Below are positions 1 through 64,000 of a DNA stretch of 64,000 nt, in pieces (position 1 is the first letter of the stretch; every line of letters begins with the position of its first letter). The DNA comes from Synergistetes bacterium HGW-Synergistetes-1 (GTDB lineage: Bacteria > Synergistota > Synergistia > Synergistales > Synergistaceae), in NCBI GenBank assembly GCA_002839185.1, contig PGXO01000005.1:1-64000 (forward strand). Reading direction: 5' to 3'. A model generated the notes under the pieces. That model was not told the DNA's origin, ran no database searches, and worked only from the letters and a program-made list of their open reading frames with translations. Both the position numbers and the translations under genes were made by a program.

Positions 1-168
1 CTCTTCCGGAGCCTTGTCGATCATGTCGAACGGCGTAAAGTCCGCTCCGCCATGTCTCGCAAGCGTCTTCGTGATCGCCGCTGTAAGAGTCGTCTTACCA
101 TGGTCAATATGGCCTATCGTTCCTATGTTTAGATGCGGCTTGTTTCTTACAAATTTCTCCTTTGCCAT
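1..168 (-). CDS. tuf: Elongation factor Tu, N-terminal part (cut by window edge)
   Basis: EF-Tu is the GTPase that carries aminoacyl-tRNA to the ribosome. Only the first 56 residues lie in the window. They begin [20 protein letters not shown] and hold the P-loop [14 protein letters not shown], which identifies the family without doubt. The ATG at 168 follows a strong AAAGGAGG at good spacing. It is the last gene in view of the rpoBC/str operon, 46 bases after fusA. Its remainder lies left of base 1. Confidence 0.96.
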
Positions 169-214
169 TTCTGTCTTGCCTCCTTTAGATATTTCCTGTT
201 TGTTAGATCGTTTG

Positions 215-2281
215 CTATATTTTCAGAAGTTCTTCCGCTACGCTTTTCGGTACTTCGTCATAATGATCAAATGTCATCGTATACGAAGCTCTTCCTGACG
301 TCTTGCTCCTGAGGTCCGTTGCGTAACCGAACATTTCTGCAAGAGGAACAAAAGCTTTGACTATCCTGGCATTGGCTCTTGAACCCATTTCAGAAATTTT
401 ACCTCTTCTTGACGAGATGTTTCCCATGACATCACCCATGTATTCTTCAGGCACTACCACTTCAACATCCATTATTGGCTCCATAAGAACCGGGTCAGCC
501 TTTTTAATAGCTTCTTTGATCGCCATGGATCCGGCAATTCTGAAAGCCATTTCGGAACTGTCGACCTCATGGTAGCTTCCATCGACTATCGCGACCTTAA
601 TCCCTATTACCGGGTAGCCGCCAAGAATTCCGTTATTAAGAGCTTCCTCAACACCTTTTTGGGCTGCCGGAATATACTCTTTCGGTACAGAACCGCCAAT
701 TATACGGTCTTCCCATTCAAAGCCCCTTCCTCCGGCAAGAGGTTCAACTTCGAGGACTACGTCCCCGTACTGTCCCTTACCTCCGGACTGGCGAACAAAC
801 TTGCCCTGGGCCCTTGCGGGTTTCTTTATAGCTTCTCTGTAAGCGACCTGCGGGCGTCCTACCTTTACCTCTACATTGAACTCCCTGCGGAGCCTGTCAA
901 CAATAATCTCAAGGTGCAGTTCGCCCATTCCGCTTATCAGCGTCTGGCCCGTTTCCTCATTTACTGCAACATGGAAAGTCGGATCTTCCTCAGAAAGAGC
1001 GTCAAGTCCTTTTGCAAGTTTGATCTGGTCTGCCTTGCTCATTGGCTCAACGGAAAGCGAGATAACGGGCTCAGGGAATATAAGGTTCTCAAGAAGTACG
1101 GGGTCTTTTTCATCGCAAAGCGTATCCCCCGTACGTACCTGTTTGAGTCCCGGTATTGCAACTATAAGCCCTGCCTGTGCGTTCTCCAGTTCTTCACGTT
1201 TGTTTGCGTGCATCCTGAGTATCCTGCCTACTCTTTCACGGCGTCTTGTGTTTGTGTTGTAGATAGACATTCCGTTCTCAATAGAACCTGAATATATCCT
1301 GCAGAAAGCAAGCCTTCCGACAAAAGGATCGACCATGATCTTGAACGCAAGAGCAGAAAAAGGCGCATCTGCGGAAGGATGGATCAATATCTCTTTTTCT
1401 AAGTCGTCAGGATCGTGAGCTATGAGCGGAGGCATGTCCAACGGGCTTGGAAGATATGCGACGACTGCGTCAAGAAGAGGCTGCACACCTTTGTTTTTAA
1501 ATGCCGAACCGCACATGACCGGTACTATGTTGAGACCTATCGCTGCTTTTCTGATGGTCCTTCTGATCATGTCTTCGGGGACTTCCTGGCCTTCAAGATA
1601 GAGGCGCATCATTTCATCATCATAATCAGAAAGGTTCTCTATCATTTCAGACCTGGCAATCTCTACCTCTTCTTCAAGCTGAGGAGGTACTTCTGCAAGA
1701 TGAAATTCTGTTCCAAGCATGTCATCATAGATTATCGCTTTTCTGGCTACGAGGTCCACCATTCCGGCAAAACCGTCTTCCACACCAATTGGTATCTGAA
1801 TAGGAACAGCTCTCGCACCAAGACGCTTGCGCATCTGGTCTACAACGGAGAAAAAGTCCGCCCCTACCCTGTCCATTTTGTTGACGAAAGCGATCCTGGG
1901 AACATGGTATTTGTCAGCCTGACGCCATACTGTTTCTGACTGGGGTTCAACTCCGCCAACTGCACAAAAAACGGATACTGCCCCGTCAAGTACTCTCATA
2001 GAGCGCTCAACTTCAACAGTAAAGTCCACGTGCCCGGGTGTATCAATTATATTGATAAGGCAATCGCCCCAGAAACAGGTAGTCGCGGCAGATGTGATCG
2101 TGATACCACGCTCACGTTCCTGGTCCATCCAGTCCATTGTTGCAGCACCTTCATGAGTCTCACCCAGTTTGTGCTTACGGCCTGTATAGAACAGAATTCG
2201 CTCTGTCGTCGTAGTTTTACCCGCATCTATATGCGCAGCTATTCCAATATTGCGCACTTTACTCAAGTCGATGCCCTGCAT
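215..2281 (-). CDS. fusA: Elongation factor G
   Basis: EF-G is the translocation GTPase of the ribosome. The protein is 688 residues, the normal length. G motifs are visible: [12 protein letters not shown] near residue 16, DTPGHVDF near 80 and NKMDR near 134. The domain IV/V region continues to a normal C-terminus. I chose the ATG at 2281 ([11 protein letters not shown]), which matches the family start. A TTG at 2296 in the same frame would add five residues and is less likely. It lies between rpsG and tuf in the classic str order. Confidence 0.97.
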
Positions 2282-2329
2282 CGTCAACACCACCAAACTA
2301 AAACTATTTTGAAATTTTTATTCTTTTTA

Positions 2330-2800
2330 CTACCAGCGATAGTGTGCAAACGCACGGTTTGCTTCAGCCATGCGATGCGTATCTTCTCTCTTCTTTACAG
2401 AGCCGCCTTCGCCTTTACAGGCATCTGTGAGCTCGCGGGCAAGACGTTCTACCATTGGTATGCCCTTGCGTGAACGAGAGAAATTGATGATCCAACGAAT
2501 CGCAAGAGCCTGCGCTCTTTCAGGTTTAACCTCTACAGGAACCTGATATGTTGCTCCGCCAACTCTCCTTGGACGTACTTCGACGAGCGGACGAACGTTA
2601 GTCATCGCTTTTTCAAATACTTCTGCAGGTTCGATAGTAAGCCTGCTTCCAGCCAGATCCAGTGCTCCATAAAAAATTCTCTCAGCCGTGCTCTTTTTTC
2701 CGCCGAGCATTAGGCAGTTGATGAATTTTGAAATTGCCGGGTTCGCATAAACTGAATCGGGCGGCGTTATACGTTTTTTTACATGTCCTTTGCGTGGCAT
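2330..2800 (-). CDS. rpsG: 30S ribosomal protein S7
   Basis: S7 is a primary 16S rRNA binder in the 30S head near the E and P sites. The full length of 156 residues begins [10 protein letters not shown] and keeps the typical [11 protein letters not shown] stretch and the C-terminal [10 protein letters not shown]. The ATG has a GGGAGGT site nine bases upstream. It lies 30 bases after rpsL and 48 before fusA, so it is co-transcribed. In other bacteria S7 represses this operon; no S7-site structure was demonstrated here. Confidence 0.98.
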
Positions 2801-2830
2801 TTAGGACCTACCTCCCTTTAATAATACAAA

Positions 2831-3202
2831 TTACTTCGGTCTGCGAGCGCCGTAGAGCGAACGGCTCTGACGACGGTTTTCAACGCCGCCGCAGTCAAGA
2901 GTTCCCCTGATTATGTGATAACGAACACCAGGTAAGTCCTTTACACGTCCACCACGGACCAGGACTACAGAGTGTTCCTGTAAATTATGTCCTACACCCG
3001 GTATATAAGCAGTGACTTCTATTCCGTTAGTAAGACGCACACGTGCGACTTTACGGAGAGCAGAGTTAGGCTTCTTCGGTGTAACTGTATAAACACGCGT
3101 ACAAACTCCGCGGCGCTGTGGGTTCTCCTGAAGTGCAGGGGCGCTCATGCGACGCCTCTTGTCCTCTCTGCCGTTACGTATAAGCTGGCTTATTGTTGGC
3201 AA
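2831..3202 (-). CDS. rpsL: 30S ribosomal protein S12
   Basis: S12 is the decoding-centre protein of the 30S subunit. The protein has 123 residues. The loops where streptomycin resistance usually arises are wild type: [12 protein letters not shown] and [14 protein letters not shown]. The start codon is TTG at 3202, supported by GGAGGG seven to eight bases upstream; no ATG is available in a sensible place. It follows the L7Ae-like gene by 32 bases. Confidence 0.98.
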
Positions 3203-3234
3203 ATAGCTCCCTCCTTCCCTATTAATATATCTTT

Positions 3235-3483
3235 CTACTTTTTAAGAAGTGCCGCCGCCGCAGTCTTTCTTGTCACGGCGCAAGCTCTTCCCAATTGCAA
3301 TGATGTTTCTGCCCATTCTACGGGCACTCCTCGTTTTGCGGCCTCTGTCAATATTTCTGCTTTCAGGGGAATATCCGCTTCTTTAGAAATAAAAATCTTG
3401 CTTACTCCATCGGCCTTAAGCTTCCTCAGAACTGAGTTTACCCCAGCTATCCTTCTGGATGAAGCGAGTTCGTTTAAAGGCAC
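3235..3483 (-). CDS. L7Ae/L30e-like K-turn RNA-binding protein (YbxF/RplGB type)
   Basis: This 82-residue protein matches the bacterial L7Ae-like proteins found between rpoC and rpsL in Firmicutes-type operons. They bind kink-turn RNA; their role on the ribosome is not settled. The family pattern is visible: [24 protein letters not shown], followed by the hydrophobic GVPVEW strand. An in-frame GTG at 3510 would give 91 residues. However, an ideal GGAGG lies inside that extension, five bases before the GTG at 3483, so the shorter form is preferred. It is the first gene after an internal promoter at 3517-3545. Confidence 0.88.
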
Positions 3484-3516
3484 ACGAACACCTCCTGTGC
3501 AAAGGCGCACCAGAGT

Positions 3517-3545
3517 ATATTAACAGCGGAAGCCTCCGGTGTCAA
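3517..3545 (-). promoter_or_regulatory. Promoter of the L7Ae-rpsL-rpsG-fusA-tuf unit
   Basis: On the minus strand TTGACA (3545-3540) and TAATAT (3522-3517) are separated by exactly 17 bases. It lies downstream of rpoC and 34 bases before the L7Ae-like start. The -35 box falls inside the hairpin at 3524-3566. Confidence 0.7.
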
Positions 3546-3566
3546 TAAACACCTTTGCTTCCGCTG
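3524..3566 (-). terminator. Long hairpin after rpoC, probable terminator or attenuator
   Basis: Outer arms CAGCGGAAGC (3524-3533) and GCTTCCGCTG (3557-3566) pair perfectly over 10 bp. An inner GGTGT/ACACC stem pairs as well. On the minus strand it is followed by TTAATATA, only moderately U-rich, so partial rather than full termination of rpoBC transcripts is likely. It overlaps the promoter of the downstream unit. Confidence 0.6.
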
Positions 3567-3619
3567 AAAATTTTATTTGATTGTTATTTTTTAGGCAAAA
3601 CTACTTACCCTAGGAACAG

Positions 3620-6600
3620 TTATTTGTCAGCTAATGCTAACGTTTCAGCATGTACTGAAACCGTTGGTTCTGCATTTTCGGTGATCTCAACTTTCCTGTA
3701 CCTCTCAATGCCCGTTCCTGCCGGTATCAGAAGTCCTATTATTACGTTCTCCTTAAGTCCTACCAGGTTATCGACATCCCCTCTTACAGCCGAAGCTGCA
3801 AGTACCTGGGCCGTCTGCTGGAACGACGCTGCAGAGAGGAAACTGTCGGTGGCAAGTGCCGCCTTGGTAACGCCGTGCACAACCGGTCGCCACTGTGGCT
3901 CTTCTCTAAGGCGCCTTACAAAGGATATCCTCTGTATAAGTTGTTTGAAATCCGAAGGTGCCTGTTTCGGACGAACTGTTATGTCATTTGCCCCTGATGA
4001 AGCGATGTTGTCTAGGACTTTACTGGTAATTTCCTGACCTGCTTCTGCGACAATGTTTCCTTTTTCGTCCTTTACATTTTCGAGAAGAACTTTACCAAGC
4101 GCTCTCTCAGTCAATACCTGTCTGATGACCTTTTCCCTTGTGATTATATTTCCTTCGCTTTCGATTCCCGATATAGACCCTTCGACTATTCCCCTGACAA
4201 TTGAACCATCAATGCTGTGGATGATATTTTCGATTACCTCCCCATCAGAGTTAATAGCCTGTGTAAGCGGTTTGCCAAAGTAATGCTCGATCAGAACATG
4301 ATGCATCGAATCGGTCAGGTTGATATGCTCAGGTGATTTCCAAAGTTTTATTTCGTTAATGTTGTTTGCACTCAATGTCTTTATTGCAAGGGAGTCGACC
4401 AGCGCATCCATAGGAATGATCACTTTGCCGTCCTTCTCAACATCGGCAGCAAACCATGCCGCGTCTTCGCTCTCGTCAAGGACATTAGTATCCCTTACCA
4501 GCATCGGCCGCGGAGGCATAGCAACGATCTTTGCAAGGTCTGTTGCTGAGAGTCTGGTCCCGGCTTTGATAATAACTTCGTCATGTCCTTCATACGTTAA
4601 TTCCTTAATAAGCTCAAGCCCTTCCGTAGCCCTTCGGAAGCTTGCGTCTCCCAATACTACGCGCAGTTCGCCGTCCTTATCCTGGACCAAAAGTTCCCCT
4701 GCTGCTCCACCCGGCTTTAGCATCTCTCCGAGCGCCGCCTTTGTTATCTGATCCGGGGCATCACTTTCTTTTTTGATAATATCTCCCGGCGCATCAACTA
4801 TTTTACAGTCCCTGAGGAAATTGTATGATTCATCCAGAGAAGCCTGATTTTGATCCGAGATCACCCTGACGCTATCCTCAAGGTCTTCTTTCCATACCAG
4901 CTCACCAGAAACAAAAGAACTGTCTCCTTCTTCCAATACCCGAACACGGTTCACCGGCGCAACTTTGCGCAGTATAGTCTCAATGTGTTTATCATTAATC
5001 GAGACACCCTGTGACCGGTAAACTTCCTGGATACCGTCAAGCAGATAATGCTGTACCGCCTCAAGACCCTCTACTTCCAAGAGCTGCTGAGGATCAATGT
5101 ATCCCTCCGTCAATAACATTCCCTTTGATATAGTACATCCCTCTTCTATTCCTGAGAGCAGGTTCTGGGATGCCGGGATATTATAGGAGATCCTTTCCTC
5201 AGATCCGTCTTCTTTGACTACACCAATGATCAGTTTTTTCTTGCCATCCATCTCCCTGATCTCAAGGAGGGTCCCTCCAACTTCAGCAAGAATGGCAACC
5301 TTTTTGGGTCTGCGGACTTCGAAAAGCTGTTCTATCCTTGGAAGACCCTGAGTAATGTCTTCTCCTGTAAACTGACGAACTCCTCCTGTATGGAAGGTCC
5401 TCATTGTGAGCTGTGTTCCAGGTTCACCGATAGACTGAGCTGCAACGACTCCGACAGATTCTCCTATCGCTACCCTTTTCCTCGTTCCAAGATCCCTGCC
5501 ATAACAGGCTCTGCATATACCATGCCTCAAACCGCATGTAAGAGGGCTGCGTACCCAGACTGAAGTTATGCCAATAGATTCAATGTACTCTGCTTTTTCA
5601 GCTGATATCTCTTCATCCCTAACAAGCAAAGGTTCACCTGTAACCGGATGTGGAATATCCCGGAGGCTGGTCCTTCCCGTGAGTCGCTCAGACATGGAAA
5701 TAGTAGCCTTACCATCCTGTTGGAGGAGAGGGCGTATTTCAACGCCAAACTCAGTACCGCAGTCTTCTTCCATTATTATCAGGTCCTGGGCTACATCAAC
5801 AAGGCGTCTGGTAAGATAGCCAGATTTTGCTGTACGGAGAGCTGTGTCGGCAAGCCCTTTCCTTGCTCCGTGCGTGGAAATGAAGTATTCGAGCGTATTG
5901 AGACCCTCTTTGAAGTTTGCTACTATAGGATAACGAATGATCCTTCCGGAAGGGTCTGCCATAAGGCCGCGGATTCCGGCCATCTGGGCCACCTGCCCGC
6001 GTGAACCTCGAGCTCCTGAATCTACCATTATCTTCAAAGGGTTGGTGTCCTTCATGCTGTCCATGATCTTATCAGCAATGCGACGTCCAGCGTCAGACCA
6101 GAGGATATCCTTCTGTCTCATGTACTCGTCTTCGGTAAGTATTCCCATTTCGAACTGTGAAGTAAGATCCTCTTCCTGTACAAGCGTCACATCCAGTATC
6201 TCTTTCTTTTCGGGAGGCACTATTACATCCCCGACTCCAAGGCTTATGCCGCTGTATGTCGACCAGCGATACCCGAGCGTCTTTATCTCGTCAAGCATCT
6301 CGACCATAGCGGTCTGTCCTACCTTGTCGTATGCCGTATCCAAAAGTGAGCCCATCTCTTTTTTATTTATGGTTTTGTTGATGTATCTCAGATCCGGATG
6401 AAGTGCAGAATTAAAGAGCACACGGCCCGGTGATGTTTCTATCCACTTTCCGTCAACTGTTTCACATTTCCATTCAGGGTCAGCTTTCAGTCTGATCTTC
6501 GAGTTAACGTTGACAATTGAATGATCAAGAGATGACATAACATCCTCAACATCAGAGAAGTGGAGTCCCTCTCCCTTAAGTCCGTTTCTCATGCTGGTCA

Positions 6601-8632
6601 GGAAGAAAACACCAAGGATTATGTCCTGTGTCGGTATGACTACAGGTTTCCCGCTGGCAGGAGAGAGGAGGTTGTTTGAGGAAAGCATAAGCACTCTGGC
6701 CTCAGTCTGAGCCTCCAGCGAAAGCGGCACGTGAACGGCCATCTGGTCTCCGTCAAAGTCTGCGTTGAAAGCAGTACAAACCAGAGGGTGCAGCCTTATT
6801 GCCTTTCCTTCGATGAGGACAGGCTCAAATGCCTGTATTCCAAGCCTGTGAAGGGTAGGCGCACGGTTGAGCATAACAGGATGGTCTTTGATTATCCCTT
6901 CCAGTATTCCCCAAACTTCGTCTCTGCCTCGTTCTATAAACCTTCTTGCACTCTTGACATTTGGAGTAAGACCGCTTTCTACAAGCTTATGCATCACAAA
7001 AGGCTTGAAAAGCTCAAGCGCCATCTGTTTAGGAAGGCCACACTGGTATAATTTCAGACTTGGCCCTATTACTATGACAGAGCGTCCTGAATAGTCCACC
7101 CTTTTGCCAAGCAGGTTCTGGCGGAAACGTCCTTTTTTACCTCTGAGCAGGTCTGTCAGACTTTTTAGCGGCCTATTGCCTGCTCCAAGCACTGCCTTGC
7201 CCCTGCGTCCGTTGTCTATTAGCGCGTCAACAGATTCCTGCAGCATCCTCTTCTCATTGCGCACTATGATCTCAGGCGCTTTTAGCTCCTGAAGCTTGCG
7301 AAGACGGTTGTTCCTGTTGATGACCCTTCGATAAAGGTCATTCAGATCGGAAGTTGCAAAACGTCCTCCGTCCAGCTGAACCATCGGGCGAAGATCCGGG
7401 GGAATTACCGGCAGAACAGAAAGAACCATCCATCCAGGTTTGCTGTCGCTCTTTCTGAAATCTTCAGCGACCTGGAGTCTCTTGACCAGTTTCCGCTTCT
7501 TTTGGCCTGAGCACTCCGCAATATCTTCCCTAAGTGAGGAGACAAGTAAATCGATATCCATCTGTTCCAGAAGTGTATATACACCTTCCGCTCCGATCCC
7601 TGCTCCGAAGGTTTTGTCGTAGGCCGCACAAATAGTCTCTTCCCTCTCAAGGATTATGTCGGCTCTGTCGAAAGGGGACTCTCCACCATTGATAACGATA
7701 TAGCACGGGTCTTCCAGGGTCTCTGTCTCTTCTACCGTCTGGAAGCGTTTTGGGTACTTTTGGTTGTAAAGTCTGTATTCACTTTCGGAAATAACATCAT
7801 TCTTTACAAAAGGCAGATGGACGACAGAAGTCACTATGAAGGCATCCTGATTGTTCAGGACCGCCCTTTCAAATTTAAGCTCACTGTCTGCCTCTTTCAT
7901 CGCCTTGATCTTTGATTCAGCGATGATGGCATTGGATACCTGCTCGTCACCTTCTTTGAACATACGGTACGCAGGCTCTGTCTTGAAGAGTTCGTCACCG
8001 TACTCACTGAGGATACGGTTGACTTGGGACGCAGTTATTACATCACCCTCGTCAACGTTTATCTCTTCAACCTTTGTGATCCGGAAGGCCTCTTCTGCTT
8101 TGAACTTGGGATCGTAAAAACGGTGGATACGCTCTTCAGAAGCCGATATGAGCTTGCCCCTGCGGGCAAGATCTATTCTGCGGCCTTCGCTTACCACCTT
8201 ATAGACCTTCTCCCTCCGGCGTGTGGGAGCAAAATAGACCACCTTTTCGAGCTCTTTTGTAGAAGCTCCCAGCAACAGGCTAAGCCTGCTAGGGATACCT
8301 CTGAGATACCAAATATGTACCACCGGAGCTGCAAGTTCAATGTGTCCCATTCTCTCTCTGCGAACGCGGTTATCTGTGACCTCTACTCCGCAGCGGTCAC
8401 AGACAACTCCCCTGAACTTGGGGCCACTTCTTTTGTATTTTCCACAGGCGCATTCATAACTGCGGGTAGGACCAAATATTCGTTCACAGAAAAGTCCGTC
8501 TTTTTCCGGCCGGAGCGTCCTGTAATTGATAGTTTCAGGCTTTTTCACTTCACCGCTCGAAAGCTCCCTGATCCTTCCGGGAGAGGATAGTTTTGTCCTT
8601 ACTCCGGCGATTTCGCGATTTACGTTAGCCAT
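3620..8632 (-). CDS. rpoC: DNA-directed RNA polymerase subunit beta'
   Basis: Catalytic beta' subunit of RNA polymerase, 1670 residues. The N-terminal zinc ribbon (CACGKYKR and CDRCGVEV, residues about 61-85) is intact. The Mg-binding NADFDGDQ lies near residue 626. A second zinc site is [17 protein letters not shown], followed by the trigger-loop region. The active site lies about 160 residues later than in E. coli because the N-terminal third carries an extra segment, as in several non-proteobacterial lineages. The ATG at 8632 overlaps the rpoB stop by one base (TAATG), indicating translational coupling. Confidence 0.98.
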
Positions 8633-11600
8633 TAGATATCATCCCCCTGGTCGACCTTTTTAGGAGCAACATCACTAAAGAGATCCGTATCCCCATCCCT
8701 GAGCACTTCAGCTTCTTTATCTGCATCTGTCTCGTGCAGCTCTAACGGACTGTATTCTGCCGCATGTTCATGGAAGAGATCGTTGTCTATTGTTACTTTT
8801 GATGGGCGGCTCAAACCAAAATCTTCCTCAAGGCTGTCCACTGTAGAATCAGGCTTGAATGACACATGACGCCTTGATTCCCTGCCGCTGTCATCGTCTT
8901 CTTCTGAAAGCACAAGCTCTCCAAATGACCCGTCTGAGTATTTAATCTCAACATCCAGACCAAGTCCTTGAAGCTCTTTGATAAGCACCCTGAAACTTTC
9001 AGGGACACCGGGCTTGGCAAGATTTTCACCCTTAACTATTCGTTCGTAAGTCTTAAGCCTTCCTCTGATGTCATCGGATTTGACAGTAAGCATTTCCTGG
9101 AGCATGTGTGCGGCTCCATATCCTTCAAGAGCCCAGACTTCCATTTCACCGAACCTCTGGCCTCCGAACTGGGTCTTACCTCCCAGAGGCTGCTGCGTAA
9201 TCAGGCTGTAAGGCCCTATCGAACGTGCATGGATCTTGTCGTCGACAAGGTGTATCAGTTTGAGCATGTACATTACTCCGACCGCTACCTTGTTTGCCAT
9301 TGGTTCCCCTGTTCTGCCATCGTAAAGAGTTATCTTGCAGTCGTCTCTCATCTCGGGATATTTAGTTTCCTGTATTTTTTTAACATAAGGCATCAGGTCT
9401 TCTGCTGTCGCAGACTCAAATACAGGGGTCACAACCTTCCAGCCATTCTGCATAGCGACAAAACCCATTACAGTCTCGAGAACCTGACCAAGATTCATTC
9501 GGCTCGGAACTCCAAGAGGGTTAAGGACAACGTCAACAGGCGTACCATCTGAAAGATATGGCATGTCTTCTTCTGCCATGATTCTTGAAACAACACCCTT
9601 GTTTCCGTGACGTCCAGCCATCTTGTCACCCTCTGTGATCTTGCGGAACTGAGCAACATAGACCTTTACAACTTCGTTTACTCCGGGACTCATGTCTTCG
9701 CTGTTCTTATCCCTCGAAAGCCTTTTGATCTCTACTACTTTTCCGCCCTCACCATGGGGAACTCTCAAACAGGTGTCACGAACTTCGCGGGCCTTTTCTC
9801 CGAATATTGCTCTTAAAAGTTTTTCTTCAGGAGACTGGTCTGACTCTCCCTTAGGCGTTACTTTGCCTACAAGGATGTCTCCGGCCTTGACTTCCGCACC
9901 TATTCTGACAATCCCATCTTCGTCAAGATTTTTAAGAGCATCCTCTCCAACGTTCGGTATATCTCTTGAAATCTCTTCAGGACCGAGTTTAGTATCACGT
10001 GACTCGACTTCATATTCTTCGATATGTATAGAAGTGTAAAAATCTTCTTTGACCAGTTTTTGACTGAGAAGTATGGCGTCTTCAAAGTTGTAGCCCTCCC
10101 AACATACGAAAGCAACCACAACATTTCTTCCCAGAGCAAGTTCTCCCCCGTAGCATGCCTGACCGTCAGCAATAACCTCATCGGCCTCTATGCGCTGACC
10201 ATTTGCAACTATAGGCTTCTGGTGGATAATGGTACCCTGATTGGAGCGTCTGAATTTGGGCATTGTATAGATATCTTTGTCATTGTCTTCCGTCGTAATC
10301 TCAATACGGTCGGAATCTACATATGTGACCGTGCCTGCCCTTCTTGAAACAGAACATGACCCTGAGTCCTTCGCAATGCGATGTTCTATCCCTGTACCCA
10401 CTATAGGTGAATCGGGGAAAACAAGAGGCACAGCCTGTCTCTGCATGTTGGATCCCATCAATGCCCTGTTCGCGTCGTCATGTTCAAGGAATGGGATCAA
10501 AGCAGTTGATATCGAAACTATCTGCTTTGGTGATATGTCCATATACTGCAGCTGTTCCGGCAGTATCTCTATAGTGTTGTCATGATGTCTGACATATATT
10601 CCTGTACCGCCGTCTGTAGGCAACACGTGTCCTTCGTCAGAAATTGGCGTATCAGCACGTCCGACATAGTACTCATCTTCGTCGTCCGCAGAAAGGTAAA
10701 CTATCTCATCGGTCAGCATCCCGTTTACCACTTTTCTCCTGGGACAAACAAGAAAGCCGTACTCGTTGATCCTTGCAAAAGTCGCAAGGGAAGTTACCAG
10801 TCCTATATTAGGCCCTTCAGGCGTTTCTATAGGACAGACCCTTCCATAGTGGGTATGATGGACGTCACGAGCTTCAAATCCTGCTCTTTCTCTGCTCAGG
10901 CCACCGGGGCCGAGAGCGGAGAGACGGCGACGGTGCGTAAGCTCGGCAAGAGGGTTGGTCTGATCCATAAACTGAGAAAGCTGTCCTGAACCAAAAAATT
11001 CCCTCAGTGCAGCAGATATGGGCCTAACATTGATAAGGTCCTTGGCCATCGCGGTAGCAAGATCAGGAGTCGTTGTCATACGTTCCCTTGCTATCCTTTC
11101 CATCCTAAGAAGACCGATCCTTACCTGATTCTGGAGAAGCTCTCCAACGGCCCGGACCCTTCTGTTCCCAAGATGATCGATGTCATCCATATGTTCGTTT
11201 CCTTCGCGGAGCCTGATCAAACCTTTTATTATCGCGACTATATCTTCAACTGAAAGAAGGCGTTCTGTACTTGGAGTATCAAGGTTCAGCCTTCTGTTGA
11301 TCTTGTACCTTCCGACCCTCCCGAGATTATATCTGCGGGGATCAAAGAAAATACTGTTGATATATTCTCTGGCATTTTCCATACGGGCCGGTTCATTTGG
11401 CCTTAGTTTACGGAAAAGTTCAAGCATTGCCGCATCCGGGGTGGTTGTGTTGTCTCGTTCGATAGTGGCAGATATGGCTGGATCTACATCCCATACCCAG
11501 ATTTTTGTCCGGCCGCTTTCCCAAAGTGCCTCAAGATCCTCTTTAGTAAGCCTTTTGTTCTTCGGGATAGCAACAGCCCCGTCACCCTCGCCTGATACTA

Positions 11601-12330
11601 TAGCTTCTGCAAGGAGCATTCCTTTTACTTCATCTTCAACGAGGTCTCTTTCTACTTCCTTGGCTCCGAAAAGTGACAGAAGCTCATCCGTGGTCTGAAT
11701 GCCAAAAGCTCTCAGCATCAAAGTGACAGGTATTTTTTTCCTGTTGTCGATCTTAACTGAGAGCACTTCACCGGGTGCAAGATCAAATTCTATCCATGCT
11801 CCGCGATCCGGTATCAGTTTTGCCAAAAATGATTCCTGTCCGGGGATGCCTAATTCAGCGCTTAAATAAACGCCTGCCGATCTTGCAAGTTGATTAACAA
11901 CGACACGCTCAGTGCCGTTGATTATAAAAGTTCCTCTTTCTGTCATTGCAGGGAAATCACCGAGGTAGATTTCCTCTTCCTTGATCTCGCGTGTCTTCCT
12001 GTTGGCCAGCCGAATCGTCGCACGCAGAGGTCTCGACCATGTAAGGTCCCTGCTACGCGCCTCATCCAGACTCATAACCACCGGATCAACATAGTATCTT
12101 ACGAATTCAAGGGCGAATGAACCGTCATAACTTTCGATAGGAAAAACCTCATCGAAAAGTTCCTGCAGACCTTGTGAATTCCTAACGTCAGGATCAGTAT
12201 CAGACTGGAAAAACCACTGATATGAATTGCGCTGGACTTCAACAAGATCCGGTAGAGCGATTAGATTTTTTTCCTTTCCAAAAACCTTGCGCTGCTCAAA
12301 AGCCTTGCCTGATGGAGTCTTAGCCTGCAT
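8632..12330 (-). CDS. rpoB: DNA-directed RNA polymerase subunit beta
   Basis: Beta subunit of RNA polymerase, 1232 residues from the ATG at 12330 ([14 protein letters not shown]). That start has GGGAGG eight bases upstream. A longer frame reaching 12408 has no such site and runs into the promoter. The rifampicin-binding cluster is wild type ([29 protein letters not shown]). The conserved [16 protein letters not shown] and [15 protein letters not shown] segments are present. The acidic C-terminal tail ends DQGDDI. Confidence 0.98.
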
Positions 12331-12387
12331 GGGAGCAACCTCCCTGATTGGAATATTTGGTAAGAATGTACAATCGTACAAATGGGT

Positions 12388-12415
12388 ATTATAGCAAAAA
12401 AGCGACAACTGTCAA
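12388..12415 (-). promoter_or_regulatory. Promoter of rpoBC
   Basis: Minus-strand TTGACA (12415-12410) and TATAAT (12393-12388) are both perfect consensus with a 16-base spacer. Transcription should start near 12381, giving a leader of about 50 bases before rpoB. The -35 hexamer sits within the loop and second arm of the tRNA-Leu terminator. Confidence 0.85.
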
Positions 12416-12430
12416 TAGACAGGTGTCGCC
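12396..12430 (-). terminator. Intrinsic terminator of tRNA-Leu
   Basis: A 12-bp stem (12402-12413 with 12418-12429, one mismatch) with a four-base loop is followed on the minus strand by six T. It lies 16 bases beyond the tRNA 3' end. It shares bases with the rpoB promoter. Confidence 0.88.
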
Positions 12431-12445
12431 TGTTTTTGATTTGAT

Positions 12446-12532
12446 TGGTGTCGAGGAGGGGAATTGAACCCCTATGGGCGCTAGCCCACTGGATCCTGAA
12501 TCCAGCGCGTCTACCAGTTCCGCCACCCCGAC
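12446..12532 (-). tRNA. tRNA-Leu (anticodon CAG), CCA encoded
   Basis: The minus strand folds as a class II tRNA with a variable arm. The acceptor GTCGGGG pairs with CCTCGAC (one G-U). The D region reads GGCGGAACTGGTAGACGC. The anticodon stem CTGGA/TCCAG encloses loop TTCAGGA, giving anticodon CAG for CUG codons. The T arm GGGGTTCAATTCCCC is standard. The discriminator A is followed by a genomic CCA (12448-12446). A strong terminator follows. Confidence 0.96.
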
Positions 12533-12539
12533 ATCTGAA

Positions 12540-13071
12540 TATTGATATTGATTGAATCAAGCTTGCAACGAAGTGGATTTTATCAGCAAGTTCGATCTTT
12601 GGCAAGAAGATATTTCATTTATGATATTTCATTTAAACTGATCGGCGAGGGAACGGGGGAATATTATTTCCAAATGGTTTTTAACTTAAGGACAAATTGT
12701 CTTTTTTGTTTGTTCAAATGCTATCTGCCCTGTAAGGTCAGCAGGATGTTTTTCTTTTTTCTGAACTAATGGTCGCAAGTGAGTCAGAAATCTAAAAATA
12801 TTACTTCGTCTTACATCTAATATACTTTAATTCTGTCAAAACGACGGGCATCTAGATCTGGCAACGATGTTCCGATGACCCGCCGCCTTATTATCCTCTG
12901 TTTTTTTGTGAACAAAAGTGAGCAAAACCATAATTATGGGATAAAAATAGTGAAATCTTGCACAACATTATGGAATATATGTTAAAATTTTGATATTGGG
13001 GAAGGTCAGCATTCTGTTTATTGGATCGTTGGCCTTAGAGATCGTAATAATAATATCAGGAGGGATTTTGT
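12540..13071. other. 530-base non-coding interval between tRNA-Leu and the AOR locus
   Basis: AT-rich, with no convincing gene. Two weak T-rich hairpins occur at about 12690-12765. A bulged hairpin lies at 12844-12886: CGGGCATC pairs with GATGACCCG around an inner AGATCT palindrome. A candidate promoter for the AOR genes is TTGCAC at 12958-12963 with TTAAAA at 12982-12987 (18-base spacer). I looked for the conserved core of the Moco/Tuco RNA and did not recognise it. Confidence 0.4.
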
Positions 13072-13470
13072 GTGAAAGTACTTCAGTTAAGAACGGAAAA
13101 ATGCGTACAGTGCGGAGAATGCATGTCCGCATGTTCCAAAGCGTGGTTTAAAGAAGACAATCCAGCACTGTCCAGGATCAAAATCGAAAACAAAGCCACT
13201 TATCCTAATATCAATGTGTGCAATCAGTGTGGCGCATGCATAGAAATCTGCCCGACGAAGGCGCTTGAGCGTGACGCAAACGGCATCGTACAGGTACGTA
13301 AAGACAAGTGCACATCCTGTCTTATGTGTGTGGGTTTCTGTCCCTCTGCAAGCATGTTCTTCAATGCTGCGAAGCAGACCGAGCCTTTCAAGTGCATTTC
13401 CTGCGGCATCTGTGCCAAGGCATGCCCCACAGGAGCACTTGAGCTCCTTACCACACCGGAATCAAAGTAA
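13072..13470 (+). CDS. Four-cluster 4Fe-4S polyferredoxin, electron-transfer subunit of the AOR-family enzyme
   Basis: A small soluble electron carrier of 132 residues. Four cysteine groups are visible: CVQCGECMSAC (near residue 11), CNQCGACIEICP (50), CTSCLMCVGFCP (83) and CISCGICAKACP (108). This is enough for four [4Fe-4S] clusters. The GTG start at 13072 has CAGGAGGG upstream. It is followed 15 bases later by the tungsten/molybdenum enzyme, the arrangement of AorA-AorB pairs and of the E. coli YdhY-YdhV type (established knowledge). It probably passes electrons between that enzyme and ferredoxin or another partner (inference). Confidence 0.85.
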   Translation: MKVLQLRTEKCVQCGECMSACSKAWFKEDNPALSRIKIENKATYPNINVCNQCGACIEICPTKALERDANGIVQVRKDKCTSCLMCVGFCPSASMFFNAAKQTEPFKCISCGICAKACPTGALELLTTPESK

Positions 13471-13485
13471 GAAGGAGTGACAAAA

Positions 13486-15675
13486 ATGGAAATGAAAGAG
13501 ATGAAACTTTTATCGGAATGGTCATACGAACCTGCGAAGATCCACAGAGGTTACGCAGGAGAGACTCTTTACGTAGGACTTGGAAATAAAGACGGAAACT
13601 ACAAGTTTGAAAAACGGCCTGTATCCGAGGACATGAAAGAGAATTTTACCGGCGGACGCGGCTTCGGTCTTAAACTGCTTTGGGACGCAGTAAAAGAAGG
13701 CACAAAGTGGGATGATCCCGAAAACGAACTTGTCATTGCCGGCGGTCCCTTCTGCGGGATCACACAGTATCCCGGCACAGGAAAGTCATACACTGTATTC
13801 CTTTCACCTGCGACAAAACAGACGTACAACAGCAATGCCGGAGGATACTTTGGTCCTTTCCTTAAATTCTCGGGGTTTGACGCCCTTGAAGTCCAGGGAA
13901 AAGCAGACAGACCGGTTGTAGTCTTTATCGACGGAGATAATTTCAAAGTACAGATCTTTGAATCTACCCTTGAAGACAACAACGCATACTATATCTCTGA
14001 AGAACTGCACGACTATTTTGCAAAAGACGAACAGGACAAACGCACCATATCCGTTATCTCAACAGGTATGGCAGCAAAGACCAGCTATATAGTAGGTCTT
14101 AATTTCAGCTTCTATGACGTCCGCAGAAAGGCCGTAAGACTTAAGCAGGCCGGACGCGGCGGCGGCGGAACCGTTCTCTGCGATAAAAACATTGCAGCAA
14201 TAGTCGTTAAACGCACGAAGTTCACAGGAATTGAAAATGACCCAGTCGACGTCGAAACAATAATGAAAGCTGGAGCCAGCCTGCACAAGCGCATCCATGA
14301 CCATGACAACGAGCAGTGTCAGATGCGCGCTGCCGGTACAGCCCACCTTACTGAAATCATGGACGACTACGAACTCCTTCCTGTCCACAATTACAAGTAC
14401 GGAAGCCATAAAGACATAGGCAACATCAGCTCACACGAATACATCAAGCTCTTCAGCCAGGGAACTGCAGACGGCTGCTGGTACGGATGCTCACTGGCAT
14501 GCGCTAAGGCTGTAGACCACTTCCCCCTTCAGACCGGACCATGGAAGGGCAAAGAAGTAGTTGTAGACGGACCCGAATATGAGACAGCTGCAGGCCTGGG
14601 GTCGAACGTAGGCATTTTCGATCCTCACTGGACAATAGAAGCCAATTTCTATGCCGACCATTATGGACTTGATACGATCTCCCTCGGAACAACAATGGCA
14701 TGGGTATGTGAATGCTATGAACTCGGGCTCATTAACAAAGAAAATACACATGGCCTTGAGATGACTTTCGGCAACAAGAAAGATCTGATGGAGCTGATAC
14801 ACCGTATAGCCAACGCAGCTGATGATTTTGCGGTTGCGACCGGCTGGGGTATCGAAGCTGCACGTGAGTACTACTCAAAGAACTACGGCGCAGATCTTGA
14901 AGTAATGAAAAAGATCGGAATGGTATGCCAGGGACTGGAAGCTTCCGAGTACAGATGCCAGGAGTCAATGGCTCAGTGGGGAGGATACTTCCTCACGCTT
15001 AAAGGCCCTCAGCATGACGAAGCATGGCTCATCTTCATGGACATGGTCAACAAACAGCTGCCGACATACGAGGACAAGGCCGAGGCCCTTTACTTCTTCC
15101 CCTGCTTCCGTCTGTGGTTCTCTCTCCACGGTCTCTGCAAGCTGCCATGGAACGACATCGAACCTGTCGACAACAGCATCAAATATAAGGGCATTGAGGC
15201 TGCAAGGGTACCTGAGCACCTTAACAACTACCTCAACATATACACAGCCATTACTGGCAAGCCGCTCGACAGGGACGGAATGATCCTTCAGTCTGAAAAG
15301 GTTTACAACTTTGAACGGATATTCAACCTCCGCATGGGCAAGGGTACTTCTAAGTTCCATGAAGCTCCTGACCGCGGACTCGGCCCTGTCTGGGAAGACG
15401 AATGGATGGCAAGGCCCGACTATTTTGACGCCAAGCTTAAGGAGTTCGGTGAGGAGATAGAAGGCAAATCAGTCAAAGAAAAAATCACCCTTCTCCAGAA
15501 GCACCGCCGCGCACAGTGGGAACAACTCAAGGCTGCTGTCTACAAACGCCGCGGATGGAACAAGAACGGCATACCGACACTCAAGACGGTGAAACGCCTT
15601 GGCATCGATTATCCGGAAGTTGTTGCTCTACTTGAGAAACACCTCAAGCCGGAAGATGAATTCGAGGAAGCATAA
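13486..15675 (+). CDS. AOR-family tungsten/molybdenum-pterin oxidoreductase, large subunit
   Basis: A 729-residue member of the aldehyde:ferredoxin oxidoreductase family, with tungstopterin (or molybdopterin) and one [4Fe-4S] cluster. Visible are the N-terminal pterin-binding region (FTGGRGFGLKLL, residue about 45), the pterin motif YADHYGLDTIS and a C-terminal cysteine in FFPCFRLW. The cluster motif is CWYGCSLAC near residue 331, spaced Cx3Cx3C instead of the usual Cx2Cx3C. The segment GPQHDEAW replaces the usual RG..H region, so the substrate may not be a simple aldehyde. A BamB-like (benzoyl-CoA reductase) relative is an alternative. The ATG at 13486 follows GAAGGAG by eight bases; a GTG at 13477 overlaps that site. 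Confidence 0.85.
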   Translation: MEMKEMKLLSEWSYEPAKIHRGYAGETLYVGLGNKDGNYKFEKRPVSEDMKENFTGGRGFGLKLLWDAVKEGTKWDDPENELVIAGGPFCGITQYPGTGKSYTVFLSPATKQTYNSNAGGYFGPFLKFSGFDALEVQGKADRPVVVFIDGDNFKVQIFESTLEDNNAYYISEELHDYFAKDEQDKRTISVISTGMAAKTSYIVGLNFSFYDVRRKAVRLKQAGRGGGGTVLCDKNIAAIVVKRTKFTGIENDPVDVETIMKAGASLHKRIHDHDNEQCQMRAAGTAHLTEIMDDYELLPVHNYKYGSHKDIGNISSHEYIKLFSQGTADGCWYGCSLACAKAVDHFPLQTGPWKGKEVVVDGPEYETAAGLGSNVGIFDPHWTIEANFYADHYGLDTISLGTTMAWVCECYELGLINKENTHGLEMTFGNKKDLMELIHRIANAADDFAVATGWGIEAAREYYSKNYGADLEVMKKIGMVCQGLEASEYRCQESMAQWGGYFLTLKGPQHDEAWLIFMDMVNKQLPTYEDKAEALYFFPCFRLWFSLHGLCKLPWNDIEPVDNSIKYKGIEAARVPEHLNNYLNIYTAITGKPLDRDGMILQSEKVYNFERIFNLRMGKGTSKFHEAPDRGLGPVWEDEWMARPDYFDAKLKEFGEEIEGKSVKEKITLLQKHRRAQWEQLKAAVYKRRGWNKNGIPTLKTVKRLGIDYPEVVALLEKHLKPEDEFEEA

Positions 15676-15689
15676 GGACAGCAATATAA

Positions 15690-15887
15690 ATGATAACGGT
15701 AAACGGGAACCAGTCAGAATGGGAAGAAGGCCTCACAGTTAAGCAACTCCTGGCGAGAGAGAATTATACTTTCAGGATGCTGTCTGTGTGGATCAACGAC
15801 CGACCGGTCGAAAAAAAAGATTTTCCCACACATCTGATCCCCGACGGAGCAAACGTACAGGTAATACACAACATCAGCGGAGGTTAA
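15690..15887 (+). CDS. ThiS/MoaD-like sulfur carrier protein
   Basis: A 65-residue beta-grasp protein (MITVNG start, hydrophobic LTVKQLL and VQVIHNI strands) ending in the Gly-Gly needed for adenylation and thiocarboxylation. It lies 14 bases after the AOR-type gene in the same operon. In such loci the carrier is thought to donate the dithiolene sulfur of the pterin cofactor (AorD-like role; inference). It resembles ThiS more than MoaD, but no thiamine genes are nearby. Confidence 0.75.
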   Translation: MITVNGNQSEWEEGLTVKQLLARENYTFRMLSVWINDRPVEKKDFPTHLIPDGANVQVIHNISGG

Positions 15888-15910
15888 CTACACCGCATAC
15901 AATTGCTCAA

Positions 15911-15954
15911 AATAAAAATGAGAGACGGAATTATCGGTCTCTCATTTTTATTTG
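15911..15954 (+). terminator. Terminator of the polyferredoxin-AOR-carrier operon
   Basis: AAAATGAGAGAC pairs with GTCTCTCATTTT around a ten-base loop and ends in a T-run. It lies about 27 bases after the carrier gene. The next gene's -35 box begins inside its tail. Confidence 0.9.
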
Positions 15955-15980
15955 AGACATTGTCTTTGTAGTCATATAAT
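15952..15980 (+). promoter_or_regulatory. Promoter of the LysE-family gene
   Basis: TTGAGA (15952-15957) and TATAAT (15975-15980) with a 17-base spacer. The start site would be near 15987, giving a leader of about 25 bases. Confidence 0.75.
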
Positions 15981-16011
15981 TAATAACATTTATTTAAAGG
16001 ATGTGCACAAA

Positions 16012-16629
16012 ATGTATCAGCTACTTTGGAAGGGTTTCAGGTTCGGGACGCTTTTGCAGGTTGCAGTTGGACCTGTCTGTCTTTTTATATTCCAGACAGC
16101 AGCTTCGTCAGGGTTTTGGGCCGCTGAGGCAGCTGTTCTGGCTGTAACGCTGGCCGATCTTTTTTACGTCACAGCAGCAATACTTGGAATCGGAGCATTG
16201 ATAGAAAGGAGTTCGTCTGCCAGGTATATTTTCAAATATCTCGGGGCAGCGGTGATAATACTCTTTGGGATATCTTCCATTCTCGGGTCTTTTGAAATAC
16301 ACATAATACCGGGCTTCGGAACGTTAACCAGGACAAACTCGGAGAGTGCCTTTATCAAAGCACTCCTCCTTACCCTTTCAAGCCCCCTTACGATCATTTT
16401 CTGGGCGGGAGTATTCTCTGCAAAAGCGGCAAGCGGAGAAATGAGCGGCAGAGAAGTATCCTATTTCGGTTTCGGAGCGATACTTTCAACCCTCGTATTC
16501 ATGTCGATGACCGCAATAGCTGGGACACTTACAGGAAGTTTCCTGCCGTCATCTGTCACCCTTATACTAAATATTCTTGTCGGTCTGGTGCTGATTTTTA
16601 TCGGGGTAAGAACTGCTGTCAGGAATTAG
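16012..16629 (+). CDS. LysE/RhtB-family amino-acid exporter
   Basis: A 205-residue inner-membrane protein with about six hydrophobic segments. The family hallmark GPVCLFIFQTA near residue 24 is followed by a second helix with ADLFYV. The LysE family exports amino acids such as lysine, arginine, homoserine or threonine; the substrate cannot be told here. The ATG at 16012 follows AAAGGATG; a longer frame from 15952 would run through the promoter and is rejected. It converges on queT, whose end overlaps this gene's end by 11 bases. Confidence 0.82.
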   Translation: MYQLLWKGFRFGTLLQVAVGPVCLFIFQTAASSGFWAAEAAVLAVTLADLFYVTAAILGIGALIERSSSARYIFKYLGAAVIILFGISSILGSFEIHIIPGFGTLTRTNSESAFIKALLLTLSSPLTIIFWAGVFSAKAASGEMSGREVSYFGFGAILSTLVFMSMTAIAGTLTGSFLPSSVTLILNILVGLVLIFIGVRTAVRN

Positions 16630-17137
16630 TCTTCTTATTTACTGTTATCCACTTCTTCAAATTCTTTTTTTCGAGGATCTCTTTATCAAATATTTCTGTG
16701 CGTGATGCAAGAAGCATGCAAAGCGGTATTCCAATTCCGAAACAAATAACCGCCTGGCTTATGCCAATGTATATTATCGAATAGAGCACAGGAGTATCTG
16801 TAATAACTCCAAGATATGTACCTACAGCCAGTGCATTTATAACCACCGGAGGAACGGCAGCAAGCCATATCCCGGGCATTTTATATGTCAGCCATGCGGC
16901 AGCAAGAGTCGCCGCACTTCCTATAACTATATCTATCAGGCCGAACCCTCCTGCAATGTTTGAAAGAAAACAGCCGATAAAAAGCCCAGGGATCGCTTCT
17001 GGCATAAAAAAAGGAAGCAGCGTCAGCGCCTCAGCGACCCTGAACTGGACGGGGCCGAATGAAAGCGGAGAAAGCGCCACGGTGAGTGCAGTATACAAAG
17101 CAGCGATCATTCCGGATACAGCAATACTTCTTATCAT
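16619..17137 (-). CDS. queT: QueT-family transporter (ECF substrate-specific component)
   Basis: A 172-residue membrane protein with five to six hydrophobic helices. The motif FGPVQFRVAEALTLLPFF at about residue 30, followed by PGLFIGCFLSN, is typical of QueT. QueT is the predicted queuosine-precursor S-component of energy-coupling-factor transporters. The ATG at 17137 has CAGGAG nine bases upstream; the longer frame to 17470 runs across the gpsA promoter. No ECF ATPase or T-component is nearby, so it would use shared ones. No preQ1 aptamer is evident in its short leader. Confidence 0.85.
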   Translation of the reverse strand: MIRSIAVSGMIAALYTALTVALSPLSFGPVQFRVAEALTLLPFFMPEAIPGLFIGCFLSNIAGGFGLIDIVIGSAATLAAAWLTYKMPGIWLAAVPPVVINALAVGTYLGVITDTPVLYSIIYIGISQAVICFGIGIPLCMLLASRTEIFDKEILEKKNLKKWITVNKKTNS

Positions 17138-17166
17138 TACAAAAAACTCCTGACAGACAAAGAATG

Positions 17167-17201
17167 TTGGTATTATAACCCTCTTAAGGCTATAATGACC
17201 A
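17167..17201. promoter_or_regulatory. Overlapping, opposed promoters for gpsA (+) and queT (-)
   Basis: Plus strand: TTGGTA (17167-17172), 18 bases, TATAAT (17191-17196), directed at gpsA. Minus strand: TGGTCA (17201-17196), 18 bases, TATAAT (17177-17172), directed at queT. Each -10 box lies against the other's -35 box. The plus promoter is the stronger call. Confidence 0.6.
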
Positions 17202-17243
17202 CAAACAAAAGCATCAAATATATCCTGACGGAGGTACTCACTA

Positions 17244-18239
17244 ATGAACATTACAATGCTGGGGGCAGGAAGTTTTGGGACAGGGATGTCAAAACACCTT
17301 GCCGATCTGGGACATAATATTCTAATGTGGACGATAGATAAAGAACAGTCAGAGTCGATCAACAAGTCAGGCAGGAACACTTTTTGCTTCCAGGACACAA
17401 TCCTGCCGCGTACGATCAAATGCACGATGGACATGGATGAAGCTCTGAACTTCTCAGACCGTGTGATCATGGCGATACCTACCCAGTTTGAACGTGAGGT
17501 ATGTCAAAAGGTTGCTGCCACCTGCAAAAAGAATCTTCACATGTTGAACCTGGCTAAAGGCATTGAGATCAGCACAGGATATCTACTCCATAAAGTACAC
17601 GAAGAAGAATCTCCTGAAAATATCTATTCGGCACTCTCCGGTCCAAGCCACGCTGAAGAGGTATTGATAGGGTGCCCCACTGCCGTTGCGCTTGCCTCAT
17701 TTCACGAAGGAGAGGCAGAAAGCTGGCAGAAGATACTTACAGGGAATAATTTCCGCGTTTACACTTCTGATGATGTTATAGGCCTTGAAGTAGGCGGGGC
17801 AACAAAAAATATATATGCTGTCGCAGCAGGGATCTCAAAAGCTATGAAGCTGGGAGACAACGCGCTGGCTGCGATCGCATGCAGAGGACTGGCTGAGATC
17901 ATGAGGTTCGGCAAGAAACTCGGAGCAAAACCGATGACCCTTTCCGGCCTTGCTGGTGTAGGCGACCTAATGGTCACCTGCTACAGCATGCATTCAAGGA
18001 ACTTCAGGCTTGGTCTGGCAGTTGGAAGCGGCAAGACATTCGATGCAGCGGCAAAAGAACTGGGACAGGTAGCAGAGGGAGCTTACACAGTTAGAGCGGT
18101 CATTGAAAACAGCAAGAAGTTCGATGTTGAAATGCCTCTTGCTGAAGGCGTCTACCGTATCCTTTACTGCGGAGAATCACCCGAATTGATCATGAGGGAA
18201 CTTTTCTCGCGTCCGCTTAAAGCCGAACAGCTCTTCTGA
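17244..18239 (+). CDS. gpsA: Glycerol-3-phosphate dehydrogenase [NAD(P)+]
   Basis: Reduces dihydroxyacetone phosphate to sn-glycerol 3-phosphate for phospholipid synthesis; cytosolic. The 331 residues start with the Rossmann motif GAGSFGTGM. They contain the substrate-site LSGPSHAEEV region and the catalytic lysine segment GATKNIYAVAAG, then GLAGVGDLMVTC. The ATG has a GGAGG site nine bases upstream. It has its own promoter and terminator, so it is a single-gene unit. Confidence 0.96.
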   Translation: MNITMLGAGSFGTGMSKHLADLGHNILMWTIDKEQSESINKSGRNTFCFQDTILPRTIKCTMDMDEALNFSDRVIMAIPTQFEREVCQKVAATCKKNLHMLNLAKGIEISTGYLLHKVHEEESPENIYSALSGPSHAEEVLIGCPTAVALASFHEGEAESWQKILTGNNFRVYTSDDVIGLEVGGATKNIYAVAAGISKAMKLGDNALAAIACRGLAEIMRFGKKLGAKPMTLSGLAGVGDLMVTCYSMHSRNFRLGLAVGSGKTFDAAAKELGQVAEGAYTVRAVIENSKKFDVEMPLAEGVYRILYCGESPELIMRELFSRPLKAEQLF

Positions 18240-18295
18240 TCGTTTTAAAACCTTACTGACAACGCAGTGGCTTAGAAAATTTATATAGGGACCTG

Positions 18296-18338
18296 TAATG
18301 CTCAGCTGCTGATAAAGAGTAGCTGGGCATTATTATTG
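18296..18338 (+). terminator. Terminator of gpsA
   Basis: AATGCTCAGCT pairs with AGCTGGGCATT (one G-U) around a 13-base loop and runs into ATTATT. The rest of the 277-base gap to the antitoxin gene holds only the toxin-antitoxin promoter and operator. Confidence 0.8.
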
Positions 18339-18450
18339 AAGTAGTAGCATGTTGATATATTTATACCGTTCTGCAGTTGGTGTCCAGGATCGGAACAATA
18401 TTTTGCAGGTTAAGTTTTTGAACTAAAGAGGTCCCTAAATATTCACATCA

Positions 18451-18488
18451 ATATATAGATTGACAAATTTATCTATATATCTTACTAT
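18451..18488 (+). promoter_or_regulatory. Promoter and palindromic operator of the toxin-antitoxin pair
   Basis: TTGACA (18460-18465), 17 bases, TACTAT (18483-18488). A perfect 10-bp inverted repeat, ATATATAGAT (18451-18460) and ATCTATATAT (18471-18480), brackets the -35 box, with centres 20 bases apart. This suits autorepression by the antitoxin or its complex with the toxin (inference). Confidence 0.75.
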
Positions 18489-18516
18489 GTAAATCACAGC
18501 TCAAGGAGGTGGGAAC

Positions 18517-18846
18517 ATGAATAAAACTATGAGTCCGTCAATTTTTGATGACATAATATCGATCACAGAATTCAACAAAGGACGGGCGGGAAAAATTTTT
18601 GAAAGCGTCAAATCCGGTCGTCCCAAGATAGTCTTTAAAAATAATGTTCCTGAATGCATTTTGATTTCACCGGAACAATATAAGAATATGCTTGATGAGC
18701 TAGAGGATCTACAGCTTATCGCGTTGTCTCACGAGCGAATGAAAAATTATGATTCCGAAAGATTATTATCCTCAGAAGAAATAAATAAGAAATATGGTTA
18801 TAACGATCCGGATATCGCCGATGTTGATGAGATTGAATTTGAATGA
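18517..18846 (+). CDS. Antitoxin, Phd/YefM-like
   Basis: A 109-residue protein. The N-terminal half has the Phd/YefM-like fold pattern: SITEFNKGRAGKIFESVKSG, then PKIVFKNNVPECILISPEQY. The C-terminal half is charged and probably becomes ordered on the toxin. It overlaps the toxin by four bases (ATGA), is preceded by AAGGAGGTGGG and has a perfect palindrome at its promoter. The charged, Asp/Glu-rich tail (DPDIADVDEIEFE) is typical of a neutralising segment. It should bind DNA and neutralise the downstream RelE-type toxin. Confidence 0.82.
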   Translation: MNKTMSPSIFDDIISITEFNKGRAGKIFESVKSGRPKIVFKNNVPECILISPEQYKNMLDELEDLQLIALSHERMKNYDSERLLSSEEINKKYGYNDPDIADVDEIEFE

Positions 18847-19175
18847 GCTGGAAGGTAAGCTATCTTCCCGAAGCCGATAAAGACTTAGAAAGGCTGGATA
18901 ATTCACAAAGGCTTTTGGTACTCAAAGCAATCACTAAAGTATCATTAAATCCAAAATCGAAATCTGAAGGAGGTTACGGTACCCCCTTAGGAAACAGAAA
19001 TACAGCAAGGCTGGCAGATCTGTTTAAAATTAAATTAAAGAAATCCGGACTGCGGATCATTTACAAGTTAGTTAGAACCAAGGAGACAATGTTAGTAATA
19101 ATTGTCGGTGCAAGGGCTGACAATGAAGTTTATATTGAGGCTGATACACGGGCTAAGAAACACCAGCCTCTGTAA
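18843..19175 (+). CDS. RelE/ParE-superfamily toxin
   Basis: A 110-residue basic protein. The segments VSYLPEADKDLERLDNSQRLLVLKAI, LADLFKIKLKKSGLRIIYKLV and a final strand with IVGARADNEVY match the RelE/ParE fold. In RelE-type members this fold acts as a ribosome-dependent mRNA endonuclease. The strand with RIIYKL is the usual core. Target type (mRNA or gyrase) cannot be decided from sequence alone. Translation is coupled to the antitoxin through ATGA. Confidence 0.82.
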   Translation: MSWKVSYLPEADKDLERLDNSQRLLVLKAITKVSLNPKSKSEGGYGTPLGNRNTARLADLFKIKLKKSGLRIIYKLVRTKETMLVIIVGARADNEVYIEADTRAKKHQPL

Positions 19176-19310
19176 AATATAAACAGACTCGTATCGCAAC
19201 AACATACTCCGAACCTCTGAAAGTTTGTGACCATGTTTTGAAACAATTGCTACACTACAGCTTCACCATGGCTTCACGCGACTGATTCTGTCACAGTTTC
19301 ACAATCGTGT

Positions 19311-20657
19311 TCATCCCTTAAGAAAGAACCCCAGCACCTCGTTCAGCGACGAGACCCTGACGGTCTCCATCGGGTATTCGTCTTTCGGACTCCTTCTGCT
19401 TATCACAGCTTTTTTGAAACCGAGCCTTGAAGCCTCTTTCAGTCTCATCATGGTTCTTCCAGCAGGTCTCACCTCACCGGCGAGCCCCACCTCTCCAATG
19501 AAACAGACATCTGAGGGAAGTGGAATATCTTTTAAAGTCGAAGCAAGTGAAACACACACGGCAAGATCTGCTGCGGGATCCCTAAGCGTCAGGCCACCGG
19601 TGATATTTAGATAAACGTCACTGGTCCTTGAATATACACTGCACCTTTTTTCCAGGACTGCAAGCAGGAGTTGGAGTCTGTTGGCCTCAAGTCCCCTTGA
19701 AGTACGCTTTGGATAAGGGAAAGGAGAACTGCAGGCAAGCGACTGTATTTCCGCCGCCAGCGACCGTGATCCTTCAAGTACCATGGAAATCGCCACCCCG
19801 GAGCTGCCGAGGTCGCTTCCGTCCCAATAAAGCCTGCTCGGATCGAGTACAGGTGATAGTCCCTTATCTGACATCTCAAATATTCCCAGTTCGTCAGTAC
19901 TTCCGAAGCGGTTCTTCTCGGCTCTGAGCAGTCTGTTCGGAGAGTTTTGTTCTCCGGAGAAAAGAAGAACCACGTCGACCATGTGTTCAAGGAGTTTTGG
20001 TCCCGCGATCTGCCCCTGCTTTGTGATATGCCCTACGATCACAGTTGGTATCTGAAAGTTCTTAGCCATCTCTACAGCCATGGAAGCTACTCCTCTGACC
20101 TGATTGGGAGATCCCGCCCAGCCGTTTTCCGCATCTGCCCTGAAGGCCTGTACGCTGTCAACGACCACAAAATTATATTCCTCCGCAGCTTTCAGACATG
20201 ATGCGAGATCATCCTCACAGAGAAGATAAAGGCCTTCAGACATGAGACCCAGCCTTCTTCCCCTGAGAGCAAGCTGTCCGGAAGATTCTTCTCCCGAGAT
20301 ATATAAAACTTTTTTGCCGTTTCGTGCCATTTTTGCGCATACCTGAAGCAGAAGGGTCGATTTGCCGACTCCGGGTTCTCCCCCAAGCAAGACAACTCCG
20401 CCCGGCACCCATCCGCCTCCAAGAACCCTGTCAAGTTCTCCGATCCCTGACGGGACTCTTTCCTGCTCCTCAACATCAAGTCCTCGAAGCGGCGATGCTG
20501 CCTTTGCGGCTGCAGGCCTTCCATCCTTAGTCATGAGGATGGGCTCTTCCTCTTCCATGCTTCCCCAAACGCCGCACTTAGGACATTTGCCAACCATGGT
20601 AAGGCTTACATATCCGCACTCGCTGCACTTATATCTGTTCATATCTTTTTTTGCCAT
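19311..20657 (-). CDS. radA: DNA repair protein RadA
   Basis: RadA is a RecA-related helicase that drives branch migration in recombination. The 448 residues begin with a zinc finger (CSECG..CPKCG, residues 9-26). Walker A GGEPGVGKSTLL follows near residue 86, then the RadA-specific KNRFG motif and a C-terminal Lon-protease-like domain (LNITGGLTLRDPAADLAV). The ATG at 20657 follows GGAGG by eight bases; the frame to 20699 has no site. It is divergent from the symporter gene. Confidence 0.96.
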   Translation of the reverse strand: MAKKDMNRYKCSECGYVSLTMVGKCPKCGVWGSMEEEEPILMTKDGRPAAAKAASPLRGLDVEEQERVPSGIGELDRVLGGGWVPGGVVLLGGEPGVGKSTLLLQVCAKMARNGKKVLYISGEESSGQLALRGRRLGLMSEGLYLLCEDDLASCLKAAEEYNFVVVDSVQAFRADAENGWAGSPNQVRGVASMAVEMAKNFQIPTVIVGHITKQGQIAGPKLLEHMVDVVLLFSGEQNSPNRLLRAEKNRFGSTDELGIFEMSDKGLSPVLDPSRLYWDGSDLGSSGVAISMVLEGSRSLAAEIQSLACSSPFPYPKRTSRGLEANRLQLLLAVLEKRCSVYSRTSDVYLNITGGLTLRDPAADLAVCVSLASTLKDIPLPSDVCFIGEVGLAGEVRPAGRTMMRLKEASRLGFKKAVISRRSPKDEYPMETVRVSSLNEVLGFFLKG

Positions 20658-20754
20658 GTTTGAATCCTCCGCATACAGAATATCAGAGCACTGAAGCAAC
20701 TACAAGTGATATAATAGCGCGCAAACCTCAAAAGAGGTAATATATCACCGTAAT

Positions 20755-22161
20755 ATGAGATGGGGTGGCACTTTGTTTTATTTTTACCTGGCAGCCATAT
20801 CGACCCTTGCGATATTTGTAGCGGCAGGAACCCTCATAGGCGCAAAGACATCCGATCCCAGAGATTATTCTCTTGGTGGGAGAAAGTCTTCCGCTGCGGG
20901 AGTCACCGGCATTCTTCTCGGAGCCCTGGTAGGCGGGGCATCCACTGTCGGCACCGTACAGATGGCCTACAGCCACGGGATGACTGCTGTATGGTTCACG
21001 CTTGGAGGCGGGATAGGCTGCCTGCTGCTGGGACTAAGATTCGCCGTCCCGCTGAGAAATTCTAATATCACTACAGTCGCTGATTACCTTGCCAAAAGCT
21101 ATGGAGGAAAAGAGAGCATCTGCGGAAGATCGATATCATTAACTGCGACGATCTCATCGACTCTTGGCACCTTCATATCGATATCCGCCCAGTTTCTGTC
21201 ATGCATAGCCCTGCTGAAAGGACTTTTCCCCATCTCTTCGTCCACAGCATCCCTGCTGGCCGGTTTTTCAATAATCGGCTTTATTGCTGCGGGAGGTTTG
21301 AAGAGCTTCAGTACTTTGGGCGGAGCAAAGATCATTCTGCTCTATTTTGTCCTTCTCTCCTGCTTCGTTATGGCAATAGTAAACGGAGGTACTTTTAGCT
21401 TCGTCGCATCACAATTAGACGCTGATCTTTGGTTCAACCCGTTTGGAAGGGGTTTCGTACCTGAGATCGGGTATTTAGCCTCCATGATAGTTGGAGTTTT
21501 CACAACCCAAATCTACATACAGTCCTTAGCTGCAGCAAAAGACGCCCAGACAGCAAAAAAAGGGGCTTTCGCATCAGCACTTCTTATGCCTCCTATGGGA
21601 TTTCTTGGAGCCTGGGTAGGGCTCTCCGTAAAGGCCAGGGGTATAGAAATGAGACCTGATGAAGTCCTTTCCTGGTTCATAATGGACTCTTTTCCTCCAT
21701 TCTTAGGAGGAATCATATGGGGAGGAATACTGATCACGGTTATAGGATGTGCATCAGGGCTGATTCTTGGAATATCGACAAATATTGTCAAGAACCTTAT
21801 TCCAGAAAAATTCATACAAAAACACAGTGATAGTGAAATTATGATCCACCGTATGCTGATAGGCGCTATCGTAGCAGCATCAGCCTTAGCGGGGATAACC
21901 GGAGCCGGCTCTATGATACTGGAATGGAGTTACCTGAGTATGGGACTCAGGGGAGCCGGTACCTTCCTGCCTTTCGCAGCAGCTGTCATACGCCCTGATT
22001 CCTTATCACCCAAATGGGCGCTTGCATCTTCGGCAGCAGGGCTCTCAGGAACGATCCTTTGGGGTCTATCTTCTTTGCCGGGTGACCCTCTCTTCGCCGG
22101 ACTTGCTGTTTCGGCAGCCTGCGTCCTTATAGGCTTCAAATCAAAAAAACAGTATATATAA
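20755..22161 (+). CDS. Sodium:solute symporter family (SSS) transporter
   Basis: A 468-residue inner-membrane protein with about 12 helices. SSS features include the early DYSLGGRKSSAAGVTGILLGALVGGASTVG-type segment that lines the sodium/substrate path, and ITTVADYLAKSYG. Substrates of such proteins range from solutes to carboxylates; this one is not identifiable. The ATG has only a distant AGAGGT site. A TTG seven codons later, after GGGGTGG, is a possible alternative start. It stands alone and ends at a strong shared terminator. Confidence 0.82.
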   Translation: MRWGGTLFYFYLAAISTLAIFVAAGTLIGAKTSDPRDYSLGGRKSSAAGVTGILLGALVGGASTVGTVQMAYSHGMTAVWFTLGGGIGCLLLGLRFAVPLRNSNITTVADYLAKSYGGKESICGRSISLTATISSTLGTFISISAQFLSCIALLKGLFPISSSTASLLAGFSIIGFIAAGGLKSFSTLGGAKIILLYFVLLSCFVMAIVNGGTFSFVASQLDADLWFNPFGRGFVPEIGYLASMIVGVFTTQIYIQSLAAAKDAQTAKKGAFASALLMPPMGFLGAWVGLSVKARGIEMRPDEVLSWFIMDSFPPFLGGIIWGGILITVIGCASGLILGISTNIVKNLIPEKFIQKHSDSEIMIHRMLIGAIVAASALAGITGAGSMILEWSYLSMGLRGAGTFLPFAAAVIRPDSLSPKWALASSAAGLSGTILWGLSSLPGDPLFAGLAVSAACVLIGFKSKKQYI

Positions 22162-22165
22162 AAAC

Positions 22166-22206
22166 AAGCCGGACCTCCTTCTATGATAAGGAGAACCGGC
22201 TTTCTT
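22166..22206. terminator. Bidirectional terminator between the symporter and adenosine-kinase-family genes
   Basis: AAGCCGG and CCTCCTT pair with AAGGAG and CCGGCTT around a short loop. T-rich tracts flank it on both strands, so it serves the two converging genes. Confidence 0.85.
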
Positions 22207-22224
22207 AATTCAGAGACAATAATA

Positions 22225-22722
22225 TTATCTCTTGTATCCTATTATGTTGCGAAGCAAGCCTTTTCTCCAATTCTGGCCATTTTCATCTTCAACACCTGCT
22301 GTTTTTGATCCATCTATTACTCCTATGACGCCCCTGCCCTGCTCTGTTTCAGCAACAAGCACCTGCATGGGGTTAGCAGTTGCCGCAAAGACACGGCATA
22401 CTTCCTGTACATTTTTGATCCTGTCTAGAACGTTGATCGGAAATGAGTTTCTTAAAATGACAACGAATACGTGACCCGCATTGATCGCCTTTGCGTTTTC
22501 AATTGCTGCATCTTCAAGATCTTTTTTGTTTCCGTCATGCCTGACCAGGCAGTCACCGGAAGCCTCACAGAAAGCAATTCCGAATTCGATAGAGGGCGAA
22601 GATGTCACCAGAGCCTCAAAAATATCCTCGACTGTTTTGATGAAATGGCTTTGCCCTATTATGATGTTGCATTCCTCCGGTATTGTCACCTGCTGTATAT
22701 CGATACTGATATTACATGACAT
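22225..22722 (-). CDS. Adenosine-specific kinase family protein (PF04008 type)
   Basis: A 165-residue protein closely following the archaeal/bacterial 'adenosine-specific kinase' family. The conserved [50 protein letters not shown] and [16 protein letters not shown] segments are all present. The family name comes from a single characterised member that binds adenosine nucleotides, so the in vivo role is uncertain. The ATG has GGAGG eight bases upstream. It is a single-gene unit between two terminators. Confidence 0.85.
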
Positions 22723-22821
22723 GATATCTTACCTCCTCAGCTCTTGATATTTACAAGTATATCAAAACCTATATCTTTTGACCTGTATTATCCTTATGGA
22801 TTAACGTTTTATCGAAGCATG

Positions 22822-22853
22822 AAAAAACCCCGTACGCAATAACACGCCGGGGT
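22822..22853 (-). terminator. Terminator of the OmpH/Skp gene
   Basis: On the minus strand ACCCCG pairs with CGGGGT around a 15-base loop and ends in six T. It lies about 30 bases past the gene's stop. Confidence 0.82.
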
Positions 22854-22881
22854 ATTAATATTTATTGTGATATTTTTGAGA

Positions 22882-23316
22882 TTATTTTTTCTTTTTCAAG
22901 TCAGCGATAACATCGTCGGTAATATCCGTCCCGCCGAAAAAGACCGCTCCCTTGTCAACTACCACTGTTATCTTCTTGGCATTTGCAACTGTTCGTATCG
23001 CCAGGTTAATATCCTTGAAGAGCGGTTCCATAAGCTTTCTCTCTTCGTTTGCAGCCTCTGTTCGTTTGTTCTGGAAGATCTGGGCCTTCTTTTTGTCGTC
23101 CGTCTCTTTATCGATGGCCACCTTAGCCTCTTCCTGTTTTTTGTTTGTCACATCGCGAACCTGTTTCTGGATCTGTTCAAATTTCGGATGCTGGAACATG
23201 ATCCTCTGTGGATCAACGCAGCCCATTACATCCTGAGCATATGCCGCACCTGCGATATACAAAGAAAGGAAAAGCACGGACAAAATACTTACTGCTATTT
23301 TTCTTGCTGGAAACAT
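22882..23316 (-). CDS. OmpH/Skp-family periplasmic chaperone
   Basis: 144 residues from the ATG at 23316. A signal peptide (basic MFPARK, hydrophobic core, cleavage after AAYA) precedes a charged coiled-coil arm of about 100 residues rich in K, E and Q. The C-terminal segment KITVVVDKGAVFFGGTDITDDV is typical of OmpH/Skp. Such proteins escort outer-membrane proteins through the periplasm, supporting a diderm envelope. The frame continues upstream to 23370 but the added residues precede a poor start. Confidence 0.85.
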   Translation of the reverse strand: MFPARKIAVSILSVLFLSLYIAGAAYAQDVMGCVDPQRIMFQHPKFEQIQKQVRDVTNKKQEEAKVAIDKETDDKKKAQIFQNKRTEAANEERKLMEPLFKDINLAIRTVANAKKITVVVDKGAVFFGGTDITDDVIADLKKKK

Positions 23317-23457
23317 AATACCTTTACCCCCTCTTAGTTGGTTCAATAAAAATAGAACATAATAAGTCAACTAGTGAATTCTACCTGTCAATATATTCAA
23401 AGTCCACGTATAATTGCGGAATAAAGAAATATCAGCTTCGAAGGGCGGCGGACCCAT

Positions 23458-23673
23458 ATGGATTGCATAGCAACTTTTGACACGACTCACATGGCTTTGT
23501 TCTTTGAGAAATCCTGCAGGAGCATTGGCTTGAAAGTAAAGATCGTTCCGGTTCCCCGAGAGATATCTTCAAGCTGCGGCCTTGCCTGCAGTTATCCCTG
23601 CGAAGATGAAGAGAAGATAAGATCCATAGCCGCAGAAAAAGCCATAGAGGTCTCTGATTACCACAGACTTTAA
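23458..23673 (+). CDS. DUF3343 family protein (putative Se/S carrier-like)
   Basis: A 71-residue protein with the DUF3343 pattern: FEKSCRSIGLKVKIVPVPREISSSCGLAC. The invariant PREISSSCG includes a reactive-looking cysteine. Relatives are annotated as putative selenium or sulfur carriers because they resemble the TusA/YedF neighbourhood; direct evidence is weak. Its GGCGG site is poor. It converges on the small membrane-protein gene, with three bases between the stops. No selenium genes are nearby. Confidence 0.75.
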   Translation: MDCIATFDTTHMALFFEKSCRSIGLKVKIVPVPREISSSCGLACSYPCEDEEKIRSIAAEKAIEVSDYHRL

Positions 23674-23676
23674 GAG

Positions 23677-23961
23677 CTACTCCTCAGGTTCATCCGGGGG
23701 AGTGCCGTCTTTGAAATACTTATGCCAGAAAAGTGCTGTAAGTCCCCTCCAAAGCAGATAACCTCCTGATGTCACCGCAACACTGATCCAAATCAGATCC
23801 GTAAAACTCAAACCTGTCCTTTTAAGCTCCAGCTGACCGCTCTGCCTGACTTCGGCAGACCCAGGACCAAACCATTTCCAGGCCCAGAACATCAAAAACA
23901 CAACTGCCACTGCCGTCAGGATGTTGTTGATCGTTTTTTTCGGGATCTTATCAAAGTCCAT
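23677..23961 (-). CDS. Small membrane protein of unknown function
   Basis: A 94-residue protein not recognised. Two hydrophobic segments are seen at residues about 14-30 (ILTAVAVVFLMFWAWKW) and 52-70 (LIWISVAVTSGGYLLW), with an acidic tail ending DEPEE. The ATG has GGCGGTG upstream. It lies 26 bases after the ClC gene on the same strand, so it is probably co-transcribed with it. Its real existence is supported by the ribosome site and position, not by homology. Confidence 0.65.
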   Translation of the reverse strand: MDFDKIPKKTINNILTAVAVVFLMFWAWKWFGPGSAEVRQSGQLELKRTGLSFTDLIWISVAVTSGGYLLWRGLTALFWHKYFKDGTPPDEPEE

Positions 23962-23987
23962 ATTTACACCGCCTTTAACATTACTTG

Positions 23988-25343
23988 TTATTTTCTTTTA
24001 ATTATCCTGTTCAATATCTTTTCCAGGTGGAAGCGTATTACTCTGCCGTATGAGAACCCTTCGAAACGGCCCGTTATTCTTGTCTTTCCATCTACGCTCC
24101 GTCTCACAAATGTCCTTGCTTTTGGCCTGAGCATCACCTGGCTTGGATATAGGCTCCTGTGACCCGCGACTACATAAGAGACCGCGCATACCAGACCGGC
24201 AAAAGGAGCTATCGGAGCTCCAAAAAGCTCCATAGCCAGAATAGTTGATGCGATCGGTGTATTCGTAGATCCTGCAAGCACTCCTGCCAGGCCCAGCGCA
24301 CTGCTGACAGAGGGATCAAGACCGAATATATTCCCAAAAAGCGAACCGGCAGCGGCACCGACAAAGAGCGTAGGTGTAAGTACTCCTCCGCTTCCTCCAC
24401 ATGATAATGTGACTGCCATGGCAAACGACTTAAGGGCAAATGCCGCTATCGGGACGTTGCCTCCCCTTATCGCTTCATCTACTGTTGCCATTCCAAGTCC
24501 AAGGTATCTGCTGCCAAACACGGCGCTAATTGCAAGAAGTATGGTCCCGCCAAGAAGCGGTTTCTGCCAGTCAGGTATCTTCAAAGATTTAAATTTTTTA
24601 TCCACCGCGTGCAGACACTCTATGTGGAATACTGAAACAGTGCCGAAAAAGACACCGGCAAACAACGACCAGCCAATCAGACCGGGAGCAAGAAGAGGAA
24701 CGTTGACGGTAAATTCAGGAAGATGCCCCGCACCCAAATATGCCGCTGTAAAGCATGATACGATCCCGCTTATGAAGGATGGAAGGAGAACATCGTAGAA
24801 CATCTGTCCGACGAAGAGGACCTCCACTCCGAAAACTGCTCCTGTTATGGGAGTCCCGAAAACTGCGGAAAAACCTGCGGAAATACCGCATATTACAAGT
24901 TTTTTCCTGTCAGATTCATCAAGCCTGAATATCTTGGAAAGACCGTACATCAGCCCTGCGCCTATCTGCGCACAAGGACCCTCTTTTCCTGCCGAACCTC
25001 CCGCAGCTATGGTTACTATTGTCGCGATCAGTTTTACCGGTACGACCTTGATATCGATAATTCCTGCCCTGCGATGAACAGCGTCGATAACTTTCTCTGT
25101 TCCGTGACCTGCCGCTTCAGGCGCAAGTATTCGAACAAAATAGAGGCTGAAGAGGAGCGCGGGGAAAATAAGTAAGTATCTCCAGCTGCTGAAGGAAGAA
25201 ACGTATTCGATAGCCCAGTCAAGCGAAATAAGAAAGCCTGCAGTCACTGCCCCGACGATCACACCTGCCATGATCGAAAAGAAAGACCACTTTAAAAGAG
25301 AACTTAGGAGCCAGAGTTCATCCCTGACCATTTTTGTGTCCAT
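23988..25343 (-). CDS. ClC-family chloride channel/antiporter
   Basis: A 451-residue membrane protein. The ClC anion-path motifs are AAGGSAGKEGP (residues about 113-123, with the gating glutamate) and GGSGGVLTPTLF. The GSGIP-type serine motif is replaced by GHGTE. At the position of the internal proton glutamate (second E in the IIEEM segment of E. coli ClC) the sequence is VEVLF, giving valine. It lacks cytosolic CBS domains. The start at 25343 follows GGCGGTG; in-frame ATG or GTG codons lie further upstream. Ion selectivity and coupling are not decidable. Confidence 0.85.
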   Translation of the reverse strand: MDTKMVRDELWLLSSLLKWSFFSIMAGVIVGAVTAGFLISLDWAIEYVSSFSSWRYLLIFPALLFSLYFVRILAPEAAGHGTEKVIDAVHRRAGIIDIKVVPVKLIATIVTIAAGGSAGKEGPCAQIGAGLMYGLSKIFRLDESDRKKLVICGISAGFSAVFGTPITGAVFGVEVLFVGQMFYDVLLPSFISGIVSCFTAAYLGAGHLPEFTVNVPLLAPGLIGWSLFAGVFFGTVSVFHIECLHAVDKKFKSLKIPDWQKPLLGGTILLAISAVFGSRYLGLGMATVDEAIRGGNVPIAAFALKSFAMAVTLSCGGSGGVLTPTLFVGAAAGSLFGNIFGLDPSVSSALGLAGVLAGSTNTPIASTILAMELFGAPIAPFAGLVCAVSYVVAGHRSLYPSQVMLRPKARTFVRRSVDGKTRITGRFEGFSYGRVIRFHLEKILNRIIKRK

Positions 25344-25434
25344 TTTCATCACCGCCGTTAATTCTACCACTTTATCGCAGCTCTCCAGGGATCAATAAAA
25401 TAATACCAGAGATAATCCAAAAGCATATTTAGAG

Positions 25435-25440
25435 TATAAT
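25435..25440 (+). promoter_or_regulatory. -10 box just before the 25450 gene
   Basis: A perfect TATAAT ends only nine bases before the ATG. Transcription would begin about two or three bases ahead of the start codon. The -35 region is weak. Confidence 0.5.
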
Positions 25441-25449
25441 CTTCACATT

Positions 25450-26070
25450 ATGAAAGAGAGCAAATTGCCCACACTCCAGAAAATAATAGCCTGCTTTTTT
25501 GCGCTTGTATTCATAGCCTCAATAATTTTCATTGGCTACAGGATATATTCCAAACCTGCATATGAGGTGCACGAGAAAGAACAGGCGAGGCTGCTTGCGA
25601 TTTCCGCCGTATCCCTCTTTTCAGAGAAGACATCCAAATACCCCGGCATTTGGGCAAAATTTGAAAGCAACGAAACTGAACTGATGATCGATCACATGAG
25701 AATAATGGGAAACTGGGTCGTCAAAGTAAATTTCATAAATAAAGGAAGCCATATCGATGTTCTGTCATCTGTAAGCTCCGGGTGGAACTCAAGAAGCCCT
25801 CAATCCGCAGAAATCAGAGCAAAAATATTTAATGACGGCAGCATGGAATTTGAAGACGGAGATACTGCTTCGACATCCGCCGACAGGATCAAAATCGACA
25901 GGCTTAAGACTCTTGGCAAGATACACAATTTCAGATTCCCCGACGAACAGAAAAAAGTGCCTGTTTTGATAGATGCTGAGGAGTTCCTATTTACAGATCC
26001 TGAAGGGAATGAATTTCTGGTTTTAAAAGATCCTCTAAAAATCAGTCAGGATATCCTGCCAACAGAATAA
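25450..26070 (+). CDS. Membrane-anchored protein of unknown function
   Basis: 206 residues, not recognised. One N-terminal hydrophobic helix (residues about 12-31, ACFFALVFIASIIFIGYRIY) suggests an inner-membrane anchor with the rest facing the periplasm. The soluble part is mixed alpha/beta and ends DPLKISQDILPTE. No ribosome binding site precedes the ATG, but a perfect TATAAT does, so the message may be leaderless. It converges on the MoaD-like gene with only 13 bases between. Confidence 0.68.
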   Translation: MKESKLPTLQKIIACFFALVFIASIIFIGYRIYSKPAYEVHEKEQARLLAISAVSLFSEKTSKYPGIWAKFESNETELMIDHMRIMGNWVVKVNFINKGSHIDVLSSVSSGWNSRSPQSAEIRAKIFNDGSMEFEDGDTASTSADRIKIDRLKTLGKIHNFRFPDEQKKVPVLIDAEEFLFTDPEGNEFLVLKDPLKISQDILPTE

Positions 26071-26083
26071 ATCCTGATCCTCT

Positions 26084-26311
26084 TCAGCCGCTTGCCGCCA
26101 TAGGGTATATCTCCAGGACATCACCTTCAGAAAAACTGTAGTTCCAGGGCTTTGTCCTGTTGTTGACTACAGGAAGGATGTTCTCTTCTTTTCCGATCCC
26201 GGATCTTACAACATAATCCCTTATAGTCTCACCTGCTGACGGCATAAGTACGGAACTCTCATCTACACCGTAAAGATCTGCATACTCGGGTCTGATTTTC
26301 AGTCTGATCAA
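26084..26311 (-). CDS. MoaD/ThiS-like carrier paired with the second AOR
   Basis: A 75-residue beta-grasp protein (MIRLKIRPEYADLYG start, SEGDVLEIYPMAASG end) directly after the AOR gene. Unlike the carrier at 15690 it ends Ser-Gly, not Gly-Gly, so normal thiocarboxylate chemistry is in doubt. I chose the TTG at 26311, eight bases after AAGGAG; a GTG at 26320 overlaps that site. It is probably co-transcribed with the LUD and AOR genes, and may stabilise the enzyme or deliver its cofactor (inference). Confidence 0.7.
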   Translation of the reverse strand: MIRLKIRPEYADLYGVDESSVLMPSAGETIRDYVVRSGIGKEENILPVVNNRTKPWNYSFSEGDVLEIYPMAASG

Positions 26312-26326
26312 TAAAAGCACTCCTTG

Positions 26327-28156
26327 TCAGCTTAGTCCAAGCCTCTCTATCGTCTCCGGTTTTGGGACCCCGTCATCGTCCCATCCGCGCACCCAGTAAT
26401 ATTCATCAAGCATAGGTTCAAGGTCGGGAGTGTAATCACCGGTCCCCTCATCCCTTCGCGGTGTAGAAAGGATGCGCTCAGGCAGTCTGTCATCTTTCCT
26501 GCGCAGACCAAGCCTGATGTTGTACAGCCGTTTAAGATTAAAGATCCTCTCACCTGTCTCTGCCATCTCTTTGACAGACGTCTTAATGCCTGTCACTGCT
26601 TCATACCATTCGCAGATCTCAGTCACGTTGACACCGCCGTAAATCGTAAACTTGCACATTTTGAGGGAGTCCATCAGCCCCATGAGATTCTGGGCATGGA
26701 AGTTCAGAAGTCCTTCTCCGCCTTCAGTGTATCTGGCACGCGGTTTTTCATATCCGAACTCCGGCATGACGGCAGTCTTTTCGAAGAAATATGCAGAACT
26801 TGTGAGATGGCAGGCTCCCCTGTTGCTTGTGGCATATCCCACAGCCATCGTATTGAAACAGCGGGGGTCATGAGCGGGAAGGGTCAGTCCTTTGACATGG
26901 ACAGCAAAACCCTCTGTCCCTGGCATCTTTGCGGCCATTCCGGCTACTCCGAGGCCAAGAAGTTTTCCGACGCCTTCAGCCCTGCATATCTTTTCCGTCA
27001 GTGCGACAAGCGCTTCTGCGCTCCCCCATTCCGCACTGATACCGTCAAGTTCGTCCAGGGAAAGGAATCTCTTCTCAAAACATTCCATCGCCATAGCTAC
27101 TGCGCTTCCAGCCTCAATGGTGTCCACACCATGCCTGTTGCAGAGGTCCGCTGCGTAGGTTATTGCCTCAAGGTCGTTCACCAGGCAGGAACCGCCCATA
27201 AGCCCAAGCGTCTCATATTCCGGGCCGGCGCCTTTGACTCCCGCCCATCTTCCGCTCTTTATCTCCACATCGCGCCCGCATCCGATCGGACATGAAGCAC
27301 AGTAATAATTTTTCTTCAGTATGGTGTCTGCCATAACCTGTCCGGTAATTTTTTCCGCATCGGGCCAGTTTCCCCTTCGCCAGTTCTGCACAGGAAGATC
27401 GCCCATCTTTTCTGCTGCAGCCGTTCCTCCGGCTGTACCAAGCAGCTTCATACCTTTCATCTTTTCTACTAGAAGAGGAACCATCTTCTTTTGCTGGACC
27501 GTCAATCTTGCAGGGTCAGCAATCTCTGTATCTCTGCTTCCGATAGCTGCAACGGCTTTGAGCCTCTTGGATCCCATAACTGCTCCGAATCCGCATCTTC
27601 CGCTCATCCTAGCGTTTTCACCGTCATGGCCTATACAGGATATTGGTACCATTTTTTCACCGGCGATACCAATGCAGGACGTCTCACAGGAAGGTCCGAA
27701 CCATTCCTTCAGGTGTTCGTCCGTATAAAAGGTATCCTTGCCCCATAGGTCGCCTGCAGGCTCTATGGTCACGTTCTCGTCCTTTATAACAATGATTGCC
27801 GGCTTATCAGATATTCCTTTGACGATGAGCCCGTCCCAGCCGGAACGCTTGAGCGCTGTTCCAAACCTGCCGCCCGCGTCGCTCTCGCCGAATATCCCCG
27901 TAAGTGGTGATCTGGAGGTTATCTCGTGACGCCCGGAGGTCGGTACCTTAGTTCCTGTAAAGGGTCCAGTCATCCATATTATCGGGTTATCAGGACCGAG
28001 AGGGTCTGTCTCAGGTCCTGTCATGTCGAACAACAGCCTGGCACCTATCCCGCTTCCGCCAATGTAATCCCTGTACAGTCTTTCGTCAGGAGTTATTGTA
28101 GTTATGGTGCTGGCGGACAGGTCGATGGAAAGGATCCTGCCCCAATATCCTTTCAT
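26327..28156 (-). CDS. aor: Aldehyde:ferredoxin oxidoreductase family protein
   Basis: A 609-residue tungstopterin/molybdopterin enzyme of the classic AOR size. Visible are YIGGSGIGARLL near residue 30, GPFTGTKVPTSGRHEITS, and the [4Fe-4S] motif CASCPIGC (Cx2Cx3C) near residue 286. The pterin motif is CNRHGVDTIEAG, with DPRCFNTMAVGYATSNRGACHL and the fourth cysteine in LKMCKF. AORs oxidise aldehydes from amino-acid breakdown and reduce ferredoxin. The ATG at 28156 follows the LUD stop by one base (TAGCATG); a TTG at 28168 is an alternative. Confidence 0.92.
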   Translation of the reverse strand: MKGYWGRILSIDLSASTITTITPDERLYRDYIGGSGIGARLLFDMTGPETDPLGPDNPIIWMTGPFTGTKVPTSGRHEITSRSPLTGIFGESDAGGRFGTALKRSGWDGLIVKGISDKPAIIVIKDENVTIEPAGDLWGKDTFYTDEHLKEWFGPSCETSCIGIAGEKMVPISCIGHDGENARMSGRCGFGAVMGSKRLKAVAAIGSRDTEIADPARLTVQQKKMVPLLVEKMKGMKLLGTAGGTAAAEKMGDLPVQNWRRGNWPDAEKITGQVMADTILKKNYYCASCPIGCGRDVEIKSGRWAGVKGAGPEYETLGLMGGSCLVNDLEAITYAADLCNRHGVDTIEAGSAVAMAMECFEKRFLSLDELDGISAEWGSAEALVALTEKICRAEGVGKLLGLGVAGMAAKMPGTEGFAVHVKGLTLPAHDPRCFNTMAVGYATSNRGACHLTSSAYFFEKTAVMPEFGYEKPRARYTEGGEGLLNFHAQNLMGLMDSLKMCKFTIYGGVNVTEICEWYEAVTGIKTSVKEMAETGERIFNLKRLYNIRLGLRRKDDRLPERILSTPRRDEGTGDYTPDLEPMLDEYYWVRGWDDDGVPKPETIERLGLS

Positions 28157-28157
28157 G

Positions 28158-28808
28158 CTAGTACCCAAGTTCTTCGCCGACTATTATGACATGGCATTCA
28201 CGCCCAAATGGGGGGCGCTCCATCATGGTCACTATCCTGCAAACCCTCTCATGGCTGTTGCAGTTTACGCAATGGCCTACAGCAGCACATGGTACCTTGT
28301 AGTTAAGACGTATAACATTAGGGGGAGTAGCTGTATTACGGGCCCGTTTAAGCGCCGTTTCAAGATCGGGCGTTATTTTGTTGATGCCTACGATGTAGAG
28401 CAGCTTGCCGGGTGCCCAGGCCATTGCGCCCACCCTGTTCCCTGTGCCGTCAATATTTACAAAAACCCCCTCATCGGCTGTAAGCGCGTTGGTGCTGGTC
28501 ACCAGCCATTCTGAGGTCATTTCTTCCAGCAGCCTTGTCTTTCTGTCCTCTGCTTTCAGTTCCGGATCCCAGTGGACAGAGACCTTCGAGCCTCTTTTTT
28601 TAAGCTCGTCGATCAGACCTATCTGCCTGACAGTAACTGTACCAGGGACTCCAACGGAAGCTCCGTCAGGTATAAGTTCAAGCGCTGCCTTAAGTGCTGC
28701 TTCTTTATTTTTCACAAACCAGGCGGAGTACCCCAGACTGTTCAGTTTTTTGCAGACAGTTTCTCCCAGTTTTTCATATCCGTTGATTTTAGCTTCGTTC
28801 ATATCCAT
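28158..28808 (-). CDS. LUD-domain (LutC/YkgG-like) protein
   Basis: A 216-residue protein of the LUD family. It has the GVPGTVTVRQIGL phosphate-loop-like region, TSTNALTADEGVFVNIDGTGNRVG, and the C-terminal CVNCNSHERVCR cysteine motif. LUD proteins are linked to lactate utilisation and other oxidations, but this single-domain type has no assigned activity. It is the first gene of the LUD-AOR-MoaD-like operon, so a role in the same oxidation is plausible (inference). The ATG at 28808 follows AAGGAG by eight bases. Confidence 0.8.
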   Translation of the reverse strand: MDMNEAKINGYEKLGETVCKKLNSLGYSAWFVKNKEAALKAALELIPDGASVGVPGTVTVRQIGLIDELKKRGSKVSVHWDPELKAEDRKTRLLEEMTSEWLVTSTNALTADEGVFVNIDGTGNRVGAMAWAPGKLLYIVGINKITPDLETALKRARNTATPPNVIRLNYKVPCAAVGHCVNCNSHERVCRIVTMMERPPFGRECHVIIVGEELGY

Positions 28809-28921
28809 AGCTTTCACTCCTTCATGACATCGTTATACAAATTAATATGCTACAATCATACAGTTTTTGCTTTTAACGGTCTATACTTATCCTAGCGATC
28901 ACTGGCAGGGGAGGACTGATC

Positions 28922-29194
28922 TTGAAAAACTCAACGATCATGAGAACAGCAAAAAAAGAAACATTTATAATCATTGGCCTTTATATTCTCTTTTTTGCAT
29001 GGTGGTATGTTACAGCATACGGTTTCGGGGACGATCCTTCCGAGTACAGCTACATATTTGGCTTCCCGGAATGGTTCTTTTACAGCTGCATAGTTGGCTA
29101 CGTCGGCATTTCTGTCCTCCTGTGGATATGTGTCAGGTTCTTTTTCGCTGACATAGATCTTGAAGAAAAGAAAGAGGGCAGAGAAAATGATTGA
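28922..29194 (+). CDS. yhdT: YhdT-family (DUF997) small membrane protein
   Basis: A 90-residue protein with two hydrophobic helices (IIGLYILFFAWWYVTAYGFG, then FFYSCIVGYVGISVLLWICVRFFF) and an acidic tail. It matches the YhdT type that sits just before panF in many genomes. The TTG start at 28922 has GGGGAGG seven bases upstream; an ATG 18 bases later has none. Its end overlaps the panF start by eight bases, indicating coupled expression as an accessory subunit (inference). Confidence 0.78.
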   Translation: MKNSTIMRTAKKETFIIIGLYILFFAWWYVTAYGFGDDPSEYSYIFGFPEWFFYSCIVGYVGISVLLWICVRFFFADIDLEEKKEGREND

Positions 29195-30665
29195 ACGTAC
29201 CGGCATGATACTGCCCCTAGTCCTTTATCTGGCATTGATAATGGGCATCGCATTATGGGGGAATACTTTCTCAAGAAAAAAATCCGATACCGCAGGATTT
29301 ATGGAGGAATATTTTATAGGCAGCCGTTCAATGGGGGGATTTGTCCTGGCAATGGCTGTGATAACGACTTACATCAGCGCAAGCAGTTTTGTAGGAGGAC
29401 CCGGGGTCGCATACAAAGTGGGACTCGGATGGATACTCCTTTCAATGATACAGGTGCCAACAGCTTTTCTTACTCTGGGAGTACTGGGCAAAAGGTTCGC
29501 TCTGATCGCCAGAAGGACAAAAGCTGTAACTATAACCGACTTTCTCAGGGCTCGATACAACAGTGATTATGTTGTGATCGCGGCATCTGTCGCACTGCTT
29601 GTCTTCTTTATGGCGTCCATGCTCGCACAGTTCATAGGTGGTGCAAGGCTCTTTGAGTCGATAACAGGATACTCCTACCGGACAGGCCTTATCATATTTG
29701 GGATAACCGTCATAATCTATACCACTGTCGGAGGCTTCAGGGCTGTCGTCCTGACTGATATGATCCAGGGCATTATGATGCTCTTTGCATCGGTAGCCCT
29801 GCTCTTCGCTGTGACCTCAGCAGGAGGAGGAGTGGCCAATATAATGGACACGCTGAGATCTATCGATCCGGACCTTCTTACACCGGGAGGAGCCGGAAAT
29901 TCCATCCCAAAACCCTTTATCCTTTCATTCTGGGTACTGGTTGGATTCGGGATACTCGGCCTGCCTCAGACAACACAGAAATGCCTGGGGTTCAAAGATT
30001 CAAAGTCGCTGCACAACGCCATGGTGATAGGCACCTTCGTTGTCGGTTTCGTCATGCTCGCTATGCATCTCATCGGTGCCATGGGAAGGGCTGTCATTCC
30101 AGGGATAGAAATCGGTGATCTGGCTGTTCCGACACTCACCGTTAAGCTGATGTCACCATTCTGGGCGGGAATATTCATTGCAGGACCGCTTGCTGCGATA
30201 ATGTCCACTGTCGACTCAATGCTTATCATGTGCTCTGCAGCGATAGTAAAAGATCTGTACTTCCACTATATCGCGCATAATGACCCTGAACTTCTGCCCC
30301 CGTCTAAGGTACGGTCCATGAGCTTCACAGTTACCTGTGTGGTAGGTGTCATAGTCTTCTTCGCAGCGATGAAGCCTCCCTCCCTGCTTGTATGGATAAA
30401 CCTATTCGCTTTCGGCGGTCTGGAGGCAGTATTCTTCTGCCCTACGATCTTCGGCCTCTACTGGAAGAGAGCAAACTCTACCGGTGCAACACTCTCAATG
30501 ATCACAGGCTGCGCAGCCTTTTTCTGGTTCAATATAACTAAGACAAGCATAGCGGGAACAACGGCCATAGTCCCGACACTGCTGATTTCTGTAATAGTAT
30601 TTATCGCAGGGAGTTTTCTTGGAAAAGAGGAAAAGCCAGAAGTCCTTGAAATTTTTGACCTTTAG
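29187..30665 (+). CDS. panF: Sodium/pantothenate symporter
   Basis: PanF imports pantothenate with sodium for coenzyme A synthesis. The 492 residues have about 13 membrane helices and SSS features such as FMEEYFIGSRSMGG, TYISASSFVGGPGVAYK and FRAVVLTDMIQGIMM. The ATG at 29187 lies within the end of yhdT, preceded by AGAGGG. The match to PanF rather than other SSS members rests on the YhdT partner and overall sequence. A strong bidirectional terminator follows. Confidence 0.88.
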   Translation: MIERTGMILPLVLYLALIMGIALWGNTFSRKKSDTAGFMEEYFIGSRSMGGFVLAMAVITTYISASSFVGGPGVAYKVGLGWILLSMIQVPTAFLTLGVLGKRFALIARRTKAVTITDFLRARYNSDYVVIAASVALLVFFMASMLAQFIGGARLFESITGYSYRTGLIIFGITVIIYTTVGGFRAVVLTDMIQGIMMLFASVALLFAVTSAGGGVANIMDTLRSIDPDLLTPGGAGNSIPKPFILSFWVLVGFGILGLPQTTQKCLGFKDSKSLHNAMVIGTFVVGFVMLAMHLIGAMGRAVIPGIEIGDLAVPTLTVKLMSPFWAGIFIAGPLAAIMSTVDSMLIMCSAAIVKDLYFHYIAHNDPELLPPSKVRSMSFTVTCVVGVIVFFAAMKPPSLLVWINLFAFGGLEAVFFCPTIFGLYWKRANSTGATLSMITGCAAFFWFNITKTSIAGTTAIVPTLLISVIVFIAGSFLGKEEKPEVLEIFDL

Positions 30666-30692
30666 GCTTCCTGTTTATACAAAGTAAAGGGT

Positions 30693-30733
30693 AAAAACGA
30701 AGAGAGGGCATGATCGGCCCTCTCTTCGTTTGT
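30693..30733. terminator. Bidirectional terminator of panF and phoR
   Basis: AACGAAGAGAGGGC pairs with GCCCTCTCTTCGTT around a short loop. A-run and T-run lie on either side, so both converging units end here. Confidence 0.92.
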
Positions 30734-32514
30734 TATATTTCTTCGTTGCTTATTGGTTCTGCCTTTGGCAGTGTCATTATGAAAGATGCCCCTCCAAGAG
30801 AGGATCTGCCCAACTCAAGTGAGCCTCCCTCGCGTTCCGAGATCTTTCTGGAGATAGAGAGCCCAAGACCGTATCCTCCTGCAGAGCTTCGGCTTCTGGC
30901 ACGGTGTGAGTCTCCCCTTCTGAATTTTTCAAAGATTATATCCCGATCTTCTTCAGTTACTCCCGGGCCGTTGTCATCCACATATATATGAATGTTATGA
31001 TCATCTTCTTGAACTGTAACTTCTATTCTTCCCTCCGTCTCCCGGGAAGATGAGACATACTTTACACCGTTTTCGACCAGATTGAAAAGAGCCCTTCGAA
31101 GGTCTCCGTATACTGTTCTGACCGTAATGTCTTCCTCCGGCAGGATGGCCTTTATCTCTATCTTCCTGCTTGCGGGAAGCTCTTTTACGTCAGATATTAT
31201 GTCGCGGACTATCTCTTTGAGATCTACTTCTTCTCTTCTGTTCCCCTGAGGATCAACGTCAAGCTTCACCAACAGGAGAAGATCCTCAACAAGGCCGCTT
31301 ATCCGTTCCTGTTGGCGTATCATACTGTCAACGGCCTTAATATCCTCAATATCTGTCAGAGAGTCGCCTGATTTCAGAAGTTCAAGCCCCGTTCTAATTA
31401 CTGTCAACGGAGTCTGGAACTCATGACCCGCATCTATAAAGAATTCCCGCCTGGCCTCATCCAGCTTGATCTTATCCGTCAGATCCTCAAGAACGATCAT
31501 CCTGCCGCGTGTAAGTGTAAGCGTCGACATTTCGATCTTTGAGCCTCCGCTGCGGGATAGGCTTATCATCCTTCTTCCGTCTCCTTCATCAAGCATGCTG
31601 CACATCTCATCGGAAGGAAGGATCACTTCTATGGAGAGACCTCTCGCAGGCTCGTTGCCAGCCCTTCCGCATATCTTTGAAGCAGCACTGTTCATGTAAC
31701 GGATTTTTCTAGCCTCATCGATGAGTATCACGCCGACAGGGAGCGCACCAACGAGCAGAGAGAGTTCCTCTTTTCTTTCCTGCGCCTCCCTGACGCTGAG
31801 CTTAAGGGAGTCTGACATCGAATTCAACGCGTTCGAGAGGTTTTGTATCTGAGGATCGTTTGTTATAGGGAACCTTGCTGTTCCTCCGGCCGCTATCGTC
31901 TGTGCAGATTCGCTCAGCAGATCAAGCGGCTTTGTTACGAAATGGAGCATCAGATATGAACCTAACAATACGAAGAAAAGCATGATCTCCAGTGAATAGA
32001 GGAATGGTTTTGCCATGGATAGAGCAAGGCTGTTCAGCTCTTCAAGCGGGTAGGACAGCCTTATGACCATTCCCTGCCCCGGAATCCCGGGGATGATCAC
32101 CCTTTTAGCCATGTAATTCTGCCACTCAGATTGTGTCTTACTGTATCTTAGTTCTGACCCGCTCCCATCCTCGAAAGCTTTTATGATCTCAGGCCTCTTG
32201 TAATGGTTGTCCATTTCATTCGGATCGCTTTTGCTGTCGATGACTACCTCACCCATGGTATTTATTACGGTAAGCCTGCCCCTGGGGTATATTTTTTCCC
32301 AGAGAGACTGGATATCTCTGATCCCCTTCAAGCCGTCCTGCTCTCCTGCCGCAGCAAAAGCGTCAAGATATCGGGAAAGGGTCTCCCTGTTTTCTTCTAC
32401 AACTTCTCTGCGCTCGTTTTTGTAAATAAATGCCCAGACACCGATGCCGATAAGCACGACACACAAGGTAAGCAGCAGAGCTGTTTTTTTTCTGAGAGTC
32501 ATTTTTTTAAACAT
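30733..32514 (-). CDS. phoR: Phosphate-regulon sensor histidine kinase, PhoR-like
   Basis: A 593-residue membrane kinase. Helix 1 is at residues about 10-30, followed by an extracytoplasmic sensor domain and helix 2 near 170. HAMP, PAS (VLVGALPVGVILIDEARKIRYMN region), HisKA (DAGHEFQTPLTVI, phosphorylated His) and HATPase with NLVENGVKYV and DDNGPGV follow. It differs from small PhoR proteins by its large sensor domain. The ATG at 32514 overlaps phoB by eight bases and follows GGAGGAGG. Confidence 0.9.
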   Translation of the reverse strand: MFKKMTLRKKTALLLTLCVVLIGIGVWAFIYKNERREVVEENRETLSRYLDAFAAAGEQDGLKGIRDIQSLWEKIYPRGRLTVINTMGEVVIDSKSDPNEMDNHYKRPEIIKAFEDGSGSELRYSKTQSEWQNYMAKRVIIPGIPGQGMVIRLSYPLEELNSLALSMAKPFLYSLEIMLFFVLLGSYLMLHFVTKPLDLLSESAQTIAAGGTARFPITNDPQIQNLSNALNSMSDSLKLSVREAQERKEELSLLVGALPVGVILIDEARKIRYMNSAASKICGRAGNEPARGLSIEVILPSDEMCSMLDEGDGRRMISLSRSGGSKIEMSTLTLTRGRMIVLEDLTDKIKLDEARREFFIDAGHEFQTPLTVIRTGLELLKSGDSLTDIEDIKAVDSMIRQQERISGLVEDLLLLVKLDVDPQGNRREEVDLKEIVRDIISDVKELPASRKIEIKAILPEEDITVRTVYGDLRRALFNLVENGVKYVSSSRETEGRIEVTVQEDDHNIHIYVDDNGPGVTEEDRDIIFEKFRRGDSHRARSRSSAGGYGLGLSISRKISEREGGSLELGRSSLGGASFIMTLPKAEPISNEEI

Positions 32515-33211
32515 CAAACTGTTCCTCCTCCCAGGAAAGCCTGTATCCACGTCCCCTGGATGTCTGGATCAGAAGGTGGGGGCTTTTGCCGTCATCTAGT
32601 TTTTTTCTGAGTCTCGAGATATGGACATCGATCGTCCTTGTATCCTCGCCGCTGATCCCCCAGATCTTCTTTAATATTTCCTCTCTGGAAAGAGTCCGTC
32701 CGATCCTTCCGGCCATGAGCTCAAGTATCTCAAATTCCATTGGGCTGATGTCAATGGGCACGCCGCGAAGAAATGCCTCTCTTTCTTCCCTGTCTATCTT
32801 CAGGTCTCCGTCCTCTATCGTCCTTCCGGTTTCTTCGCCTTTTTTTCTTCTAAGAAGTGCTCTGACACGTGCAAGAAGTTCGTCAAGGCTAAAAGGTTTT
32901 CTCATGTAGTCGTCAGCGCCAAGGTCAAGTCCCTGCACAGCGTCTTCAGCTGAACTTCTTGCTGTCAGCATGATGATCGGAATGTCTTTAGTTGCAGGAT
33001 CGGATTTTGCCCTTCTGCAGACCTCCCATCCGTCCATAAGCGGCATCATGAGATCAAGTATAACGAGATCTGGAAGCTCTTCTCCGACAAGAAAGAGCGC
33101 GTTGTCACCGTCGTGGGCTGTTATCACCCTGTAGCCATGCTTTTTCAGCGCCCTGCCGATGAATTCAACAAGACTCTCTTCGTCGTCCGCAATGAGAATT
33201 TTTTCAGCCAT
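32507..33211 (-). CDS. phoB: Phosphate-regulon response regulator, PhoB-like
   Basis: A 234-residue OmpR/PhoB regulator. The receiver domain has the acidic pocket (ADDEES), the phosphorylated Asp in LVILDLMMPLMDG, T in MLTARS and K in RKPFSLDEL. The winged-helix domain ends with TIDVHISRLRKKL and SRGRGYRL. It should bind Pho-box direct repeats such as those seen before pstS. The ATG follows GGAGG. It lies between phoU and phoR in the operon. Confidence 0.92.
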   Translation of the reverse strand: MAEKILIADDEESLVEFIGRALKKHGYRVITAHDGDNALFLVGEELPDLVILDLMMPLMDGWEVCRRAKSDPATKDIPIIMLTARSSAEDAVQGLDLGADDYMRKPFSLDELLARVRALLRRKKGEETGRTIEDGDLKIDREEREAFLRGVPIDISPMEFEILELMAGRIGRTLSREEILKKIWGISGEDTRTIDVHISRLRKKLDDGKSPHLLIQTSRGRGYRLSWEEEQFDV

Positions 33212-33222
33212 GAGGCTTCCTC

Positions 33223-33912
33223 CTATGAGTCCTTTTTTCTCCTATACTGGGACGCCTTTACCGTCTTGCCTGTGTACATATAGGCTATCCTCTCCGCCAC
33301 GTTTGTCACGTGATCTCCCGCCCTTTCAAGTGTGCGGGATACATTCATCAGCTGCAGTGACTGCTCTATTCTCTCGGGCTTTTCCATCACCATGAGAAAA
33401 AGCTCCCTCATTATCTGTTTTTCAAGATCGTCAACCTGATCATCCATAGGAAAAACTTCCATTGCTTTTTCCGGAGATCTCGTATCCATTGCCGTCATTG
33501 CCATATCGAGCATCCTCTTTATGCATTCAACCATGCGCGGAATGTCAATAAGGGGTTTTATTGGTGTTTTTGAAACCAGTTCTATCGCTGTCTTAGCTAT
33601 GTTTCCTCCATAATCGCCTATCCTCTCAAGGTCTACGGCTATATGCATTATAGAGGTCACAGTCCTTAAGTCTTCTGCAAGAGGCTGGTAACGGGCTGCG
33701 AATTCCATGCATGCCTCGTCTATTTTATCTTCAAGATCATCTATCATATCATCCTTTTCAAGGACTTCGCGCGCCGCAGCCTCGTCTCTGTTTTTCAGTG
33801 CCCAGACTGCGTTTTCAAGGGCTTCGCCGGACATCCTCGCCATCCTGAAGACCATTCTTTTCAGCTCGGAAAGATCTTCATCAAGTCTTTTTCTCGTATT
33901 TATTACGTCCAT
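33223..33912 (-). CDS. phoU: Phosphate-specific transport system regulator PhoU
   Basis: A 229-residue, all-helical PhoU with its two three-helix repeats: DLERIGDYGGNIAKTAIEL near residue 85 and TLERAGDHVTNVAERIAY near 190. PhoU links PstSCAB activity to PhoR signalling. The ATG at 33912 is preceded by AAGGGGG at seven bases; another ATG just ahead, at 33915, is only four bases from that site. It follows a 431-base gap that carries an inverted-repeat element. Confidence 0.93.
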   Translation of the reverse strand: MDVINTRKRLDEDLSELKRMVFRMARMSGEALENAVWALKNRDEAAAREVLEKDDMIDDLEDKIDEACMEFAARYQPLAEDLRTVTSIMHIAVDLERIGDYGGNIAKTAIELVSKTPIKPLIDIPRMVECIKRMLDMAMTAMDTRSPEKAMEVFPMDDQVDDLEKQIMRELFLMVMEKPERIEQSLQLMNVSRTLERAGDHVTNVAERIAYMYTGKTVKASQYRRKKDS

Positions 33913-33956
33913 CATGATACCCCCTTTAATTGTGAAGCTGCGAACTATTAAATGCG

Positions 33957-33996
33957 GCTGAGCAATTGCTGAGCGGTGGCTGAGCAGTCGCTGAGC
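33957..33996. repeat. Four tandem GCTGAGC units with 11-base period
   Basis: GCTGAGC occurs at 33957, 33968, 33979 and 33990, each separated by four variable bases (AATT, GGTG, AGTC). The 7+4 layout equals that of PhoB-type direct-repeat sites, though the heptamer itself is G/C-rich. It lies 45-85 bases upstream of the phoU start. Confidence 0.8.
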
Positions 33997-34010
33997 GATC
34001 GTAAGATCAG

Positions 34011-34325
34011 GCGGAGACTGCATCCGCCGGGAGTCAATTGGGAATCGGTTGCGAATCAATTGTCACAACCTAAGCACCAAGTCCCTTATAGTCGCCCCAG
34101 GATGCCTCTGGTGTAATTACCAGCCGATTCGCGCAAATCGTAACTCGTTGGCTTTCTGACCGTGAGTCGGGGCCTGGATTCCCGCTCGAAGGCATACGGG
34201 AATGACGGTCCTTTGAATTCTTAGTTTATAGTATTAAGGTTTTCGCAACTGCTTGTCTATCGCTTGCCAGCCCCTACAACTGATTTGCCATCGATTTGCA
34301 ATTGATTCCCAACCGGCTCCCGCGG
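34011..34325. repeat. MITE-like inverted-repeat element, copy 1
   Basis: A non-coding element in the pstB-phoU gap. Its left end (CCGCCGGGAGTCAATTGGGA at 34024) matches the reverse complement of its right end (CCGCGGGAGCCGGTTGGGAA ending at 34325). The core (34070-34175) is closely similar to that of copy 2 at 36960-37194. A segment of about 98 bases (34176-34273) is absent from copy 2 and includes a separate palindrome. Confidence 0.78.
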
Positions 34326-34347
34326 TATGTTTTTGCCGCAGTTTCTC

Positions 34348-35118
34348 TTATCCGAACCTGCCTGAGATGTAATCTTCGGTCTTTTTATCGGACGGTGAAG
34401 TAAATATCTTCGGTGTCCGGTCATACTCGATTAGGTCGCCGAGCAGGAAAAAGGCTGTAAAGTCTGATACACGGGCTGCCTGCTGCATGTTGTGAGTTAC
34501 TATGGCAACTGTGTAATCGCCTTTGAGTTCCCTGATTAGCTCCTCCACCCTGGCTGTGGACATAGGGTCAAGTGCACTCGTAGGTTCATCCATGAGGAGC
34601 ACTTCCGGCTGGGTAGCTATGGCCCTTGCTATGCAGAGCCTCTGTTGCTGTCCTCCCGAAAGCCCGGTGCCCGGTGATGAAAGTTTATCTTTTACCTCAT
34701 CCCAGAGTGCAGCCCCCCGAAGACTTTTTTCAACCGTTTCGTCAAGTGCGCTTTTATCTTTTAAGCCGTTCAGTCTCGGACCATACGCCACATTTTCATA
34801 TATCGACATCGGGAAAGGGTTGGGCTTTTGGAAGACCATTCCTACCCGACGCCTAAGTGCTATGACATCAGTCTCAGGAGAGAGTATGTTCTCCCCTTCC
34901 ATTTCTATCGTACCCGTGATCCTGGCTGACGGGATGAAATCATTCATCCTGTTCAGGCATCTGAGGTAACTGCTCTTTCCGCAGCCTGAGGGACCTATGA
35001 AGGCTGTTACCTTTTTGCGTCCGATATCAAATGTGATGTTTTTCAGCACCTGGTTGTCTCCGTAAAAGAGATCCAGAGCAACCGTCTTTATCTGCACATC
35101 GAAAAGATCACTGCTCAT
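34348..35118 (-). CDS. pstB: Phosphate ABC transporter ATP-binding protein
   Basis: A 256-residue ABC ATPase of the Pst system. It has Walker [10 protein letters not shown] near residue 41, the Q-loop [16 protein letters not shown], signature LSGGQQQR and Walker [14 protein letters not shown]. The ATG at 35118 has GGGAGG upstream and lies one base after the pstA stop; the longer frame inside pstA is rejected. In this operon it energises PstCA-mediated phosphate import. Confidence 0.96.
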
Positions 35119-35119
35119 A

Positions 35120-35986
35120 TTATTGCCTCCCGCTTCTCGCCGCAAGTCTTGATCTTGCAACGACTCCAATTGCGCTCGTTCCGAGTACGAGACCTATAAG
35201 CACAAGTATTGCTCCGTACTGTATCGGCCTTGTAGCCTCAAGGTCAGTAGATGCCGTAGCCAGGACATATATGTGATAAGGAAGGGCCATTACCTGGTCA
35301 AAGACGCTCTTTGCCACTTCCGGAGCGAAAAAGGCTGCTCCCGTGAACATGATAGGGGCTGTTTCCCCAGCTACCCGTCCTATTGAGAGTATCGTTCCTG
35401 TAATTATAGTAGAGGCAGCTGACGGCAGGACCACTTTCAGTATCGTCTGGCATTTGGTCGCACCTAGTGCGTATGACGCGTCCCTGTAGTCCTGAGGAAC
35501 AGCTAGGAACGCCTGTTCGGATACTGTAACAATGAGAGGCAGGGAAAGACATCCAAGAGTCAGTCCCGCTGAAAGCAGACTTGATCCAAAATTTAAAAAT
35601 ATAACAAAGAGCGAGAGACCGAAAAGACCGTAAATAACAGAAGGAACCCCTGCAAGGCATCTTATCGATACTCTGAGCACCCTCGTAAGCCAATCATCCT
35701 TGGAATATTCCGCAAAATACAGACCTGTCATTATACCTATCGGCAGTGCGGCTGCCATTGAAACAAATACCAGTTGTATCGTTCCTACTAAAGGAGTCAT
35801 TATGCCGCCTGCGGTCATGCCGTCCCGCGGCGCTTCTATCAAAAAATCTAATGAGAGCGTCTGCCAGCCCTCTTTGAATAGAAAGACCGCTACACCTGCA
35901 AGGACAGCGACAAGCATAAAGGCCGCCAGACAGAAAAGAGAAGTCATCGCGAGGTCTTTGATCTTGCGCGATCGGTTTCTGTTCAT
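35120..35986 (-). CDS. pstA: Phosphate ABC transporter permease PstA
   Basis: A 288-residue permease with six hydrophobic helices. The cytoplasmic EAA-loop region carries [24 protein letters not shown]. An N-terminal basic stretch ([10 protein letters not shown]) precedes the first helix. It follows pstC by three bases. PstA forms the phosphate channel with PstC in the inner membrane. Confidence 0.94.
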
Positions 35987-35989
35987 CCC

Positions 35990-36886
35990 CTATCTCTTCC
36001 TCCTCTCTACATAAAAAGAGGCCAGATTTATTGCGAGCGTTACTGCAAGGAGTATAAGTCCCGCAAAAAAGAGAGCATGGTAATGTGTGCTCCCTACCGG
36101 GGTCTCTCCCATTTCGGCCGCTATTGTTGCAGTTAGGGGCCGCACAGGATCAGTGAGCATGGTCGGAATGATCGCTGCCCCTCCCGCCGCCATCAGGACG
36201 ACCATAGTCTCACCAAGGGCTCTCATTACCCCAAGCAGGGCCGCTGCTGTGATACCGGAGAGGGCATATGGCACAACGACCCTTCGGGTCGTCTCCCAGC
36301 GTGTTGCCCCCAAAGCATAGGAAGCATCACGAAGTTCCTGCGGAACGGCAGACAGAGCTTCTTCTGAAAGTGAAGCTACGACCGGTATGACCAGAAAACC
36401 CAGAAGGATCGAGGCATTTAGCAGATTTAGCCCTGTAGCTATGTTGAGGCTATGCTGCAGCCAGGGCGCGAGGACCATCATTCCAATGAAGCCCAGGACT
36501 ATGGAGGGCAAAAATCCCATCAGTTCCATCATGACCTTAAAAAAGCTCCTGAGCCTTCTCGGTGCTATCTCTGCCGTAAATATGGCAAGGGCCACAGCTA
36601 TCGGAAGCGCAATCACGCTTGACAAGAGCGTCGCAGACAAAGTCCCGGCTATAAGGGGAAGCATCCCAAGTGCGGGCGGTTCTTCGACCGGATACCAGTC
36701 CCTGCTCAGGAATATCTCTGAAAGGGTTGATTCCCTCAGTACAGGCATCCCGTTTGTTATAAGAAATCCCAGGATAAAGAGCATGATCAGAATGCCGATC
36801 ATGGAAACAGAGCGGACAAGATTTGAAATGATCCTGTCCCCCCTGCCTCCAAAACCGCTGACAATTTTTTTCTGCCGTTCTTTCAT
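35990..36886 (-). CDS. pstC: Phosphate ABC transporter permease PstC
   Basis: A 298-residue permease with about six helices. Its EAA loop reads [29 protein letters not shown], homologous to that of PstA. I chose the ATG at 36886 after AGAGAGG; an in-frame start at 36925 would add 13 polar residues. It is separated from pstS by a 357-base gap holding the second inverted-repeat element. Confidence 0.93.
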   Translation of the reverse strand: MKERQKKIVSGFGGRGDRIISNLVRSVSMIGILIMLFILGFLITNGMPVLRESTLSEIFLSRDWYPVEEPPALGMLPLIAGTLSATLLSSVIALPIAVALAIFTAEIAPRRLRSFFKVMMELMGFLPSIVLGFIGMMVLAPWLQHSLNIATGLNLLNASILLGFLVIPVVASLSEEALSAVPQELRDASYALGATRWETTRRVVVPYALSGITAAALLGVMRALGETMVVLMAAGGAAIIPTMLTDPVRPLTATIAAEMGETPVGSTHYHALFFAGLILLAVTLAINLASFYVERRKR

Positions 36887-36959
36887 GTTTTTTTTCCTCT
36901 CTGATTGTTCATTCTTAAGCTGCAATTGCGTTTATTTTGTGTTGGTTGCTTAAAAGTAA

Positions 36960-37194
36960 GCGGAAGACTTTATCCACCGGTAGTCAATTGGTAATCGGTT
37001 GCAAATCTATTGCGAATCAATTGTCATAAACTAAACACCAAGCCCCTACTTGTCTCCCCGGTATGCACTTGGTGTAACTACCAGCCGATTCGCGCAACTC
37101 GTAACTCGTTGGCTCTCTGGCCGTGAGCCGGGGTCTGGTCCTGACAATTGATTCCCAATCGATTTCCAATTGATTCCCAATCGACTCACGGCGG
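36960..37194. repeat. MITE-like inverted-repeat element, copy 2
   Basis: About 235 bases inside the pst operon. The left arm (36974-37027) and the reverse complement of the right arm (37141-37194) agree at about 44 of 54 positions by eye. The core 37028-37140 matches copy 1 closely, including CAGCCGATTCGCGCAA and GTAACTCGTTGGCT. An ACACCAAG/CTTGGTGT hairpin is perfect here. No reading frame of note is present. Confidence 0.85.
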
Positions 37195-37233
37195 TAAGTT
37201 CGTCTGGCGTAATGCCGGACGAACTTACCGCCG
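37189..37233 (-). other. Long perfect hairpin after pstS (probable mRNA stabiliser or processed terminator)
   Basis: CGGCGGTAAGTTCGTC (37189-37204) pairs perfectly with GACGAACTTACCGCCG (37218-37233), extended by GGC/GCC in the loop. It lies 10 bases after the pstS stop. On the minus strand no U-tract follows; the inverted-repeat element starts at its foot. Confidence 0.85.
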
Positions 37234-37243
37234 GTCTTTCTAT

Positions 37244-38071
37244 CTATTTCATTTCCTGAAGGGAGACAAATCCTGTGCTGTTTACTATCTTCTGTCCCGC
37301 CGGGCTCTGCATGTAGCTGATGAAATCCAGCACATCGCCCTCAGGCCATCCGTTGGTGAACATGTAGAGGTAGCGTGAGAGGGGATACTTGCCGCTGCGT
37401 GCGCCTGCCGCTGTACCTGCTACTCCGTCAACTGCCAGGGCTTTCACTGACTTGCTTACATATCCCATACCCTCGTAGCCGATAGCGTTCTTATTCTGCG
37501 AAACTGCTGTCATCATGGCTCCGCTGGAGGCAGTTACCTGTGCTTTGGGGGTGACTCTTGTCTTTTCGCCCTTATCCATTATCATTTCCTGCCATGTGCC
37601 GTAGGTACCTGAACTGGTATCACGTCCGATAACCACTATGGGGCTGTCGCTTCCGCCAACCTGCTTCCAGTTCGTGACCTTGCCGGAATAGATATCCTTA
37701 AGCTGAGCCTTTGTGAGTGACTTGACCGGATTTGAGGGGTGCACTACCGGAACAAGACAGTCAAGAGCGACTGCAAAGGGCACCGGATAGACTTTTTTAT
37801 CCATGCATGATTTGATTTCCGAATCCTTTATGAACCTGGAGGCGTTCGCGATCTGGGCGCTGCCGTCGGCAAGGGACTTGAATCCGTTGCCTGTACCGGT
37901 ACCTGAGACTGAGAATTTTACATTTGGATTCTGCTTTGAAAACTGCTCTGCCGCAGCCTGTCCAAAGGGAAGTACCGTCGTCGATCCGTCCATAACTATC
38001 TGACCTGCAAATGCGGCTGCTGATAGAGACATTACTGCGATCATTACTGCTGCAAAAATTATTTTTCTCAT
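37244..38071 (-). CDS. pstS: Phosphate ABC transporter substrate-binding protein
   Basis: A 275-residue periplasmic protein. The signal peptide (MRKIIFAAVMIAVMSLSAAAFAG) is clear. Phosphate-binding segments are visible: DGSTTVLPF at the mature N-terminus, GTGTGNGFKSL and RDTSSGTYGTW. The ATG at 38071 follows GGAGG by ten bases; the frame to 38224 runs through the promoter. It is the first gene of the pst-pho operon and has a Pho-box-like promoter. Confidence 0.96.
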   Translation of the reverse strand: MRKIIFAAVMIAVMSLSAAAFAGQIVMDGSTTVLPFGQAAAEQFSKQNPNVKFSVSGTGTGNGFKSLADGSAQIANASRFIKDSEIKSCMDKKVYPVPFAVALDCLVPVVHPSNPVKSLTKAQLKDIYSGKVTNWKQVGGSDSPIVVIGRDTSSGTYGTWQEMIMDKGEKTRVTPKAQVTASSGAMMTAVSQNKNAIGYEGMGYVSKSVKALAVDGVAGTAAGARSGKYPLSRYLYMFTNGWPEGDVLDFISYMQSPAGQKIVNSTGFVSLQEMK

Positions 38072-38104
38072 TATTCTTCTCCTCCTGTGATCTGTAATAT
38101 ATGA

Positions 38105-38158
38105 AGTATAGAGTGAGAAAGTTAACGCAGTATTTAATCTGTGTAACAGAAATGTAAA
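38105..38158 (-). promoter_or_regulatory. Pho-box-like promoter of pstS
   Basis: On the minus strand two TTACA units begin 11 bases apart (38157-38153 and 38146-38142). They are followed by degenerate repeats at the same period, ending with GTTAAC (38126-38121). A -10 TATACT (38110-38105) lies ten bases downstream, with no -35 consensus. This is the layout of PhoB-activated promoters. The -10 to ATG distance is about 34 bases. Confidence 0.7.
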
Positions 38159-38180
38159 GGCTCCGGCAAATGCATAAGTT

Positions 38181-38212
38181 AAAAAAAAGGCAGAAAGCCG
38201 AAGCTTCTGCCC
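38181..38212 (-). terminator. Terminator of the secreted coiled-coil gene
   Basis: GGCAGAAGC pairs with GCTTTCTGCC (one bulge) around a TTCG loop, followed on the minus strand by eight T. It insulates the pstS promoter. Confidence 0.9.
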
Positions 38213-38232
38213 TTTTGATCTCAATGTTTGTG

Positions 38233-38988
38233 TTATTGCTGTTTTGCCAGTTCGTCCAGTCGCGTCTGAACCGTTGTTATCTCGTCGTTTATCCCCTGAA
38301 GCTGTTTTTCATGCTCCGCCTTGTCCTTGCGGAGCTTTTCAAGGCGCTTCAGGAGGCGGTCCGTTTCAAAGCGCGCCGCAGTCTTGCCCTGATAGAGCTT
38401 GGATGGGTCATCGTTGCCAACATCCCAGACGAATTGCGTATCAGATCCGTTTGTAAGCGGACTTATACTCGGACTCAATTCAAGTCTTACGCTCTTTACT
38501 CCGGCAAGAAGATCTTTGCCTGTCTTCTCATCATAACGGGGGAAATATACAAGGCCGTTCTTTTTGCCCTGAAATTTAAAATTGAAGCGCTTATCGTAAT
38601 CAACAGGCTTATACAGCTTATTCCCTATCCTGAGCTTCACCATGATGTCAAATGGGCCGAGGAACATAGTTGGAGCATTGTTTATAAACTCTATCTCTAT
38701 AGGTATCATTTCATCAAGCTTAAGTGCTCCCAAAAAGTTGTATTTGTAATTTTCAGCCTCACTATCTGTCCAGAGATTTGCCTGCGCTTCTTTCTGCATG
38801 AGTGCCTCAATGTACTCCGCAGAATAATAAGTGGCTTTGATCTCAAGATTTGCTCCATCCTCGTCAACTATTTTACGATTCTTTGTCCAGCGCTGAAGGA
38901 CCTGATCATATGCGGCAGCATCAGCAGCCGCTGCTGGCATCAAAGAACAAAAAAACATAAACAACACAAAACAGACTATCTTTTTCAA
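38233..38988 (-). CDS. Secreted protein with C-terminal coiled coil, unknown function
   Basis: 251 residues, not recognised. A signal peptide (KKIVCFVLFMFFCSLMPAAAADA) precedes a beta-rich domain (IPIEIEFINNAPTMFLGPFD, KLRIGNKLYKPVDYDKRFNFKF). A 40-residue coiled coil follows (DRLLKRLEKLRKDKAEHEKQ onward). The TTG start at 38988 follows AGAGGAG by eight bases; an ATG at 39027 has none. It is a single-gene unit just downstream of the porin, in the same direction, with its own terminator. Confidence 0.75.
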   Translation of the reverse strand: MKKIVCFVLFMFFCSLMPAAAADAAAYDQVLQRWTKNRKIVDEDGANLEIKATYYSAEYIEALMQKEAQANLWTDSEAENYKYNFLGALKLDEMIPIEIEFINNAPTMFLGPFDIMVKLRIGNKLYKPVDYDKRFNFKFQGKKNGLVYFPRYDEKTGKDLLAGVKSVRLELSPSISPLTNGSDTQFVWDVGNDDPSKLYQGKTAARFETDRLLKRLEKLRKDKAEHEKQLQGINDEITTVQTRLDELAKQQ

Positions 38989-39121
38989 TAAAACTGCTCC
39001 TCTCCGTTTGGGCAATAAGCATGCCACAAGTATATCTAAATATATCAGTTATGACTATAGTTTTATAGATCAAATGGAGCATCATGTAAAGAGCAGAATT
39101 TATGAAACATGGATAATTGCC

Positions 39122-39158
39122 ACTAAAAAAGGAGCCCTTTCGGGCTCCTTTTTAAAGC
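39122..39158 (-). terminator. Terminator of the SLH porin gene
   Basis: AAAAAGGAGCCC pairs with GGGCTCCTTTTT around a TTTC/GAAA loop; T-runs flank both strands. It lies ten bases after the porin stop. Confidence 0.93.
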
Positions 39159-39167
39159 AAGTTAAAA

Positions 39168-40682
39168 CTAGAAGCTTACGTTGGTACGGAAACGAACTAC
39201 GCTTTCCTTACCATCGACAACGTTGAGAAGACCTGTTCCGTGGTCAACCTGATCGTAACCAAGTTCGAAGTAGATTGCCGGTGAGTACTGGTAACCAATA
39301 CCAAGACCCCATTCTGTCGCATCATCTACACCAACTGTGTCAGCCTTGAAGTTTGCATAACGGAGGTATGAGCTCCACTTGTCGTTCCACTTCTGGTCAG
39401 CCTTAACAAAGAGGAACTTGCTGGTTCCGTTATCGGTAAGAAGGTTACGTCCAACATAGTCATAGTTGCTTCCGCCGATAGCATAACGGTCGTTGAGTGC
39501 ATTCCAGAAATTGTTGTGCTGCTGGCTGTATTCGATCCAGAGAGAGGTGAACTTAAGGGCATCCTGTTTGACTTCGAGAATAGCCTTCCATGCGTTCGGG
39601 CTGCTGTCAAATCCGCCGGCGAGGTCTGTGCCGAGGTTCTGCCAGTAGTACTGACCTTTCAACGCGATGTTCGGGGTGAAACTGAAGCCTGCGTAGGCTG
39701 TGTAAGTCTTCGCATCCCAGTCACCGACAGACTGATCATGGTCTACTGTCATCCAGTAACCTGTGAGTCCGCCGAAGAACTTCTCGTTGGGCTGGAAGTG
39801 GAGGTCAAGAGCGTATGTCATTGCTTCGCCTTCAAAACCAATCATGGGGTCAAGGCTGTCAGAAGCGTCGTTACGGCCAACGATGAGTGTGGAATCCATC
39901 ATGCCCCAGCTCTTCTTGAAGCGGAAACCGTCTGTGCGGAAGTCTCCGAAGATTGCGTCGTTGTCAGCGTAGAGACCGTAATCGCCTTCAAAGTCGACTG
40001 CAAAACGTCCAACGCGGAATGCGATGTCATAGGGAAGCTTCGTGTCTACATAAATGTGCGACCAGCGAAGTCCGCCTTCATCTCCAAGACCTTCGAAATT
40101 ATTTGCTGCTGCATTATAATCACCTGCAGAATCGCCGCCTACACGCATCTGAGCATAGAAGCTGGTGTTTTCGTCGATCTGTTTCGTGAGGAACAGACGG
40201 AAACGCTCTTTGTTGAACTCGTTTTTGCCGCCGTTTGTGTAGAGATATGCGCCGCTGTCGCTGCTTGCAAACTTAGCGTCGAAACGGAACTGTCCGCGGA
40301 TCTTCCATCCGCCGATGCCGTCTTCGAGGACTGCTACACGTTTGTCAAGTTTGTCAACTTTCACGCCGAGTGCGTCGAGTTCGTCTTTGAATTCCATGAC
40401 GAGCTTCTTCAGCATTTCGAGATCCTGCTTGCTTGCCTTTTCAGCGTCTACCTTCGCGAGTGCGCGGGCTACAACTGATGCAACTTCGTAACGTGTTGCG
40501 GGCTGGGCGCCTTTGAATGCGCCGTCGGGATAACCGGATACTACGCCGCGTGCTGCGAGCTGTGCTACTGCATCATATGCCCAGTGGCCTGCGGGTACAT
40601 CCATGAACGGGTTTGCTGCGAATGCCGGTGCTGCGAATGCTACCAGCGCGATTACTGCAAATACTGCCAAAAATTTCTTCAT
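39168..40682 (-). CDS. SLH-domain outer-membrane porin (OmpM/SlpA type)
   Basis: A 504-residue outer-membrane protein. In order: signal peptide (cleaved after APAFA); one SLH domain (NPFMDVPAGHWAYDAVAQLA to about residue 80), which ties the protein to the cell wall; a short coiled coil (residues about 85-120); then a beta-barrel of alternating aromatic strands ending in Phe. Such porins are the main outer-membrane proteins of Synergistota, Negativicutes and Thermotogota. The ATG at 40682 follows AAGGGGG. Codon use is strongly biased, which fits high expression. The leader is about 280 bases. Confidence 0.93.
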   Translation of the reverse strand: MKKFLAVFAVIALVAFAAPAFAANPFMDVPAGHWAYDAVAQLAARGVVSGYPDGAFKGAQPATRYEVASVVARALAKVDAEKASKQDLEMLKKLVMEFKDELDALGVKVDKLDKRVAVLEDGIGGWKIRGQFRFDAKFASSDSGAYLYTNGGKNEFNKERFRLFLTKQIDENTSFYAQMRVGGDSAGDYNAAANNFEGLGDEGGLRWSHIYVDTKLPYDIAFRVGRFAVDFEGDYGLYADNDAIFGDFRTDGFRFKKSWGMMDSTLIVGRNDASDSLDPMIGFEGEAMTYALDLHFQPNEKFFGGLTGYWMTVDHDQSVGDWDAKTYTAYAGFSFTPNIALKGQYYWQNLGTDLAGGFDSSPNAWKAILEVKQDALKFTSLWIEYSQQHNNFWNALNDRYAIGGSNYDYVGRNLLTDNGTSKFLFVKADQKWNDKWSSYLRYANFKADTVGVDDATEWGLGIGYQYSPAIYFELGYDQVDHGTGLLNVVDGKESVVRFRTNVSF

Positions 40683-41207
40683 AATAATGTACAACCCCCT
40701 TGGTTGTTTTTTTGAATTTTTTTATATCGCAGACGATCTGCGCGGGGGGGTCGCCTCTAAACAGAAACAAGTCTCCAAGGTTTCCTCTTTCCTGTTTCGC
40801 GGCTCTCTCCCATGTTTCGCATCTGCCTTATCATTCTGCTCTCCTTTATTGGCGGGGGTTGTGTTCCACCACCTTTCGTGCCGTCAAGGGTCTTTGCAGA
40901 AGTCCAAGCTATTTGGGGTCCAAATTGTCAAGATTCGGATTTATGCGGGAATATCCCGCTCTGTAAGATTATACAAGTATTTCTACTGTGTCATATAGGT
41001 CTGTAGGCTCATTTTTCCATATAAGCCTCTCGCTGACAGGGTTTAAGGAACATATCCCTGCAAAAACTGCCTTCAGCCTGATGATTTTCAAATTATAGCA
41101 GATAGGACATCTGTCATAACAAATCAATTGCTTTCTGGGTTTCATTTTATCTGCAGCAAACTGATTTGCCTCTATAATTATTGATCATCTTATCCGGAGG
41201 TACTGAT
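40683..41207. other. 525-base gap: porin leader and divergent promoters
   Basis: On the minus strand a TATAAT (40973-40968) gives a porin start site near 40961. A perfect hairpin GCGGGA-ATA-TCCCGC (40945-40959) would then form the very 5' end of the mRNA. The remaining 260 bases of leader contain a C/G-run near 40745 and no obvious gene. On the plus strand TATAAT (41173-41178) precedes the oxidoreductase gene. Confidence 0.5.
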
Positions 41208-43091
41208 ATGCGATCGGAATGGAAAATAACCGCCTGCCCGCACGACTGCCCCTGTGCCTGTACTATCTGGGCCAGATATCGTGACAGTAAGGTCGAAATG
41301 AAACCCCATGATAATAATAAATGGACGGAGTTCATATGCCCAAAGGGGCTCCGTTATGCTGAACGGGTTTTTGACCCCAGAAGGCTAAAGACTCCTCTGC
41401 TTAGATCAGGCAGCGGCTGGGAAGAGGTCACTTGGGAAAAAGCATGGTCCATCTGGGCAGACAAGGTTTCTTCGGGGATATCTGAGTCAGGTCCCCTATC
41501 TTTGATGTATTACTCAAGCGCCGGATCCATGTACTTTTCAAAGGGACTTATCCCGCATATTTTCAATGAACTGGGAGGATACACAGGAACAAGGGGATCG
41601 CTCTGTTCAAGCATCGGATCATCGGGACTTAAGGACGCCACTCTGGGATGGGGTGTTCCGTTCCTGACTCCTGAACTTCAGTCTGAGGCAAAGGGCATAA
41701 TGCTTTGGGGAAGAAATTCCCTTGTAACGCAACCACAGATAAGGCAGGTCTTCCGCAAAGTACGAGAAAATGGCGGCGAAATAGCATCCCTTGAGGTAAG
41801 AAAGACTGAGACTATGGAAAACTCAGACAGGTCATGGTACATTGCTCCCGGAGGAGATTTTGCCCTGGCTGCATGGCTGTGCAAAAAAATGATCAGTTTG
41901 GGTGCATCTTCTCACGTATGGGAGAGCAGGGTCATAAATTACGAGGAATTCCTTGCTCACCTCATAAGTCTTGACGAAAAAAAACTTCTTGAAACTGCCG
42001 GAATAGATGAAAAAACTGCAAAAGAAATATTATCCTGGCTGATGAAGTTCCGGCCTGTGACACATATGCCATCTTACGGGTCCCAAAGATATCTCCACGG
42101 AGACATGCAGTTTAAGTGGATGTTTGCCTTATCTGTGATCTCAGGCGGCTTCGAAGATCCGCGTTCAGGCCTCAGTTTCGGAAAATACGAGCATGCGCTC
42201 TTTCCAAAAGAACTTATCCCCCGTTCTGACGATGTACGTAAATTCGGAACAGGCACGATGGGAAAAGAAATCCTTGATGCCTCACCAAAGATAAATGTGC
42301 TTCACATAACAAATGCAGACCCTGTTATGCAGAACCCCGGCAGTTCCGGCATAGTCAGGGCCATGAGATCGGTCCCGTTCAAGGTATGCACAGAAATATT
42401 CATGACCGAGACCGCGAAGGAGTGCGACCTTGTCCTGCCTGCAGCGACATATCTGGAAGAGGGGCATGACTGGCTCGGTTCATACTGGCACAGCTTCCTC
42501 GTCAGGAGCGAGAAGATCGTCGAGCCTCAGGGAATGGTAAAGTCTGACATAGAGATCTATGACGGACTGGCAAAGACCCTTGGACTGAAGACCAACCTGA
42601 TAGAATTATATGAAGAAATGGACAGGCTGATGCTTAGTGGAAAGAGACTGGAAAAGGTGTCAGAAGGACTTTATGAATGGCAGGAGCCCATATACTGGAC
42701 CGACCGCGGAACTATGGCGAAACTGCCTGCCAATATTCCTGCACTGCGTGTTAGTGAAAAGGAAGAACTGAGGCTTGTCACCTTCCACGTGAAAGATTAT
42801 ATCAACGGACACAGCTGCGATGCCCCAAGCATACCGGATATCCCTGATATATATTTGTCACCTGATGATATGGAAAAGATCAGTCTGGAAGAGGGCGATA
42901 TGGTAACAGTCTATTCAAGGACAGGAGAACACATCGTAATGCGCACAAAGAGAGATGCTTCACTCAGAAAAGGCCTCGCTTCAGCAAAGCAGGGCGTGCC
43001 CGGCATAAACTTTCTAACAGAAGCACAGGAAGCTCCCGGCTGCGGAGCCCCCTATGCGGACACTTTTGTAAAGATCGAAAAAATCATTTAG
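41208..43091 (+). CDS. Molybdopterin oxidoreductase (DMSO reductase family), single subunit
   Basis: A 627-residue enzyme with bis-molybdopterin cofactor. The N-terminal [4Fe-4S] motif is CPHDCPCAC with a fourth cysteine in FICPKG. TRGSLCSSIG likely supplies the metal ligand. The C-terminal domain carries SPDDMEKISLEEGDMVTVYSR, the usual dinucleotide-binding beta-barrel. There is no Tat signal and no electron-transfer or anchor subunit nearby, so it is a cytosolic enzyme of unknown substrate. The ATG follows GGAGG. ACPHDCPCAC has an extra cysteine between the second and third ligands. Confidence 0.85.
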   Translation: MRSEWKITACPHDCPCACTIWARYRDSKVEMKPHDNNKWTEFICPKGLRYAERVFDPRRLKTPLLRSGSGWEEVTWEKAWSIWADKVSSGISESGPLSLMYYSSAGSMYFSKGLIPHIFNELGGYTGTRGSLCSSIGSSGLKDATLGWGVPFLTPELQSEAKGIMLWGRNSLVTQPQIRQVFRKVRENGGEIASLEVRKTETMENSDRSWYIAPGGDFALAAWLCKKMISLGASSHVWESRVINYEEFLAHLISLDEKKLLETAGIDEKTAKEILSWLMKFRPVTHMPSYGSQRYLHGDMQFKWMFALSVISGGFEDPRSGLSFGKYEHALFPKELIPRSDDVRKFGTGTMGKEILDASPKINVLHITNADPVMQNPGSSGIVRAMRSVPFKVCTEIFMTETAKECDLVLPAATYLEEGHDWLGSYWHSFLVRSEKIVEPQGMVKSDIEIYDGLAKTLGLKTNLIELYEEMDRLMLSGKRLEKVSEGLYEWQEPIYWTDRGTMAKLPANIPALRVSEKEELRLVTFHVKDYINGHSCDAPSIPDIPDIYLSPDDMEKISLEEGDMVTVYSRTGEHIVMRTKRDASLRKGLASAKQGVPGINFLTEAQEAPGCGAPYADTFVKIEKII

Positions 43092-43116
43092 TAGCAAGCA
43101 AGTCACTATTCAAAGG

Positions 43117-43150
43117 GAGAGGAGCATTCCAAAAAGGCCCTCTCTTATTT
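43117..43150. terminator. Weak bidirectional hairpin between oxidoreductase and sir2
   Basis: GAGAGG pairs with CCTCTC around about 17 bases, followed by a T-rich tract on the plus strand. It lies between two converging stops. Confidence 0.5.
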
Positions 43151-43154
43151 TGGT

Positions 43155-43886
43155 CTATTTCATATAACCTGCGACTTTTTCGAGATAGTTCCCTATCCCT
43201 TCGTGCACGACCAGATCTGCTATTTTATCAAGCGGAGTTGATTCCCTGTTGATTATTATCAGCTTAGCTCCGCTGTTTTTCGCCTGACGCGGAAAGTAAT
43301 TGGCTGGAGAGACGACCAGTGATGAACCAAGGACTACAAATGTTTCGCAGTCGGAGCTCCACTCGTCGGCAAGCCTCAGCGGTCCGTCCGGAAGCATCTC
43401 CCCGAAGAGGACAACACCCGGGCGCAGCAAACCTCCACAGTCACATTTTTTACCCTCGAGGAAAAATTCTTTCTCCCATGTCTTTCCGCAGGAATGGCAC
43501 CTGACTGGCTCAAGGCTTCCGTGAAGCTCTGCGATTTTGACCGAACCTGCCTTCTGGTGAAGCCTGTCGACGTTCTGGGTGATTATCCCAGTCACGTAGC
43601 CTTCAGCCTCCCATTCCGCAATGTATTTGTGCCCTTTGTTAGGCTGTACGCTCTCGGGTACATAAAGCCTGGATCTATAGAACTCCAGGAATGATTCATA
43701 ATCATGTTCGAGCGTGTTTACTGAGGCGTACTGCATGGGGTCGACATGAGCCCACAAGCCCTCTTTCGACCTGAAGTCGGCAAGCCCCGATTCTGTACTG
43801 AGTCCTGCACCGCTAAAGACGACGACTCTGCTTTTTTTTATCTGTTCCGCAAACCATTTGGCTCCGCTCTCGATATCCATATCCAT
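43155..43886 (-). CDS. Sir2-family NAD-dependent protein deacylase (sirtuin)
   Basis: A 243-residue sirtuin. The NAD-binding GAGLSTESGLADFR near residue 26, TQNVDRLHQKAG, catalytic His in ELHGSLEPVRC, and two zinc pairs (CHSCGK, KCDCGG) are complete. Sirtuins remove acetyl or other acyl groups from lysine using NAD. The Arg/Tyr pair of desuccinylases is not evident. The ATG follows GGGAGG. It lies four bases after folD and ends the larC-folD-sir2 operon. Confidence 0.9.
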   Translation of the reverse strand: MDMDIESGAKWFAEQIKKSRVVVFSGAGLSTESGLADFRSKEGLWAHVDPMQYASVNTLEHDYESFLEFYRSRLYVPESVQPNKGHKYIAEWEAEGYVTGIITQNVDRLHQKAGSVKIAELHGSLEPVRCHSCGKTWEKEFFLEGKKCDCGGLLRPGVVLFGEMLPDGPLRLADEWSSDCETFVVLGSSLVVSPANYFPRQAKNSGAKLIIINRESTPLDKIADLVVHEGIGNYLEKVAGYMK

Positions 43887-43890
43887 GAGA

Positions 43891-44796
43891 TCACTCCTCC
43901 CTTAATTTTTTCAGGTCAGGAAGCAACAGGCTCTTCCCCAGTCTGCGCCTCGTGGCACAGAGAAGGAGATTCGCCAGCAGCAGGGAGACCGTTATGGGTC
44001 CCACACCTCCCGGAACCGGACTCAGCGCCTCGACACGCCCCTCTGCACCTTTTGCCACATCCCCTACCAGTTTTCCCTCTTCTGTGACATTAGTTCCGAC
44101 ATCGACCACCCAAGCATGGGATGGCAGTATCTCCGGGTCTACCATGCCTGCTACTCCTGCGGCAGCAATAACCAGATCCGAACCGGCAAGCACGTCTTTG
44201 AGCTGCTCAGAGGAAGTCCTTGTGTGGCATACAGTCACCGTAGCATGCCTGTGCATGAGCATCAGCGCGACAGCCTTGCCAACGTTTGGGCTCCTGCCAA
44301 TAACAGCGCACCTGCTTTGCTCAAAAGAGCTCCTGCCATACCATTCAAGCAGCGAGATCGCCGCCCATGCTGTACATGGAAGAGGAATGGCTGTTTCGCC
44401 AAGATACAATCTGCCAAGGTTTTCCGGATGGACGCCTTCAACATCCTTTCCTGATGGAAGGCCGTTCAGTATCTCGTCAACAGGCCAACCCTTCGGAAAT
44501 GGGGTCTGCAGTATTATTCCGTCAACTTCCTGATTTCTGCCTATCGCCGCCAGTTTTTTCAAAAAATCTTCTTTTGGAATATCACAGTCAAATTTTTCCA
44601 GTCTGGCTGATATGCCTGCCTCATTAGAGGCTTTCAGCTGGTTTCTGATGTACCTTTCAGCAGCAGGGTTATCACCCACCTGGACTGTCACCATTTGAGG
44701 CACCCAACCGTCTCTTACTCTGATGGCATCGACCGAAGCCGCTACCCAGTCCTTAATTTTTTTCGAAGTGATCCTGCCATCAAGTATCAGTGTCAT
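43891..44796 (-). CDS. folD: FolD: methylenetetrahydrofolate dehydrogenase, catalytic Lys replaced
   Basis: 301 residues matching FolD, which normally interconverts methylene-, methenyl- and formyl-tetrahydrofolate. It has TPFPKGWPVDEIL, KDVEGVHPENLGRL, VIGRSPNVGKAVALML and PVPGGVGPITVSLL. The catalytic Y-x3-K site reads YIRNQ, with Gln in place of the lysine essential for cyclohydrolase. The folate-binding KDVDG is KDVEG. It may therefore be dehydrogenase-only, with a separate FchA expected elsewhere. Its start overlaps larC by four bases. Confidence 0.88.
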   Translation of the reverse strand: MTLILDGRITSKKIKDWVAASVDAIRVRDGWVPQMVTVQVGDNPAAERYIRNQLKASNEAGISARLEKFDCDIPKEDFLKKLAAIGRNQEVDGIILQTPFPKGWPVDEILNGLPSGKDVEGVHPENLGRLYLGETAIPLPCTAWAAISLLEWYGRSSFEQSRCAVIGRSPNVGKAVALMLMHRHATVTVCHTRTSSEQLKDVLAGSDLVIAAAGVAGMVDPEILPSHAWVVDVGTNVTEEGKLVGDVAKGAEGRVEALSPVPGGVGPITVSLLLANLLLCATRRRLGKSLLLPDLKKLREE

Positions 44797-46145
44797 TTTC
44801 CTTCTTCCCCGATTTCAGAATGGTCATGCGAATGGCTATGGGAATGGTGAAGCCCGTGATAATGACCATCCGTCTCCTTTGCATGCGGATCCTTCAAGTC
44901 TTCTTTGGTCATATTCAGTTTTGTCTCAAAGTCTCCCTGTATAAGTTTCGAGGATTTTACAGCCGTTTCCCTTTCACGCGCGATCAGAGAACGGACCTCT
45001 GATAATGGTATGGACCGTTCTGAAGCTATTTTTTTAATGTCCTCAAATTCGGGCATTTCCTTTATAATTTTGCCTCCCATGACCGCCATTTTTATCCTGA
45101 CCGGACCAAGGGATGTTTCCAGTATTTCAGTGCTTCTTTCAAGCATAGATCTCTCAACATATATCTTTCTGACTCCAAGTGAAGAGCTCTCTCTGAGAAG
45201 GGTCTCCTGCAGCAGTTCTGAATAGCTTTCATGGCACAGCACGCAGACCTTTACCGCCGGTCTGTTCTTCTTCATCTGAATATTCTCGAACCAAACATCA
45301 AGTGCCCCTGCATCAAAAAGTTTTTCCATCAAAAATGCAAGGTCCTGTGGAAGCATGTCATCTATGTTTGCAGACAGTTCAACGCCCCTGTCAAATAGTA
45401 ACGCATCGTTCTTTTCAAGCATAGTTGCTCTCAGGATATTTGGAAGAATTCCGTCTCTGCTGCCCAGGCCGATCCCTGTATCCGCTATTTTTCCGTGTGG
45501 CATTCCGGCAGATATTCTGCCCCCAAGAGACTTGACCAGGACAGCTCCTGTAGGGGTTACCCTCTCCATCGGATCTCCCTCTGAATATACTGATATACCC
45601 TTGAGCAGTTCCACAGTTGCAGGCGCAGGGACAGGCAGTACCCCGTGGGCACAACTGACTGTTCCTGAACCCACGTTGAGCGGTGAAAAAACAACTTCGG
45701 GCCATCCAAGATATTCAAGCATGATCATCGCACCGGTTATGTCGATGATGGAGTCGACCGCCCCAACCTCGTGAAAATGGACATGGTCGGCCGGTTCGCC
45801 GTGCACCTTACCCTCCGCTTCGGCCAGAAGAGTGAATGCCCTGACGGTCATCTTTTTGACTTCATCTGAAAGAGTGCTTCCTTGTATCATTTCTTCTATA
45901 TATGAGAGATGCCTGTGTACATGTCCTTCTTTTGAATCAACATCGAAACGCAGACCGGAAATGCCTCCTCTTTTATCTTTAAAGAGATCCAGGCTGTATC
46001 CTGAAAGCGGCATTTTATTAAGTTCTTTTTTTAGATGTTCGAAACTGTCGGTCATGTCAAAAAGTGCGGCTAAAAACATATCTCCCGCTATCCCCGCAGA
46101 ACAGTCGACATATAATATTTTTGATCCTTCGGCTAAGTTGCCCAA
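44793..46145 (-). CDS. larC: LarC-like nickel-pincer cofactor synthesis protein
   Basis: A 450-residue LarC/DUF111 protein as one uninterrupted frame. The N-terminal half has YVDCSAGIAGDMFLAALFD, HFHEVGAVDSIIDITGA and RVTPTGAVLVKSL. The C-terminal half has ANIDDMLPQDLAFLMEKLF. LarC inserts nickel into the pincer cofactor of lactate racemase-type enzymes, using CTP. The tail is His-rich (about ten His in the last 30 residues), consistent with metal binding. No larA, larB or larE is in the window. Start is TTG at 46145 after AAGGGGAG. Confidence 0.88.
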   Translation of the reverse strand: MGNLAEGSKILYVDCSAGIAGDMFLAALFDMTDSFEHLKKELNKMPLSGYSLDLFKDKRGGISGLRFDVDSKEGHVHRHLSYIEEMIQGSTLSDEVKKMTVRAFTLLAEAEGKVHGEPADHVHFHEVGAVDSIIDITGAMIMLEYLGWPEVVFSPLNVGSGTVSCAHGVLPVPAPATVELLKGISVYSEGDPMERVTPTGAVLVKSLGGRISAGMPHGKIADTGIGLGSRDGILPNILRATMLEKNDALLFDRGVELSANIDDMLPQDLAFLMEKLFDAGALDVWFENIQMKKNRPAVKVCVLCHESYSELLQETLLRESSSLGVRKIYVERSMLERSTEILETSLGPVRIKMAVMGGKIIKEMPEFEDIKKIASERSIPLSEVRSLIARERETAVKSSKLIQGDFETKLNMTKEDLKDPHAKETDGHYHGLHHSHSHSHDHSEIGEEGK

Positions 46146-46277
46146 TTTACACTCCCCTTTGAAAACTGCTGTTTATGCCTATTTTATATTATTTTAGGTA
46201 ATAATACCTTAATTAATAAATGAACAGAGGTAAAATTATCATAGATAAATTTAACAATTTAAGGAGGCATTTTAAAA

Positions 46278-48047
46278 ATGCAGAGATTATTAAAAACGTT
46301 CATGGCCGCACTTTTTTTAATTGTTTTTTCAGGGGCAGCTTTCGCTGCATCATTTGGGCTTGACGTAGATTCAATATACTTCAATGCTGATGAAAAGGTA
46401 GACATCGTCGGCGCCGGCACTTCAAGGGTCGCTGACGGCAAGATCGATGCTTCTTTCACCCTTGCGGTAAGCGGAGCCCAAGCTATAACAGAGATCTCGC
46501 TTAGAAATGATACTACAGGCAAGATGTGGAGCACATCTCCGTCAAACTCTGTAGGGCTTCTTACTGTAAAAAACAGCGGAGGCAATATCCTGAACACTTC
46601 AGGCAGGCTTCCGGTGACGCCCGTACTTATGGGGGCTGACTTTAAGCTCTACATTAACGATGCTGAGGGTTCAATACCTAATGATTCAGATTTCACAGTG
46701 ATCGTCAGGCTTATCGACAACCAGGAGGTCACCGGCAAGACAAGCGTCAAAGGGTTGAGCAAAGTCACTCCGGCGGCTACTGTTGGAAATTCATCGGAGG
46801 GTATATACGCATTTGAGATAAATGGGATCAGCCAACACGACTACGCCGGAACAAATGAAAAAGTCGGAGCTGACGGCAGAAACGATCAGCAGTTTACCCT
46901 TGCCCTTAATTTCAGAGACGGAGCAGTCAGGGCAGTAAAAATATCAGCCCGGACCTACTCCCAAAATGCTCAGTGGGATACGGTAGCTGGAAACAACATC
47001 CCGATAGTAACAGTTATCGACAGCGGTAACAACATAATGAACAGGACAGACGGTACCGTCGCCTTTGCTGTGAGGGGCGCACAAAAATATACTCTCCTTA
47101 CTCAGGACAAAGACGGAATAATGGGTGACCAGTCAGTTAAAGCAAGAATAACTATCAGCCTCGCTGACGGACGCATATTCGAAAGAGATGCCGTAATGGG
47201 CAGCAATACAACAGCGTTCAAAGAGACGCTATCCGTTGAGTACAAGGGCAGCGAAAATTATGACTTCACCGGACAGAATGAAAAAATGGAGTCCAATCTC
47301 AACCCTGACAGATTGATCCGCGCTGTAATAAACGCATCAGGCACCATTACAGGAGTCAGGGTCAGATCCGCAACTAGCGGAAAGGTCTGGGATACTATCG
47401 CAGGCAACAGCAACCCATTAGTCGTATTGGTGTCCGGTCCCAAGCTGAACCATTCTGACGGGACGATCTCCATTCCAGTAAACGGGGAAAAAGCATTGAA
47501 TCTGTGGTTTGACGAGGAAGACAGCAGGAATGTCGGACCCTATCAGGTCACATTTGTAATGTCCAACGGTCAGGTGCTTGAGGCATCTACAGGAAACACA
47601 CCTGCGGCCCCCGCTGCGACAGTGACAAAGGCGGACCGCTCTGCAGTTTTCACTTCTGCCAGGCCTGTATTGGTCAATATCGACCATGTCGGCAAGAATA
47701 AAAAGAGAGCTGCAAACGGCTACAAGGATACGGCCCTTAACATAAAGATAACAGGGAAGGGTAATATCAAATCGCTGATCCTTTCAAGGGATAATTCAGG
47801 AAAGAGCTGGGACGGAAAGGGCTGGGATACGCTTCCTGAAAATAATGGCAGATGGCTTCTCGGTGTAAGGGAAGGCAACAGGATTCTTAACCATAATAAC
47901 GGAGCCGTGCGCATCCCTGTAAACGGTACAAAGACATACCAGCTGCTGATGCAGGACAATGGTGACCTTCGAAAGAACCGCGGGCATCTGAAGCTTTCTG
48001 TTACGTGGGCTGACGGACAGGTCACAGAATCATATTTGAAATGGTAA
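46278..48047 (+). CDS. Exported four-repeat protein of unknown function
   Basis: 589 residues, not recognised as any known domain. A signal peptide (cleaved after AAFA) is followed by four diverged repeats of about 130 residues. Each runs [DY]..G.NEK, a strand pair, GK.WDT (WST in repeat 1, WDG in repeat 4), N.[IL]..V....I.N...G, then V.G...L...D.D and DGQ..E. Repeats start near residues 32, 182, 322 and 470. It should be secreted or periplasmic, beta-rich. AAGGAGG lies ten bases before the ATG. It is monocistronic with a strong terminator. Confidence 0.82.
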   Translation: MQRLLKTFMAALFLIVFSGAAFAASFGLDVDSIYFNADEKVDIVGAGTSRVADGKIDASFTLAVSGAQAITEISLRNDTTGKMWSTSPSNSVGLLTVKNSGGNILNTSGRLPVTPVLMGADFKLYINDAEGSIPNDSDFTVIVRLIDNQEVTGKTSVKGLSKVTPAATVGNSSEGIYAFEINGISQHDYAGTNEKVGADGRNDQQFTLALNFRDGAVRAVKISARTYSQNAQWDTVAGNNIPIVTVIDSGNNIMNRTDGTVAFAVRGAQKYTLLTQDKDGIMGDQSVKARITISLADGRIFERDAVMGSNTTAFKETLSVEYKGSENYDFTGQNEKMESNLNPDRLIRAVINASGTITGVRVRSATSGKVWDTIAGNSNPLVVLVSGPKLNHSDGTISIPVNGEKALNLWFDEEDSRNVGPYQVTFVMSNGQVLEASTGNTPAAPAATVTKADRSAVFTSARPVLVNIDHVGKNKKRAANGYKDTALNIKITGKGNIKSLILSRDNSGKSWDGKGWDTLPENNGRWLLGVREGNRILNHNNGAVRIPVNGTKTYQLLMQDNGDLRKNRGHLKLSVTWADGQVTESYLKW

Positions 48048-48076
48048 CTATCCGGAGTTAAATAATCTAAATAAAG

Positions 48077-48128
48077 AAATGGCCGGTCTTATGGAGATTT
48101 CATACTCTGAAGACCGGCCATTTTTTTA
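48077..48128 (+). terminator. Terminator of the repeat-protein gene
   Basis: AAATGGCCGGTCTT pairs with AAGACCGGCCATTT around a loop of 19 bases and ends in seven T. Confidence 0.93.
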
Positions 48129-48178
48129 TCTGTTGTTTCTGCTCAGCTTATTGCAGTACTTTTATTATTTTCTTTGAG

Positions 48179-48760
48179 CTACTGTTCAAGACCTGCCTTG
48201 AAAGCTTTTATGTTGAGATCCAGAAGTTTCGCTGGTACAAGTTCATTTAAGACTGATTCCCAATCTATGTCCTCTAATCCCATTGCTTTTACTAGTGCTC
48301 CCAGAAGGACTACGTTCTGTGCCTTGATGTTTCCGAGACCTTCTGCAATTTCGCCGGCGTTGAATATCTTAAGGTCAGGAACTTCTTTCTCAAGCTTTTC
48401 AACTACTTCATCGGGGTATTTCGCTGCACCTGTAAGGACAGGCAGGGAGTATATCTCGAAATTATTGACGACGAGTCTCCCTCCCTTTTTGAGGTACTTA
48501 AGCCAGCGTACAGCTTCGACTTTTTCAAATGCCACCAGTACGTCAGCCTCTCCTTCAGGAACGACGGGAGATGCCACTTTTGTGCCAAACCTGACGTGTG
48601 TGGTAACGCTTCCCCCTCGCTGAGACATTCCGTGGATCTCAGACATCTTTACATCGTAGCCTTTGCGGACAAGCCCCTCTGAAAGTATTTTCGAGGCAAG
48701 TATGGTCCCCTGTCCGCCTACTCCAACAAGAAGGATGCTTTTGGTATCGTTTTTCTTCAT
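48179..48760 (-). CDS. iorB: Indolepyruvate ferredoxin oxidoreductase, beta subunit
   Basis: A 193-residue subunit of the 2-oxoacid:ferredoxin oxidoreductase gamma type, with VGVGGQGTILASKIL, EIHGMSQRGGSVTTHVRFG and AFEKVEAVRWL. With IorA it turns aryl pyruvates from aromatic amino acids into aryl-acetyl-CoA, giving reduced ferredoxin. The ATG at 48760 follows GGAGGT by eight bases; the frame to 48850 lies inside iorA. It is four bases after iorA. Confidence 0.95.
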   Translation of the reverse strand: MKKNDTKSILLVGVGGQGTILASKILSEGLVRKGYDVKMSEIHGMSQRGGSVTTHVRFGTKVASPVVPEGEADVLVAFEKVEAVRWLKYLKKGGRLVVNNFEIYSLPVLTGAAKYPDEVVEKLEKEVPDLKIFNAGEIAEGLGNIKAQNVVLLGALVKAMGLEDIDWESVLNELVPAKLLDLNIKAFKAGLEQ

Positions 48761-48764
48761 GGTC

Positions 48765-50525
48765 CTATACCTCCCTCGATATGGCATTCTTAGGGCATAT
48801 CTGCAGGCATATACCGCAGCCGTTGCATGATGCTCGATCAATGAAAACAACGCCGTCCCTGAAGTTGAGCGCAGGGCATCCGGCCTTCATGCACATTTTG
48901 CACTTTATGCACTTATCCTGGTCTATCACGCACTTCATGTTCGCCCTCGCTTTGATGACGTCCTTGATCAGAGCGCAGGGGGATGTAGTTATTATCACAA
49001 AAGGTTCACGCGACTCGTAGCCTGACCTGATCGCGTCTCTGGTGGCCGTAAGGTCATAGGGGTCAATAAGGCGTACGTTTTCTTGCTTCACGCCGCATGC
49101 CACGCATACTGCCTTCAGGTCGACCTGGTGAGTCGGCTCGCCCATCAATGTACGTCCCGTTCCGGGGTTCTCCTGATGTCCTGTCATTGCCGTTATCCTG
49201 TTGTCAAGTATGTTTATGACTATAGGGGCTTTGTTGACTACAGCATCGATCAGGCCTGTTATGCCCGAATGGAAGAAAGTTGAGTCTCCAATGACTGCAA
49301 AGACCTTTTCTTTTCTGCCGGCTTTTTCCACCGCCTTGCTGAACCCTACCCCGCCGGAAACACTGGCTCCCATGCAAATTACAGAGTCAGTTACGCTCAG
49401 GGGGGGCACTATGCCAAGCGTGTAGCAGCCTATATCACCAGTTACGACGATATCTTTATATTTTCCAACTTCATAGAAAAATCCTCTGTGTGTACATCCT
49501 GCGCAAAGTACCGGAGGACGTGGGGGAACTTCTGCGTCAATGGCATATCCTCGCTGCTCTTCGTTCTCAGGGAAGAAAGCTCTTCTTATTATTTCCGGAG
49601 TCAGTTCGTCCACCCAGGGGAGTTTTTCTCTGCCGGTGCACTGTATTCCCATGATCTTAACGAAGTCTTCAATGTATGGCTCGTTTTCCTCTATTACATA
49701 AAGTGTCTCGACCATCCCGGCAAATTTTCTTATCAGCCTTTCCGGGAGTGGCCACGTGAAGCCCAGTTTAAGATAAGATACTTCATCCCCGAAGACTTCC
49801 TTTGCATGGTTGTATGATATTCCGCTTGTTATTATGCCGATTTTCTTTGGGCCATCCTCAATGCGGTTCAGGGAGGTATTCTCGCTGAATTCCTTCATTG
49901 CAGCGATCCTGTCTTCCATTATATATTTGCGTTTCTTGGCGGATGCGGGAGCCATTACATATTTGGAGATATTCTTTGCGTATGGCCTGACAGGGACTTC
50001 TTTTCTGGATGATGTTTCGACGAGTGTTTTGCTGTGGCAGATCCTTGTCGTGACCCTGAAAAGAACAGGGGTATCGAATTTTTCCGAAATATCGAAGGCC
50101 TCTTTGACAAAGTCAAGGCACTCCTGACTGTCAGATGGTTCAAGCATTGCGAGTTTGGCATGTGAGGCGTAGTATCTGTTGTCCTGTTCGTTCTGTGAGC
50201 TGAACAGTCCGGGGTCGTCAGCCGTCACAACTACAAGACCCCCGTTGACTCCTGTGTAGGCAAGAGTAAAGAGAGGATCAGCCGCAACGTTGAGCCCGAC
50301 ATGCTTCATTGCAGCGAGAGCTCTTCCGCCGGCCATGGAAGCTCCAGCAGCGACCTCAAGCGCGACTTTTTCATTTGTTGACCATTCTGAATATACATCT
50401 TTGTAAGTTGACAAGTTCTCGAGGATCTCTGTGGAAGGTGTTCCCGGATATGCAGCTGCTACGTGCAGTCCTGCTTCCCAGGCACCCTGGGCTATTGCTT
50501 CGTTGCCTGTCATTATTTTCTTCAT
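48765..50525 (-). CDS. iorA: Indolepyruvate ferredoxin oxidoreductase, alpha subunit
   Basis: 586 residues with fused domains. In order: the pyrimidine-binding part (YPGTPSTEILENL near residue 26); the thiamine-diphosphate part with GDIGCYTLGIVPPLSVTDSV and GDSTFFHSGI; and a C-terminal 2x[4Fe-4S] ferredoxin domain (CIKCKMCMKAGCP and CNGCGICLQICP). It starts at ATG 50525 after AAGGGGG. IorAB indicates reductive fermentation of aromatic amino acids, in keeping with the AOR genes. Confidence 0.96.
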   Translation of the reverse strand: MKKIMTGNEAIAQGAWEAGLHVAAAYPGTPSTEILENLSTYKDVYSEWSTNEKVALEVAAGASMAGGRALAAMKHVGLNVAADPLFTLAYTGVNGGLVVVTADDPGLFSSQNEQDNRYYASHAKLAMLEPSDSQECLDFVKEAFDISEKFDTPVLFRVTTRICHSKTLVETSSRKEVPVRPYAKNISKYVMAPASAKKRKYIMEDRIAAMKEFSENTSLNRIEDGPKKIGIITSGISYNHAKEVFGDEVSYLKLGFTWPLPERLIRKFAGMVETLYVIEENEPYIEDFVKIMGIQCTGREKLPWVDELTPEIIRRAFFPENEEQRGYAIDAEVPPRPPVLCAGCTHRGFFYEVGKYKDIVVTGDIGCYTLGIVPPLSVTDSVICMGASVSGGVGFSKAVEKAGRKEKVFAVIGDSTFFHSGITGLIDAVVNKAPIVINILDNRITAMTGHQENPGTGRTLMGEPTHQVDLKAVCVACGVKQENVRLIDPYDLTATRDAIRSGYESREPFVIITTSPCALIKDVIKARANMKCVIDQDKCIKCKMCMKAGCPALNFRDGVVFIDRASCNGCGICLQICPKNAISREV

Positions 50526-50542
50526 CAGTTTGCCCCCTTTTT

Positions 50543-50583
50543 AAAAAATCCCGGCCCCGGCTCACTTTAGCCGAAGTCGGGAT
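50543..50583 (-). terminator. Terminator of pssA
   Basis: On the minus strand ATCCCG/CGGGAT and TCGGCT/AGCCGG stems stack and are followed by a T-run. It separates the gyrA-psd-pssA unit from iorAB. Confidence 0.85.
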
Positions 50584-50621
50584 CATAAACACTTATAAAA
50601 AACTGAAATAACCAGGTCAGT

Positions 50622-51353
50622 TTATTCTCCCTTTTCCGCAGATCTTTCCTCGAGCATCCACTCAGCCACATTTACCTTTGCAAGTCCTGTAAAAATATAC
50701 ATAAGCGAGATGGCCAGGAATGCCTTTTCCCTCAGAACCGCAAAAGAGAGGAGGAGAAATCCGATAACCCCGTAGAGCTTGACTCTGTTTACATTGTCCT
50801 TTTTCATCTTTTTCGCGTTGCAGTAAGGCACAGAGCTTACCATCAGGCCGCCTATAAAGAACATCATCACTATCGCTGCAAGAGGTGTAAGCGGTACTTT
50901 GGCTATCACAAAAGCTGCGAGAGTCAGTCCTCCGGCAGGGATCGGCAGACCCTGGAAGGGTCCTGCAGGAACGTGCGTGACATTGAAACGGGCAAGCCTG
51001 AGGACTCCGCAGAGGGCAAAGAATGAAGATGCCACAGCACCCCATACTCCGCCTTCCATTCCTATATAAGCGGCATAGATCAGAAATGCAGGAGCGACGC
51101 CGAAGCTAATAGCGTCAGCGAGACTGTCCAGCTCTTCCCCGAAAACACTGCTTCCTCCGAGGCTTCTGGCTACCCTTCCATCCATTACGTCGAAAAATAC
51201 AGCAAAGCATATAAGCACAGCAGCCGGCACAAAGTGCTGGTGATATGTCATTATCAGTGAAGCTACTCCGCAGAATACGCTTCCGCTGGTTATCATGTTG
51301 GGTATTATTTTACTTATTGGTATGTTTCTGATCCTTCTGTCACGTTTTCTCAT
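50622..51353 (-). CDS. pssA: CDP-diacylglycerol-serine O-phosphatidyltransferase
   Basis: A 243-residue membrane enzyme making phosphatidylserine from CDP-diacylglycerol and serine. The CDP-alcohol phosphotransferase motif DG-x2-AR-x8-G-x3-D-x3-D is complete in FFDVMDGRVARSLGGSSV and the following residues, with several helices around it. Its start overlaps psd by four bases (ATGA), coupling the two steps to phosphatidylethanolamine. Confidence 0.95.
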   Translation of the reverse strand: MRKRDRRIRNIPISKIIPNMITSGSVFCGVASLIMTYHQHFVPAAVLICFAVFFDVMDGRVARSLGGSSVFGEELDSLADAISFGVAPAFLIYAAYIGMEGGVWGAVASSFFALCGVLRLARFNVTHVPAGPFQGLPIPAGGLTLAAFVIAKVPLTPLAAIVMMFFIGGLMVSSVPYCNAKKMKKDNVNRVKLYGVIGFLLLSFAVLREKAFLAISLMYIFTGLAKVNVAEWMLEERSAEKGE

Positions 51354-51967
51354 TTTTTTACCACTCCGATCACAGTTTCCCCCGCAACCACCCTGTTGCC
51401 GATATTTACAGCCGGTACGACAGATGGAGGCAGATAGACATCGACCTTTGAACCAAGCTTTATCATACCATAACGCTGGCCTCTGTCCAGAGTGTCACCT
51501 TTGCTGACCCTGCAGACTATCCTCCTTGCAAGTATACCAGCGATCTGCACAAGAAGGAAACGGCCGTTTTCTGACTTGGCCCCTACGTAGAAACGCTCGT
51601 TTATCTCGGAGGCCTTAGGTGCTATCGCGAACCATTTCTTGCCGGGGACATATTTGACATATTCGACCCTTCCTGATGTCGGGAAACGGTTCACATGAAC
51701 ATCAAACCCATTCATGAATATGCCTATTTTTGTTGCCCTGCCGGTATATTCGTGGTCAACTTCCTCTATTTCGACCACCTTGCCGTCAGCCGGACTGACC
51801 CATCCTGCAGGCGCATCCGGGACTCTCTCAGGATCACGGTAAAACCAAATCGCCAGCATCATGGGAAATGCAAGTATCACGGATATCCAGGGAGAGACAA
51901 ATCCTCCCCCTATAACCATGAATGCCAGTCCGCCTATCGTAGGCAGTCCGTCACGCGCGAGCTTCAA
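51350..51967 (-). CDS. psd: Phosphatidylserine decarboxylase, short (archaeal-like) form
   Basis: A 205-residue decarboxylase proenzyme making phosphatidylethanolamine. The self-cleavage site is [11 protein letters not shown] near residue 178, whose serine becomes the pyruvoyl group. [13 protein letters not shown] and [13 protein letters not shown] are family segments. The TTG start follows GAAGGAG by seven bases and overlaps the gyrA stop by four. The short form is typical outside proteobacteria. Confidence 0.94.
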
Positions 51968-54423
51968 TCAAGTTCTCCTTCGCCCTCGGTCCTTACAATG
52001 CTTACGTCTGCCACAAAATCTCCGTCATCCAGCCTTACCACTTTGTATCCTGTTGCGGTACGGCTCAGGCTTGATACTTCGTTGGTGTTTATGCGGACCA
52101 TCCTGCCCTTACTGCTTATAACAACTATTTCCTGATCATCAGCGACGCCCCATGCTCCGACAAGTTTTCCTGTTTTATTTGAGAGCTTCATCGCCCTTAC
52201 TCCGTAACCGGCACGATGGTGCTGGGTAAACTCTGAGTATTTTGTCCTCTTGCCTATTCCCTGCTCGCTTATGAAAAATACCTGACTGCCTTCTGTGACG
52301 ACATCGCAGCCAACTACAGAGTCTCCGTCATCGAGCCTAATTCCGCGAACGCCCTGTGCCTGTCTCCCAAGCGGACGGAACTCCTCTTCCAGGACTCTCA
52401 GAGTCTGTCCCATCGATGTTGTAAGAAGCAGTTCATCTTTTCCGCTGGTTACACGTACCCTTGCTATATTGTCATCCGGAACGAGAGTCAGAACCCTGCG
52501 GCCGGCTCTCGTGAGACCTTCAAGCTCTTCAACAGGCAGGCGCTTTGCAGTTCCTTTGCAAGTGACAAAGAAGACATACTTTGCCCCGTCAAGGCTGCTG
52601 TCTTTTATCGCTACCACACGTTCTTCCTTTTCCAGTGTCACTATTGTCCCTACAAGCTTGCCTTTGCCTGTTTTGGGTTCCGGCAGAGAAAAGCCCCTTA
52701 CCCCGAATACTCTTCCCAAACTTGTGAAAAGATATAGCGTCCTGTGGGTATTTGTGATGGTAAGAAGTGCTATTTCATCTTCGGCCTTTGTAGTAACGCC
52801 CTTGACCCCTTTGCCACCTCTTGACTGTACCCTGTAATCCTGCAGCGGCATGCGTCTGATATAACCATCCCTGCTTAGCGCAACGACGATCTCCTCTTCG
52901 GGTATCAGATCTTCATCGGATACCTCTTCAACGGAGTTTTCTATATCTGTTCGCCTCTTATCGGAATACTGCCTGCGGATCTCCATCAGTTCATCTTTTA
53001 CTACTGAATCAAGGATCACCTGGCTTCCAAGGATGCTTTTGTAACGCTCGATATCCATGATAAGCTGGGTCATCTCACTGTCAAGCTTTTCTCTCTCAAG
53101 GCCTGTAAGTCTCTGCAGACGCATATCGAGTATTGCCTGAGCCTGGATCTCAGTGAAATCAAGTGCTTCAATGAGGCTGTTTCTGGCAGTAGCTGCGTTG
53201 TCTGATCCCCTTATAATCCTTATGACTTCATCAATTGCATCCAGAGCCCTGAGCAGGCCCTCAATTATGTGAGCTCGGTCTTCGGCCTTCCGAAGCCTGT
53301 ATTCTGTCCTTCTTCGGACAACCGTTCTGCGGTGGTCAAGAAACACCCAGACCATCTCTTTGAGCGGCAGTTCTCGAGTCTCTCCGTCAACGATCGCGAG
53401 GTTGATCACCCCAAACGTACTCTGGAGCTGTGTCCTTATGTAGAGCTGACGCAGGACCAGATTAGGGTCCGCATCACGCTGAAGCTCTATGACTATCCTC
53501 ATTCCATCTCTGTCAGACTCGTCCCTGAGGTCGGAAATACCGTCTATCATTCCATTTTGTACACACTTAGCTATCGTTTCTATAAAGTTGGTTTTATTTA
53601 CCATGTAAGGTATCTCAGAGATTATTATGCTCTGTTTGCCCTTACGGCTGTCTTCAAAATCGACCCGCCCTCTTACTGTAAGCTTGCCTCTTCCTGTGCG
53701 GTATGAATCTATTATCCCTTCGCGGCCAACTATTATTCCTCCGGTAGGGAAATCAGGCCCGGGCATAAGGGTCATCAGTTCGCCAAGCTCTGCATCGGGA
53801 TTTTCCAGCAGTGCACAGCAGACATCAATAGCTTCGCCCAGGTTATGGGGAGGCATGTTGGTCGCCATGCCTACAGCTATACCTGTGCTTCCGTTTACAA
53901 GGAGGTTTGGGATCCTGGAGGGAAGTACAAGAGGCTCAACCAGGGATTCGTCAAAATTTGGGCCCCATTCAACCGTTTCTTCGTTGATATCAGCAAGCAT
54001 CTCTTCTCCGAGAGAGTGGAGCCTGGCTTCTGTGTAACGCATTGCTGCCGGCGGATCTCCGTCGATCGAACCAAAGTTTCCCTGCCCATCGACCAGGGGA
54101 TATCTCAGACTGAAGTCCTGTGAGAGCCTCGCCATTGTGTCGTAAATTGCCGAGTCGCCGTGCGGGTGGAATTTACCCATCGTCTCACCGACGATACGGG
54201 CTGATTTTTTGAAAGCCTGGTTATGTCTGAGGCCAAGCTCAAGCATAGCAAAGAGAACTCTTCTCTGGACCGGTTTCAGGCCATCCTTTGCATCCGGCAG
54301 TGCCCTGCCGACAATGACGCTCATAGCATAATTGAGATAACTCTGCTTTATTTCCTCTTCCAGCGGAAGAGTAATTACTTTATTGACTTCGAATATACTT
54401 GCCTGTTTATTTTTATGATCCAC
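51964..54423 (-). CDS. gyrA: DNA gyrase subunit A
   Basis: 819 residues of the type II topoisomerase breakage-reunion subunit. The quinolone region is wild type ([16 protein letters not shown]). Catalytic Tyr lies in AMRYTEARL, and the beta-pinwheel domain carries the GyrA box QSRGGKG, which marks gyrase rather than topoisomerase IV. I chose GTG at 54423 after GGGGG; an ATG at 54450 lies in a hairpin and has no site. gyrB is not in the window. Confidence 0.95.
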
Positions 54424-54458
54424 TTTTACGCCCCCGAACTGCTTTACCATATGACAAA

Positions 54459-54478
54459 CGGCGGTGCTTCCGCCGCTT
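54459..54478 (-). terminator. Hairpin between the nitroreductase gene and gyrA
   Basis: CGGCGG pairs with CCGCCG around a five-base loop, then TTTGTC on the minus strand. It may end the lrp-nitroreductase transcript weakly or attenuate entry into gyrA. Confidence 0.5.
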
Positions 54479-54521
54479 TATCTGCAAGACTTGTCTATTT
54501 TACCACCAGAGGGTTCCACTT

Positions 54522-55055
54522 TCACCACTTATTACGGTGCAGTGAGTGTGGGTCTATCCCTTTGTGGGGATCCTTTGTTTCAAGAGGCCAGCCTATGGCA
54601 GCAATGCTCATAAGCGCAATATCGGCCGGCACATTGAGAAGCGATTTGAGTCTTCCTTCAAGGTCGTTGTCCCCCCGTTTGGCCCCAAGCCACACTGACC
54701 CGAGTCCAAGCGCATTGGCTGAAAGAAGGACGTTCTGCATTGCTGCAGAGCAATCTTCTTCCCAGTACCTTATGACCTTGCCTTCACGTTCCGTCTCAGC
54801 GCAAACAACAATAGCAAGAACAGCTGTTTTAAGCATCTTTCCGTATGGGTGCAGCTCAGCCATCCTGTCAAGTATCTCTCTTTTATCTATGACCACAAAA
54901 TGCCATGGATGGTAGTTGTTTGCGCTTGGCGCCGCGCATGCACACTCCAAGATGACCTTCACATAAACATCATCGACATGCTTTGACGGATCGAACCTGC
55001 GGATGCTTCTTCTGGTCAGAATATTGTCGATAGCTTCCTGGTTTATCTGAGTCAT
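54522..55055 (-). CDS. Nitroreductase-family FMN oxidoreductase
   Basis: A 177-residue flavoprotein. It has the N-terminal RRSIRRFDPSKHV FMN-binding stretch, APSANNYHPWHFVVI, and GLGSVWLGAK near residue 130. The family reduces nitro compounds, quinones or flavins with NAD(P)H; the substrate is not known. The ATG at 55055 follows AGGAG. It lies 17 bases after the Lrp regulator in the same operon, so Lrp may control it. Confidence 0.88.
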   Translation of the reverse strand: MTQINQEAIDNILTRRSIRRFDPSKHVDDVYVKVILECACAAPSANNYHPWHFVVIDKREILDRMAELHPYGKMLKTAVLAIVVCAETEREGKVIRYWEEDCSAAMQNVLLSANALGLGSVWLGAKRGDNDLEGRLKSLLNVPADIALMSIAAIGWPLETKDPHKGIDPHSLHRNKW

Positions 55056-55072
55056 TAAGACTCCTGCTCCGA

Positions 55073-55549
55073 TCAATTACCGTTGCTGTTTGTCGGTTTT
55101 ACAGGATCTATCGACCTTCCGAGAACTGGTGAAGATAGTACTATTGCGGTAGTAGTCATGCCGCAGCTGCCCATCTGGCTTATTACATCTTCAAGGTGCC
55201 CTACTGAAGATACTACTACTTTAAGGATAACTCCGTCGCTACCAGTAAGATGGTGGCATTCAAGGACTTCCGGTATTGCCCTGGCCAGTTCATCGGACTG
55301 GGCAAGAAGCGCTACTGGGATCGCAAGACGGATATACGCCATTATCGGATAGCCCACCTTGGACTGATCGACTACTGCCTTGTAACCCATGATTATTCCC
55401 GCGTCTTCCATACGGCGGACCCTCTCCGCAACTGCCGGAGAAGAAAGACCGACTCGTCTTCCAAGTTCGTTGAATGATATTCTTCCATCTTCCTGAAGTA
55501 TTTTCAGTATCTGTATTCCGATGTCATCAAGCAATTTGCCGGTTAACAT
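55073..55549 (-). CDS. Lrp/AsnC-family transcriptional regulator
   Basis: A 158-residue regulator. The N-terminal helix-turn-helix (ILQEDGRISFNELGRRVGLS) and a C-terminal RAM ligand domain (YIRLAIPV, HHLTGSDGVILKVVVSS) are visible. Such proteins sense amino acids and often regulate themselves and the next genes. The ATG follows GGAGGTG. It precedes the nitroreductase gene. Confidence 0.92.
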   Translation of the reverse strand: MLTGKLLDDIGIQILKILQEDGRISFNELGRRVGLSSPAVAERVRRMEDAGIIMGYKAVVDQSKVGYPIMAYIRLAIPVALLAQSDELARAIPEVLECHHLTGSDGVILKVVVSSVGHLEDVISQMGSCGMTTTAIVLSSPVLGRSIDPVKPTNSNGN

Positions 55550-55765
55550 GGATACACCTCCGCTTCCTTATTAAATGAAACTATTTTCAATATTGCACGC
55601 CTATATATTAAGGCATTATTTAAAAAAATGGAAGAGCAGCCATAATTTTTTTTGTTATCATCAAAAATAATAATTTATCTAGAAAGTTATACAGCAAAAT
55701 TGTGCACTCTGACGGTCACAGTAAGTTCTGTTTTTTATCGTTTCAGATGAGCTTTCTGAATCTCC

Positions 55766-58700
55766 CTACACTCTCTGTCTTTTCGAAAGGCTATTGGCAA
55801 CAGCCCAAGCAGCAGCCATTGAGTGAAGACACGGTACACCAGCAGCTGAAGCGCTTCTTCTGAGTTCAGCTCCGTGCATTATATGGCGTTCATTTCCTCC
55901 CGGGATATTCAGCACCAGGTCCCAGTCTCCCTTCCTGAGCCTTTCAACGAGTTCTTCCTGCGGGACAGTGTTGACTTCGATGCCCCATTTTGAGAGATAT
56001 TCGGATGTGCCTGATGTGGCATCGACTTTCCATCCGAGAGAAGTGAACTGGGCCGCTGTTGACATTGATTCTGCCTTCTGTGAATCCGCTATGCTCATCA
56101 GTATCCTTCCTTTTTCAGGTGGCATCCATCCCGCTCCCCTCAATCCGTCCATCATCGCGTCAGCAAGGTTATCCCCCAGTCCAAGACTTTCTCCCGTAGA
56201 CATCATCTTCGGTCCAAGTTTTGGATCGATCCCGGGAAGTTTGTCATTAGAGAAAACCGGGACCTTTACCCCCCACTGACCGCTTTTTGGCAAAATGCCA
56301 AGTCCATATCCCATATCCGTCAGTTTTTCTCCGAGGGCTACACCTACAGCCAGATCGACCATTGGTATTTTTGATATTTTGCTGCATATCGGGACAGTAC
56401 GGCTTGCCCGCGGGTTCGCCTCGATTATCCAGAAGAGACCGTCCTTGAGGACGAACTGTATGTTGAGTAGGCCATGGATGTCAAGCTCTTTTGATATCAT
56501 TTTTACAGTTTCAAGGATCTGTTTCTGCTGCTCATCAGTAAGAGAGAAGCTTGGAAAAACTGCTATCGAATCACCCGAATGAATGCCGGAAGGGTCAATA
56601 TGTTCAAATATACCCGGGATCAGAACATCTTCGCCGTCACAGACAGCGTCGCATTCGAATTCCTTACCCTGAAGGAAACGGTCGATCATCACCTTTTGTC
56701 CCTGAACAGCCTCAAAGGCCTCTGAGAGGACTTCTATCATTTCCTTTTCGCTGTAGACTGTTTTCATCGCGACCCCCCCTATTACGAAGCTGGGCCTTAT
56801 CATAAGAGGGTATCCCAGATCCTGGGCGACTTTGCAGGCTTCATCCACGGAAGCCACATCGACGCCTTCAGGCTGGGAAATATTCAGTTTGGTGAGAAGT
56901 CTTGAGAATTTGCCTCTGTCTTCTGCAGCGTCAATAACATTCTGATCGGGGCCGAGAAGCCTGATCCCCTCTGCGGCCAGGTCAAGGCCAAGTCTGAGCG
57001 AGGTCTGTCCCCCGAAACAGGCGAATACTCCCTTGGCTCTTTCACGCTCAAGTACAGCCATTGCATCATCGATGTAGAGAGGCTCCAGATAGAGTGCATC
57101 GGAGATATCATGGTCTGTGCTAACTGTTTCAGGATTGACATTCATCATTATTGCCCTTATCCCTCTTCTGCGCAGTGCTTCGACAGCTTTTACACAGCAA
57201 TAATCGAACTCTACCCCCTGGGCGATCCTTATCGCGCCTGAACCGAGGACTGCTATGCCTCCCTCGCTCTCTTCCCAGGGATCACTCTTTACTCCATAGG
57301 CCGCATAGTAGTAGCCTGAACCGGAAGGAAACTCTCCGGCGCACCCGTCTACTTCACGGTAGCCTGTATGGCAGTTTTCTGACTCAAGTATCTTCAATGT
57401 CTCTTCTTTTGATATCACGGCAGATGCTGATATGCGGCTTATTGACATTCCATGCATCCTTGCAGAGACGACATTTCCGTTTACAGGCCCGTCTTCTTCC
57501 AGATATTTTTCCGCCAGCTGGATCTTATTGAGCTGTTCGATAAAATATTTTCTAATGTGGGTCCTTTTAGACATTTCATCAACAGTTACGGAACTCCTTC
57601 TGAGAAGTTCTGTGATCGCTTCCAGCCTCAGATAGGTTGGGGCTGTTATCTGTTCCCATAGTTTCCTCGTCTCCCACGAACGCATCCTCCTGTCTGGAAG
57701 GTACCTTCCCCTTTCAAGGGAACGGCAGGCCTTTACGAGGGCCTGAGCAAATGTGGCGCCAAGAGCAAGGACTTCTCCTGTGGCTTTCATTCTCGGTCCG
57801 AGAGAGGAATCAGCCTGCGGAAAAGTGTCGAAGGGCCATGAGGGGACTTTCACCGCGACGTAATCAAGTGCCGGTTCAGACAATGCGCTGCCAGCTCCGG
57901 TAACGGGATTTGCCATCTCAGTGAGGTCCATGCCTATTGCAATTTTTGCGGCCATCCTCGCTATAGGATATCCTGTTGCCTTGCTTGCAAGGGCGCTTGA
58001 CCTGCTTGCCCTCGGATTTACTTCTATAACGTAATATTCATTGCCGTCAGGTGAGAGTGCAAACTGAACGTTGCACGCGCCGCGGATCTCAAGAACATCC
58101 ACTATTTTTAAAGCCGCGGTCCGGAGCATCTGCCATTCCCTGTCTGTCAGGGTAAGGGCAGGGGAAACCACTATCGAATCTCCCGTGTGTACACCCATGG
58201 GGTCTATGTTCTCCATGCTGCATACTGCCAGGGCGTTTCCAATGTTGTCCCTGACCACTTCTACTTCTATCTCATGCCAGCCTTCAAGATAACGCTCGAT
58301 CAAAGCCCTTCCGACGGGAGATGCTGTAAGGGCATCTTCCACCTGGACTACAAAGTCTTCTATATTCCTGACGACCGAGTTGCCCGATCCTCCAAGCGTG
58401 AAGTCCGGGCGAAGTATAAGCGGAAGCGGCGAATGCATCGCAAATTCCTGAGCGCCTGCGACAGAAGATATACCCCTGCTTGCGATTATCGGCTGACCGG
58501 CATCTATCATTGCCTTCCTGAAAGGTTCCCTGCCCTCTGCACGTTCTATCGCTTCAGGCTGTGTGCCCAGGACCCTGCATTCGTATTTATCCCACATTCC
58601 TCTCTTATTGCATTCCATACAGAGGTTAAGCCCCGTCTGTCCACCCAATGTCGCAACTACACCATCCGGCCTGTATTCAGACAGGATCTCCTCTACTACT

Positions 58701-58912
58701 TCGGGCAGCAGAGGCTTTATGCAGACAATATCAGCAACGGTGAGGTCCGTCTGGATAGTGGCAGGGTTGCTGTTAAGAAGAAGCACTTCGCAGCCTTCCT
58801 CTTTGAGGGCACGGCAGGCCTGACTTCCGGCGTAATCAAACTCGGCGGCCTGTCCTATGCGTATCGGTCCCGAGCCAAGGACAAGTACTCTTTTTATGCT
58901 GTTATCCTTCAT
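55766..58912 (-). CDS. carB: Carbamoyl-phosphate synthase large subunit
   Basis: 1048 residues. Two homologous ATP-grasp halves begin VLGSGPIRIGQAAEFDYAG and VLGSGAIRIAQGVEFDYCC. The allosteric MGS-like domain at the end contains SLGWKVDATSGTSEYLSKWG. It uses ammonia from CarA, bicarbonate and two ATP to make carbamoyl phosphate for pyrimidines and arginine. The ATG follows GGGGAGAG. It starts two bases after the carA stop codon. The 216-base gap beyond its stop shows no clear terminator. Confidence 0.97.
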   Translation of the reverse strand: MKDNSIKRVLVLGSGPIRIGQAAEFDYAGSQACRALKEEGCEVLLLNSNPATIQTDLTVADIVCIKPLLPEVVEEILSEYRPDGVVATLGGQTGLNLCMECNKRGMWDKYECRVLGTQPEAIERAEGREPFRKAMIDAGQPIIASRGISSVAGAQEFAMHSPLPLILRPDFTLGGSGNSVVRNIEDFVVQVEDALTASPVGRALIERYLEGWHEIEVEVVRDNIGNALAVCSMENIDPMGVHTGDSIVVSPALTLTDREWQMLRTAALKIVDVLEIRGACNVQFALSPDGNEYYVIEVNPRASRSSALASKATGYPIARMAAKIAIGMDLTEMANPVTGAGSALSEPALDYVAVKVPSWPFDTFPQADSSLGPRMKATGEVLALGATFAQALVKACRSLERGRYLPDRRMRSWETRKLWEQITAPTYLRLEAITELLRRSSVTVDEMSKRTHIRKYFIEQLNKIQLAEKYLEEDGPVNGNVVSARMHGMSISRISASAVISKEETLKILESENCHTGYREVDGCAGEFPSGSGYYYAAYGVKSDPWEESEGGIAVLGSGAIRIAQGVEFDYCCVKAVEALRRRGIRAIMMNVNPETVSTDHDISDALYLEPLYIDDAMAVLERERAKGVFACFGGQTSLRLGLDLAAEGIRLLGPDQNVIDAAEDRGKFSRLLTKLNISQPEGVDVASVDEACKVAQDLGYPLMIRPSFVIGGVAMKTVYSEKEMIEVLSEAFEAVQGQKVMIDRFLQGKEFECDAVCDGEDVLIPGIFEHIDPSGIHSGDSIAVFPSFSLTDEQQKQILETVKMISKELDIHGLLNIQFVLKDGLFWIIEANPRASRTVPICSKISKIPMVDLAVGVALGEKLTDMGYGLGILPKSGQWGVKVPVFSNDKLPGIDPKLGPKMMSTGESLGLGDNLADAMMDGLRGAGWMPPEKGRILMSIADSQKAESMSTAAQFTSLGWKVDATSGTSEYLSKWGIEVNTVPQEELVERLRKGDWDLVLNIPGGNERHIMHGAELRRSASAAGVPCLHSMAAAWAVANSLSKRQRV

Positions 58913-58914
58913 CG

Positions 58915-59967
58915 TTATCTCTCCCCTGACTCGCGAACGTGTGAGACAAAATTATCAAATATGTATCCTGCGTCTTCCGGTCCCGGTGACGCTTCCGGAT
59001 GGAACTGAACGCTGGACGCGTCAAGATCCTTATGGAGCAGGCCTTCGACAGTTCCGTCCCCAAGGTGCCTGAATGATACCTCAAGCCCGGTCCCTTTAAG
59101 GCTTTCTTCTGTAACAACATACTGGTGGTTCTGGCTTGTCAGTATTCCTCTGCCGGTGGCGGTGTCGATCACCGCCTGATTCGCACCCCTGTGCCCGTAC
59201 CTGAGCTTATGTGTCATTGCCCCGCAGGCTCTTGCCAGGAGCTGATGTCCAAGACATATCCCAAGCACAGGTTTTTTTCCAAGGATCTTTCTTATCTCTC
59301 CTGCCTCAAACCCAAGCACCGATGGATCTCCCGGGCCGTTGCTCAGTATGATCCCGCTTACTCCGCTGGAAAGAATATCCTCTGCTTTCGTGGTGTTCGG
59401 AAACCTGACCACCCTGAATCCTCTTCCTGCGATGCTCCTTAATATATTTTCCTTTGCCCCGTAATCTAACACACCGATCGAAAGAGCACCTTCTCCAATA
59501 ACTTCGACCTCTTTGCAGGAAACTTTACTCACCATGTCATGAGGAAGTTCTTTTATCTGTGGAAGAGCGGGTTTGTGATCGAGCCTGCCCATTATCGAGC
59601 CAAGTTCACGGATCTTTAATATAAGCTGTCTTGTATCTGCGCCATCTACCAGGGGCCTACCATTTTCAGCCATCCATGAACTGAGAGAACCAAACCGTCC
59701 ATTTTCTGTTTCATCAAGGCTGGATACCAATGCAGCAGAAAGCCAAACTCGTCGTCCCTCAAGCCTCTCTGTGTCAACTCCGTATATCCCTACAGGAGGG
59801 AATGCGAAGACCACGATCTGTCCGCAGTAAGAAGGGTCGGAAAGGGTCTGAGGATAGCCGCATCCTGCAGTAGTGAATACGACTTCGCCCTCGACCGGGG
59901 CTGTGATTTCACCTTTTCCGCTCCAGACAGTTCCGTCAGCAAGGGTAAGGAACAGGTTGCTTTTCAT
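58915..59967 (-). CDS. carA: Carbamoyl-phosphate synthase small subunit (glutaminase)
   Basis: A 350-residue class I glutamine amidotransferase. Catalytic cysteine lies in KPVLGICLGHQLLARACG. Histidine and glutamate lie in SVQFHPEASPGPEDAGYIF. The N-terminal domain begins FLTLADGTVWSGKG. It releases ammonia from glutamine for CarB. The ATG at 59967 follows AAAGGGGATA; an ATG at 59991 is an alternative. Confidence 0.96.
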   Translation of the reverse strand: MKSNLFLTLADGTVWSGKGEITAPVEGEVVFTTAGCGYPQTLSDPSYCGQIVVFAFPPVGIYGVDTERLEGRRVWLSAALVSSLDETENGRFGSLSSWMAENGRPLVDGADTRQLILKIRELGSIMGRLDHKPALPQIKELPHDMVSKVSCKEVEVIGEGALSIGVLDYGAKENILRSIAGRGFRVVRFPNTTKAEDILSSGVSGIILSNGPGDPSVLGFEAGEIRKILGKKPVLGICLGHQLLARACGAMTHKLRYGHRGANQAVIDTATGRGILTSQNHQYVVTEESLKGTGLEVSFRHLGDGTVEGLLHKDLDASSVQFHPEASPGPEDAGYIFDNFVSHVRESGER

Positions 59968-60099
59968 GTTTGGTATCCCCTTTGTCTCCATATAAAATGG
60001 GAAATTAGTTTCACTTTTATCCCGACAGGATAGTTTACTAAACCTAAAATTTAGTTTTGTTTATTATGTATTTTTACCTGCGGTTCAAAGTTCTTGAGT

Positions 60100-60127
60100 A
60101 TTATAACGTTGTATCGTGATTCGTCAA
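60100..60127 (-). promoter_or_regulatory. Promoter of carAB
   Basis: Minus-strand TTGACG (60127-60122) and TATAAT (60105-60100) with a 16-base spacer, giving a leader of about 125 bases with a small TATCC/GGATA hairpin. No PyrR site was recognised. Confidence 0.75.
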
Positions 60128-60233
60128 GAGTATTATTTTGATTACAAATCAAGTTGCAGCAAAAGTTCAATCGGTTGCACAATTTTCGAATATTACATTA
60201 CGGATTATAATTTAACGGAGGTGGGAGAAAAAC

Positions 60234-60746
60234 ATGGAGCATAGTTTTGAGCCGATTATCGACGACAGATCCAGGCTGCTTATTCTGGGCTCTCTGCCCG
60301 GAGTCAGGTCTTTGATGGAAAATGAATATTACGCGAACAGGCAGAATAAATTTTGGAAAATAATTTTTTCTGTTTTTGCCAGGCCCTTCTGCACAGACTA
60401 CATTTCAAAGGTCCTGCTTTTACATGATCATAATATTGCTCTCTGGGATGTTATCAAAAGCGCGGATCGCATCGGAAGCAGCGACAGTAATATAAAAGCG
60501 GCCATTGCAAATGACATTCCTAAACTCCTGCAAGATCACCCGGGGATATCTTTCATAATTTTCAACGGCCAGTTCGCATTCAAAAGCTATAGGAATTTTT
60601 TTGGCAAGCCGCAGCCACCGTTTGAAGTACTGCTCTCAACAAGCCCCGCATGCGCAGGGAGAGACGCGGAAAAGTTTGATATGTGGGAGAGGGCCGTAAA
60701 GGGCGCATTGGAGGAAGACATTAAAAATCTTCACAGCGCCCTCTGA
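60234..60746 (+). CDS. DNA glycosylase, uracil-DNA glycosylase family 6 (hypoxanthine type)
   Basis: A 170-residue cytosolic repair enzyme. The family motif GSLPGVRSLMENEYYANRQN near residue 19, FWKIIF, and the C-terminal LSTSPACAGRDA match hypoxanthine/deaminated-base DNA glycosylases. They remove hypoxanthine left by adenine deamination. The strong GGAGGTGGG is close behind a TATAAT (60206-60211). It is a single-gene unit converging on the exporter operon. Confidence 0.85.
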   Translation: MEHSFEPIIDDRSRLLILGSLPGVRSLMENEYYANRQNKFWKIIFSVFARPFCTDYISKVLLLHDHNIALWDVIKSADRIGSSDSNIKAAIANDIPKLLQDHPGISFIIFNGQFAFKSYRNFFGKPQPPFEVLLSTSPACAGRDAEKFDMWERAVKGALEEDIKNLHSAL

Positions 60747-60768
60747 AAAGAGATCATTTGGATAGATA

Positions 60769-61986
60769 TTATTCGTATTTCAGTGCATCGATCGGATTGA
60801 GGAGAGAGGCCTTCCATGCCGGATAATATCCGAAACCCACACCTACAAGAGCCGAAAAAACAAAGGCAAGAATTATTGATCCGGGAGAGAATATCGGAGG
60901 GGCAGCTGTTAATGAGGCGAGGGCATAGCCGGCAAAGATCCCCAGGATTATGCCTAGTGTGCCTCCTACCATCGAAAGCACTACCGCCTCTATGAGAAAC
61001 TGGAAGCGGATGTCACGGGACTTTGCGCCGACCGCCATCCTTATTCCTATTTCCCTGGTACGCTCCGTTACAGAGACAAGCATTATGTTCATTATTCCAA
61101 TGCCCCCGACAACAAGCGATATTACTGCTATAGACCCAAGGAGCATGGACATTATCGCTGTGGTCTTCCGACGGGCCTCAAGCATCTGAGATATATTCCT
61201 TACGGAGAAGTCGTCCGGTTCGCCGGGCCTGATCTTGTGTCTTTCCCTCAGAAGCGCCTCTGTCTCGTTCTGTATGTACTGAAGTGAGTTCATGGAGACG
61301 CCTTTAATGTAAATGGTGCTGATCCTTCCGGGGGTGTTCCATCTTACCAGCCTTCTTTGTGCCGCAGTCAGAGGAACAAGGACCAGGTCGTCCTGATCCT
61401 GGCCCATCGTACTTTGGCCTTTGGCTCTTAATACCCCGATAATAGTGAAGGGGATCTTCTTGATCCTGATCGACTTGCCCACCGGATCTTCCCCAAAGAA
61501 CATTTTGTCTGCTATTGTTTTTCCTATGACTGCTATCTTTGCGCCTTGCCTCACATCACTGTCATTTAAGTTTCTGCCGGACTCAACTTCACGATCCTGG
61601 ACAAGTGAATATGAGGGAGTGCTTCCGGTTACGCTTGTGTTCCAGTTCGTGTTGCCGTAAACAAGCTGGGCTGAAGTACCTATCATCGGTGCCACTGCTT
61701 CTATGCCTGATACTTCGCGCTCTATGGCAATTGCATCATCGTATGTCAGGTACTTGGCGACAGCCGCTGCGGAAGAGGCCGACCTGTCAGGGAAGACCAT
61801 TATGAAATTGCTTCCGAACGATGCTATCTGTTCATCAATGCTCTTGTTGGCTCCCTGCCCGACTGCAAAGGCAGATATGACAGCCGCTACACCTATTATG
61901 ATACCGAGCGCTGTCAGCATTGACCTTGTCTTGTTCCTGCGCAGCGCCCTCACTGCGGTAAGGGAAATTTCCGTCATTGATATCAT
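60769..61986 (-). CDS. MacB-like ABC transporter permease (FtsX domain)
   Basis: A 405-residue membrane protein with the MacB_PCD layout. Helix 1 (ALRRNKTRSMLTALGIIIGVAAVIS) is followed by a large periplasmic domain (residues about 45-260). The FtsX domain of three helices carries GGIGIMNIMLVSVTERTREIGIRMAVGA and GYYPAWKASLLNPIDAL. It belongs to the MacAB-TolC type, which exports macrolides, peptides or other molecules. It overlaps the ATPase gene by four bases. Confidence 0.9.
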   Translation of the reverse strand: MISMTEISLTAVRALRRNKTRSMLTALGIIIGVAAVISAFAVGQGANKSIDEQIASFGSNFIMVFPDRSASSAAAVAKYLTYDDAIAIEREVSGIEAVAPMIGTSAQLVYGNTNWNTSVTGSTPSYSLVQDREVESGRNLNDSDVRQGAKIAVIGKTIADKMFFGEDPVGKSIRIKKIPFTIIGVLRAKGQSTMGQDQDDLVLVPLTAAQRRLVRWNTPGRISTIYIKGVSMNSLQYIQNETEALLRERHKIRPGEPDDFSVRNISQMLEARRKTTAIMSMLLGSIAVISLVVGGIGIMNIMLVSVTERTREIGIRMAVGAKSRDIRFQFLIEAVVLSMVGGTLGIILGIFAGYALASLTAAPPIFSPGSIILAFVFSALVGVGFGYYPAWKASLLNPIDALKYE

Positions 61987-62684
61987 GATTTTTCCACCGT
62001 CCGGTTCAATTCGTCGCTTGTTATCATACCGTCCTTGAAATGGACTATCCTTTTCGCATAAGCTGCGACTTCAGGTTCATGCGTAACAAGGAGTATCGTT
62101 ATTCCATCTTCTTCGTTGATTTTTTTAAAAAGTTTCATTATCTCGTCGCTTGTCTTTGAATCAAGGTTTCCTGTGGGCTCGTCTGCCATGATTATTGGAG
62201 CCCTGTTGACGATCCCTCTTGCTATTGCGACCCTCTGCTGCTGGCCGCCCGAGAGTTGAGTGGGCTCATGGTAGAGCCTGTCCTCAAGTCCCATCTGGAT
62301 CAAGGCCTCTTTTGCCCTCTCCCTGCGTTCTTTTTTTGCCATCCCCGCATAGAGCAGCGGCAGCTCAACATTTTCTATGGCGCTTGTTTTTTGCAGCAGA
62401 TTGAACCCCTGAAAAACGAAACCTATCGTGCTGTTTCTTATAACTGCAAGGTCGTCGCCTTCAAGGTCGTTGATGCTTTGTCCGTTGAGGAAATATGTTC
62501 CTGATGTTGGCTTGTCAAGACATCCCAGGATGTTCATCGTTGTAGATTTTCCTGAACCGGAAGGCCCCATCATGGCTACAAACTCTCCCTTTTCCAGAGA
62601 AAGGCTGATGCCGTGAAGTATCTCTACTTCCTCTTTTCCCATACTGAAGCTTTTATGGATATCCTTTAGTTCTACCAGGGCCAT
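61983..62684 (-). CDS. MacB-like ABC transporter ATP-binding protein
   Basis: A 233-residue ATPase. Walker [16 protein letters not shown] near residue 40, the Q-loop VFQGFNLL, signature LSGGQQQR and Walker [14 protein letters not shown] identify the LolD/MacB class. Here ATPase and permease are separate genes, as is common outside proteobacteria. Its ATG abuts the adaptor stop (TAAATG). Confidence 0.93.
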
Positions 62685-63884
62685 TTATTTCGCTCCGTTC
62701 GGAACAATGATACCTGTAATTACCTCATCGCCTTCACTGAGCCCTGATATTATCTCTGTGTTCTGACCGTCCGAGATGCCCCTTTTGACCTCTACCCTTA
62801 CAGGTGCCTTTTTAGCAGGCACATAGACTGCAGGAGTTTTTACTTCTGCTATGGTCTGTTTCCCCATCATGCCTGCCCCTGGCTGACCGGAAGCCGCGGA
62901 AGGATCGGCAGGTTTGAACCTGAAAGCGCTGTTAGGAACTACCACTACATCCTTGCGCTCTTCAACTATCAAAGAGACGTTGGCAGTCATCCCTGGCATC
63001 AGAAGCCCCTTATTATTAGATACTTTTACTATCACTACATAGGTCACAACATTGTCTGTTGTTTTGGGAGACAGCCTGACCTGAGTAACAACACCATCAA
63101 AGGGATCGTTTGGATGAGCATCTACGGTAAAGGTCGCTTTCTGCCCCTCTTTGACACCACCGATATCTGCCTCGTCGACGTTCACTTCCACCTGCATCTG
63201 GCCTAGGTCCTTTGCTATTTCTGCTATGCTCGGCGTCTGGTAACTGGCTGCCACCGTCTGTCCTTTTTCAACGTTTTTGGCGACGACTACACCGTCAACA
63301 GGGGAATATATTTGTGTGTACCCCAAGTTGATCTTTGTTTTGTTCAGCGTCGCCTGGTATTGAGCTATCCGTGCCCTTGACACAGCGACCTGGGCTTTTG
63401 AGGTCAGATAGGTCTTCTCGTCAGTATCAACATCTGCTTTTGCAATAAGGTCTTTTTCAGCGAGTTTTCTCGTCCTTGCGAGGCTTTTCTGCGAATTTGC
63501 CAATACTGCCTCTGAATTCATCAACTCTGCTCTTGCCGCCATCAAATTTGCCTCTGCCTGCGCAACATCAGTCCGCTGAGTGGCTGAATCTATTTCGGCA
63601 ATAAGCTGCCCCTGCTTTACCACACTGTTGTAATCTATGTATATTTCTTTTACTGTACCGGATATCTGCGTTCCCACGTCGACTGTTTCAACTGCGTCAA
63701 GGGTCCCTGTGGCCTGTATGACTGAACGAAGGTCGGATCTTACTGCCTTTGCAGTTTTATACTGGATCTCATCTGCGTCTTTGCTGTAGTACCAGAAAAG
63801 TCCGCCGGAGATCACTATCAAAACCAGAATGACAGCCATGATCCTTCTTTTTAGTTTTTTTGAAATTTTATCTGTGAAATTCAT
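62685..63884 (-). CDS. MacA-like periplasmic adaptor (membrane fusion protein)
   Basis: A 399-residue protein anchored by one N-terminal helix (IMAVILVLIVISGGLFWYY). Biotinyl-lipoyl halves (VGTQISGTVKEIYID and INLGYTQIYSPVDGVVV) flank an alpha-helical hairpin (residues about 100-175). Beta-barrel and membrane-proximal domains follow. The region near SAASGQPGAGMMGKQ is a loop. It bridges the inner-membrane MacB-like pump to a TolC-like channel. The GGAGG site lies within the TolC-like gene. Confidence 0.92.
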   Translation of the reverse strand: MNFTDKISKKLKRRIMAVILVLIVISGGLFWYYSKDADEIQYKTAKAVRSDLRSVIQATGTLDAVETVDVGTQISGTVKEIYIDYNSVVKQGQLIAEIDSATQRTDVAQAEANLMAARAELMNSEAVLANSQKSLARTRKLAEKDLIAKADVDTDEKTYLTSKAQVAVSRARIAQYQATLNKTKINLGYTQIYSPVDGVVVAKNVEKGQTVAASYQTPSIAEIAKDLGQMQVEVNVDEADIGGVKEGQKATFTVDAHPNDPFDGVVTQVRLSPKTTDNVVTYVVIVKVSNNKGLLMPGMTANVSLIVEERKDVVVVPNSAFRFKPADPSAASGQPGAGMMGKQTIAEVKTPAVYVPAKKAPVRVEVKRGISDGQNTEIISGLSEGDEVITGIIVPNGAK

Positions 63885-64000
63885 TCTTCAAGACCTCCCA
63901 TGGCCTTTTCAAGATCAAGACGTTTTGCTTTGCATTCATATAGAGAAAGTATTGTGTTTGTCTGAGCTGAAGCATAACTTTCTACTGCATCCGAAATTTC
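63881..64000 (-). CDS. TolC-family outer-membrane efflux protein, C-terminal end (cut by window edge)
   Basis: The last 39 residues of a frame entering from the right edge: EISDAVESYASAQTNTILSL, then YECKAKRLDLEKAMGGLEE. The helical pattern A..SYA...TN.L...Y..K..R.DLEKAMG is typical of the C-terminal hairpin of TolC-like channels. Its TGA overlaps the adaptor's ATG by two bases (ATGA). It completes a tripartite exporter with the three genes to its left. Confidence 0.82.
   Translation of the reverse strand, partial: EISDAVESYASAQTNTILSLYECKAKRLDLEKAMGGLEE

Follow-up and report, generated by a model that had tools for sequence, protein, structure and literature searches.

Promoters that overlap putative terminator hairpins at both edges of rpoBC in Synergistales

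The window, by which we mean the whole 64,000-nucleotide stretch of DNA that was analysed, comes from a 2.17-Mb genome of the family Synergistaceae, order Synergistales. Its minus strand carries, in this order, tRNA-Leu, rpoB, rpoC, a gene for an L7Ae-like ribosomal protein, rpsL, rpsG and fusA, and at each edge of rpoBC a promoter and a hairpin occupy the same bases, an arrangement that we refer to as a composite (Table 1). The only Rfam family that scored above its gathering cut-off in the window was tRNA, and neither composite was matched. The rpoC product is unusually long and several NCBIfam profiles align to it only from about residue 330, which suggests that its N-terminal region carries an insertion.

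The composite at the end of rpoC is located between rpoC and the L7Ae-like gene on the minus strand (3517-3566) and reads, from 3566 to 3517, CAGCGGAAGC AAA GGTGT TTATTG ACACC GGAG GCTTCCGCTG TTAATAT. All 10 of the 10 pairs in the outer stem are Watson-Crick, and the promoter has a 17-nt spacer, matches the consensus at 10 of 12 positions and carries TG before the -10. A sequence-only reading had described a TTGACA-17-TAATAT promoter in a perfect 10-bp hairpin after rpoC, and each of these features is present in the sequence. The tail after the hairpin is TTAATATAC, a poor U-tract, so that a terminator is less secure here than at rpoB. Approximately 53 nt of AT-rich, unused sequence separate the rpoC stop codon from the hairpin; the overlap is therefore not forced by a shortage of space. 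The predicted transcription start leaves a leader of approximately 27 nt before the likely GTG codon of the L7Ae-like gene, and a short leader with a Shine-Dalgarno sequence is conserved at this point among relatives. A leaderless start of the L7Ae-like gene at 3510 was considered and dropped, because the reading frame upstream of 3483 is not conserved in other families. The leader opens with GGTGC...GCAC immediately before the Shine-Dalgarno sequence (3511-3483, minus), a pattern kept across most families that could form a hairpin for autoregulation.

The composite in front of rpoB (12429-12388, minus) contains a promoter of the form TTGACA-16-TATAAT, which matches the consensus at 12 of 12 positions and overlaps a hairpin. 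Hairpin and T6 tract together would close the tRNA-Leu unit and contain the rpoB -35, and the T6 tract is of textbook form, unlike the tail at the rpoC edge. The proposal that the same composite occurs twice in one operon chain is thus borne out by the sequence at 12388-12429. A third, looser case had been suggested at 15952, where the T-tail of a terminator does touch a -35, but both this -35 and its spacer lie outside the stem and the arrangement is one of plain adjacency. Closer to the rpoB start codon, the Shine-Dalgarno sequence GGGAGG is sequestered in a hairpin of the form GGGAG-N4..8-CTCCC just before the ATG (12349-12328, minus). The GGGAG/CTCCC pattern is found at approximately 46 of 70 Synergistales rpoB loci, in families f1, f2, f5, f6, f7, f9 and f10, and is a candidate for translational control of rpoB.

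Table 1. Positions of genes and sequence elements at the two rpoBC edges and at the adjacent site of comparison
Feature	Position	Strand	Basis or remark
fusA	215-2296	-	downstream of rpsG, codirectional
rpsG	2330-2800	-	downstream of rpsL, codirectional
rpsL	2831..3202	-	downstream of L7Ae-like gene, codirectional
L7Ae-like ribosomal protein gene	3235..3483	-	likely GTG start at 3483 after AGGAGG
Predicted transcription start	3510	-	inferred from spacing, 7 nt past -10
rpoC-edge -10 TAATAT	3517..3522	-	directly after stem, preceded by TG (TGTTAATAT)
rpoC-edge outer hairpin, 3' arm (GCTTCCGCTG)	3524..3533	-	fold; makes up most of promoter spacer
rpoC-edge apical inner hairpin GGTGT-TTATTG-ACACC	3538..3553	-	5-bp stem, holds -35
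rpoC-edge -35 TTGACA	3540..3545	-	recurs at same junction in Synergistales relatives
rpoC-edge outer hairpin, 5' arm (CAGCGGAAGC)	3557..3566	-	fold; pairing kept with compensation
rpoC (beta', 1670 aa)	3620..8632	-	NCBIfam TIGR02386
rpoB (beta)	8632..12330	-	NCBIfam TIGR02013; ATG at 12330, start read from sequence
rpoB -10 TATAAT	12388..12393	-	
T6 tract of putative terminator	12396..12401	-	within promoter spacer; T-run nearly invariant in 31 genomes
rpoB-edge hairpin GCGACACCTGTC-TATT-GACAGTTGTCGC	12402..12429	-	12 positions, one mismatch; fold, covariation in relatives
rpoB -35 TTGACA	12410..12415	-	loop plus 3' arm
tRNA-Leu(CAG)	12446..12532	-	unit that the rpoB composite would terminate
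Terminator hairpin, then TTGAGA (15952-15957) -17- TATAAT (15975-15980)	15910..15980	+	adjacency, not fusion

A search of the whole 2.17-Mb genome for TTGACA-N16-18-TAWWAT gave 40 sites, compared with 8 for the pattern read backwards. At each of the 40, any stem whose 3' arm falls within the -35 or spacer was given a score, using shuffled flanks as the control. Three of these near-consensus promoters gave a stem score above 26, where the shuffles predict 0.07, and these were the rpoC edge, the rpoB edge and a site upstream of ylxM-ffh-rpsP. The excess over chance that had been put forward as a genome-wide check was therefore observed. A 462-kb sample of the genome, biased because it was chosen around promoter sites, returned the same three sites and one divergent operator pair. 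On these counts, which are based on the pattern search, the flanks of all 40 sites and the biased 462-kb sample, overlap of hairpin and promoter is rare across the genome and far above chance where it is present; it belongs to a few loci and is not a genome-wide habit.

The rpoB-edge composite is found in most of the order, one example being GGTCGCGCCATGTC-TGTT-GACATGGCGCGACC-TTTTTGCTATTAT, and persists where tRNA-Leu is not directly upstream. A count of stems in register gave 42 of 70 loci, an underestimate because rows of family f7 were misplaced and six loci were unplaced. Covariation was tested on 23 sequences, using rows with a 17-nt spacer only (MAFFT misregistered the rows with a 16-nt spacer). 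In this set 90.1% of the cells in the stem are paired, compared with 31-53% when the register is slid, and two-sided changes are seen at 11 of the 14 pairs. The covariation value is 0.562 against 0.256 for shuffled alignments, and 0 of 500 shuffles reached the real alignment on any measure. Where helix positions depart from Watson-Crick pairing they are far more often G-U than A-C (58 vs 12), and this holds when distinct events of family, position and pair are counted (26 vs 6, p = 0.0005, to be taken as a guide only as related genomes are treated loosely). An excess of this kind is what a hairpin in RNA of the transcribed strand would produce, and the asymmetry is unexpected of a DNA palindrome. 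Directly after the stem, a run of five to six T hardly varies from family to family, although a T-run is not something that the promoter requires. Covariation analysis can in this way reveal double-coded terminator-promoters without transcript data.

From the same 23 sequences we built a covariance model, R1, which represents the 17-nt-spacer type and excludes the 16-nt-spacer type found in the window. The rpoB site of the window is the top R1 match in its own whole genome (E ~5e-6), and genomes that were not used in building the model also match. Comparing the positions of rpoB with those of R1 matches showed that 76 of 115 genomes have a match immediately upstream of rpoB. About ten genomes (G049, G022, G013, G025, G006, G043, G056, G082, G068 and G074) have another R1 match at the junction that follows rpoC, in G068 and G074 just after rpoC, so that a model of one composite recognises the other. 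In a further genome, G134, the two best plus-strand matches share a contig and are separated by 8.7 kb, a distance that would fit the two rpoBC edges. A weak R1 match at G000:C1:43116 was set aside as a plain terminator that lacks a -35.

At the junction downstream of rpoC, the spacing from rpoC to the L7Ae-like gene and the promoter recur throughout Synergistales, with a -10 of TATTAT or TAATAT in relatives and a tail of TTAATAT or TTATTAT in most of them. A promoter could be read at 64 loci, and at 35 of these it is overlapped by a stem with a score of at least 9, compared with 0.45 expected. The letters of the stem vary by genus (CAGCGGAAGC, CAGCGTATGC, CGGGCGGCC, AAGAGCCCGG, CGACCTGGTGCTATG, AGGAACCGTGTC and AACCGGGGAG, each with its complement). 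Across 12 Synergistaceae, six pairs of this stem show two-sided change and the covariation value is 0.263 compared with 0.111 after shuffling, a level that 0 of 500 shuffles reached; the inner apical hairpin is paired in only 65% of the cells in these 12. At this junction G-U outnumbers A-C (18 vs 10, or 15 vs 9 as distinct events), but not significantly. The tract after the stem, TTAATATAC in the window, is TTATTATAT in many relatives and GATATTATG, also poor, in f7.

Several lineages provide natural experiments in which the two elements are separated or lost. In genus g7 the hairpin at the end of rpoC and a plain promoter of the str genes are separate elements approximately 75 nt apart, while in genera g12 and g16 and in genome G023, where rpoC has lost its linkage to the str genes, the gene finishes with a strong, plain hairpin. 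Taken together, the separate elements of g7 and the hairpins of unlinked rpoC suggest that the fused hairpin reads as the end signal of rpoC; the hairpins of unlinked rpoC in Synergistales also have weak tails. The fusion at the L7Ae site is absent from families f2 and f10 and from parts of f3, and the rpoB hairpin has been lost in genera g7, g8, g12 and g16, so the fusion is not essential. As a separate observation, the L7Ae-like protein was not detected in Synergistaceae genera g2, g7, g8, g12 and g16, which largely coincide with the lineages that lack the rpoB hairpin. The suggestion that the repeated overlap looked like design rather than chance can be upheld for the two composites flanking rpoBC, which are conserved, have compensatory stems and are cross-recognised, but not as a genome-wide design, given the small number of loci.

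We therefore consider it probable, at roughly 0.7, that in Synergistales each edge of rpoBC carries a fused intrinsic terminator-promoter, which finishes one transcript and starts another. The overlap, its conservation and the covariation of the stems were computed, as were the strand-specific tolerance of G-U and the conserved T-run at rpoB; from these we infer that termination and initiation actually take place at the composites, with termination well supported at the rpoB edge and more weakly at the rpoC edge. In each composite, of approximately 50 bp, RNA of the preceding unit, which is tRNA-Leu or a leader in front of rpoB and rpoC itself at the second edge, would fold into a hairpin that, with its U-containing tail, would end the upstream transcript. 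At the DNA level the -35 would come from the apex and 3' arm, the spacer from the remainder of that arm and the -10 from the AT-rich bases that follow the stem, and the units opened would be rpoBC at one edge and L7Ae-rpsL-rpsG-fusA at the other. The polymerase would therefore halt on reaching the -10 or immediately short of it, with only a few bases left before the new start. An AT-rich tract suits both the weak RNA-DNA pairing of termination and the DNA melting of initiation.

With less confidence, we suggest that the fused arrangement shields the new promoter from read-through and positions the released polymerase for re-initiation, coupling the units; the benefit could be that polymerase reading through is kept from occluding the promoter, or that the released polymerase can start again there. 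Single-molecule experiments in vitro have shown that polymerase can stay on the DNA after intrinsic termination and re-initiate at nearby promoters (PMC6978322; PMC6978380), and one of these studies raises the possibility that an operon is thereby coupled to sense promoters next to it (PMC6978322). In these recycling studies terminator and promoter are separate, whereas the Synergistales composites share bases and re-initiation at them is hypothetical. A polymerase relay kept by selection, in which polymerase released at the tRNA-Leu terminator would stay on the DNA to transcribe rpoB and polymerase released at the end of rpoC would pass to the str genes, seems to us unlikely. If true, the synthesis of polymerase and of the translation machinery would be coupled by physical hand-over.

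Covariation and the G-U excess demand only an RNA hairpin, so a structure that does not terminate has to be weighed as well. The hairpin could be an RNA-processing or 3'-end-stabilising structure, such as an RNase III site, that overlaps the promoter within a read-through tRNA-Leu/rpoBC/str transcript. The weak U-tract at the rpoC junction is in keeping with this, but processing does not need the nearly invariant T5-6 run directly after the rpoB stem, and a hairpin ends rpoC even where no str genes follow; we regard processing as unlikely. Palindromes at promoters are usually operators, and the ylxM-ffh site looks like one, so the inverted repeat might instead act as DNA, either as an operator for a dimeric regulator or as a cruciform that blocks the -35. 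At rpoB and rpoC, however, the arms keep no recognition sequence between genera and change in concert, and a DNA palindrome would treat G-T and A-C alike, in contrast to the preponderance of G-U at rpoB, making this reading improbable.

Two further explanations were considered. In template-switch mutation one arm is copied anew from the other, a process that can both generate and mend hairpins in a way that resembles compensation (PMC8794818); perfect arms would then arise neutrally, with the promoter alone under selection. The process may explain the long, variable outer arms at ylxM. It predicts neither a T-run nor an excess of G-U over A-C, nor that the hairpin should keep a constant distance to the -35 in many families, and we consider it very improbable. 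Least likely of all is a chance meeting of an ordinary terminator with an ordinary promoter where intergenic space is tight: individual overlaps must occasionally arise by chance, but 3 in 40 promoters against 0.07 expected, recurrence throughout the order and the unused sequence before the rpoC-edge hairpin, which removes any constraint of space, all argue against it.

The fused terminator-promoter reading sets the composites apart from the systems that they most resemble. The rpoB site shares with intrinsic (rho-independent) terminators a GC-rich hairpin, a short loop and a T-run directly after the stem; unlike in ordinary intrinsic terminators, stem and T-run double as the -35 and spacer of the next promoter, and at the rpoC site the U-tract is weak. 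Most terminators of E. coli and B. subtilis lie within approximately 1000 bp of a promoter (PMC11347151). In mycobacteria, rpoBC expression is governed by tandem promoters that interfere with each other (PMC6181997), and an attenuator in E. coli rpoBC is cited in the same paper. Several genera of Synergistaceae in which tRNA-Leu is not directly upstream have an additional promoter-like sequence, TTGACAAAA...CATAAT (resembling TTGACA...CATAAT), 60-100 nt upstream of the rpoB composite (L093-L102). The composite would there serve as attenuator and second promoter, so that rpoB is preceded by promoter, attenuator and promoter in turn. In this respect these genera resemble the mycobacterial and E. 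coli operons, where upstream transcription acts on a second promoter; Synergistales differ from mycobacteria in that an intrinsic terminator appears to be fused to the downstream promoter. Synthetic bifunctional terminator-promoters in yeast combine both activities in one element (PMC10298055), but these are engineered and eukaryotic, whereas the Synergistales composites are natural and bacterial. We found no description of a natural terminator-promoter fusion of this kind in the open-access literature searched; terminators, promoters and their adjacency are ordinary, and it is the order-wide element sharing bases at both edges of rpoBC that we did not find described there. The composites would thus represent a natural, conserved case of stop and start signals sharing bases at the genes for RNA polymerase itself, where evolution in Synergistales has kept the overlap while rewriting most letters of the hairpin. 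They also make coupling by re-initiation testable, since the parts can be separated and the arms swapped with the promoter letters kept.

The two strongest hairpin-promoters found elsewhere in the genome were rejected as examples of the same element. The ylxM-ffh-rpsP promoter sits in a perfect 20-bp palindrome (G000:C6 ~42047-42100, minus; L082 12047-12100) that has its own separate terminator upstream and no U-tract. In relatives the core CTGTMAAG-N7/8-CTTGACAG is kept and the outer arms change together. The two arms of this site thus hold a conserved recognition sequence, which the rpoB and rpoC edges lack, and the palindrome is a candidate regulator site of the ffh operon. The other, near 6847 of L071, is a pair of divergent palindromic operators, in which promoters facing away from each other share two inverted TTATTGACATATGTCAT palindromes that enclose the -35 boxes (L071; G000:C1 ~126834).
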